Made by a program: the position numbers and the translations under genes. This document shows positions 1 through 33,858 of a stretch of DNA of 33,858 bases, piece after piece. The notes beneath the pieces were generated by a model. That model worked only from the letters and a program-made list of their open reading frames with translations, had not been told where the DNA came from and did not search any database. Within the stretch, counting starts at the first letter, position 1. Every line of letters begins with the position of its first letter. The stretch is from a virus, in IMG/VR virus record IMGVR_UViG_3300049893_000662, positions 1-33,858 of that record, one strand, 5' to 3'.

Positions 1-1659
1 GTCCTCTGCTTGTTCGTGGTTTGCTGGAACCCAATCGCAGTTCAGAAATACGACCGTATCTATGACTTTCTGTAATCCGTCAATACCCATACCGGCTGCC
101 AAAAGACTAAAACATCCGATTTTAGCTTTCCCGCTGGTCAATCTATCAATACTTTCCTGCCGTTTATCTCTGTTCATATCACCCGTTAAAAGGGCAGCTT
201 TGTCCCCATAATGTTCTGTCAAGAAACGGAGAGGGTCGAGATAGTTGCTGAATATCAAGATTGACCTATCGTTATCTAAAAACTCGTCAATCATTTCCAT
301 CAATCGTGGCATTTTCTTTTGGATAAGAAATGCTTGAAGTTTTGGCATATGGGTGACCGAAGGTTTTCCGTCCACTTTCCATTTACCAAAGACTTCTTTG
401 AGTAGTTCTTGATATTCCTTCTTTTCTTCTTTAGTAAGTTCTACATACAGGTCATTTCGTTGTTTTGCAGGAAGTTCTGTAAGTACTTCACTTTTCTTTC
501 TGCGAATGACCAAATCTTTTGTACGGTCGTGGAGGTCTTGTAGGTTTCGTGGAGCATCACCTTTCCATCCACCATAGCGTTCCACAAAGTGATAGAAGTT
601 ATTAAATCGTTCTTTATCCAAGAAGTTTAATAAACTAAATGCTTCGATTGGACGAGACATCACAGGAGTTCCCGTCAAGAAAATACTATACTTGGTTTTA
701 ATCCCAGGATACTTTCTACGTTCCTTCCACGACCCCAAGATACTTTTTGCTCTAATGGTTTGTCTATTCTTTAGGTAAGTGGCTTCGTCACACACCAAGA
801 GGTCAAACTTTTGGTCACGGAGTGATTTACTAATCTTAGCCACTGCGTCATAATGGACGATGTGGAATTGATTATCCAGTTCACCATAATAATGTTTACT
901 ATCCCAAATGGTAGATTTCTTACCAGTGAACTTTTTTATCTCACGTTGCCAGTTCACCACAACCGAAAGTGGGCAGACAATCAACGTTTTAAGATTATGA
1001 TGTTGTGCATATCCGATTGCTTGTGCCGTCTTACCCAAACCAGGTGCGTCTGCAATCAAACAACGACCACCTGCTCTATCGACGAACTGGACACCGACCT
1101 TTTGATATGGGTAAAGATTGAGTTGCATCCCTTTGATTTTGAAATCTGTATCTTCTTGACTACGGATTTCGTCAAGGTCTTGTCTGCGAGATTTAAGTTC
1201 CTCAACCTTGTCCAATACTTTCTTGTCACACTTAATATTCGTGAATATCGTAAATAGTTTCGGAAGATGCACGACTGGGAATTCCCAGTGCTTTTCATCG
1301 TTGTTCCATTTACGACCATCAATCTCATACTTAAATTTTGCCAACATCACCTTATCGTATGGCATAATAATAGCAGCGGTCTTATTATCTATTAATAACA
1401 CCTCTACTTTATCACTTGATTGCTTGGGTAAGTCTTTGTATGAGATAGTTGGATTATTAGTTCTGGGGAGGTCGAGTTCACTAACATCTTCACCCATTAA
1501 CGTTTTTGCTGCAGCGATTCTCCACTGCTCAGGTAATCCCTCTTGCCCAGACATCCACTCCAAATACGAAGGAACACTCCGTGCAACGTGTGCTAGGGAG
1601 TGTCCTTTAAATCTACCCCACGTAAAGATTACGTGTTCAGCCGACTTGTGGATTTCCAT
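1..1659 (-). CDS. SNF2/SMARCAL1-like DNA helicase, C-terminus cut by window edge
   Basis: Reading the minus strand from the ATG at 1659 gives 553 codons open to position 1, so the 3' end lies outside the window. Residues 10-52 (FTWGRFKGHSLAHVARSVP) resemble the small DUF3820/exonuclease X C-terminal-type domain. Residues 85-141 resemble the HARP-like domain of SMARCAL1 relatives (GRKWNNDEKHWEFP). The SNF2 ATPase follows: Walker A DAPGLGKT at 204-211, DEAT box at 291-294 (instead of DEAH), LTGTP at 328-332, and C-lobe motif FSLLAAGMGIDGLQ at 517-530. The sequence ends at NHEQAED, where motif VI should begin. The family remodels or anneals DNA using ATP, and phage members act in recombination, repair or fork restart. 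The start overlaps the upstream gene by 23 bases, which suggests translational coupling. It is the last visible gene of the radical SAM operon, but a functional link to that enzyme is not evident. Confidence 0.9.
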   Translation of the reverse strand, partial: MEIHKSAEHVIFTWGRFKGHSLAHVARSVPSYLEWMSGQEGLPEQWRIAAAKTLMGEDVSELDLPRTNNPTISYKDLPKQSSDKVEVLLIDNKTAAIIMPYDKVMLAKFKYEIDGRKWNNDEKHWEFPVVHLPKLFTIFTNIKCDKKVLDKVEELKSRRQDLDEIRSQEDTDFKIKGMQLNLYPYQKVGVQFVDRAGGRCLIADAPGLGKTAQAIGYAQHHNLKTLIVCPLSVVVNWQREIKKFTGKKSTIWDSKHYYGELDNQFHIVHYDAVAKISKSLRDQKFDLLVCDEATYLKNRQTIRAKSILGSWKERRKYPGIKTKYSIFLTGTPVMSRPIEAFSLLNFLDKERFNNFYHFVERYGGWKGDAPRNLQDLHDRTKDLVIRRKKSEVLTELPAKQRNDLYVELTKEEKKEYQELLKEVFGKWKVDGKPSVTHMPKLQAFLIQKKMPRLMEMIDEFLDNDRSILIFSNYLDPLRFLTEHYGDKAALLTGDMNRDKRQESIDRLTSGKAKIGCFSLLAAGMGIDGLQKVIDTVVFLNCDWVPANHEQAED

Positions 1660-1876
1660 CTGTTGAAATCTTAATGTACTTCATCGTTTCCATATCCAAC
1701 CGCCATCCTTCTTGTGGGAGTAATCCCATCATTAGCATTAGTTCAATATTAGCATCTTGCAACTCTTGTAATGATTTCTGTTGGTATTCACGGATACGAT
1801 TATTGTGTAGTTCAATTAGTTGACGGATTGCCAACGGAACTGGTGCTTCTGTCATTTGCTTTTGTTCTTCTGTCAT
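1637..1876 (-). CDS. Small hypothetical phage protein (79 aa)
   Basis: A short charged, mostly helical-looking protein beginning MTEEQKQMTEAP, with a central stretch rich in Glu, Gln and Leu (residues 20-50) that could form a helix. No signal peptide, membrane segment or Cys motif is visible and I do not recognise the family. The start is supported by a purine-rich ribosome site (GAAAGGTG) ending about 4 bases before the ATG, inside the end of the upstream methyltransferase gene, whose stop lies one base away. The 3' end overlaps the helicase start by 23 bases. Tight packing on both sides supports a real gene co-expressed with its neighbours; function unknown. Confidence 0.75.
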   Translation of the reverse strand: MTEEQKQMTEAPVPLAIRQLIELHNNRIREYQQKSLQELQDANIELMLMMGLLPQEGWRLDMETMKYIKISTDGNPQVG

Positions 1877-1877
1877 A

Positions 1878-3359
1878 TTACACCTTTCTCTTAAATAGTT
1901 GTGCCATATCGTCCTGACGATGGATTAACTTACCTGCTGGTTCCCATTCTTGGTCAAGACCAGTAACCTTCATAATATTATCAATTGAACCATACTGCTG
2001 TGTCCAATCACAGGTCAAGTTAATGAGTAATAGGTCTGTCTTGTCATAGAGTTGCTTACGAACCTGCTCTGCGGTTGCCCGAGTAGTCTCTAATAAACGA
2101 CCTGGCATTAAGAGTACTAAACTGTACATATCTTCTTTCCAAGTGTTTAATTCAAAAATACTTCCCATCGTAAAGACGCCCCAGTGAATTGTGGTTGCGG
2201 CAGACATACAACGTTGTCTATCCATTTCCACACCATGTGGTACTAAATCAAATCTGTCTCCAACCACACGACCTAATAAGACACCATTACCACACCCCAA
2301 GTCAAGAACATTACCACCAGGAATATATTTCATATCACCGATTGCATCAATAATAACTTGGTGGAAGTGATCCATAGCTTCCTTATTACTAAATCCATTT
2401 TCTTCCCACATCGAAGTATCTTCAAGAGACTTAGCAAATGAAATAGTTTTTGTAACTGGCTTGACTTTAATTTTCTTTTGATTGTATGGATAGGTAATAC
2501 CCGACATACCATCTACTGGATATTCGTGGGCATGTTTCTGAACTACGTACTTCCACGGAGTCATGTCCGTGCGAGAAGAAATTTTATTGATGGGAGTGCG
2601 AATTTCTGCAATTCCATGCAGTGCTGACCATTCTACAGGCCACGACAGTAATTCGTAAATCCAATCAATTTGTTCACTATATCCCAACTTACGACCAAGT
2701 TCTGCCATCTTCATACCAAGTTCTTCGGTAGCTTTGCAGTTAAATGAGCATGGAAGATGAGATACTAATCGTACACCCTGCCAACGCCACAAGATATTAC
2801 ATTCTGGTGGTGTATCTGCCTTGATGTGGATGGTTGTATGTGTTTCATCGTCATCATCCAACTGCATATCGTCCGATGCCATCGTCCACGTAGAATCCAC
2901 AAATCCTTGGTTGACCCAATACTTCATAAAGTGATTGGTACAACACGTAGGATATCCAAGCAAACGACCAGCTTCACGGTCACGAATATTTGGTTCTGCC
3001 TGCCAAATATTAAACCATTCATCAGCCATTGCTTCCGATTTAGTAAATACTACACGAACGTTATAATCACCACCAGTATGTGGTGTGCTAGTTGAAGAGT
3101 AGGTTTTTGCTTTACCTTCTTTCGCAATAGGAACTACGAGCACACCGTACTTTTTATATTCGTCGATAAGTCTTGTAAGTTCTGCGGGTGACACAATATC
3201 CAACGAGGATGGACGAATATCGTGCACAACTGACATACGTTCTATATGCCGCCAGACACCGTTTATTGAAGCAATAATCGGTTCATACTTAATTCTATTT
3301 TCCATACTTGTCCACTGCACCCGAGTCCAATCGGGTAAGACATGCTTTATTCTTCGCAT
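1878..3359 (-). CDS. DUF483-like domain fused to SAM-dependent methyltransferase
   Basis: A 493-residue two-part protein. The N-terminal half has GYPTCC at 135-140 and HLPCSFNC at 201-208, a paired-cysteine pattern resembling DUF483-type proteins and suggesting a metal site. The C-terminal part (about 325-493) is a class I Rossmann methyltransferase: motif I NVLDLGCGNG at 350-359 and an acidic motif II-like end GVEMD at 376-380. The family moves a methyl group from S-adenosylmethionine; the substrate cannot be read from sequence. The ATG follows a strong AGAAGGGG site, 20 bases after the small HADH-box gene, with the radical SAM gene beyond that. A SAM methyltransferase beside a radical SAM/SPASM enzyme and repeat proteins is a common arrangement in peptide modification loci, so I infer action on the same substrate. 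A DNA, RNA or small-molecule target is possible. The methyltransferase call is firm; the DUF483 assignment is moderate. Confidence 0.82.
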   Translation of the reverse strand: MRRIKHVLPDWTRVQWTSMENRIKYEPIIASINGVWRHIERMSVVHDIRPSSLDIVSPAELTRLIDEYKKYGVLVVPIAKEGKAKTYSSTSTPHTGGDYNVRVVFTKSEAMADEWFNIWQAEPNIRDREAGRLLGYPTCCTNHFMKYWVNQGFVDSTWTMASDDMQLDDDDETHTTIHIKADTPPECNILWRWQGVRLVSHLPCSFNCKATEELGMKMAELGRKLGYSEQIDWIYELLSWPVEWSALHGIAEIRTPINKISSRTDMTPWKYVVQKHAHEYPVDGMSGITYPYNQKKIKVKPVTKTISFAKSLEDTSMWEENGFSNKEAMDHFHQVIIDAIGDMKYIPGGNVLDLGCGNGVLLGRVVGDRFDLVPHGVEMDRQRCMSAATTIHWGVFTMGSIFELNTWKEDMYSLVLLMPGRLLETTRATAEQVRKQLYDKTDLLLINLTCDWTQQYGSIDNIMKVTGLDQEWEPAGKLIHRQDDMAQLFKRKV

Positions 3360-3378
3360 AACCCCTTCTGTGTTTAAA

Positions 3379-3747
3379 TTAAACCTTCAACTTACTCTTT
3401 TCTTCTGCGATAATCTTTTGTAAGAAGGACTTCCAGGAATTTCCAGTACTTTCTTCTACAGGTGCCGATGACGAAGTACCGTACTTTGCTTCATACGCCG
3501 CTGCGTAACGACCAGTCTCGTCGTAATGGTCGGCATGCCCATCCGTCATATCAAATTCTTCTTGACCACCAATAACTTGTGATGTAATACTTACGGGAAC
3601 TACTTCTGCAACGGTTTCGGTTGCCACACGAAATTCTGCTGGTACTTCCTTTAGTACTCCTGACTCAACCAGTTCTTTAACTACTGCGAACTTTTGACCA
3701 TATGCACCGGATGCATCTACGTGGTCTGCGTGTAATTGCGGAATCAT
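3379..3747 (-). CDS. Small protein with two HADH boxes, possible carrier or substrate of the radical SAM enzyme
   Basis: A 122-residue protein with no recognised family. It has two copies of a motif also present at the end of the adjacent radical SAM enzyme: HADHVDASGAY at residues 6-16 and HADHYDETGRYA at 71-82, the second followed by AYEAKYG. Between them lies a Val/Glu-rich segment (about 20-65). The C-terminus (103-122) is a basic amphipathic helix-like stretch. There are no cysteines, signal peptide or membrane segments. The start has a good AGAGGAT site; the gene lies 30 bases after the radical SAM gene and 19 bases before the methyltransferase gene. By position and motif sharing it could be a precursor, a recognition partner or an assembly factor. 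None is proven. An alternative is that the box is a phage docking tag unrelated to catalysis. Confidence 0.78.
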   Translation of the reverse strand: MIPQLHADHVDASGAYGQKFAVVKELVESGVLKEVPAEFRVATETVAEVVPVSITSQVIGGQEEFDMTDGHADHYDETGRYAAAYEAKYGTSSSAPVEESTGNSWKSFLQKIIAEEKSKLKV

Positions 3748-3777
3748 ACATATCCTCTTTTTGTAATAAGTAATTGT

Positions 3778-5088
3778 TTATGGTAAATATCCATATTTCT
3801 GTTCAAACTCAATCGCATATCTGCCTGTTTCATCTGTATGGTCGGCGTGTGGTTGGTTACCACTCGATTGATTACGTAGATATTGAGTAATGAAGTTTTC
3901 AATATCGAAGTTGCCTCTTAAGTATTCCTTAATATATGCTAATCTAATTTCAACTCCTCTACTATAACCATACATTAAGACATCTTCGTACTTCTTTAAA
4001 TCTGGACTGAGAGAAAGTGGTACCTCACCTTTTTGCACCATCAACTTTTCAAAGATACCAAATGCTACCTTCCAGTTCATGCAAGTATCGGTTCTATTTC
4101 TCCAATCCATATCTGCTCCTGTACCAGGGCAGTGTGATTTACACATAATGAAGAACCGACATCCTTGACAACCACCATATTCTTGCGGGGTATTATATAA
4201 CGCCATTTGACGTTCAAATCCGTCAATATCTGCTTTAATCCAATTAATACCTTCTTTATTACCACGACCACAGTTTGCCTTATTACCTTGGGAGTCAATA
4301 CCTTGTACAGCGTGTGTTGTATATGGGTCACACGATAAAAATGTACACGTTGCATCATTATCACGTGCCAGCAACATATCTTCTACGTCACGGAAAATGT
4401 CGAAGTTGAATGGACGCTTACCAGGAACGTTTAACTCACCAATTTCGAATTCCCACATATCTAGAAGAAATTCAATATTTTGTTCTGGGGTCAGAGCTAG
4501 TGTTTCACCAACTGAGCTATGGTCAATTTCTAATGGATGAAGTCGAGCACCAGGTACACCCCATGCCTGCAATTCTTTAATCCATGCCTTAAATCGTTCG
4601 CGATACTTTGGTAACCCGTTCTTTTTATGAATGGTAATAATCAGTCCAATAGAAATATTATTTTCTAGACACTTCTTGATAGCCTCGAATGATTTCTTCG
4701 TTGCTGCTCTAGTCTTTTCAAGCGACCCAGCCCAACGGGTATCATTCATTTCATCAGGTCCGTCAAGAGAAACACCGACATGAACGTTATATTTCTTGAA
4801 CATTTCGATATGACGATCTGTAATTAATACGCCATTTGTTTGGATACCGTTACTTCCGTAACGTTCGTATCCCCACTTAAAAATAGTTTCTAAGTCGTCA
4901 ATATCAGTTAATAATGGTTCACCACCAAATAGAGTAAAGTTACCACCCTCCTTTTCCAGTCCTTCTAACATTTTTTCAAGAGAATATGTTTTTTGACGGA
5001 AATTTCCTGCGTCACGCATAGGATGCTCGTAACAATACGGGCAACTTAAATTACACATTACTCCAACTGGTTCCAATTCAATCGTCAT
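3778..5088 (-). CDS. Radical SAM/SPASM peptide-modifying enzyme with HADH-box C-terminal tail
   Basis: A 436-residue radical SAM enzyme. The [4Fe-4S] motif is C12-x3-C16-x2-C19 in MCNLSCPYCYE, and the SAM-binding GGEP lies at 55-58. Eight further cysteines (248, 253, 273 in NCGRG, 307, 310, 316, 320 and 336) form a SPASM-type C-terminal domain that normally holds auxiliary Fe-S clusters. This combination is typical of anaerobic sulfatase maturases and RiPP maturases acting on peptides or proteins through the 5'-deoxyadenosyl radical. The last 23 residues (414-436) carry HADHTDETGRYA followed by FEQKYG, an appendage not needed for the fold and shared with the next gene. The ATG has a CGAGG site and lies about 23 bases downstream of the expected start of a sigma70-type promoter. 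Upstream lie the His-Thr-Asp/Asn repeat proteins, the leading candidate substrates. Enzyme class is near certain; the reaction is unknown. Confidence 0.95.
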   Translation of the reverse strand: MTIELEPVGVMCNLSCPYCYEHPMRDAGNFRQKTYSLEKMLEGLEKEGGNFTLFGGEPLLTDIDDLETIFKWGYERYGSNGIQTNGVLITDRHIEMFKKYNVHVGVSLDGPDEMNDTRWAGSLEKTRAATKKSFEAIKKCLENNISIGLIITIHKKNGLPKYRERFKAWIKELQAWGVPGARLHPLEIDHSSVGETLALTPEQNIEFLLDMWEFEIGELNVPGKRPFNFDIFRDVEDMLLARDNDATCTFLSCDPYTTHAVQGIDSQGNKANCGRGNKEGINWIKADIDGFERQMALYNTPQEYGGCQGCRFFIMCKSHCPGTGADMDWRNRTDTCMNWKVAFGIFEKLMVQKGEVPLSLSPDLKKYEDVLMYGYSRGVEIRLAYIKEYLRGNFDIENFITQYLRNQSSGNQPHADHTDETGRYAIEFEQKYGYLP

Positions 5089-5117
5089 ATAACCTCGTGA
5101 TTAATAAATCATTTTAT

Positions 5118-5146
5118 AATATATCAGGATAATACAGATTTGTCAA
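5118..5146 (-). promoter_or_regulatory. Sigma70-type promoter for the radical SAM operon
   Basis: On the minus strand a perfect -35 TTGACA (5141-5146) and a -10 TATATT (5118-5123) are separated by exactly 17 bases. Transcription would start near 5111, giving a leader of about 23 bases that includes the CGAGG ribosome site. This is the only clear host-type promoter I see in the window. It suggests the modification and helicase genes can be expressed by unmodified host RNA polymerase, earlier than or separately from the fibre genes upstream. Confidence 0.7.
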
Positions 5147-5152
5147 GCCCAA

Positions 5153-5992
5153 TTATGGACCAACTAATACTGGTTGGTCACTATGTGGCGTGGTGTTATC
5201 TGTATGTGCTGCTGCGATATCGGTGTGCGATGCGTTTGTGGTGTTGTCTGTGTGCGCTGCGTTGATTGTTGTATTCGTGAACGGTGTGGTACTATCTGTA
5301 TGTGCGGCAGTGATTGTAGTATTTGTAAATGGTATAGTTGTATTACTAAACGCTGTGGTGTTGTCTGTGTGCGCAGCTGCGATGTTAGTGTGCGATGCGT
5401 TGGTAGTATTGTCGGTGTGTGCTGCTGCGATATCGGTATGCGATGCTGCGATGTTAGTGTGGGATGCGTTTGTGGTATTATCTGTGTGAGCAGCTGCGAT
5501 GTCTGTATGTGATGCGTTGGTAGTATTATCGGTATGTGCTGCTGCGATATCTGTGTGTGCCGCTCCAACATTACTGTGTGCGATGTTGGTATGTGATGCT
5601 GGTGTGGTTGAGTTTGAGAACGGTGTTGTACTATTTGAGAAGTTAGTTGTGTTGTCTGTATGTGCTGCCCCAATATTGGTGTGAGCGGCTGTAATATTCG
5701 TATGTGCGGCACCGATGTTTGTATGTGCAGCACCGATATTTGTATGCGCCGCACCAATATTACTATGTGCGATGTTTGTGTGTGACGTACCAATATTAAC
5801 GAACGCTATATTACTAAATGGTGTGGTACTATTAGAAAACCCAACATTACTAAATGGTGTAGTTGAATTTGAGAAGTTAGTTGTACTATTAGAAAATCCA
5901 ACATTACTAAATGGTGTGGTACTATTAGAAAATGCAAGATTATGATGAGCGATATTAGTATGTGACGTTGCAGGAGTATTGGTATGTGCCAT
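5153..5992 (-). CDS. [H/F]-[S/T]-[N/D] repeat protein, almost entirely repeat (279 aa)
   Basis: From residue 3 to the end, apart from a short tail QPVLVGP, the protein is 39 units of His or Phe, then Ser/Thr, then Asn/Asp, then 2, 4 or 6 linker residues. Examples are [12 protein letters not shown] and HTDNTTNAS. Of 38 unit spacings, 37 are odd (5, 7 or 9 residues); the single exception is 8, at the very start. Phe units occur mainly in the N-terminal third and His-Thr-Asp units in the C-terminal half. There are no cysteines, signal peptide or globular domain. Five-residue units such as TNIAH fit a pentapeptide-repeat-like A(N/D)LXX pattern, so a beta-solenoid or fibrous shaft is plausible. 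It lies 64 bases upstream of the radical SAM gene. I infer a fibre or surface component and candidate substrate. A weak GAGAT site precedes the ATG at 5992. Confidence 0.85.
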   Translation of the reverse strand: MAHTNTPATSHTNIAHHNLAFSNSTTPFSNVGFSNSTTNFSNSTTPFSNVGFSNSTTPFSNIAFVNIGTSHTNIAHSNIGAAHTNIGAAHTNIGAAHTNITAAHTNIGAAHTDNTTNFSNSTTPFSNSTTPASHTNIAHSNVGAAHTDIAAAHTDNTTNASHTDIAAAHTDNTTNASHTNIAASHTDIAAAHTDNTTNASHTNIAAAHTDNTTAFSNTTIPFTNTTITAAHTDSTTPFTNTTINAAHTDNTTNASHTDIAAAHTDNTTPHSDQPVLVGP

Positions 5993-6030
5993 GGGTTATC
6001 TCAAAAAATTAACGCTTAAATTTACACGTA

Positions 6031-6423
6031 CTATCTAGGTACTATAGTTAATATAGCGATTTTAACCACAGGATCTACCATAGGTTGTAATCGGTATATA
6101 TCTCCATCTCTTGTCCATTTACGTTCTTTTGTTTCATCATATTTTGATGCGTATGTGTTTGGTATAGCTGACGCAAATGTTTCTTTCGATATAGCATTTC
6201 CATCGTGATTAAAATGTCCAACACAAAATGTAAAATCATCCGAGTATTGATTATATGAAATCCACCATTTTGCTTGATATGGAAATCCAGAAAATCCTAC
6301 TTGTTGATTAACACCTTCGGGAGTGGTTAAGGTTTCAAACATATCAGGACGTTCACCAGAGGTGTACAATCCAAATAAATTTTGTTCTTGTAAAAAATTT
6401 TTTAATTCTGTTACAGAATTCAT
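6031..6423 (-). CDS. Hypothetical protein between two repeat genes (130 aa)
   Basis: A globular-looking protein rich in aromatic residues (WWISYNQ, FTFCVGHFNHDG) with no family I recognise. It has a single cysteine at the FCVGHF segment, no repeat units, and no membrane segment apart from a mildly hydrophobic C-terminus (VKIAILTIVP). A strong AGGAGAT site precedes the ATG. The gene is sandwiched between two [H/F]-[S/T]-[N/D] repeat genes, 26 bases after one and 38 bases before the other. It may be a cap, chaperone or partner for these proteins, but that rests on position alone. Confidence 0.8.
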   Translation of the reverse strand: MNSVTELKNFLQEQNLFGLYTSGERPDMFETLTTPEGVNQQVGFSGFPYQAKWWISYNQYSDDFTFCVGHFNHDGNAISKETFASAIPNTYASKYDETKERKWTRDGDIYRLQPMVDPVVKIAILTIVPR

Positions 6424-6449
6424 TTTATATCTCCTTAGTTAATAACCTA

Positions 6450-7661
6450 TTATTGACAGAAATCACCAGGATTGCAATATCCCGTTGGAGTTCCTGCACA
6501 AAAACATCCATACTGAGCACATCCGTTATCACACACATCACCAATACACGCACATGTTGTACTATCTCCATGTGGACTTGTACTGTTAGAGAATGCAATA
6601 TTACCATGTCCGCTATTTGTATGCGATGCACCTACATTACTATGTGCAATATTGGTATGTGCCGCACCAACATTCGTATGCGATGCTCCAACATTACTGT
6701 GTCCGATGTTAGTGTGTGACGCCCCTACGTTACTATGTGCAATATTTGTATGTGCTATAGTAGTGTTTGTAAATGCGATATTACTGAACGGAGTAGTGCT
6801 ATTGGAAAACGGAGTTGTGCTATTGGAAAACGGAGTTGTGCTATTGGAAAACGGAGTTGTGCTATTGGAAAACGGAGTTGTATTATCAGTATGCGCCGCT
6901 GCGATGTTAGTGTGTGCTGCTCCAATATTTGTATGTGCTGCGGTAATAGTGGTGTTTGTAAATGCGATATTACTAAATGGTGTGGTTGAATTCGAGAACG
7001 CTGTGGTATTATCTGTATGAGCGGCTGGAATTGTTGTATTGGTGAATGCCGTGGTATTATCGGTGTGTGCTGCAGTGATCGTAGTATTTGTAAATGGTAT
7101 AGTTGTATTACTGAAAGCCGTTGTGTTATCTGTATGAGCGGCTGGAATTGTTGTGTTACTAAAGGCTGTAGTATTGTCTGTGTGTGCTGCTGCTATATCT
7201 GTATGTGATGCTGCGATGTCTGTATGTGATGCGTTTGTGGTGCTATCGGTATGTGCTGCTGCAATATCTGTATGTGATGCGTTGGTAGTATTGTCTGTGT
7301 GTGCTGCGTTGATTGTGGTATTGGTAAATGGTGTGGTATTATCGGTGTGTGCTGCGGTTACGTCGGTGTGACCACGGCGAGCATTACCAACAGAGGATAT
7401 CCATTGCCAGAATGTAGTTTGTACCCACACCGACCCTGCCTTTGCTCCAGCCGCAGCTCCCAAATCAGTAGATGCAATTGTACGGTCAACACCAGTAGCC
7501 GAGATATAATGGAAATCGTTTCCATCTACCCAGATAGACCCAGCCTTAGCTCCCGCAGGACTTGTACCTGCGGTGCCAGTATAATAATATTCATTTCCTG
7601 TTGCGTCAATAAATCTAAAGGTTTCACCATCAACCCATATACTACCAGGTGCCTTAGCCAT
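6450..7661 (-). CDS. Repeat fibre protein with GSIWVDG head and cysteine-rich tip (403 aa)
   Basis: Three parts are visible. Residues 1-97 hold three diverged copies of a short module (PGSIWVDGETFRFIDATG, AGSIWVDGNDFHYISATG and AGSVWVQTTFWQWISSVG), which looks like a beta-rich attachment or oligomerisation head. Residues 98-369 are 39 [H/F]-[S/T]-[N/D] units whose 38 spacings are all 5, 7 or 9; they include five FSN units at 21-base DNA period. Residues 370-403 are a compact tail with eight cysteines in 34 residues (CACIGDVC, NGCAQYGCFC), suggesting disulfides or a metal cluster. Head, shaft and tip together look like a fibre. The GGAG site is 11 bases before the ATG. The repeat domain is a candidate substrate of the radical SAM enzyme encoded downstream. 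A non-fibre secreted or internal virion role cannot be excluded. Confidence 0.87.
   Translation of the reverse strand: MAKAPGSIWVDGETFRFIDATGNEYYYTGTAGTSPAGAKAGSIWVDGNDFHYISATGVDRTIASTDLGAAAGAKAGSVWVQTTFWQWISSVGNARRGHTDVTAAHTDNTTPFTNTTINAAHTDNTTNASHTDIAAAHTDSTTNASHTDIAASHTDIAAAHTDNTTAFSNTTIPAAHTDNTTAFSNTTIPFTNTTITAAHTDNTTAFTNTTIPAAHTDNTTAFSNSTTPFSNIAFTNTTITAAHTNIGAAHTNIAAAHTDNTTPFSNSTTPFSNSTTPFSNSTTPFSNSTTPFSNIAFTNTTIAHTNIAHSNVGASHTNIGHSNVGASHTNVGAAHTNIAHSNVGASHTNSGHGNIAFSNSTSPHGDSTTCACIGDVCDNGCAQYGCFCAGTPTGYCNPGDFCQ
6801..6884 (-). repeat. Four-copy 21-bp tandem repeat inside the repeat fibre gene
   Basis: Four consecutive 21-base units, beginning on the plus strand with attggaaaacggag, each encode FSNSTTP. 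The first three are identical and the fourth differs only at its last bases. Elsewhere the same peptide unit uses different codons, so this block is likely a recent slippage or unequal recombination expansion that keeps the reading frame. Confidence 0.9.
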
Positions 7662-7693
7662 ATCTTAAAATCTCCACATAACATCAACCTCTA

Positions 7694-7725
7694 TATAAGT
7701 AGTATTTTTCATATCTTTACTTATA
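7694..7725 (-). promoter_or_regulatory. Inverted repeat TATAAGTA/TACTTATA upstream of the GSIWVDG repeat gene
   Basis: An 8-base inverted repeat (7694-7701 and 7718-7725, 16-base spacer) lies in the 73-base gap between the collagen-like gene and the repeat gene. The minus strand therefore carries TATAAGTA about 57 bases before the start codon, one base from the T4 late-promoter octamer TATAAATA, and also its complement nearer the start. It may be a late promoter or an AT-rich regulatory palindrome; chance is possible. Confidence 0.35.
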
Positions 7726-7734
7726 AAAACGATG

Positions 7735-8598
7735 TTATACACACGTAAATGTTCCTAAACAACCGACTGGTCTTGCTGCGCAAACCACAGAATATAATGT
7801 ACTATTTGGGTTTACATAAAAGTTTGATCCTGACGATGGGGTACCTTGTACACAATTTACATATCCTGCTGGACATTCTGCGTCAACACCACGACTTCCT
7901 TGTGGACCTGTTGGCCCTTGAACTCCAGCGATACCTTGTACACCACCAGTTCCCGTTGATGCAGCCCCCGCAGATATACCTGTTACACCGACAATACCTG
8001 TTGCACCCTGTGGACCACTTGGACCCGTAGAACCAGTAGTTGGTAATCCAACTGGACCTGTTGGACCTGTAATGCCAACTAAATTAGTTAGTCCTATTGG
8101 TCCTGTAACCCCAATCACACCTGTTGCACCCGTAATACCTATTACACCAGTAGCACCAGTAGCACCAGTTGGTCCTGTTGCACCAGTAGAACCTGACGTA
8201 AATGATGCAATGCCTGTTGGACCTGTGATACCTGTGATACCAATAACTCCTGTGATACCAGTTGGTCCTGTTGGTCCTGTGCTTCCCGTTACCCCTGTTG
8301 GTCCTGTAATACCCGTAATACCTATTGACCCCGTTGGTCCTGTTGGTCCTGTTGGTCCCGAACTTGTTAATCCTGTTGGACCTGTTGCACCAGTTGGCCC
8401 CGTAGAACCAGAACCTGCCGACCCCGATGGTCCTGTTGGACCTGTTGGACCCTTATCGCCTTGTGGTCCTGTTGGTCCAGGACCATATGATGCGGTCAAT
8501 ACATTTACATTCACTGCATACGTTGCGGTAAATGCTAAACTACTTGTGAGTGAGACACTTGCAGTTGTTGGTGTACCTAGTGGGAAAAATTGCGACAT
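7735..8598 (-). CDS. Collagen-like phage fibre protein with cysteine-containing tip (287 aa)
   Basis: The N-terminal head of about 40 residues ([15 protein letters not shown], later LTASYGPG) matches the heads of the two other collagen-like genes nearby. Roughly residues 41-235 are Gly-X-Y triplets dominated by GPT, GAT and GIT, with a few interruptions. The last 48 residues contain five cysteines ([22 protein letters not shown]), probably a folded or disulfide-linked tip. Collagen-like triple helices are known shafts in tailed-phage fibres, and Thr-rich triplets are typical of bacterial and phage versions without hydroxyproline. The gene starts 6 bases after the stop of the chimaeric repeat gene and has no clear ribosome site, so translation is probably coupled. 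The receptor is unknown. Confidence 0.88.
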
Positions 8599-8604
8599 AT
8601 CGTA

Positions 8605-10218
8605 TTATAGGTATGCGTTACTGTGGGCTGCTGCGATATTTGAATGCGGTATTGTAGTATTTGTAAAGTTAGTGGTATTATCTGTGTGAGTTGCTGGTGT
8701 GGTACTGTTTGAGAATGCTATATTACTAAATGGTGTGGTACTATTGGAGAATGGTGTTGTGGAGTTTGAAAATCCAGTATTTGCAAATCCTATATCAGTA
8801 TGTGCTGCTCCAACATTACTATGTGCAATATTTGTATGTGCTGCTCCAATATTACTATGTGCAATATTACTATGCGCAATATTACTAAATGGTATCGTCG
8901 TATTTGAGAAGTTTGTAGTACTGTTTGCAAAAGGTATAGTGCTATTACTAAATGGTGTTGTACTATTTGCAAAATTATCATATGGAGCACACGGAGTACC
9001 AGATACAGCGGCACAACTTGGAGCCCCTTCATAGAATATACATCCTGGACCCGCATCTCCGTCCAAACAGTAATAACCAGTCAATGCAATATTTGTATGT
9101 GCTGCGGATATATCTGTATGTGCTGGTGATGTGTCGCTGTGCGATGCACCAATATCTGTGTGTGATCCTGCGATATTTGAAAACGCAATATTACTAAATC
9201 CAATATTACTAAATGGTGTTGTTGAATTTGAGAATCCAATATTACTAAATGGTGTAGTGCTATTGGAAAATGCTGTATTGCTGTGAGCAATATTAGTATG
9301 TCCCGCAGTAATATCTGTATGTCCCGATGTTACATTACTATGTGCAATATTTGTATGTGCTGCGTTTGTGGTATTGTCAGTATGCGCTGCACTGATATCT
9401 GTATGACTTGCTACTACGTCACTATGCGGTACTGTGATATCCGCGTGTGTTTGATTACAAGACCCTGTAATAAAGAATGCAGCTCGACCAGCTGCTCCTT
9501 GTGGTCCTGTTGGACCAATTGACCCACTTGGTCCTGTAGCTCCTGTTGCACCTGCTGCACCGAATGTATTTGGGCCAGAGGATCCTGACGGTCCTATTGC
9601 ACCCGTTGCACCCGTTGGGCCTACTGGGCCTGTTGGTCCTGCTGATCCTGATGCTCCTGTTGGACCTGTTGCACCTGTCGGACCTACCCCTGTTGGACCT
9701 GTACTTCCTTGTACACCCGTTGGCCCCGATGATCCTGTAGGTCCAGTTGGTCCCACAACACCAGCTACACCTGCTGTGGTACTAGCACTACCAGTTGGTC
9801 CTGTTGGTCCTGTAATACCCGTTGCACCAGTTGCTCCTTGTATACCCGATGGACCTGTAATACCAATAACACCTGTAGATCCTGTGATACCCGTTGGACC
9901 CGTTGGACCTGTTGCTCCACTTGGACCACTTGGACCTGTTGGTCCTGTAGATCCTGACGTTTGTGGGCCTGATGAACCCGATACACCTTGTACACCTGTT
10001 GATCCCGATATTCCCGATGGTCCGCTTGGTCCAGTCGCACCAGTAGCACCTTGTGGACCAGATGGGCCTGTTGGTCCTGATGGTCCACCTAGTGCATATG
10101 ATGCTGTTAAGTACGCAGAACCACTATTCGTTGCAACCGATGCCGTAAATGTCGTATTGGCATTAATTGCGAACGAACTAGTCGTTGGTACACCAAATGG
10201 GAAAAACTTAAACGTCAT
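8605..10218 (-). CDS. Chimaeric collagen-like and [H/F]-[S/T]-[N/D] repeat fibre protein (537 aa)
   Basis: The head, residues 1-45 ([25 protein letters not shown]), is shared with the neighbouring collagen-like proteins. A Gly-X-Y region spans about 45-245. A short link containing FFITGSCNQ leads to repeat block 1, 19 units at 258-379, beginning with HADITVP, the variant closest to the HADH box of the radical SAM enzyme. Residues 380-415 form a small insert with four cysteines (C384, C393, C402, C410). Repeat block 2, 19 units at 416-537, runs to the C-terminus. All 36 internal spacings of the two blocks are odd. The protein thus joins the fibre architecture of one family to the repeats of the other, the best evidence that the repeat proteins are displayed on fibres. 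The start has a GAGAGAAAG site 16 bases after the upstream collagen-like gene. Confidence 0.9.
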
Positions 10219-10233
10219 AACACTTTCTCTCTA

Positions 10234-10965
10234 TTATGGTGTGTTTGCACCAGTTGGACCTGTTGCACCCTGTGCTCCACTAGGACCTGTTGGACCTGTT
10301 GCACCCGTTGCACCTGTTGGTCCTGTAAATGCTGTTCCTTGCGCACCTGTTGGTCCTGTTGGTCCTGTAACGCCTATGGTACCGCCAGGTCCCGATGACC
10401 CAAATGGACCACTTGGGCCAGTTGCACCAGTTGGTCCTTGAATACCAGATACAGCAATACCTGTTGCACCAGTTGGGCCTGTTGCTCCTGTAACACCTAC
10501 CGGTCCTGCAAAACCTTGTACACCAGAGGGGCCACTTGGTCCTTGTGGTCCTGTTGGGCCTGTTGCACCTGTGATTCCAACAATGCCTGTTGCTCCTGTT
10601 GCCCCCGTTGGCCCTGTACTTCCCGAGACTCCTCGTGGTCCTGTTGGTCCTGTTGATGCTGCTCCAGTTGCCCCCGTTGCTCCCGTTGGTCCTGTAATAC
10701 CTGTTGGACCTGTTGGACCTGTTGCGGAACGTGGTCCTGTTGGACCTGTAATACCGATTGGTCCTGTTGGACCTATTCCTGTTGGTCCTGTAATCCCCGT
10801 GACGCCTTGTACTACTGATGTTGGTCCCGTTGGACCTGTTGGTCCACCACCCGTAAGTGAATACGATGCAGTCATACCAGACAGCACGAACGATGCTGTC
10901 GTTGCTGCCGATCCTGTAAATGCGAATGAAGAACTAAACGTTCTAAACGGAAAATATCTTAACAT
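10234..10965 (-). CDS. Collagen-like phage fibre protein (243 aa)
   Basis: The head [14 protein letters not shown] with later SYSLTGGG is related to the heads of the other two collagen-like genes, and is followed from about residue 40 to the end by Gly-X-Y triplets (GPT, GAT, GIT). It ends abruptly at GANTP, with no cysteine-rich or globular tip, unlike the 287-residue paralogue. This could mean a shortened protein, or a shaft whose tip is supplied by another chain. The next gene starts 16 bases downstream with the same type of head. A virion fibre role is inferred from the collagen-like shaft and the structural-gene setting. Its ribosome site is weak (TTGGATTACT). Confidence 0.87.
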
Positions 10966-11013
10966 AGTAATCCAATATAAATATTCATCACCAACTTATC
11001 TACTTTGTTTTTA

Positions 11014-11673
11014 TTACTTTACAGGAAGCCATTTTCCAACAGGACATGCCGATGCCGCCAATTGTGTTTTTGCTTTCATAAAGCATCCGCATTTTTCACA
11101 ACGAAAATTGTCCTTTAAAAATTCACAACCTTGACAAATTGAAAATCTGTTAAATGCGGTATCTGCGTCAACCATTATTGGTAGTCCTTGTGCAGCATGC
11201 TTACCAGTCATCCACATTTCTTTTGCTAAATTACGTGCCTGTTGAAATACAGAAGGGAACTTTGATGTATCTTCCGACTTCATCATTTGTTCAGTACGCT
11301 CATAACTGTCTTTATTTTCTGCACCGAATGCTGCTTCTGCATATGTCATACCCTCAACCATCTTATACGCCGTTACGATATCAGTTGGTGCTGTCATCGC
11401 ATTATGACCTTGACGATAAAAAAGAGGTGTATAATTCTTTGGTGCAAAATAGTACACTGCTTGTGTCATCGGTCGTGGGAACATAATTGGTTCTTCACGA
11501 TAACAAATTGTATGTAAGTGAACTGGATTTTGTTGTCCCTTAACTTGGTTTTCTAAATCTGTCAAAAACTTACTTTTGAAATTTTCACATCCTTCTGCGA
11601 CAATCACTGCTATAACGACATGCGTTGCATTGTCAATTAATTCTTGTAAATCACGAAACATTTGTACGCTCAT
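11014..11673 (-). CDS. Phage protein with C-terminal zinc-ribbon-like cysteine cluster (219 aa)
   Basis: Residues 1-100 look like a mixed alpha/beta domain (THVVIAVIVAEGCENFKSKF). A central helical region contains AEAAFGAENKDSYERTEQMM. The C-terminus holds CQGCEFL, CEKCGCFMKAK and a final CPVGKW, a four-to-six-cysteine arrangement typical of a zinc ribbon seen in phage structural and tail-region proteins. The N-terminal domain might bind a fibre or act as a glycosyltransferase-like fold, but I see no diagnostic motif. The start has a good AGAGGAT site that overlaps the stop of the upstream gene. Position at the end of the large fibre array suggests an assembly or accessory role; function unknown. 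Confidence 0.82.
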   Translation of the reverse strand: MSVQMFRDLQELIDNATHVVIAVIVAEGCENFKSKFLTDLENQVKGQQNPVHLHTICYREEPIMFPRPMTQAVYYFAPKNYTPLFYRQGHNAMTAPTDIVTAYKMVEGMTYAEAAFGAENKDSYERTEQMMKSEDTSKFPSVFQQARNLAKEMWMTGKHAAQGLPIMVDADTAFNRFSICQGCEFLKDNFRCEKCGCFMKAKTQLAASACPVGKWLPVK

Positions 11674-11678
11674 AAACT

Positions 11679-12533
11679 TTAATCCTCTAGTGAAAATAAA
11701 TAAACTGATGCTGAGAAGGTTCCTGTTCCAGAACCATTAGTAATTGTATAGTAGGTTGTTTGGTCTGCTGTTAGTAATGCAGGATTTGTTAAATCTTCGT
11801 CATTTCTACCAACGAGTATAGGTGTCATAGGTGTTTTAGCAACATCTTCCATATAGAAATCAGAAATTAATCCACTATTTTGTGCGGGTTCTGTTCCAAA
11901 TGACCGAGATATTTCAGTTACATCATCTCTAAAACTTTGGCTAGTGTAGAGTCGCAATCTGATTGGTGCTACAGTTGGTTCTACCGCGTATACTAAATAC
12001 GTTCGTGGTGAACTAATACTACCAGTTCTATGACTACCAGATGCCAATGCCGATGCACTAATAATTAATGTTTGATGCGTTGTTACTCCCGCTAAGTTAG
12101 AAACAGCGGTATCTTCCATTAAAAATCTAGTAACATTTATTGCATCACCAGAATTTAAGTTAAACCCAGAACTGGAATCAATAGTATAATATATACTAGA
12201 TGATATAGGATTGTCAAGGTTCACCCCAAACACAGGTGGTGCTAGACGAAATAATGCTTCGTCTGTTAAATTAATATCAGCTATTAATCCGATAGATGAC
12301 GGTACACTCTGAGAAATAAATGGTCGTGTTAATTCGGTTCCGTCATTACGACTTGCAGCATCGGTGTATAATCTTACACGGCAACGTTTTGAACCTTGTA
12401 TCGCAGTGAGTGCAAATACACGACCCATCGTAATAGATCCTGTATATTGCACCTTACTGTTAGTAATCGGGATGGTTATAGTATCACGCTTTAATGCTGT
12501 TGCACCAGCGACAATTTGTTGTCTAAGACCCAT
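11679..12533 (-). CDS. Putative structural protein with internally duplicated domain (284 aa)
   Basis: The protein contains two related halves. CRVRLYTDAASRNDGTELTR near residue 51 matches RLRLYTSQSFRDDVTEISR near 195. Each is followed by a GLI(A/S)D segment, then by an IYYTI or TYYTI strand near the end of the half. The pattern is beta-rich, with no cysteine motif and no catalytic signature. A tandem beta-sandwich that packs on fibre or baseplate proteins is a reasonable inference from the fold-like repetition and the location next to the 1278-residue fibre gene. The AGAGG site sits about 12 bases before the ATG. No family name can be given. Confidence 0.82.
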   Translation of the reverse strand: MGLRQQIVAGATALKRDTITIPITNSKVQYTGSITMGRVFALTAIQGSKRCRVRLYTDAASRNDGTELTRPFISQSVPSSIGLIADINLTDEALFRLAPPVFGVNLDNPISSSIYYTIDSSSGFNLNSGDAINVTRFLMEDTAVSNLAGVTTHQTLIISASALASGSHRTGSISSPRTYLVYAVEPTVAPIRLRLYTSQSFRDDVTEISRSFGTEPAQNSGLISDFYMEDVAKTPMTPILVGRNDEDLTNPALLTADQTTYYTITNGSGTGTFSASVYLFSLED

Positions 12534-12551
12534 ATCTAATAAAACCTCTTA

Positions 12552-15500
12552 TTAAGTTGCGTAGTAATTAGTACCAACTGGAACCACAAATCTATATTCT
12601 AATCCACTACCAGACACGATTCCAGAGAATTGTGAACCAGAGAATGTTACTGCTTGACCAGATAATGACGATACCGTTTGCGCAGAACTACTGTTTATTC
12701 CCGCGTTATAGTTTACAGATGACCATACTATTTGTGTTGAACTAGTGACCCATCCTGGATATTGTGCGGAACTGGATACTGTTCCACCAGGTAATAATGG
12801 TTGAACCTGTGCACTACTTGACACAACACCACTTAATTTGTTGGTGATACTATTATAATCTACCTGACCAGAACTAGATACTGTTCCTGTTGGTAAAAAT
12901 GCAGTTACTTGTGTAGAACTACTTACTACATTTGCTGTGAGTACATTTGTTGCTAATGATGCTGTACCAAATAATGATGATGTTACTCCCGCAAATGTTA
13001 CCTGGTCAACTGTTTGTACACCAAGGTCCACATCGGTTAATGCTACACCATTTAATGTTAATCTTGCCGTACCTTGACTTGGTGACGTAAATGCAGAACT
13101 ACTATATACACCACCAAGCTTATTGGTTATGGAGTTATAGTCAATTTGACTTGATGCAGTAACCCATCCTGGATATTGTGCTGACGATGAAACCGTACCA
13201 CCAGGTAATAGTGGTTGAACTTGTGCAGAACTACTAACGATACCCGTATTGTAATTTACGGATGACCATATAATTTGACCAGAACTTGATACGGTACCTG
13301 CTGGAAGTAGTGTTGCAATTTGTGCTGCACCCGATACCACACCATTATTTGCTAGTATTGAACCTGTGAAGGTACCTGTGTGGGTTCCTACAAATGATCC
13401 GCTAAACGAGCCCGTGTTGATTTGTGCAGAACTGGTGACCCAGCCAGGATATTGTGCCGAACTTGATACTACTCCACCAGGAAGTAATACTGGAAGTTGC
13501 GTGGAACTAGATATTACACCAGGAAGTGCTGCAATTGCACGTGCATTGGTGAAGTATAAATTAATACCTTCCGTTAAGTTCGTGGTTGTTGCTGTTCCTA
13601 AGAAACTTGCGGAATGTACATTTTCTACATTTAACTTGGTTTTTACTCGTGCATCTGTATAGTATAGGTTTGTAGTACCTTCGGCTAATCCATCCGTGTT
13701 GACCGCAAGTGAACCGGACACACCCAATGCCAAACTTGCGGTTGCTGCGTAGCTTGCACTGTTTACTAAGACTGGAGCTATTTGGGTAGAACTACTGACG
13801 GTTCCTGCTGGTAGTCTATTTACGACTTGTTGTGAACTACTCAAAACAGATAATGAATCAATATAACTTAATACTAAAGAATTTGCGTAATACTTGTTTG
13901 TTGATCCTTGTGGTAAATTATCTGTTGTTGCTGTTCCAAGGAAACTACCAGACATTACTACATCACTATTCATTTTACTCTTTACACGTGCATCCGTGTA
14001 GTAAAGATTAGTGACACCTTCTGGTAAGTTGTTGGTAGTCGCTGTACTCATGAAACTACCAGAGTGTACAGTACCAAGTTGTGCTGCTACTGCTGTTGCA
14101 AAATTAGATGTTGCTCCGGCGTTAATTTGACCAGAACTTGATACAGTTCCTGCTGGAAGTAGTGGTGCAACTTGTCCACTACTTGAAACTATTCCAGACG
14201 GAATACTGGTTAGACTATTATATGGGAACGTACCAGTTAATGCACCACTTACAGATGCCGTTACGGATGTTGCGGTAATTGTTGTTGCATTTACTATTGT
14301 TGGTGCGATAGTTTGTCCAGCTACACCCGCAACTACTTGTGCACTACTTGATACTGTACCCGCTGGGAGTAGTGGTTGGACTTGTGTAGACGATGAAACT
14401 ATTCCTGCAGAAATTCCAGATATACTGCTGTAAGTTATTTGACCAGAGGATGATACTGTTCCTGCTGGTAATAATGTTGCAACTTGTGTTGATGAGGAAA
14501 CAATAGCACTTGGAATTCCCGTCAAACTTGCGTATGGGAATGTACCTGTTAATGCACCGGACACAGCCGATGCGGTTATTGATCCTGTTACCTGTAAGCT
14601 TCCTACGATTCCTACTTGTGTACCATTATCACTAATTTGTGAGTTTACGATGTGGTCACCACTAGTTCCAGCCTTTGGTAATAAATTCTGTGTTAAAAAT
14701 TGTTCATTACCCAATGCACCAGTATTTTCTGGACCAGTAATCACTATACTACTAGTGTTACTTGTTCCTGCGTGGACAAACAACCATACGTTATTGACAC
14801 TATCCCAGAGAAGTGAACCAGATTGGTTTGTTACTGATCCGGAGTCATACACATTAAGACCACCATAACGAAGAACTGCGGTAGTGTTTAATGTAAGTTT
14901 ATTAGATCCTACATCAAGTTGTGATGAGGTAACATACAGAATAGATGATGTACCTTGTACTGTCAAGTTGCCTGTAATAGTTGTAGAACCAGAAATTGTT
15001 TGGTTGCCCACAAAGATATTAGAACCTGTTGTTGCTATGGCTCCTATACCCGTGGTATTTTGTACAGTAACTTGACCAGAACTTGAAACGGTTCCTGCTG
15101 GAAGTAATGGTTGTACTTGCGTTGAACTCGAAACAACACCACTTAATTTATTGGTGATGGAATTATAATCTATTTGACTTGACGCAGTGACCCATCCTGG
15201 ATATTGTGCTGAACTACTGACAATACCATTTGGGGTTCCTGTTAAACTTGCATATGGGAACGTACCAGTATGTGTACCAGCAAAAGACCCTGTAAATGAT
15301 CCTGTAAATGATCCTGATGCTGGTGATGGGGTTGATGAACCCGACGTAGTTATTACTAATGTTCCATTCGTATCTTTTAATGCCAAAGTTCCAAGATATA
15401 ACGTAGAACCAGACAAGTATAAATCTTTAAATCGTGCGGTAGGGCTACCTAAATCGTATGTATTTGTTGCAGATGGTATAATATGTCCAGATGCAGTAAT

Positions 15501-16388
15501 TTGTGCAGTTGCTACATTTTGACCAACAAGATTTGCTACAGTTTGTGCGGATGAAGAAACTGTACCTCCTGGTAAAAATGCTTTAACTTGTGCAGAAGAT
15601 GATACTGTATCTGTTGGTAGTATTGCCGGTACTTGTGTTGAACTTGATACAATACCTGCTGGTAATGCTGCTACTACTTGTGCGGACGATGATACCGTAC
15701 CACCAACAGTTCGTAAACGAAGTGTGTAGTTTGCCGTGTCGTTAGTAACAACGATACCATCTGCACCACCTGATGCGGTGACGAAAATACCTGTGGTAAT
15801 GGTGAACGATTTATTACCATCACTGCCCAAGGTATTAACTGTTGGTTGCCCAGTTATTGATTGATAATTAATTTGACCAGAACTACTGACTACGGTTTCT
15901 GTGTTTAGTTTTGCTTTTACACGAGCGTCAGTATAATATTGATTAGTTCCTTCACTAATATCTGTTGTGGTAAGCGTTCTAGTTCCACCGAGTGAAACCG
16001 CACTTCCATTAATTGTAATAGAACTATTATTTAACGCTGCGTTTGGTAATCCAAATAGTTGAGCACCACTACCACTAAATACACCAGTTGTTTTAATAGT
16101 ACCGGATGATGTAATATCAGCTAACGCAAGACTGGAACCTGAAATGGATGTCGCAAACTGTGTTGAACTGGTTATTAGTCCAGCGGGTTTATTTAAAATA
16201 TTAACCCAATCTCTTGCGTCATTTGTTAGTTTTTCTTTTTCGATGGATGCGTTTGCTATTGCAAAACTTGCCGTAATGGCTCCACTTGTGATATTAACCG
16301 CATTACTAAAAGTAACGTTGTCGGTAAATGTGACCGTACTACTACCCGATGTGGCGCGTTGGATATTATTTACTTTTAATATACTCAT
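12552..16388 (-). CDS. Giant repetitive tail fibre/adhesin (1278 aa)
   Basis: A long low-complexity fibre built from segments such as VSSS(A/T/G)QV, LP(A/G)GTVSSS, QYPGWVTASSQIDYNSITNK and GSFTGSF. Four copies of the phage-fibre motif EGxxNxYYTDARV are present, with a diverged LYFTNARA version. A block near 14590-14950 (YVTSSQLDVGSNKLTLNT to HIVNSQISDNG) is a diverged copy of a module in two other fibre genes. The last about 27 residues (GIVSGSGLEYRFVVPVGTNY) are almost identical to the end of the 521-residue fibre upstream. No intramolecular chaperone or enzymatic domain is evident. Such proteins form elongated trimeric beta-structured shafts. The start MSILKVNNIQRATSG is typical of a phage-fibre head. 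It is likely transcribed from the gap at 16389-16500, which contains a terminator for the preceding gene. Confidence 0.88.
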   Translation of the reverse strand: MSILKVNNIQRATSGSSTVTFTDNVTFSNAVNITSGAITASFAIANASIEKEKLTNDARDWVNILNKPAGLITSSTQFATSISGSSLALADITSSGTIKTTGVFSGSGAQLFGLPNAALNNSSITINGSAVSLGGTRTLTTTDISEGTNQYYTDARVKAKLNTETVVSSSGQINYQSITGQPTVNTLGSDGNKSFTITTGIFVTASGGADGIVVTNDTANYTLRLRTVGGTVSSSAQVVAALPAGIVSSSTQVPAILPTDTVSSSAQVKAFLPGGTVSSSAQTVANLVGQNVATAQITASGHIIPSATNTYDLGSPTARFKDLYLSGSTLYLGTLALKDTNGTLVITTSGSSTPSPASGSFTGSFTGSFAGTHTGTFPYASLTGTPNGIVSSSAQYPGWVTASSQIDYNSITNKLSGVVSSSTQVQPLLPAGTVSSSGQVTVQNTTGIGAIATTGSNIFVGNQTISGSTTITGNLTVQGTSSILYVTSSQLDVGSNKLTLNTTAVLRYGGLNVYDSGSVTNQSGSLLWDSVNNVWLFVHAGTSNTSSIVITGPENTGALGNEQFLTQNLLPKAGTSGDHIVNSQISDNGTQVGIVGSLQVTGSITASAVSGALTGTFPYASLTGIPSAIVSSSTQVATLLPAGTVSSSGQITYSSISGISAGIVSSSTQVQPLLPAGTVSSSAQVVAGVAGQTIAPTIVNATTITATSVTASVSGALTGTFPYNSLTSIPSGIVSSSGQVAPLLPAGTVSSSGQINAGATSNFATAVAAQLGTVHSGSFMSTATTNNLPEGVTNLYYTDARVKSKMNSDVVMSGSFLGTATTDNLPQGSTNKYYANSLVLSYIDSLSVLSSSQQVVNRLPAGTVSSSTQIAPVLVNSASYAATASLALGVSGSLAVNTDGLAEGTTNLYYTDARVKTKLNVENVHSASFLGTATTTNLTEGINLYFTNARAIAALPGVISSSTQLPVLLPGGVVSSSAQYPGWVTSSAQINTGSFSGSFVGTHTGTFTGSILANNGVVSGAAQIATLLPAGTVSSSGQIIWSSVNYNTGIVSSSAQVQPLLPGGTVSSSAQYPGWVTASSQIDYNSITNKLGGVYSSSAFTSPSQGTARLTLNGVALTDVDLGVQTVDQVTFAGVTSSLFGTASLATNVLTANVVSSSTQVTAFLPTGTVSSSGQVDYNSITNKLSGVVSSSAQVQPLLPGGTVSSSAQYPGWVTSSTQIVWSSVNYNAGINSSSAQTVSSLSGQAVTFSGSQFSGIVSGSGLEYRFVVPVGTNYYAT

Positions 16389-16419
16389 ATTGTGCTCTAA
16401 CTAAAGTGTATATACCCCC

Positions 16420-16439
16420 GTATAAATATCATTTTATAC
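16420..16439 (-). promoter_or_regulatory. AT-rich palindrome, candidate late promoter of the 1278-aa fibre gene
   Basis: A perfect 7-base inverted repeat GTATAAA/TTTATAC with a 6-base centre lies 32-51 bases upstream of the fibre start and just after a terminator. The minus strand reads TATAAAAT and then TATTTATA. Resemblance to the T4 late octamer is suggestive only. Confidence 0.35.
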
Positions 16440-16450
16440 TCAAATAAACG

Positions 16451-16480
16451 AAAAAAGGCACCCGTTTAGATGCCTTTTTC
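16451..16480 (-). terminator. Rho-independent terminator after the 521-aa fibre gene
   Basis: A 9-base stem aaaaaggca/tgccttttt with a 10-base loop, ending on the minus strand in a T-run, lies about 20 bases after the stop of the gene ending at 16501. Its A/T flanks are symmetric, so it could act in both directions, but only minus-strand genes are nearby. Confidence 0.8.
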
Positions 16481-16500
16481 TTTAAATTATCAGTTGTTTA

Positions 16501-18066
16501 TTAGGTTGCATAGTAGTTGGTACCAACAGGAACCACCAATCTATACTGCAATCCACTACCAGACACGATTCCAGCGAATTGTGAACCGGACATTACGATG
16601 TTATTTGCCGTAACAGTACCAGTTAATGTTGGACTTCCTGCGAATACATTTGCACCTGTACCAGTTTCATCCGTTAATGCTGCTGCCAAATTAGCACTGG
16701 ATGGTGTTGCTAAGAATGTGGCTACGTTGGCTCCCAATCCAGAAATACCAGTTGATACTGGAAGTCCTGTTGCATTTGTTAATGTAACGCTTGTTGGTGT
16801 ACCTAATATTGGTGTTACTAATGTTGGACTGGTACTCATTACTACGTTACCAGTACCCGTTATTGCATTTGATACTAATGTATCGTTTGCATCTGTAAAT
16901 ACAGCTTGGTTTGCACTTAAACCACTAATTGTAGCATTTGATGCTGTAAGATTTGTTCCAACTGATAATCCGTTGGTAATAGATACCGTGATACCATTAT
17001 CAGTAATTTGTGAATCGGAGATATGTTCTAATCCACCACCCTTTAATACTCTATTCTGGGTCAATAACGTTTCATTACCAACACTATTGAATGTTGGTGG
17101 ACCCATTACAACTACGGATGATGTTACACCACCCGCAGTATTTTGATGAACGAATATCCACTGGTCATTAATAGAATCAAAATATAGTGACCCACTACGA
17201 AGTGGGGATGAGCCCGAATCAATAACTTCAATACCACCAAGTCTTGTACCTGGTGTATTGGTATTCATCGTAATTACGTTTGTTCCGATATTTAATGTAC
17301 TTTGTGAAATATAGCTAATGGAGGACGAACCCAATACTGTTAGGTTTTGGTTGATAGTTAGTGACCCACCAATTGTACCATTTCCCGATGTTTGAATACT
17401 TGCCCCGCTGATGGCACCAGTTGCATTAATAATAGATGGAGCAATCGTTTGTCCTGCGATTGCTGCAACTGCTTGAGTAGAACTGCTATATACACCAGTT
17501 AACTTATTTTGAATACTATTATAGTCTACTTGTGTTGATGAAGAGTAAATACCTTGTAATAGTAGTGTACCGTTTGCTGTGATATTGGCTGCGGTAAGTG
17601 TACCCGTTAGAGTTGGTGATGCGGACATCACCACGTTACCAGTACCAGTGATTGCGTTGGATACTAGCCCATCACTTGCATTAGTAAAAACCGCTTGGTT
17701 TGCAGTCAAGTTAGATGCGGTGACTGTACCTGTTACTTCTAATGCACCAGTAACCGCTAGTTTACCACCAATTAACGCATTTGTTCCAGTTTGTAGTACT
17801 GAACCACTTAATATATTAGTTGCATTTACATTCGTTGGTGTTATCGTTTGGTTAGCAATCGCTGCGACTGCTTGTGTAGAGCTACTATAAACACCCGATA
17901 ACTTGTTGGTAATAGAATTATAATCTACTTGACCAGAACTAGATACGGTACCTGCGGGTAACGTGGTTGCGAGTTGTACCGAACTCGAAATAACCCCACC
18001 ACCTAATGCGGTTGTGGGAATACTTCCACTCTGTATTAAACTACCATATAAAAATGTTTGTGCCAT
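16501..18066 (-). CDS. Repetitive tail fibre protein (521 aa)
   Basis: The protein has SSS(A/T)Q repeats, two ITGTGNVVMS(A/T)SPTL segments, and a central module at about 16965-17345 (SSSISYISQSTLNIGTN through WIFVHQNTAGGV) nearly identical to one in the 778-residue fibre. The C-terminal GIVSGSGLQYRLVVPVG segment is shared with the 1278-residue fibre downstream. The head is MAQTFLYGSLIQSGSIPTTA. This mix of modules from two neighbours marks it as a recombinant or duplicated member of the array. It is likely a trimeric shaft with beta-structure; the receptor-binding part may be the variable segments. The ribosome site CGAGA is moderate. A terminator follows the gene. Confidence 0.88.
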   Translation of the reverse strand: MAQTFLYGSLIQSGSIPTTALGGGVISSSVQLATTLPAGTVSSSGQVDYNSITNKLSGVYSSSTQAVAAIANQTITPTNVNATNILSGSVLQTGTNALIGGKLAVTGALEVTGTVTASNLTANQAVFTNASDGLVSNAITGTGNVVMSASPTLTGTLTAANITANGTLLLQGIYSSSTQVDYNSIQNKLTGVYSSSTQAVAAIAGQTIAPSIINATGAISGASIQTSGNGTIGGSLTINQNLTVLGSSSISYISQSTLNIGTNVITMNTNTPGTRLGGIEVIDSGSSPLRSGSLYFDSINDQWIFVHQNTAGGVTSSVVVMGPPTFNSVGNETLLTQNRVLKGGGLEHISDSQITDNGITVSITNGLSVGTNLTASNATISGLSANQAVFTDANDTLVSNAITGTGNVVMSTSPTLVTPILGTPTSVTLTNATGLPVSTGISGLGANVATFLATPSSANLAAALTDETGTGANVFAGSPTLTGTVTANNIVMSGSQFAGIVSGSGLQYRLVVPVGTNYYAT

Positions 18067-18098
18067 ATCTAGTTCTCGTTACAATATTAAAATATGTG

Positions 18099-18335
18099 TT
18101 ATTGGGATACCCAAGTATTTGTCCACACTCCATCTTCTCGTTGTACATATGGTCCATACACAGGTGGTGGTGTATGTATAAATAGATTGTATCCGTATTG
18201 ACCGAGTGTTTCGTTGGTTGGTATTTCCTCAACAGGACAATCTGGAAACAATAGTAAAAAATTACTATATGTCAGTGGGTGATTAATTGCTTGATTGTTT
18301 TCTATTTTGATTACAAAAATATTATCATGGTCCAT
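18099..18335 (-). CDS. Small phage protein, possible fibre accessory (78 aa)
   Basis: The protein begins MDHDNIFVIKIENNQAINHP and continues NFLLLFPDCP, then ends with GPYVQREDGVWTNTWVSQ. A short N-terminal strand, a Pro-rich centre (TPPPVYGP) and a C-terminal Trp motif recall small tail-region or fibre-assembly-type proteins of T4-like phages, but I cannot name a family. A GAGGG ribosome site supports the start at 18335. The gene follows the glycine-rich adhesin by 20 bases and precedes the 521-residue fibre by 32 bases, as expected for a fibre helper. Role inferred from position. Confidence 0.75.
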   Translation of the reverse strand: MDHDNIFVIKIENNQAINHPLTYSNFLLLFPDCPVEEIPTNETLGQYGYNLFIHTPPPVYGPYVQREDGVWTNTWVSQ

Positions 18336-18355
18336 ATTATGATACCCTCATTATG

Positions 18356-19279
18356 TTATACATTTCCTGCGTTCGACGGATAGCTTCGGCCATCACCCCA
18401 GATAATACGGACAGCACCACGACCTCCTGCACCAGAATAACCGTAAAAAATATTTCCCTCTGGGTCTGGGTAATTGAACCCTCTTTCTCCACCAGCCCCT
18501 CCGTACAGCCCACCATTGCCACCATCACCAGAAGCACTGCCGCCGCTAGTTCCACCAGAGCCACCACCACCTCCCGATCCACCCCCCAAGGCATTAGTCA
18601 CACCTCCGGTGCCAGTATTTCCAGTGCCGAGAAGTCCTATACCACCACCACCACCACCAGCAAAAATCTGACTATTATCTATTCGTCCAGAAAAAAAGTT
18701 TGGGTCTACACCGCCACCACCCCCACCACCAGCAGAACCTGCCGTGCCATTACCACCGTTTGATGGCGTTCCGTTGTTAAACCCAGTCCCACCGTTTCCA
18801 CCCATAGCTAGGTATCCACCAGCACCACCACCGCCGTCAGTCCATAGGTTGCCATATCCTCCACCAAAGATAACTGATCCAACACTTGGTTCACCGCTGT
18901 GTCCACCAACTCCTCGCACAAGAACTGTTGCAGACCGAGCAATAGTACTACTACCGCCCACACCACCAGCTATGTATGTATTAAGACCACCGGCTCCGGC
19001 AGTACCACCAGCGCCAACAACAACCGTTAAAGACTCGCCAGGCGTTACGGAAATATTGTTACTATACGAAAGACCACCGGCTGAATTTCCTATACTTGTA
19101 ACACCTCCACCGCTACCACCACCAACACAAACAACACATATACTGGTCACACCTGCGGGAACCGTAAATGTAAATGTTCCTGCGGTAGTGTATGCAATCT
19201 GCCCCGGTCCACCGACTCCTAACCCTCGTCCAAATCGTCGTGCACTTCCTGCACTAAATGTTCCCCAAAGCGGTGTCAT
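18356..19279 (-). CDS. Glycine-rich adhesin/receptor-binding protein (307 aa)
   Basis: After a short head (MTPLWGTFSAGSARRFGRG) comes a strand-rich start (YTTAGTFTFTVPAGVTSICV) and then glycine runs separated by short variable loops (GGGSGGG, GGGGGAGGY, GGGGGGGV, GGGGGGIG). This is the phage glycine-rich domain type in which polyglycine-II helices carry receptor-contacting loops, as in T-even gp38-like adhesins. There is no Gly-X-Y periodicity, so it is not collagen-like. The gene begins 3 bases after the stop of the 1353-residue fibre gene, implying coupled translation and probably assembly on that fibre. A tip-adhesin role is inferred from composition and adjacency. Confidence 0.82.
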   Translation of the reverse strand: MTPLWGTFSAGSARRFGRGLGVGGPGQIAYTTAGTFTFTVPAGVTSICVVCVGGGSGGGVTSIGNSAGGLSYSNNISVTPGESLTVVVGAGGTAGAGGLNTYIAGGVGGSSTIARSATVLVRGVGGHSGEPSVGSVIFGGGYGNLWTDGGGGAGGYLAMGGNGGTGFNNGTPSNGGNGTAGSAGGGGGGGVDPNFFSGRIDNSQIFAGGGGGGIGLLGTGNTGTGGVTNALGGGSGGGGGSGGTSGGSASGDGGNGGLYGGAGGERGFNYPDPEGNIFYGYSGAGGRGAVRIIWGDGRSYPSNAGNV

Positions 19280-19282
19280 AAA

Positions 19283-22200
19283 TTAGGTATACTTGGTAAT
19301 AGACCCAAGAACATGATATGACGCACTTGCCACTTTAATAATAGTAAATTGATGTGCATCTAAACTATTCGTATTTGCTGACCCACTGGTTCCACCTTGC
19401 CAACGTGGAGTGACCGATACACCATCAATTTGATATGCGGATGCGGAATATGCGGTAGCTCCATTAAATACCAATACGGTTGCGGTGATACTTTGACCAG
19501 GATACATCATACTATTTAATGTTGTTCCTGCATCACCACGGAAATTAGTAGTCCAATTTGCACCAGTACTTGCACTACGGAAGAAAATAGATCCACTAGT
19601 CAAGTCCACATTAAATGTTGCTGGTGGAGCGGAACCTGTTATATTGACCTTTTCAATAATCTGTTGCACCATCATCGTACCAGATACATGTAACGATGCA
19701 CTTGGTGGATTAATATTGATACCTACGTTTCCTGTAGCATTTACCGACCCTATAAATGACCCACTAAATGATCCCGATGCATTTGCCGTATTCAGTAATG
19801 CCTTAATAAGAATGTTGGATCCATTTGGTGGTGCGGTGACAAACGATGCGGTTTGTGCAGTGATGGTGTAATCCGTGATATTTGTATAAGCCATACCAGC
19901 GACATATACATCTACCGAAGTACTATTATATGATTGTGATAATATATAATTTTTAGTTGACCCATCACCAACAAATGTATAATTGTCGGTTTGTACTGCA
20001 ATTGGAATATTAGTTAGTCCCGAGCCATTACCCGTAAATGATCCTGTAAATGACCCCGTGAATGGGTCCGTTAAGGTCTTAAATTGTGCCGAGGACGAAA
20101 TAGTACCTGCTGCGGCACCGGCGGATGCCACATAGGATGCAGTCAGTGCAAACGATGCTGTTGTAGCAAATGATGAAGTGGTAATAGATCCACTAAATGA
20201 CCCTGTGTTAATTTGTAAAGAGCTGGTGACCCATCCTGGGTACTGTGCCGAACTTGATACAATTCCACCGGGAAGTAGTGCTGGTATTTGTGCTGCACCC
20301 GATACAACACCGTTTGTTGCGGCTATTGATCCTGTTATTCCTGATGTACCTTTAACTAGTAATGATCCCGTAATTGTTACATCACCAGCATCAGTTATTA
20401 TTAAATTATCTCTGTTATCTGCTTGATTTCGTGTACCGATTGTACTGTTTGCATTACTTGTTTTTAAACGAAGGTTATTTGATCCTAATGCTTGCATCGT
20501 CGCATTTGGATTGGTATATGTAAATGATAATGCGTTATTAGTTCCTGGGGCTATACCTATGTCACCACTACTGCGAAGTACAAAATTTGGTGCGCCATTA
20601 GACAGTTCGATATAGCCATAATAAGAAGCCGTAAGTGGTCCTTTGGTCAACATTATGGCTCTATGGTTACTGAATTGCGCCGTATCAATTACTAATGGTG
20701 CTGGTGGTGTACCTATGGATGCACTATATCCAAGTAATATTGACCCAGTATCAATTCTTATTGACCCTGTGCTTACATATTGACTTCCTGTTTGGTCACC
20801 AATAAATGATCCAGTAAATGAACCTGTGTTAATTTGTGTGGAACTAGATACCGTACCCGCCGGAAGTAGTGGTTGAATTTGTGCCGACGATGACACAATA
20901 CCAGAATTATAGTTGACTGATGACCATACCACTTGTGCGGATGAAGTGACCCATCCTGGATATTGTGCTGAACTGGATACAACTCCACCAGGTAATCCAG
21001 CAGAACTAATATTAGTTAGTTGACTACCATCACCTCTAAATGAACCAGTAATACTTGATGCAGATACAATTGATGCGGTGACCGATGTACCGACCGATAG
21101 ATTAGAACCAATTGTAACCAGTCCCGTACCCTTAACAGACAGTATATTTCCTGCTGCACTACCACTAGTAGTGATGTCAAGATAATTAGATGTTTGCGTT
21201 GAGTTACCTAAAATACCAACTACGGGTACTACGGACGATGTGGTATTTAATACTTGAAGTACATATGATGGTACTGGGCTACTTGTGTATCCATTATTTG
21301 ATATCTGTAAATACTTAGCATTGAATTGTAGTCTATCAAATGGTGCATCTGCTCCGTACTTACCACCCATAAATGATGCATTATTTCCAGTCGATGAGGT
21401 GATTTGAAAATATGCAGTATTAATACTATCTAACCACGCACCACCATTTGCCACAATACGCAATTCTGCGGTTTGACTATTTCCTTTTCCTTGTAAGACT
21501 AATCCAGAACCATCCGTACTGTTTATTACGGTTGGCGCTCCTAACCCAATCGTTGATGTTACAAATGATGCCGATGTTGCTGATGTATTTGTAAGTGCGT
21601 TAAACTGTGCGGAGCTGGAGATAACACCGCTTAACTTATTTGTAATTGAATTATAATCAATTTGACTGGATGCGGTCACCCATCCTGGATATTGTGCTGA
21701 CGACGATACCAGACCACCTGGGACACCAGCCAAACTACTATATGCTAATGATCCTGTAAACGATGATGCGGAAACATTACCTTGTACATGTAAAAATGCA
21801 GCAGGGCTGGTAGTTCCTATACCAACACCTGTTGCATTACTATATACAGTTTTTCCACCACTACCAAGTTTAATAGCACCTACTGTTGAATCTTGTACAC
21901 CATAGATACCAATTGTATTTGCTACGTTAACGTCATATAAGGCTGCATCATCACCACCTTGGAAATATTTTGCACCATTTGTAGTGACCGATAATACTGC
22001 ACCGTCAAATAATAGAGCTGATTCACCGTTAATTCCACCAGTACCAGTGGATGTTAGTACATAATTGTCTGTTGCGTTTGTGTATGTAGATACAACTTGT
22101 TGTGTAGAACTTGATATGGTACCCGCAGGTAATACTTTTACTACACCAGAACTAAAATGCGTTGATCCTGTATCTACTGTTATGGTTCCAGTACCGGTGA

Positions 22201-23344
22201 TAGTTCCACCTGTTAAACCACTACCAGCGGTAATTGATGTTACGGTTCCACCACCACCAGCAAGATTTGTTCCTACTCCTGCTGCAAGTCCTGTAACGTC
22301 CCAGTATCCACCACGATTTGGTGAATTTTTTTCAAAAATACGAACTCTATTTTGAAATACATCAATAACAACACTACCACTAATACTATTATTAGTTTGT
22401 GGTCGTGCCAATTCAAGTTGACCACCTTCATCGGCAATAGAATTATTTGATACTAAATTAACTGTTGCTTCAATATTACCCGATGCACTAACCGTTTGTA
22501 ATAGTGTATTGACATACGATGCGGTTGCTGCAAATGATGCGGAGGTGCCTGTCAACGCATTGAACTGAGCAGAACTAGATATTACACCACTAAGTTTGTT
22601 GGTAATTGAATTATAGTCAATTTGTGATGACGCCGTAACCCAACCAGGATATTGTGCAGATGAGGAGACTGTTCCACCAGGAAGTAACGGTTGGACTTGT
22701 GCGGAACTAGAAACTACACCAGATAATTTATTTTGAATGCTATTATAATCAATTTGCGATGATGCAGAGACTAGTGTTGGTGTTCCAATCAATCCACTAT
22801 ATGGGAATGTTCCTGTATGTGACCCAGTAAATGATCCTGTAAATGGATCTGTTAATGTTTTAAATTGTGTCGATGATGAAATTACACCAGCCAATCCACC
22901 AGCATTTGCAGCATATGATGCCGTTGTTGCGTAACTTGCGGATGCTAATATACCAAAAAAAGACCCACTGAATGAACCCGTCATATTCTGGGTAACATTC
23001 AATAAAGCCTTTACTAGAATATTTGATGATGCTGGTGGTGCGCTTATAAATGAAAGAGTCGCACCAGTTAATGTATAATCTTGTATATTGGTCTGTGAAA
23101 GACCAGCAAGTGATACAAATAAAGACGATACATCATAACTTTGGGATAATACGTAATTTTTGGTTGACCCATCACCAGTAAATGTATAGGTATCAATACT
23201 AACAGAACTACTCAGAACTGTTGCTGCTGGTAAGTTTGTTAATTGGCTACCGTCACCTTTAAAAAATGACGCAGTAACCGAACCCGATACATTTACACTC
23301 CCGCTAGATACCAGACCTTTGCGGGCAATAAATTCATTTGCCAT
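19283..23344 (-). CDS. Giant repetitive tail fibre (1353 aa), longest in the array
   Basis: The head MANEFIARKGLVSSGSV is shared with the 778-residue fibre. Repeats include GSFTGSF, SSSAQYPGWVT, DYNSI(T/Q)NKLSGV and TASFALTASYV. A domain of about 75 residues occurs twice, near the N-terminus (about 22990-23215: FTGDGSTKNYVLSQSYD, NILVKALLN) and near the C-terminus (about 19755-19995: FVGDGSTKNYILSQSYN, NILIKALLN). The C-terminal part (from about residue 1250) is less repetitive and may be the tip. The family is the marine/freshwater type of phage fibre with GDGSxLTN motifs. The gene has a good GAAGGG site and is preceded by a strong terminator for the gene upstream, so it probably has its own promoter in the 85-base gap, though I see no clear one. 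The Gly-rich adhesin follows immediately. Confidence 0.88.
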   Translation of the reverse strand: MANEFIARKGLVSSGSVNVSGSVTASFFKGDGSQLTNLPAATVLSSSVSIDTYTFTGDGSTKNYVLSQSYDVSSLFVSLAGLSQTNIQDYTLTGATLSFISAPPASSNILVKALLNVTQNMTGSFSGSFFGILASASYATTASYAANAGGLAGVISSSTQFKTLTDPFTGSFTGSHTGTFPYSGLIGTPTLVSASSQIDYNSIQNKLSGVVSSSAQVQPLLPGGTVSSSAQYPGWVTASSQIDYNSITNKLSGVISSSAQFNALTGTSASFAATASYVNTLLQTVSASGNIEATVNLVSNNSIADEGGQLELARPQTNNSISGSVVIDVFQNRVRIFEKNSPNRGGYWDVTGLAAGVGTNLAGGGGTVTSITAGSGLTGGTITGTGTITVDTGSTHFSSGVVKVLPAGTISSSTQQVVSTYTNATDNYVLTSTGTGGINGESALLFDGAVLSVTTNGAKYFQGGDDAALYDVNVANTIGIYGVQDSTVGAIKLGSGGKTVYSNATGVGIGTTSPAAFLHVQGNVSASSFTGSLAYSSLAGVPGGLVSSSAQYPGWVTASSQIDYNSITNKLSGVISSSAQFNALTNTSATSASFVTSTIGLGAPTVINSTDGSGLVLQGKGNSQTAELRIVANGGAWLDSINTAYFQITSSTGNNASFMGGKYGADAPFDRLQFNAKYLQISNNGYTSSPVPSYVLQVLNTTSSVVPVVGILGNSTQTSNYLDITTSGSAAGNILSVKGTGLVTIGSNLSVGTSVTASIVSASSITGSFRGDGSQLTNISSAGLPGGVVSSSAQYPGWVTSSAQVVWSSVNYNSGIVSSSAQIQPLLPAGTVSSSTQINTGSFTGSFIGDQTGSQYVSTGSIRIDTGSILLGYSASIGTPPAPLVIDTAQFSNHRAIMLTKGPLTASYYGYIELSNGAPNFVLRSSGDIGIAPGTNNALSFTYTNPNATMQALGSNNLRLKTSNANSTIGTRNQADNRDNLIITDAGDVTITGSLLVKGTSGITGSIAATNGVVSGAAQIPALLPGGIVSSSAQYPGWVTSSLQINTGSFSGSITTSSFATTASFALTASYVASAGAAAGTISSSAQFKTLTDPFTGSFTGSFTGNGSGLTNIPIAVQTDNYTFVGDGSTKNYILSQSYNSTSVDVYVAGMAYTNITDYTITAQTASFVTAPPNGSNILIKALLNTANASGSFSGSFIGSVNATGNVGININPPSASLHVSGTMMVQQIIEKVNITGSAPPATFNVDLTSGSIFFRSASTGANWTTNFRGDAGTTLNSMMYPGQSITATVLVFNGATAYSASAYQIDGVSVTPRWQGGTSGSANTNSLDAHQFTIIKVASASYHVLGSITKYT

Positions 23345-23375
23345 ATTATCCCTTCTTCACATTTCCAAAGGTTAT

Positions 23376-23408
23376 AAAAAAGGGGTGGGTAGGATTAGTA
23401 CCCACCCC
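23376..23408 (-). terminator. Strong rho-independent terminator after the 778-aa fibre gene
   Basis: A perfect 10-base GC-rich stem (ggggtgggta with tacccacccc, 7-base loop) is followed on the minus strand by six T residues at 23381-23376. It lies about 20 bases after the stop of the gene ending at 23430, and is the clearest terminator in the window. Confidence 0.92.
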
Positions 23409-23429
23409 CTATACTACTTACTTATGTTA

Positions 23430-25766
23430 TTATAATGCTCGAACCGCTGTCTTAACTGTCCATGTACCTGACACGTTGGTAAACTTCAATCGTGCAACAC
23501 CAGATACCACATCTACTACAAACGATGCTTGTGCAGTATTACCGATATCATTTGTTGATGTATCGGTATATTCTACTGTACTTGGACTCCATACAGACAT
23601 CACGGTACCTGCTCTGTAGTTAGTTCCGTCGTTGATAGTATAATCAAAATATCCTGCTGTGAACGAACCAGTTGCGACCGATGCCACTACTTGATTTGTT
23701 ACAGGACCAACGATACCCGTGACTGTACTACCAGAATATAATGTATTATTTAAATATGCCGATGTACTACCACTTAATACACCACTAACAGTAAGTTGTT
23801 GTGGGAAGGTAAAGTTTGATGCTGCGAACGTGGTGCCCGTGATACTTGCGAGTGCAATTTGACTTGATGCGGTGACCCAACCAGGATATTGTGCGGACGA
23901 TGATACTGTACCACCAGGTAATAATGGTTGAACTTGTGCAGATGATGAAACGACACCACTTAACTTATTTTGAATACTATTATAGTCTACTTGTGTTGAT
24001 GAAGAGTAAATACCTTGTAATAGTATTGTACCATTTGCAGTAATGTTTGCCGCAGTTAGTGTACCAGTTAATGTTGGTGACGCACTCATTACTACGTTAC
24101 CAGTACCCGTGATTGCGTTAGATACAAGTCCGTCACTTCCATTTGTAAATACTGCTTGGTTTGCAGTCAAGTTAGATGCGGTGACAGTACCAGTTACTTC
24201 TAATGCACCTGTAACTGCCAATTTACCACCAATCAATGCATGATTGCCTGTTTGTAATACAGAACTACTGAGAATACTAGTTGCGTTAACAGTAGTTGGT
24301 GCTATAGTTTGTCCTGCTATTGCAGCGACTGCTTGTGCAGAGGAAGAATACACTGCTGCCAAGGATGATGTAGTTGTTGCAGTAAATGCAGATGCGGTAA
24401 TAGTACTACCTGCAGACAATCCGTTAGTGATTGAGACAGTTATACCATTATCTGTAATTTGTGAATCTGTAATATGTTCAAGTCCTGCACCCTTCAATAT
24501 ACGATTCTGTGTGATAAGTGTTTCATTGCCAACACTATTGAATGTTGCAGGCCCCATCAAAAGTACAGATGACGTAACTCCACCTGCTGTATTTTGATGG
24601 ACGAATATCCACTGGTCATTAATAGAATCAAAATATAATGAACCGCTACGTAGTGGTGACGAACCCGAGTCAATAACTTCCAATCCACCAAATCTTGTAC
24701 CTGGTGTGTTGGTGTTAACTGTGATTACATTTGTTCCAATATTTAACGTACTTTGAGAAATGTAACTGATTGACGAAGAGCCAAGTACAGTTAAATTTTG
24801 ACTAATAAATAATGAACCCGTGATAATTTGGTTTGCAGTAAATACATTTGAACCAGTGGTTGCTAATGCACCAATACCTGTTGTATTTTGTACAACTATT
24901 TGTGATGAAGCTGTGACCCAACCAGGATATTGTGCCGAACTTGATACGGTACCACCTGGAAGTAATGGTGCAACTTGTGCTGAACTACTTACAACACCAC
25001 TGAGTTTGTTTTGAATACTGTTGTAATCAATTTGTGATGAAGCAGTGACCCATCCTGGATACTGAGCGGATGAAGAAACGGTACCACCTGGAAGTAGTGG
25101 TGCAACTTGTGCCGAACTGGATACAACACCACTTAACTTATTTTGTATTGAGTTATAATCAATTTGTGATGATGCGGATACCGTACCTGCTGGGGCGCTA
25201 ACGGTAACTGTTTGTCCCGTTGCATTAGTGGTGACACCATTACCACCATTAATGGTTAATGCTTGTGTTTTAAGGTTGATGGTACTTGTACCAGTACTAC
25301 CAGTTACATTAAGTACCGTTGCAATACCTGTTAATCCACTACCATCACCAGTGAATGAACCAGTGAATGAACCAGTAAATGGATCAGTTAATGTCTTAAA
25401 TTGTGTTGAGGAAGATACTGTACCTGTTGGGAGAAATGCTGTAACTTGCGCCGAACTTGATACCGTATTTGCTGGTAATAACGGTTGAACTTGTGCGGAT
25501 GAAGAAACAATGCCTGTATTATAATTTACTGATGACCATACAACCTGAGTTGATGATGATACAGTACCCGCAGGTAGTCCAGATGGACTTACATATGATG
25601 CAGTAGTTGCTGTTCCAATTGAGCCCGAAAATGAACCCGTAAAGGACGTTGCGATAACATTATATCCAGATGCATCTACTGTACCGCTAACTAGTAACGA
25701 ACCAGTGATTTTTGCTCCACCGGATTGAGCTATTATACCTCGTCTTGCTACAAATTCATTTGCCAT
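23430..25766 (-). CDS. Repetitive tail fibre protein (778 aa)
   Basis: The head MANEFVARRGIIAQSGG matches the 1353-residue fibre. The shaft is made of SSSAQ, YPGWVTASSQI and GSFTGSFTGDGSGLTGI repeats. A module at about 24415-24795 is nearly identical to one in the 521-residue fibre. The last about 95 residues (TGSFTAGYFDYTINDG, STNDIGNTAQASF, GTWTVKTAVRAL) align in pattern with the end of the 200-residue protein upstream, so both probably carry the same C-terminal beta-domain, a likely tip or receptor contact. GGAG site before the ATG; a strong terminator follows the stop. Function as a virion fibre is well supported by its repeats, but its exact place on the virion is unknown. Confidence 0.88.
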   Translation of the reverse strand: MANEFVARRGIIAQSGGAKITGSLLVSGTVDASGYNVIATSFTGSFSGSIGTATTASYVSPSGLPAGTVSSSTQVVWSSVNYNTGIVSSSAQVQPLLPANTVSSSAQVTAFLPTGTVSSSTQFKTLTDPFTGSFTGSFTGDGSGLTGIATVLNVTGSTGTSTINLKTQALTINGGNGVTTNATGQTVTVSAPAGTVSASSQIDYNSIQNKLSGVVSSSAQVAPLLPGGTVSSSAQYPGWVTASSQIDYNSIQNKLSGVVSSSAQVAPLLPGGTVSSSAQYPGWVTASSQIVVQNTTGIGALATTGSNVFTANQIITGSLFISQNLTVLGSSSISYISQSTLNIGTNVITVNTNTPGTRFGGLEVIDSGSSPLRSGSLYFDSINDQWIFVHQNTAGGVTSSVLLMGPATFNSVGNETLITQNRILKGAGLEHITDSQITDNGITVSITNGLSAGSTITASAFTATTTSSLAAVYSSSAQAVAAIAGQTIAPTTVNATSILSSSVLQTGNHALIGGKLAVTGALEVTGTVTASNLTANQAVFTNGSDGLVSNAITGTGNVVMSASPTLTGTLTAANITANGTILLQGIYSSSTQVDYNSIQNKLSGVVSSSAQVQPLLPGGTVSSSAQYPGWVTASSQIALASITGTTFAASNFTFPQQLTVSGVLSGSTSAYLNNTLYSGSTVTGIVGPVTNQVVASVATGSFTAGYFDYTINDGTNYRAGTVMSVWSPSTVEYTDTSTNDIGNTAQASFVVDVVSGVARLKFTNVSGTWTVKTAVRAL

Positions 25767-25818
25767 AGGGCATCTCCAAATGGTACTAAGTATCTAAAAT
25801 ATAAATAGTTAGTTACTA

Positions 25819-26421
25819 CTATAAAGTAGGAAATAATTTGAATAAACTCTGGACTGTCCACGGGTATGACCCACTTCCTAAACTCTCTACACGAAGCTTA
25901 ATATATCCCGTATCCTGCACTAATGAGAATCTGATATCAGATGTGTCTCCTACATCTGTACTGGATATGTCTGTTACGGTTGTGGTACTACCACTCCACC
26001 CTGCTAGTATCATACCAACACGTACTCCACCTTGTCTAGACGCAACGTACTCGACCGTGGCCGCGGAAAAACTACCAGTTGGAATAAATGGGTATACATA
26101 CTCCGTTGCACCAAATATTCCTGTGTTGACCGACCCAGTGAATGTAAGAGAAACATTACCCGCATTTAATTTAAATTCATCCGATTGTACACTATGCGGT
26201 GTAATCGTACTACCACTAATAAATCCTATTATTTGAGCGGAACTAGTCGGGACTCCACCTGGTATCTGTAAATCGTTTAGTAGTAGAATCGCAGAACCGG
26301 AACGGGTAAATAACTTACCGTCTGCGATATTGAGGGCTAGTTCACCAGGAAATAGCGCAGAAGCAGTAGGTACTGCTCCCGACTGACTACTAACTAGTGG
26401 TATAAAACGATTTGCTGCCAT
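25819..26421 (-). CDS. Short fibre/tip protein (200 aa)
   Basis: The N-terminal part has FPGELALNIADGKLFTRSGSA at about 23-43, a motif widespread at the heads of phage tail fibres. The C-terminal part (about 115-200: TGSFSAATVEYVASRQGG, TDISSTDVGDTSDIRF, YPWTVQSLFKLF) resembles the end of the 778-residue fibre encoded next. It is therefore a minimal fibre, with head and tip domain but hardly any shaft. It may be a separate short fibre or an adaptor for the longer paralogue. AGAGGTG site before the ATG. Confidence 0.85.
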   Translation of the reverse strand: MAANRFIPLVSSQSGAVPTASALFPGELALNIADGKLFTRSGSAILLLNDLQIPGGVPTSSAQIIGFISGSTITPHSVQSDEFKLNAGNVSLTFTGSVNTGIFGATEYVYPFIPTGSFSAATVEYVASRQGGVRVGMILAGWSGSTTTVTDISSTDVGDTSDIRFSLVQDTGYIKLRVESLGSGSYPWTVQSLFKLFPTL

Positions 26422-26453
26422 AACACCTCTTGTATTAAAACTTTATATAAATA

Positions 26454-27548
26454 TTATAGTTTTGTTATCTTCACGTATCCTGACCCACTTTGATATCCAA
26501 TTGTTGTGATTGCAGATCCACTAAATGTAGAAAGTGTATCGTATAATCCATCAGCAGTTGCTACGTTCGTTCCACTACTACTGATGTATGACCCGCCACC
26601 ACCGCCGGAGTCTGGTAGAGTGGATGTAGCTCTTGCACTACCCGCTCCGCCGGAATATCCACCACCGCCACCACCGCAGATTGGACCAGCACCACCACCT
26701 CCACCAAATCCACCAGTACTAGTTCCTGGTGGTGGGTATGATGTCGATGTTCCTCCACCAACTGAACCTGTCCAAAATCCTTTACCGCCACCACCATTAT
26801 TTGTTGAACCAGGTCCGTTATAAACTCCGAGCCCACTTACACCACTACCACTTATACCAACTGCAAATCCACCACCACCACCGCCATCATATGGGTTTGC
26901 AGATGATGAAATATGAGAACGACCTCCGGTTCCATTTCTTCCACCAATTTCAAAAAATGCCGCGTTACCACCATATGTTGTAGTTCTGCCAAATATTTGT
27001 GACCCACTTACCACAGGAAGTGCACTTGACCATGCACCTATACCACCTCCACCCCCAGCAATAATTAATGGAATAATTGAAGATGAATTTGATGCTGATG
27101 GTACTACGAACGTTCCACCACCACCGCCTAGTCCAGTATACGTTGCAACTTGTGATGCGTTTGCAGATTGTTGTCCAACCACTATCAATAACTTTTGATT
27201 TTGTTGTAAACTAAATCTTGCACGCATTTTTGAACCACTACTAAATGCACCAGATACAGGTAAACCTGCGTGTGTACCTCGTCCACTACTTGCTCCAGCT
27301 ACTTCTATTTCATAGGTTGCAGTTTGTGGTACTGTCCATACTTGATATCCAAGATATCCAGACTGTGTAGTAAAGTATGCACTATTTGCTGTCCAAGTTG
27401 CTGACCCAGTATATGCTGCAAGAAACTGTGTTAGTAACGGAGGATTTGATCCTGTGACACTTACATTTGTAAATGTAAACGTAGTAAAATCATATAGACT
27501 ACGATTATTTGGTGTTACACTAAATCCATTAGTAAATTGTATTGCCAT
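26454..27548 (-). CDS. Glycine-rich phage adhesin (364 aa)
   Basis: Residues 1-90 form a beta-rich head (FTNGFSVTPNNRSLYDFTTF). From about 95 the sequence is ATYEIEVAGASSGRG and later QNQKLLIVVGQQS, GLGGGGGTFVV, LIIAGGGGGIG, then several Gly runs (GGGGGGF, GGGGGGYSGG, GGGGGSYI). This order matches the glycine-rich ALK/LTK-type domain, which occurs in many phage and bacterial surface proteins. It differs from the other Gly-rich gene (18356-19279), which lacks the YEIEVAGA lead-in. The start is 9 bases after the 936-residue fibre gene and has no strong ribosome site, so coupled translation is likely. A receptor-binding role is inferred. Confidence 0.83.
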   Translation of the reverse strand: MAIQFTNGFSVTPNNRSLYDFTTFTFTNVSVTGSNPPLLTQFLAAYTGSATWTANSAYFTTQSGYLGYQVWTVPQTATYEIEVAGASSGRGTHAGLPVSGAFSSGSKMRARFSLQQNQKLLIVVGQQSANASQVATYTGLGGGGGTFVVPSASNSSSIIPLIIAGGGGGIGAWSSALPVVSGSQIFGRTTTYGGNAAFFEIGGRNGTGGRSHISSSANPYDGGGGGGFAVGISGSGVSGLGVYNGPGSTNNGGGGKGFWTGSVGGGTSTSYPPPGTSTGGFGGGGGAGPICGGGGGGYSGGAGSARATSTLPDSGGGGGSYISSSGTNVATADGLYDTLSTFSGSAITTIGYQSGSGYVKITKL

Positions 27549-27556
27549 ATAATCTA

Positions 27557-30367
27557 TTATGCTAAGCTTGCACTACGATATTGTGTTCCTGTGTATACAT
27601 AAATAAATGACCCACTAAAATACATAGATCCTGTTTGTGGTGTAGCTGGTGCAACTATTGGTAGTATAAATTCATTTGCTAATACCGATCCCGTAATGGA
27701 ACCAGGTGATACGACATTTATTGACGACCCCGAGGTTAATATCAACGATGAACTATTTGTTAATAATAACGATACATCATTTGCCGTTGCATTACCGTTG
27801 AAACTTGCGGTAGATGTTACCGTTAGTGCACCACTAATAATTTGATTACCAACAAATGTATTTGAACCAGTAGTTGCTAATGATGCAGTTATTGCGCTTA
27901 CTTGTACAGAAGAACTAACTGTGCCTGCTGGTAATGAATTTACAATTTGTGTAGAGCTGGTCACCCAACCTGGATACTGTGCAGAACTACTAACTGTACC
28001 TGCTGGTGTAATTGCTACTGCACTTGCTGCATAACTTGCCGTAACTGCGTATGACGCAGATGTAATGGTACCAGTTAATGATCCTGTAAATGATCCACTA
28101 AATGACCCTGTATTAATTTGTGCTGAACTGGTAACCCATCCAGGATATTGTGCGGAGGATGATACAATACCAGAATTATAATTTACAGATGACCAGATAA
28201 TTTGAGTAGAACTTGTTACCCACCCAGGATATTGTGCAGAACTACTAACTGTACCTGCTGGTATATTTTGCCCTGCGTTGAGTGCAAAACTTGCAGTTGT
28301 AGCAAATGACGCAGTTGTAATTGAACCACTGAATGAACCTGTATTTATCTGTACCGATGATGATACCGTTCCTGTTGGTAATGCTGCTATTATTTGAGTG
28401 GAACTACTAACTGTACCCGCTGGTACTGTAGCTGTTGCATTTAATGCGTAACTTGCAGTGGTTGCAAACGATGCACTTGTTATTGTACCAGATAATGAAC
28501 CACTAAATGATCCTGTAATACCTCCAACACTTGTTACTGACCCACTAAATACTGCTGGTCCGATATTGGTGAATGTTGACGAACCAGATACAGTTAATGA
28601 TCCTGTTATATTAACATTACCCAACACATTTTGGCTACCAGATGTGTTTAAACTACCAGTAAGTTGATGTTGATTGTTTGCTTTTAGTCGTAATTTTTCA
28701 TCATTTACATTCTCACCACCAGCAAATAGTATCACGCTACTTCCAGATGTTCCAGAACCTAGTACTAAGTTTCCTAGTAATACTTGACTTCCTGTGGTAT
28801 ATAAATAACCATCTCCAGGATAATCATGTATAGCATCACCAACATATGTGGTACTATTGATACCCATGTTGATATAACCACTGGTTTCTGTACCTGTGTC
28901 GGTTGTTGCTACTATGTCCGAAGATGCGTTTGACCCTGTACTAAAATTACGAACGTTAACTTGTAGATAATTGTTCGTATTTCCATGCGCAGATATTAAA
29001 TTAAAAGATGTTGTACGCCCAGCGTATATACCAAGTTTATCTGGATTTTGCTCGTCAAAGAAAGTTGTTCCGTCACCTAAAATAAGACTTGATGCTGTTT
29101 GATATAATAAACCACTGGAAGATAATGTAGTATCCGATGCCCAAAGTGATAGATATCCTCGTGTACCATCCCGTACTGTAGAAACAGTTGATGCCGATAT
29201 TGCCCAACTAGATGTACCTATGAGTGAACCAGAATTGATATTTAAACTACCAGTTAATTGATGTTGACCACTTGCTTTTAATCGTAGTTTACCATCACTA
29301 TAACTTTCACCACCAGCAAATAAAGTAAGTGTACTGTTTGGAGTTGCTGTACCAACTACTAAATTACTACCTGTGGTGAAAATGTACCCGTCGCCAGGCA
29401 AGTCGTGTATGTTAGCACCGACATAACTAGTACCATTAATGCCCATATCAATATAACCAGTATCTTCGGTACCTGTGTCATATGTTGCTACGATGTCGGC
29501 AGAAGAATTACTACCCGTACTAAAATTACGAATATTAATTTGTAAATAGTTGTTATTATTTGCGTGTGCGGATACGAGATTAAACGAGTTAGTGCGTCCC
29601 GCGTATATACCTAATTTGTCTGGATTTGTTTCATCAAAGAATGTGGTACCATCACCTAGAATGAGGCTAGATGCTGTTTGATATAATAAACCACTAGACG
29701 ATATCGTTGTGTTAGATGACCATAATGGTATGTATCCTCGTGCTCCACCACTTAATGCAGAAACGTATGACGCAGTTGATGCGTATGAAGCAGACACCGA
29801 TGCACCCATATTTGCCGCATAACTTGCGGTCAACGCATAACTTGCACTTACAACATTTCCAGTTCCACCTACTTGTAATACAATTGGAGCATCACTACCC
29901 GTTTGAAATTCTCCTGCAAAAATAATATCAATTGCATCCGCAACACTTGCAGTTCCTAGTAGTGAACCAGTAATACCACCAACATTACCACTATCAACAA
30001 CTAATAATGAACCAGTGATGACAGCAGAACCGCTGAATGGGAATCCAGAACCTGCTCCTGCATTTTGTGCATAAGAAGCGGTGAGTGCATATGATGAAGA
30101 TACGGCAGTATCAATTGACCCACTAACCGCTAAAGCGTAACTCGCAGTATATGCGTTTAGTGCGGAAACTGCCAATAATGGTAACGATCCAGTTCGTTGT
30201 ACAACTACCGAACTAGGTTGAACACTTACCTTGTAATCAGGTGATTTTTCAATATTAACACTAATGTTTGGTACATCTACCAAAACTTTATTAGCATCAC
30301 TATTTTCTCTGACTACAACCGTTATATCTGGTACACCCAGATTGATTGGACGTAATGAACCACTCAT
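27557..30367 (-). CDS. Repetitive tail fibre with duplicated internal domain (936 aa)
   Basis: The head (MSGSLRPINLGVPDITVVVR) is followed by TASYA repeats. A domain of about 170 residues occurs twice in tandem, at roughly 29250-29750 and 28655-29170. Both copies contain SSSGLLYQTASSLILGDGTT, KLGIYAGRT, NNYLQ(I/V)N(I/V)RNFSTGSN, a GYI(D/N)MGIN strand and QHQLTGSLN. The second half returns to SSS(A/T)Q and GSFSGSF repeats. The C-terminus (ATPQTGSMYFSGSFIYVYTG) is a common phage-fibre end. It is the first large fibre after the tail tube operon, 3 bases after the small Ig-like baseplate-type gene. That adjacency suggests it attaches through or near that protein. Confidence 0.88.
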   Translation of the reverse strand: MSGSLRPINLGVPDITVVVRENSDANKVLVDVPNISVNIEKSPDYKVSVQPSSVVVQRTGSLPLLAVSALNAYTASYALAVSGSIDTAVSSSYALTASYAQNAGAGSGFPFSGSAVITGSLLVVDSGNVGGITGSLLGTASVADAIDIIFAGEFQTGSDAPIVLQVGGTGNVVSASYALTASYAANMGASVSASYASTASYVSALSGGARGYIPLWSSNTTISSSGLLYQTASSLILGDGTTFFDETNPDKLGIYAGRTNSFNLVSAHANNNNYLQINIRNFSTGSNSSADIVATYDTGTEDTGYIDMGINGTSYVGANIHDLPGDGYIFTTGSNLVVGTATPNSTLTLFAGGESYSDGKLRLKASGQHQLTGSLNINSGSLIGTSSWAISASTVSTVRDGTRGYLSLWASDTTLSSSGLLYQTASSLILGDGTTFFDEQNPDKLGIYAGRTTSFNLISAHGNTNNYLQVNVRNFSTGSNASSDIVATTDTGTETSGYINMGINSTTYVGDAIHDYPGDGYLYTTGSQVLLGNLVLGSGTSGSSVILFAGGENVNDEKLRLKANNQHQLTGSLNTSGSQNVLGNVNITGSLTVSGSSTFTNIGPAVFSGSVTSVGGITGSFSGSLSGTITSASFATTASYALNATATVPAGTVSSSTQIIAALPTGTVSSSVQINTGSFSGSITTASFATTASFALNAGQNIPAGTVSSSAQYPGWVTSSTQIIWSSVNYNSGIVSSSAQYPGWVTSSAQINTGSFSGSFTGSLTGTITSASYAVTASYAASAVAITPAGTVSSSAQYPGWVTSSTQIVNSLPAGTVSSSVQVSAITASLATTGSNTFVGNQIISGALTVTSTASFNGNATANDVSLLLTNSSSLILTSGSSINVVSPGSITGSVLANEFILPIVAPATPQTGSMYFSGSFIYVYTGTQYRSASLA

Positions 30368-30370
30368 TAA

Positions 30371-30718
30371 TTATCTCGTAGCAGTTGGGCGAATAGTCAA
30401 CGCTCCCTCCAATATTCTTCGTTTTATTGGAGTGACTGATCCACTAACCATGTTTATGTCATAGACATATCTTCGTTGGTTTAGTGTTAAAGTTTGCTCT
30501 GGGGTTAATTCCACCATTATTGAACCAGAATTAAGCGGTGGAAGTTTTGTGATGGTAAATGTAGCAGCAACTTCATCGGTGGTATAGTTTTCTCTTACTT
30601 GACCACTAAAAGTATAATCTGTTATGTTAAGTGGGATACTTCCGCTATCACTAATGATGGTAGCTCCGATACGAAACGTTTCCCCTTGACCAATATTAAA
30701 TTCGGTGAGTTCTGCCAT
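30371..30718 (-). CDS. Baseplate/fibre-attachment protein, BppU-N-like (115 aa)
   Basis: A beta-sandwich-like small protein: GQGETFRIGATIISDSGSIP at the start, then ITDYTFSGQVREN, MVELTPEQTLTLNQRRYVYD and RRILEGALTIRP. The order of strands and the closing GxLTIRP-type segment resemble the Ig-like N-terminal domain of phage upper-baseplate proteins (BppU). Such proteins anchor fibres to the baseplate. A terminator for the tube gene lies directly upstream, and the 936-residue fibre begins 3 bases downstream, so it starts the fibre operon. The assignment rests on motif order and is moderate. Confidence 0.75.
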   Translation of the reverse strand: MAELTEFNIGQGETFRIGATIISDSGSIPLNITDYTFSGQVRENYTTDEVAATFTITKLPPLNSGSIMVELTPEQTLTLNQRRYVYDINMVSGSVTPIKRRILEGALTIRPTATR

Positions 30719-30729
30719 GTATTATACCC

Positions 30730-30788
30730 AAAAAATAAGTGTCCCACTGCCCAATTATACTCTATATAAGTATCAGACAGTGGGACAC
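30730..30788 (-). terminator. Terminator after the tail tube gene, with a promoter-like octamer in its loop
   Basis: A perfect 11-base stem gtgtcccactg/cagtgggacac (30739-30749 and 30778-30788) with a 28-base loop is followed on the minus strand by TTATTTTTT. It lies 22 bases after the tube stop. The large AT-rich loop contains TACTTATA and TATAATTG on the minus strand, which could act as promoter elements for the following fibre operon. Confidence 0.8.
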
Positions 30789-30810
30789 ACCTTCTATTTT
30801 TAACTACTGA

Positions 30811-31305
30811 TTAGTAGTTCAATACGCAATAGTCTGGTTGAATTTCTAATTCAATCGCTACGTTATCACTTGTATCTGACCATTCTAGGTCACCAAATGT
30901 TGCACGAGTGATTTGTGCACCCTTGATAATCCATTCTTCAACCTTATCACCGACTGGGCCTAAAACTTGAAGTGTCAAGTCTTTCTTATAGAATTCTGCG
31001 TATCCGTCACGACCGGTTACTGATTCATGATGTAAACGAACCCATTCCATTACTGCTTGTGCACCAGATGGTACAACAGGATCATAAAGGGTTAAAGTCA
31101 TAGGTTGCCATACAGATACACCCTTTACAAAGCGAACGGTGTTAATATGTGGAACCTTGATAGTATCTTGACGAATTTCTGGACGGCTTACTTTCTTTAC
31201 GATATAAGCTGGTACTCCTTCAATTAACATCAAAAAGCGATTTTTGACCTTTGGTTCGAACGCCGTAAAGAAAATTTCATTTTCGGCTACGATATTGTTT
31301 GCCAT
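30811..31305 (-). CDS. Tail tube protein, T4 gp19-like
   Basis: At 164 residues it is the same size as T4 gp19. Diagnostic segments are NRFLMLIEGVPAYIVKKVSR near the start, VSVWQPMTLTLYDPVVPSGA in the middle and ATFGDLEWSDTS near the end. Hexameric rings of this protein form the inner tube through which DNA passes, surrounded by the sheath encoded upstream. The GGAG site is 8 bases before the ATG. A strong terminator after the stop allows the abundant tube transcript to end before the fibres. Confidence 0.95.
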   Translation of the reverse strand: MANNIVAENEIFFTAFEPKVKNRFLMLIEGVPAYIVKKVSRPEIRQDTIKVPHINTVRFVKGVSVWQPMTLTLYDPVVPSGAQAVMEWVRLHHESVTGRDGYAEFYKKDLTLQVLGPVGDKVEEWIIKGAQITRATFGDLEWSDTSDNVAIELEIQPDYCVLNY

Positions 31306-31327
31306 TTGTATCTCCTAACAGATTTAC

Positions 31328-31335
31328 TATAAATA
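31328..31335 (-). promoter_or_regulatory. TATTTATA octamer upstream of the tube gene
   Basis: The minus strand reads ACTATTTATAGT 21-32 bases before the tube start, between sheath and tube. It is the reverse complement of the T4 late-promoter octamer, and the same element recurs before several other genes here. Possible tube-specific late promoter or processing site; low certainty. Confidence 0.3.
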
Positions 31336-31365
31336 GTCGGTAACGGAAAAATATAACCTATTTTA

Positions 31366-33723
31366 TTATGCGCCTGGGAATACTGCCCCAGTTGGAAGAA
31401 TGTTGAATTCTAACTTGATGAATTCAGCAGTCTTTGTTGGTTGGAGATACAATTGACCAACCAAGAGGTTACGGTCAATTACGTCTGGTGTATTATTGGT
31501 TTCGTCCATAATAACACGGAATGCGTAAAGACCCGAACGTTCTTGGACGTTTGCCAAGAATGGATTGACGATGTTGAGGAAACGACGACGAGTTGCTTCA
31601 ACGTTTTGTTCAAATACGAGGAATCGTGCTGAACTTGCGATAAACTTCTTTACGGTAATTAACAAACGACGGACGTTTACACGGTCAAGTGCTGATGCTC
31701 GACGTTGTAATGTCTTTTGACCCCATACACAGATACCTTGTCCTGGGAATTGTGCGATTGGGTTGACCTTACCTTCATATAGTGAATCACGTTGTGCTTG
31801 TGCCAAACGAACCTTAACACCTGCTGCTCCTGGAATTCCACCACGATTCAAACCTGCTGGTGCAAACCATTCTGCTGCTGTATTATCACTATATGCATAT
31901 ACTTCTGGGAGAACTGCTGATGGTGGAACAAATGCAAACTTATTTGTATTTGTATCCAACACTCTTACCCAAGGATAGTATGTTGCTGCGTAATTACTAT
32001 CAATTAATGCTGCTGTATTTACTGCGGTTGTGGTTGTGTCACTTGCAAGTACTGTGTCCATAATATAGAAACAGTCACCACGAGATTCACAAACGTTTAA
32101 TGCGTAATTTGCGATGTATGCGTGTTGAGAATAAACAACACCAGGTAATACTAATAGATTAATATCAAATACATCTGGGTTACTGATTGCATCCAATGCT
32201 TTCTTGTATGCTCTTGAACCTGCACTTGTAGAAGTACTTAAGTCAAATCCCTGCGTATTTGTTGATGTAATACCATCGTACATATTAATCATACGTGCTG
32301 GATTATCACCATCAAATCCACCTTGGAATGGAACTGTAAACTTCAAGAGTGATGCTAATGTTGGTGCTGCACCTGCTAGATATTGTGCAACTGTGTATCC
32401 AGTTCCGGTTGCATCATATAATTCATTTGATGGTAGATTTTCAAGATTGAATGCAGCTCCACGAGTTACTGATCCACTTGGAATTGGTGCCAAATAAGAC
32501 ATATTGGTGTTTGGAATATCAGAGTATTGGAATCCATAGAATCCATTACTACTGTATGTTGCCGTGGTGCTGTATCCACGACTACTTCCCGATACCCAAT
32601 TTGATGAAATATATGTTGGAGCTGGTACTGCCGAACCAGAGTATCCGATTGGTGAGCTTAATGCTGCAAATCCAAATGGTAATGCGTCTGGTGAGACGTT
32701 TTCCGAACCATCTGCCATTTCGATACGAACATATGATGAATTATTTTGGAAATCACCTTGGAAATAACGTTCACCGGTATTTGGATCTGTTACTGGTGCA
32801 CTGTTACCAATACGACGAGCGATATAATTTGCGTCTGATGGGTTAAGTGACAAGTTATCAAATTGTTCTAGTACACTTGGGTTTGCATCTGTGTCTGCAA
32901 AATCACGTACTTGAAGTGAGAATGTTCCATATGCTCCTGATACGATTGCCTTCTTTGGACCAAGAACACTAATTTTTACTTGCTTATTTGCAGCGTTACC
33001 ATCACTTAATGTATGTACCTTAAATAAGTTTTGGTTAACACCACCGAGTTGTTGTGATTGAATCCAAGGAGTTGATGCAAATGTATACGATCCGTATGTA
33101 CTACCAGTCAAATATAATAAGTCAGAACTTACTTCTGCTGACATTACTACTGATGCACCACCACTGGTGATTGCTTCTGGGAAGATAGAGTAAACATATC
33201 CACCCTTTGTTCCAGTTGTGCCAAATCCAAAGTAGTTTCCAATATAACCACCTGCTGCTGTGGTTGAGCTTAAACTAGATCCTGTGAATGGTCCGCCTAG
33301 TGCATTTAATGCAACACTAAAGTTTGTTGACGTTCCCGAAGCACTTATTGCTGTAATGTCACTACCAGAAACAGTAGGATGAATGACTGCATACACAAAT
33401 GAACCACTAGTACCAGTTGCTTTAATAATAGCGGGTGTAGCAGCTGTTGGGCTGTATCCGTCCAAACCAAGAACACGAACAACTGTTGCTCGTCCCGATT
33501 CACGGAGGTAGTTTTTAACCGTTAATCCTAAGAATGACTTACCATCAGGTGCGCCAAACTTGTTTTCAAAGTCTTGTTGACTTGTGACTATGGTTGGAAT
33601 AAATGCTGGTCCTTTTGGTGTTGGACCGATAAATGCACCAGCAATTTCACCAACGCCTTGTTCTAGGAAACTAAGGTCACGTTCTTGTGTGAAAACGCCA
33701 GGACTCACAATGCGTTCTGCCAT
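31366..33723 (-). CDS. Contractile tail sheath protein, T4 gp18-like
   Basis: The N-terminus MAERIVSPGVFTQERDLSFL and GAFIGPTPKGPAF, with FENKFGAPDGKSFLGLTVKN, is characteristic of myovirus sheath proteins. The C-terminal domain has TRRRFLNIVNPFLANVQERS, then VIDRNLLVGQLYLQPT and FIKLEFNILPTGAVF, the part that polymerises around the tube. At 785 residues it is longer than T4 gp18 (659), the extra length lying in the central variable domains that face outward. Together with the tube gene it establishes a contractile-tail phage. A GGAG site supports the start at 33723. Confidence 0.96.
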   Translation of the reverse strand: MAERIVSPGVFTQERDLSFLEQGVGEIAGAFIGPTPKGPAFIPTIVTSQQDFENKFGAPDGKSFLGLTVKNYLRESGRATVVRVLGLDGYSPTAATPAIIKATGTSGSFVYAVIHPTVSGSDITAISASGTSTNFSVALNALGGPFTGSSLSSTTAAGGYIGNYFGFGTTGTKGGYVYSIFPEAITSGGASVVMSAEVSSDLLYLTGSTYGSYTFASTPWIQSQQLGGVNQNLFKVHTLSDGNAANKQVKISVLGPKKAIVSGAYGTFSLQVRDFADTDANPSVLEQFDNLSLNPSDANYIARRIGNSAPVTDPNTGERYFQGDFQNNSSYVRIEMADGSENVSPDALPFGFAALSSPIGYSGSAVPAPTYISSNWVSGSSRGYSTTATYSSNGFYGFQYSDIPNTNMSYLAPIPSGSVTRGAAFNLENLPSNELYDATGTGYTVAQYLAGAAPTLASLLKFTVPFQGGFDGDNPARMINMYDGITSTNTQGFDLSTSTSAGSRAYKKALDAISNPDVFDINLLVLPGVVYSQHAYIANYALNVCESRGDCFYIMDTVLASDTTTTAVNTAALIDSNYAATYYPWVRVLDTNTNKFAFVPPSAVLPEVYAYSDNTAAEWFAPAGLNRGGIPGAAGVKVRLAQAQRDSLYEGKVNPIAQFPGQGICVWGQKTLQRRASALDRVNVRRLLITVKKFIASSARFLVFEQNVEATRRRFLNIVNPFLANVQERSGLYAFRVIMDETNNTPDVIDRNLLVGQLYLQPTKTAEFIKLEFNILPTGAVFPGA

Positions 33724-33742
33724 ACGGAATCTCCAATATTAC

Positions 33743-33858
33743 TTATTGCTCAGGGGTGAATACACCAGTGTCTACGTCTAAAGAACCCATTCCATATTTC
33801 TTCAATAATTCGTCAATTAATCCTTTTTCTTTGACGAGTAATTCTTTATATTTTGCTG
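33743..33858 (-). CDS. C-terminal fragment of an unknown protein upstream of the sheath
   Basis: The minus-strand frame runs in from the window edge and ends at a TAA at 33743-33745, giving 37 residues that include KEKGLIDELLKKYGMGSLDV and end DTGVFTPEQ. In T4 the gene before gp18 is the large terminase, so this could be a terminase C-terminus, but the fragment is too short to decide. It ends 19 bases before the sheath start. Confidence 0.6.
   Translation of the reverse strand, partial: AKYKELLVKEKGLIDELLKKYGMGSLDVDTGVFTPEQ

Follow-up and report, generated by a model that had tools for sequence, protein, structure and literature searches.

The radical SAM/SPASM enzyme encoded at 3778-5088 of IMG/VR virus record IMGVR_UViG_3300049893_000662 probably serves as the maturase of three neighboring repeat proteins (we put the chance at roughly 0.6), together with a DUF483 partner and most likely by a cyclophane reaction. 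That the repeats are the substrate, and become modified by the enzyme, is very probable; cyclophane (triceptide) chemistry on them has about an even chance. The window, meaning the whole stretch of DNA analyzed, comprises positions 1 to 33,858 of this record, and the locus examined spans 1878-10218. All open reading frames (ORFs) of the module lie on the minus strand, and those named in an earlier note on this DNA are at the coordinates given there.

The earlier note had assigned three repeat genes to 5153-10218. Three repeat proteins are indeed present, but the span holds five genes, with two non-repeat ones interleaved. Repeat protein 1 (5153-5992, 279 amino acids (aa)) consists nearly end to end of [H/F]-[T/S]-[N/D] units. 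Repeat protein 2 (6450-7661, 403 aa) contains an N-terminal triple GSxW domain, the repeats, and a Cys-rich end. Its GSxW domain is common to other repeat proteins, and an alignment of it gave no stretch conserved enough for a collection search. Repeat protein 3 (8605-10218, 537 aa) is collagen-like in its N-terminal half and carries aromatic-x-N/D repeats in its C-terminal half. The interleaved genes encode a 130-aa protein (6031-6423), with no relative among the loci searched, and a collagen-like (GPTGPT) fiber protein without the [H/F]-x-N/D motif (7735-8598; Pfam Collagen, 6.2e-24); neither is enriched in aromatic-x-N/D. Another collagen-like fiber protein is encoded at 10234-10965, also on the minus strand (Pfam Collagen, 6.8e-22). 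Collagen repeats like those of known phage fibers are found in 7735-8598, 8605-10218, and 10234-10965, and the aromatic-x-N/D repeats form an element distinct from them. The module lies on the same strand as the tail sheath and tube genes, downstream of them and beside the collagen-like fibers, a position which suggests that the repeat proteins are virion fibers. A psbA gene, sought as a sign of a cyanobacterial host, was found in 0/6 related viral records.

The [H/F]-[S/T]-[N/D] repeats described for these three proteins occur far above chance. Repeat proteins 1, 2, and 3 contain 39, 43, and 39 aromatic-x-[ND] motifs, respectively, against shuffle means of 7.5, 8.9, and 5.3 and maxima of 15, 17, and 13 in 2000 shuffles. 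Asn or Asp is found two residues after His in 26/27, 24/25, and 21/21 cases (71/73 overall), and in repeat protein 1 Asn occupies this position after all 13 Phe. The units vary at the DNA level (27/39, 27/40, and 23/38 are distinct) and mix synonymous codons, so the aromatic-x-N/D rule is kept at the protein level. Because the codons vary, an origin by simple DNA slippage was rejected. The repeats belong to no Pfam or NCBIfam family and match no PHROG convincingly (the best is phrog_19577 at 0.0006).

Across relatives, the rule was examined in the dense zones of 116 proteins, selected and zoned by H-x-[ND] alone. Selection by [HFWY]-x-[ND] (118 proteins; without L220, L251, and L386) favors Phe, Tyr, and Trp, and therefore the His-only count was used. 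Asn or Asp stood at +2 after 97% of His (3198/3294), 52% of Phe (207/396), 31% of Tyr (175/559), and 17% of Trp (14/83). Each non-aromatic residue reached 2-14%, and the Trp preference is barely above the top of this background (Thr 14%, Met 11%). Within the window's own clade, Phe is followed by N/D at +2 in 147/167 cases, 138 of them Asn, and Tyr in 0/107.

ORF calling confirmed the position of the enzyme, and its identity as a radical SAM/SPASM protein was upheld by Pfam (Radical_SAM, 1.1e-16), PHROG (phrog_1802, 3.2e-27), and its Cys pattern. It has the features of the Radical SAM/SPASM superfamily: the CxxxCxxC motif, a partial TIM barrel fold, and the full seven-Cys SPASM pattern (C253-x14-G-x4-C273 ... 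C307-x2-C310-x5-C316-x3-C320 ... C336). The three radical-SAM Cys and the SPASM Cys are invariant in 50/50 aligned relatives. The top fold matches of the structure model (pLDDT 88.4) are anSME (Z 28.7, 328 residues) and ChlB (Z 28.5), whose entries contain bound peptides according to their PDB titles. The C-terminal tail (HADHTDETGRY) is made of substrate-like H-x-D units, and 19 of 50 family enzymes have a C-tail of their own with at least two H-x-[ND] units. In its top 25 of 61 NCBIfam matches, the window enzyme reached no named family, scoring 74.8 bits for anaerobic sulfatase maturase (cut-off 349) and 67.9 for YhhB (cut-off 445). None of seven family enzymes scanned reached the cut-offs of the cyclophane maturases XyeB, GrrM/OscB, FxsB, YhhB, and AmcB, the best score being 83.4 bits against 425 (AmcB, Thermus member). 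Since the closest models among the best 25 matches per protein are a mixture of anaerobic sulfatase maturase and cyclophane enzymes, all far below cut-off, the chemistry cannot be read from the family.

The two other genes reported with the enzyme were also found as ORFs. The first (1878-3359) encodes a fusion of a DUF483 domain (about residues 1-290) and a class I SAM methyltransferase domain (about 313-493). DUF483 (PF04467) was matched at 1.5e-5 with 25.4 bits, marginally above the Pfam cut-off of 25. C-terminal to it, methyltransferase Pfam matches fall below their cut-offs; the structure search, covering residues 313-493 of the fusion protein, identified a class I methyltransferase fold in the model (NodS, Z 15.8, 3.2 A over 167 residues). 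With a DUF483-only profile, 68/69 bacterial family loci proved to have a relative no more than 300 bases from the enzyme or joined to it in a fusion. PMC7112168, in the passages available, deals with DUF4832 and DUF4956 and not with DUF483. The second gene (3379-3747) encodes a 122-aa protein with two H.DH.D..G.Y boxes (HADHxDxxGxY), and a third such box sits in the C-tail of the enzyme. Homologues were found in 13 loci (L001-L013) of L001-L039 and L090-L158, and by this homology scan the HADH-box protein is limited to the window's own clade among the loci scanned.

The gene-neighborhood comparison proposed beforehand showed that the enzyme family and the repeats travel together. A repeat-only pattern search of IMG/VR (repeat-first) gave at least 47 repeat-ORF loci, near-copies included. 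Among the matches listed, the enzyme family (>120 bits to the enzyme profile) was on the same record in 42/47, counting L258, included on the strength of a match of 55 residues at the end of a contig, as well as L170 and L177, which have equal enzyme scores and look like near-copies. At 90% identity the 38 enzymes from repeat-first loci fall into 31 clusters, and at 60% into 21. The gap between enzyme and repeat gene is at most 35 bases in 30/38 cases measured, often with stop/start overlap. Repeats did not regularly occur without the enzyme, which is missing from 5/47 loci, two of them convincing (L370 and L389, on fragments of 17.6 and 19 kb). The remaining three (L220, L251, and L386) look like low-complexity sequence; all five were sorted in this way by eye and after the fact, and all were kept in the 47. 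Pattern loci without a strict repeat ORF (at least 188, 1.68 Mb) included four with the enzyme, and all four carry repeats on inspection.

From the opposite direction (enzyme-first, near-copies again included), an H-x-[ND] cluster was found in 34/38 viral and 44/69 bacterial loci, compared to 3/61 generic radical SAM control loci. In the viral loci counted as misses (L014, L016, L018, and L023), a contig end lies close to the enzyme or DUF483; in relatives, the repeat gene is situated further out there. The DNA examined contained no H-x-N/D cluster in 25/69 bacterial family loci, including Bradyrhizobium, Sphingomonas, and Nannocystis, so the enzyme family is not tied to these repeats everywhere. 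A search for other enriched three-residue motifs among the neighbors in ten family loci lacking H-x-N/D clusters gave nothing convincing; the exception was the protein upstream of L090, with six H-x-D. The family is rare (E 1e-60), with members in 2/194 cyanobacterial and 1/199 acidobacterial genomes, the centre genome included in each. Chance proximity of enzyme and repeats was ruled out by the control loci, the pattern loci without a strict repeat ORF, and this rarity. Because the two co-occur across very different viruses and some microbes, the data suggest that the virus chemically modifies its own fibers.

According to the proposed mechanism, the enzyme and its DUF483 partner would act on every aromatic-x-Asn/Asp unit (His-x-Asp, His-x-Asn, and Phe-x-Asn), with as many as about 40 sites in one chain, either before the protein folds and assembles or while it does so. 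The likeliest reaction would join the aromatic ring of residue i to the beta carbon of the Asn/Asp at i+2 by a C-C bond. The predicted product is a stiff, protease-resistant chain of small rings, which would extend the collagen-like stalk to which one repeat protein is fused; we infer a stiffening role for the modified repeats. The enzyme tail and the HADH-box protein, having the same H-x-D units, probably act as built-in mimics of the substrate, either for docking or for self-modification. The methyltransferase domain would be an accessory, one that is absent from some relatives.

A close chemical parallel is with the triceptide (three-residue cyclophane) enzymes XncB/XyeB, OscB/GrrM, MscB/FxsB, YxdB, HaaB, and YhhB, which are likewise SPASM radical SAM proteins and likewise have an aromatic-X-Asn/Asp substrate motif, found here beside the enzyme. 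Phe-x-Asn and His are established ring donors in these systems; the XncB/OscB link is C4(Phe)-Cbeta(Asn), His is known to be linked as C2(His)-Cbeta(Ala/Arg), and Asp links are known from OscB/YxdB (PMC11002830). The Phe-x-Asn preference of the window clade agrees with the XncB/OscB link. The available passages of the same source contain no His-to-Asp or His-to-Asn cyclophane (PMC11002830). Unlike the triceptide enzymes, the window enzyme is of a different family, far below the NCBIfam cut-offs, has a DUF483 partner, and bears its own substrate-like tail. Moreover, its candidate substrates are not short precursor peptides but tail-region proteins of 279-537 aa carrying tens of units. The His-Xaa-Ser system HxsA/HxsB/HxsC/HxsD, with which an analogy had been drawn, also pairs a radical SAM enzyme with a His-containing repeat protein. 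The likeness is one of function only: the motif is His-x-Asn/Asp and not His-x-Ser, and with N/D at +2 in 71/73 His, membership in the Hxs group was ruled out. The window module also has one radical SAM gene, not two, in addition to its DUF483 partner, and no Hxs model appears in the top 25 of the 61 NCBIfam matches. HxsB and HxsC are mentioned in PMC9062424.

It is possible, although somewhat doubtful, that the repeats undergo another radical reaction, whether epimerization to D-Asp/D-Asn, anSME-like dehydrogenation or beta-oxidation of Asp/Asn, or a C-N crosslink at His; methyl groups would be added by the methyltransferase. The rank of anSME as best structural match (tied with ChlB) and among the best NCBIfam matches is consistent with this, as is the methyltransferase domain fused to DUF483 in the window. 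anSME oxidizes a single Ser or Cys per sulfatase. Neither epimerization nor oxidation of Asp/Asn is known to require an aromatic residue at the second position upstream, yet His, Phe, and Tyr are clearly preferred there. Furthermore, in Thermus phages the enzyme and repeats are accompanied by a 312-aa DUF483 protein that has no methyltransferase region.

In a set of 50,697 phage records, enzyme matches above 40% identity came from these Thermus phages alone (phiLo, Cumys, and phiMa), and a query with a Cumys repeat protein matched the same three. A tblastn search of phages with window repeat protein 1 and the L029 repeat protein gave no match. The rSAM-DUF483 module of Cumys and phiMa is homologous to that of the window (enzyme 46% identical, DUF483, adjoining repeat gene); the gene adjoining the enzyme encodes an H-x-D repeat protein, whose aromatic-x-[ND] motifs number 61 in Cumys and 62 in phiMa. 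The phiLo repeat genes are on the opposite strand, about 4 kb from the enzyme. The module is not confined to phages. A query with a cyanobacterial family enzyme identified a haloarchaeal plasmid (NZ_CP100467) on which a GSxW and H-x-D repeat protein is followed by the enzyme and this by DUF483, with a baseplate J gene in the same 13 kb. A cyanobacterial locus (L415) and a haloarchaeal locus (L413) have the enzyme and DUF483 with no H-x-N/D cluster.

The Cumys/phiMa rSAM-DUF483 module has been proposed as a DNA modification system, and cyanobacterial relatives are reported beside deazapurine DNA-modification genes (PMC11437467). Part of the module was thus already described in print, in the one paper found on it; the passages available mention neither the repeat neighbor nor a protein target (PMC11437467). 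Modification of DNA instead of protein is highly unlikely here, even with the published suggestion, its cyanobacterial context, and the lack of repeats in L415. According to the same paper, the Thermus phages are without deazapurine modification genes, and the third gene of their module, of unknown function in the passages available (PMC11437467), is probably the H-x-D repeat gene adjoining the enzyme. Repeats and enzyme are together in 42/47 loci listed, and the enzyme fold groups with peptide and protein modifiers. Least probable, and very much so, is that the repeats are unmodified metal-binding or beta-structured fiber units and the enzyme, traveling with fiber genes, has its target elsewhere: His-x-Asp/Asn could coordinate metal, but Phe, which is not a metal ligand, stands in for His in the window, the same units are in the enzyme's own tail in 19/50 relatives, and close enzyme-repeat adjacency extends across divergent phages, bacteria, and a haloarchaeon.

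If the maturase reading is true, phages use radical chemistry to modify their own structural proteins covalently, at dozens of positions in each chain. A radical SAM family unnamed in NCBIfam would gain a predicted substrate and motif, DUF483 would gain a biological setting, the published DNA-modification suggestion for the homologous Thermus phage module would be corrected, and cyclophane-type chemistry would reach from short peptides to long protein materials. More tentatively, the viral fiber may be a post-translationally built polymer, its backbone locked by tens of His/Phe-to-Asn/Asp cyclophanes, with the virus-encoded enzyme also crosslinking its own tail and bacteria and archaea applying the module to exported or giant proteins. 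The module would then be a general, unnamed way to harden extended proteins and not to make small peptide products. Candidate substrates of 69 aa are found in the bacterial relatives L105 and L106.

Each gene named in the earlier note was recovered on the minus strand where it had been placed: the radical SAM/SPASM enzyme (3778-5088), the 122-residue HADH-box protein (3379-3747) and the DUF483-methyltransferase fusion (1878-3359). The stretch 5153-10218 had been described as three repeat genes; these are present (repeat proteins 1, 2 and 3 at 5153-5992, 6450-7661 and 8605-10218), but the stretch holds five genes in total. The additional two are a collagen-like gene (7735-8598) and a 130-residue ORF between two repeat genes (6031-6423, minus strand), and the motif is enriched in neither. 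This ORF matches no family, and a scan of viral and bacterial loci brought up no relative; it may be a recent insertion. The enzyme has a Radical_SAM match (1.1e-16), and all 50 relatives compared retain its radical-SAM Cys triad along with the complete SPASM Cys pattern. The DUF483 match of the partner is marginal (25.4 bits, cut-off 25), and its residues 313-493 fold like a class I methyltransferase (Z 15.8). Upstream on the same strand are tail sheath, tail tube and other tail-type proteins, and just downstream of the module an SNF2-type helicase gene (1-1659, minus strand; Pfam 1.1e-31, phrog_62 1.8e-90) runs off the window edge. By eye, Cys-rich stretches were seen at or near the repeats in 6450-7661 and 8605-10218 (minus strand), for example CACIGDVCDNGCAQYGCFCAG at the end of 6450-7661, and similar Cys-rich ends were seen in relatives from three other loci (L001-L003).

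The pairing of enzyme and repeats is strongly supported as real, making the two a candidate enzyme-substrate pair. The gene-neighbourhood check proposed in the earlier note found them together in 42 of 47 repeat-ORF loci among the IMG/VR matches listed. Two degenerate H-x-D DNA patterns were used for this repeat-first search of IMG/VR, which gave at least 235 loci, 47 of them passing a strict repeat-ORF filter. The enzyme family lies near the repeats in 38 of the 47 and elsewhere on the whole record in 4 more, and the gap between the enzyme gene and the nearest repeat ORF is at most 35 bases in 30/38. Clustering of these 38 enzymes leaves 31 groups at 90% identity and 21 groups at 60%; identity to the window's enzyme is 29-48%, except for a partial match with 64% over 137 residues. 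For 30 of the 38 loci, a relative was recovered with a DUF483-methyltransferase profile. Among the remaining 188 loci (1.68 Mb) the enzyme occurs in 4, and repeats were visible in all 4 on inspection. When the search started from the enzyme, an H-x-[ND] cluster was found in 34/38 viral loci (the window and three named phages included) and 44/69 bacterial loci, as well as in 3/61 loci of generic radical SAM controls, all three at the filter minimum. Where there is such a cluster, no more than 300 bases separate its gene from the enzyme in 26 of the 34 viral and 32 of the 44 bacterial loci. At E 1e-60 the family was found in 2/194 cyanobacterial and 1/199 acidobacterial genomes (both counts include the centre genome); with a family this rare in those genomes, chance co-occurrence is not credible.

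The cluster is absent from 25 of the 69 bacterial family loci. Enzymes were compared in a tree of 50, which was rooted at the midpoint only and has many weak forks; its bacterial rows span 11 phyla, and the window belongs to a group of 10 viral rows with support 100/99. Some cluster-less loci form branches of their own (Bradyrhizobium/Sphingomonas/Paraburkholderia, 100/99; Marinicella/Alcanivoracaceae, 100/100) and other bacterial ones are scattered, which indicates either that the family has other targets or that the filter missed short clusters. At one locus (L090) a 1034-residue upstream protein carries 6 H-x-D units. Loci from Bradyrhizobium, Sphingomonas and related bacteria (L138-L141, L143-L146, L148-L150 and L152-L154) encode the enzyme and DUF483 protein with no H-x-D cluster; a CxxxCxxC protein was noticed near the L138 module (6967-8040). 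In a cyanobacterial genome (L415), enzyme and DUF483 adjoin a protein (10222-11037, minus strand) with no H-x-D cluster and with repeated THDQ heptads (THDQSLN), perhaps another type of substrate.

The repeats themselves follow a strict rule. Asn or Asp stands at position +2 of His in 26/27, 24/25 and 21/21 cases in the window's three repeat proteins, and their counts of aromatic-x-[ND] are 39, 43 and 39, where shuffling gives means of 7.5, 8.9 and 5.3; other spacings from 1 to 8 reach at most 14 occurrences. Codons differ freely between units, so the rule is maintained on the protein. Among 116 repeat proteins from family loci, selected and zoned by H-x-[ND] alone, Asn/Asp follows at +2 in 3198/3294 cases for His, 207/396 for Phe, 175/559 for Tyr and 14/83 for Trp, and in 2-14% for each of the remaining sixteen residues (Thr 14%, then Met 11%). 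Selection based on aromatic residues instead gave 96, 62, 31 and 26% for His, Phe, Tyr and Trp. In the window clade the figures are 800/801 for His (Asn in 383), 147/167 for Phe (Asn in 138) and 0/107 for Tyr; outside it Tyr (175/452) is used more than Phe (60/229). Across 84 family repeat proteins, unit starts are mostly 3, 4, 5, 7 or 9 residues apart, and units starting at neighbouring residues were found only 20 times. Such a pattern would be expected if every three-residue unit were a separate substrate with an aromatic first residue.

The predicted model of the enzyme (pLDDT 88.4, pTM 0.85) has as its closest folds the anaerobic sulfatase-maturing enzyme anSME (Z 28.7; 2.9 A over 328 residues) and, next to it, ChlB (Z 28.5); the PDB titles of both mention bound peptides. 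That the repeats are the enzyme's substrate is given a probability of roughly 85%. For seven family enzymes scanned against NCBIfam, none of the best 25 matches per enzyme came near a cut-off, so the chemistry is not fixed by family. Among known cyclophane links, XncB/OscB form C4(Phe)-Cbeta(Asn), OscB also forms C7(Trp)-Cbeta(Asn/Asp), YxdB forms C3(Tyr)-Cbeta(Asp) and HaaB forms C2(His)-Cbeta(Ala) (PMC11002830). Three-residue cyclophane enzymes share with the window repeats the rule of an aromatic residue at i and Asn/Asp at i+2 (PMC11002830), and crosslinking of i to i+2 was chosen as the reading for this reason. The enzyme would then join the aromatic residue to the Asn/Asp of each repeat unit, a specific chemistry with about even odds. 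The crosslinks may serve to stiffen the fibre, as the position in the tail module and the fusion to collagen-like repeats suggest.

Genes for a radical SAM and a DUF483 protein, together with a third one without known function, have been described in Cumys, phiMa and prophages, and DNA modification was proposed for the radical SAM-DUF483 module (PMC11437467). This was the sole paper on the module among the open-licence PubMed Central papers listed, and novelty is relative to that literature. Other papers report that Campylobacter phages have numerous radical SAM genes, with suggested metabolic roles (PMC2853527), and describe other radical SAM repeat-peptide clusters (PMC9062424). The enzyme-substrate pairing is of the same kind as in RiPP pathways; in the window module, however, the enzyme family has no NCBIfam name, the partner is new, and so is the candidate class of substrate, namely long virus-encoded tail-region proteins.

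With a DUF483-only profile, a relative was found no more than 300 bases from the enzyme in 68/69 bacterial loci (16 as a fusion), and one was found in 34/38 viral loci. The DNA ends just after the enzyme in the single bacterial miss (L112) and near it in each viral one (L014, L016, L023, L034). Cys 139, 140, 204 and 208 are conserved throughout an alignment of 30 members, and phiMa and Cumys have His at the third of these positions; the four Cys suggest a metal or Fe-S site. Substrate-like units also occur in the enzymes: 19/50 carry at least two H-x-[ND] units in their own C-terminal tail, often HGD..HGDHTD, and the enzymes of L405 and L406/L407 do likewise. Judged by sequence, the HADHTD box of the window enzyme and the 122-residue protein is the window-clade version of this recurrent tail.

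Among 50,697 phage records, the enzyme matched Thermus phages phiLo, phiMa and Cumys at 46-52% identity and eight further records more weakly (22-37%). The Cumys repeat protein as query returned the phiLo, phiMa and Cumys records and no others. The H-x-D protein of phiMa and Cumys has 342/343 residues. In phiLo the repeat genes lie on the other strand, some 4 kb away from the enzyme, and encode three proteins of 474, 782 and 499 or more residues with 81, 113 and 58 aromatic-x-[ND] motifs. The module extends to archaea: haloarchaeal plasmid NZ_CP100467.1 (L414, 5338-8498) encodes consecutively a GSxW and H-x-D repeat protein, the enzyme and DUF483, annotated in order as 'hypothetical protein', 'radical SAM protein' and 'hypothetical protein'; the same 13 kb also contains a baseplate J gene. 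On NZ_CP100402, another haloarchaeal plasmid, enzyme and DUF483 are present, and the 13 kb read contains no repeat protein. In one viral gene row (L022, 10001-15545), a repeat protein whose units are mostly H-x-N comes after two enzymes of the family and two DUF483 proteins. Peptides of 69 residues that consist of little other than H-x-D units lie shortly before an enzyme-DUF483 fusion at two loci (L105, 2417-2626; L106, 9764-9973) and offer a minimal, easily expressed candidate substrate for biochemistry. Finally, bacterial H-x-D proteins at L097, L109 and L157 were seen by eye to start with twin-arginine-like signals (SRRALLRAG..., SRRQLLQVG...), which suggests that they are exported.

Follow-up and report, generated by a model that had tools for sequence, protein, structure and literature searches.

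Gene Organization of the Locus

The stretch of DNA analyzed here, called the window in its entirety, is a 33,858-base virus contig (record IMGVR_UViG_3300049893_000662). Read along the minus strand, three repeat-array genes (8605–10218, 6450–7661, and 5153–5992) are followed by genes for a radical SAM/SPASM enzyme (3778–5088), a 122-residue accessory protein (3379–3747), and a DUF483 domain fused to a class I methyltransferase (1878–3359). The protein encoded at 8605–10218 is a predicted tail fiber, based on PHROG tail-fiber matches, in which a collagen repeat precedes an array of 21 HxN/D and 18 F/Y/WxN/D units; the first unit of this chimera is HADITVP, as given in the initial annotation. 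The second array protein (6450–7661) combines three N-terminal GS(I/V)WV modules with 24 HxN/D and 19 F/Y/WxN/D units, and the third, encoded immediately upstream of the enzyme (5153–5992), has 26 HxN/D and 13 F/Y/WxN/D units.

Two features at the ends of array proteins recur in relatives. The 6450–7661 protein terminates in a Cys-rich stretch, CACIGDVCDNGCAQYGCFCAGTPTGYCNPGDFCQ, and similar stretches are present in related array proteins (L004 5102–5842, L008 7988–9148). Modules of the type GS(I/V/A)W(V/I)(D/E)G lie ahead of the array in the same window protein, in L002 (8961–9992), and in L020, L022, L025, L086, L127, L130, L133, and L137; the N-terminal module of the window protein is also common to the Thermus phage array protein. 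Found across very different phage lineages, these modules are possibly a leader-like or virion-anchoring domain.

The accessory protein has no match in Pfam or NCBIfam and a single PHROG match (E 0.067), and it ends in a conserved segment, WKSFLxxIIAEEKSKLK. The DUF483 assignment of its neighbor is just above threshold (PF04467, 25.4 bits, cut-off 25). The AlphaFold2 (AF2) model of the fusion protein has a pLDDT of 91, and the Foldseek matches listed for it are methyltransferases, with no clue to the DUF483 domain among them.

The Radical SAM/SPASM Enzyme

The enzyme (436 residues) matches the Pfam Radical_SAM family at 1.1e-16 (61.9 bits, cut-off 29.5) and has the CxxxCxxC cluster motif, whose cysteines C12, C16, and C19 are invariant in an alignment of 62 sequences. 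The SPASM pattern C-x(9-15)-G-x4-C ... C-x2-C-x5-C-x3-C ... C is complete, and its seven cysteines and one glycine (C253, G268, C273, C307, C310, C316, C320, and C336) are invariant in the same alignment. A core (residues ~1–378) is followed by a variable linker (379–413) and then by the C-terminal box described below with a short helix. In the AF2 model (pLDDT 86) the tail is disordered and is not placed in the active site; among solved folds, anSME, a dehydrogenase, and ChlB come nearest. NCBIfam matches include the cyclophane-forming families YhhB, AmcB, GrrM/OscB, FxsB, and XyeB, with the enzyme scoring far below every cyclophane-maturase cut-off (GrrM/OscB, 52.5 of 310 bits; YhhB, 67.9 of 445; AmcB, 59.8 of 425).

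A Conserved Box Shared by Enzyme and Accessory Protein

A box, HADHxDx(T/S)GxY, occurs three times in the window. One copy is on the enzyme tail (HADHTDETGRY, residues 414–424, 3817–3849) and two are in the accessory protein (HADHVDASGAY, residues 6–16, 3700–3732; HADHYDETGRY, residues 71–81, 3505–3537), all on the minus strand. These are exactly the places where the initial annotation had put them, and the sequences it quoted were located as HADHTDETGRYA at enzyme residues 414–425, HADHVDASGAY at accessory-protein residues 6–16, and HADHYDETGRYA at residues 71–82. Of the similar trailing motif that it described, (A/F)E(A/Q)KYG, a (F/Y)E(Q/A)KYG form follows the tail box and box 2 and is absent after box 1, which runs on into GQKFAVVKEL, and the likeness it saw between HTDETG and the HTDNTT of the repeat proteins comes down to an H-x-D unit and one Thr in common. 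A tblastn search with the enzyme against its own record recovered box 2 at E 3.5e-5, the three occurrences of H.DH.D among the window's proteins are all boxes, and HADH.D was absent from 500 shuffles. The recurrence of the box is not chance.

Residues H1, A2, D3, H4, D6, G9, and Y11 are invariant in 24 copies from eight distinct phages. In these eight phages, pN/pS is 0.095 for the tail box, 0.121 for box 1, and 0.090 for box 2, vs. 0.47 in the linker, 0.41 after the tail box, and 0.56 and 0.73 in the accessory-protein flanks; comparable constraint is found only in the accessory protein's C-terminal segment (0.126) and the enzyme core (0.153). Box residues are thus under strong purifying selection, and most of their flanks are not.

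The box is also confined. In each of seven related contigs (44–148 kb), H[AG]DHxD matches exactly three times, only in boxes, vs. zero for the reversed pattern. The initial annotation had noted that wide occurrence of the box in phages without a radical SAM or repeat partner would speak against its reading; among 2.9 million viral contigs, HADHxDxTGxY was found in 14, of which 13 belong to the window clade and one (L188) was rejected as a chance match antisense to a gene. Relatives of the accessory protein are confined to the same 13 contigs, and 11 phage records at greater distance yielded no match in profile searches run without a positive control. Elsewhere in the proteins of the loci, H.DH.D is rare, with four matches outside the boxes in ~438,000 residues, and one of these matches is apparently the severed tail of the L134 enzyme. 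In that locus (8001–9197) the enzyme frame is seemingly interrupted, and the second part still has an HxD tail at its end, HGDKHGDHTDYG.

The core of the box, HADHxD, consists of two H-x-D units in a period-3 tandem (HxDHxD), to which an invariant GxY outside the units is added. This tandem never occurs in the window's own arrays, and the box is not a copy of a fiber unit.

Composition of the Repeat Arrays

In arrays of the window clade, the residue at +2 from His (n = 743) is D in 53% and N in 47%, while Phe is followed at +2 by N in 88%; the unit counts are 394 HxD, 348 HxN, 200 FxN, and 5 FxD. Across all four sets (window clade, Thermus phages, other phages, and bacteria), 90–100% of array His have D or N at +2, and F, Y, and W also occupy position 1. 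HxD predominates in the latter three sets, accompanied by YxD units and some of the types FxD and WxD. Repeated units are encoded by differing codons, which indicates that the protein motif is under selection. Unit spacings in the window clade (arrays 5153–10218) are 94% odd, chiefly 5, 7, and 9, as expected for units on one face of beta strands; this was not seen in other lineages.

Array Genes at Related Loci

Relatives of the enzyme (~36–55% identity) were found both in phages (the Thermus phages phiLo, phiMa, and Cumys and further phage contigs) and in bacteria of many phyla; E-values from these related-locus searches hold for the candidate stretches only. Arrays were called by a six-frame scan (at least 6 H-x-[ND] per 60 residues) within flanks of at most 8–12 kb. 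Outside one alphaproteobacterial clade, an array adjoins the enzyme in 73 of 90 loci (32/35 in phages, 41/55 in bacteria), counts that include near-copies among the phages, so that loci are not independent. None of 61 distant radical SAM loci used as controls has an array, and 5 of the 90 score as one when the DNA is reversed. The three array-negative phage loci have short upstream sequence, and some array-negative loci hold shorter arrays (L042, L057, L095). The alphaproteobacterial clade (Bradyrhizobium, Sphingomonas, Paraburkholderia) has no detectable array at 14 loci (L077–L080, L082–L085, L087–L089, L091–L093). Several bacterial array proteins start with export-signal-like, specifically Tat-like, segments; judged from these sequences, the arrays are therefore probably exported.

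At related loci the partner genes encode aKG-HExxH peptide beta-hydroxylases scoring over the cut-off, as well as DUF483 proteins, which are often accompanied by a methyltransferase. Enzymes fused to a DUF483-type region occur in L030, L031, L035, L043, and L061 (in L061 additionally to a methyltransferase), and these fusions support a functional link between enzyme and DUF483. The phage contig L025 has two diverged enzyme copies (10001–11152, 13682–14857) and two DUF483-like genes beside a mostly-HxN array. Some bacterial loci also encode large proteins of unknown family whose HxD cluster is solely C-terminal (L031 3741–7955, L038 5188–7869, and the like); these adjoin the enzyme and an HExxH hydroxylase.

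HxD-Rich Tails across the Enzyme Family

The initial annotation had proposed that the tail resembles the enzyme's putative substrate. H-x-D is indeed the array unit both here and in distant relatives, and many relatives have HxD-rich tails of different sequence at their C-terminus. Of 22 non-fused enzymes with at least 38 residues past the core, all but one (21) have two HxD or more; of the 87 His in those tails, 72 begin an HxD; further HxD tails are present in L127, L132, L135, and L137. Flanking sequences vary by lineage, but the period-3 tandem recurs as HGDHTD, HGDHWD, HADHTD, and HKDHND. By sequence, then, much of the enzyme family shares a substrate-like tail, which is not peculiar to the window.

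On a quick tree the tail label changes seven times (gain or loss), with two changes forced by well supported branches; this tree scored L132 as tail-less, though it carries an HxD tail. A DUF483 protein was detected at the loci of 21 of 25 tailed vs. 22 of 72 tail-less enzymes, and HExxH genes at 5 of 25 vs. 35 of 72, respectively. In the sister phage clade L017–L024, arrays are present while both tail and box protein are missing, so the reaction does not require the box. Array type was rejected as the cause of tail presence, since HxD arrays are present in these tail-less sister phages too, and the HExxH partner offers no clear explanation.

Comparison with Known Systems

One close parallel is with the triceptide maturases, which form three-residue cyclophanes (XyeB, GrrM/OscB, FxsB, YhhB, YxdB, HaaB); they share the radical SAM and SPASM domains and act on aromatic-x-(Asn/Asp/other) substrates, His included. 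Aromatic-x-(N/D) units beside the enzyme gene, as expected of triceptide systems, are present here at the frequency given above for loci and controls. In contrast to those systems, the enzyme here falls far below the family cut-offs, has a DUF483 partner, and can itself carry units, and its candidate substrates, in phages and bacteria alike, are not short precursors but structural proteins carrying dozens of units.

Thermus phages Cumys, phiMa, and phiLo have a module whose enzyme is homologous (46–49% identity) and has an HxD-rich tail and a DUF483 partner; in Cumys and phiMa the array gene is adjacent, and the HxD array protein of Cumys is Cumys_13 (XKB90002.1). It differs from the window in its tail sequences, HGDYTDHGDAPHGDHWDG and HGDHNDHGDHTD, and in having no box protein. 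As published, this module comprises three genes, one for the radical SAM enzyme, one for a DUF483 protein, and one whose function is unknown, and a role in DNA modification was suggested for it (PMC11437467); the part of that paper dealing with the module describes neither repeats nor a tail. That the gene beside the Thermus radical SAM gene encodes an HxD array, and that the enzyme tails are HxD-rich, is shown here as a new finding.

The His-Xaa-Ser system (HxsB/HxsC) likewise pairs a radical SAM enzyme with a protein of repeated His-x-residue units, but the units here are HxD/HxN (at the proportions given for the window clade) and not HxS, and the enzyme scores 31.5 bits against the 370-bit cut-off of the HxsB model TIGR03978. 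The sulfatase maturase anSME is the closest solved fold by both sequence and structure; the score against its model, TIGR03942, is 74.8 bits (cut-off 349), and no sulfatase was noticed near the genes. The long tail fiber of phage T4 also has His-rich repeats, in the form of iron-binding HxH motifs, and differs from the arrays here, which have HxD/N and in which Phe replaces His. No enzyme is known to modify the T4 motifs.

Proposed Function and Alternatives

Considering the observed motif, its conservation, its confinement, and its co-occurrence with arrays, we infer that the gene pair belongs to a peptide-modifying radical SAM/SPASM module acting on aromatic-x-Asp/Asn arrays, with a box of substrate type, and give this reading about even chances of being right. 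The box is taken to be of substrate type because it is a tandem of two array-type units, HAD and HxD, carried on the enzyme's flexible tail and twice more in the accessory protein. Substrates would be the long H-x-D, H-x-N, F-x-N, and Y-x-D arrays in phage fiber proteins and bacterial proteins. The likeliest reaction would join the aromatic side chain at position i through a C–C bond to the beta carbon at i+2, as in triceptides, whose enzymes join Trp, Phe, Tyr, or His in this manner to partners that include Asn and Asp, with Phe/Trp-Asn/Asp, Tyr-Asp, and His types among the known cross-links (PMC11002830). The arrays obey this i/i+2 rule, even where Phe or Tyr replaces His; because of this fit, and because cyclophane maturases are among the best family matches, cross-linking of fiber units is favored with moderate confidence. 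The box would probably enter the site for fiber units, in the simplest form as an auto-substrate or pseudo-substrate, and the clade-specific GxY may be an added recognition feature; on the enzyme the box might be modified in cis, inhibit, or serve as a tether. Against this reading, the cyclophane scores are far enough below the cut-offs that the reaction may differ, the tail is disordered in the AF2 model, the sister clade has neither tail nor box, and the alphaproteobacterial clade has no detectable array.

Some other radical chemistry (epimerization, beta-hydroxylation, or formation of other bonds) could instead act on these H/F-x-D/N units, and the box would remain substrate-like. The nearest solved folds, anSME and ChlB, and the peptide beta-hydroxylases that adjoin the enzyme at related loci are consistent with this, but the strict i, i+2 spacing of aromatic to Asp/Asn is what a cross-link requires, and neither epimerization nor hydroxylation needs an aromatic residue at position 1; we consider such chemistry unlikely. 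Equally doubtful, in our judgment, is a docking tag, in which the HxDHxD box would be bound by a shared partner (e.g., DUF483) that gathers enzyme, accessory protein, and fibers, and would itself stay unmodified. The invariance of residues outside the HxD units (G9, Y11, and T/S8) in all 24 copies, the difference between box and fiber units, and the more frequent DUF483 proteins at loci of tailed enzymes would all suit docking; nevertheless, DUF483 and arrays also accompany some tail-less relatives (L020, L022), and no binding groove or partner was identified.

There are two further alternatives. Tails made almost purely of H-x-D offer typical iron ligands, and with HExxH iron hydroxylases at several loci, the tail might bind iron and supply or protect Fe-S clusters or load the hydroxylase. 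However, arrays put Phe, Tyr, or Trp in place of His at position 1, so metal binding is not the common rule, and HExxH genes accompany tail-less more than tailed enzymes; we regard a metal-binding tail as quite improbable. Least probable by far, and very unlikely indeed, is a DNA modification module of the type suggested from cyanobacterial gene context in the portion of PMC11437467 concerned with the Thermus phage relatives, with the HxD motifs serving another role. The gene adjoining the radical SAM gene in those phages is an HxD array (L002 8961–9992, L003 8964–9992), the cyanobacterial locus L033 has an array as well, and partners at related loci are peptide hydroxylases. These readings overlap with the preferred one, as the alternative chemistry keeps the box substrate-like, and our confidences in them need not sum to one.

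Implications

A fuller version of the peptide-modifying module is more speculative, and we hold it to be somewhat unlikely: the phage enzyme would staple its fibers covalently with dozens of aromatic-x-Asp/Asn cross-links and control itself through its own copy of the target, cross-linked in cis, with the same machinery acting on HxD arrays across many bacterial phyla. In the literature searched, whose coverage left out most subscription journals, no report of radical SAM-modified tail fibers was found, and the Thermus phage paper (PMC11437467) was the only one found to place DUF483 with radical SAM. If the peptide-modifying reading is true, few known products of radical SAM peptide chemistry would be as large as phage fibers, and that chemistry would have a use outside natural-product peptides. 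The arrays would provide a candidate substrate for a widespread partnership of enzyme and DUF483 that previously had none, and the tail and box, with two adjacent H-x-D units, would provide a small, testable handle on how the enzyme recognizes its target.
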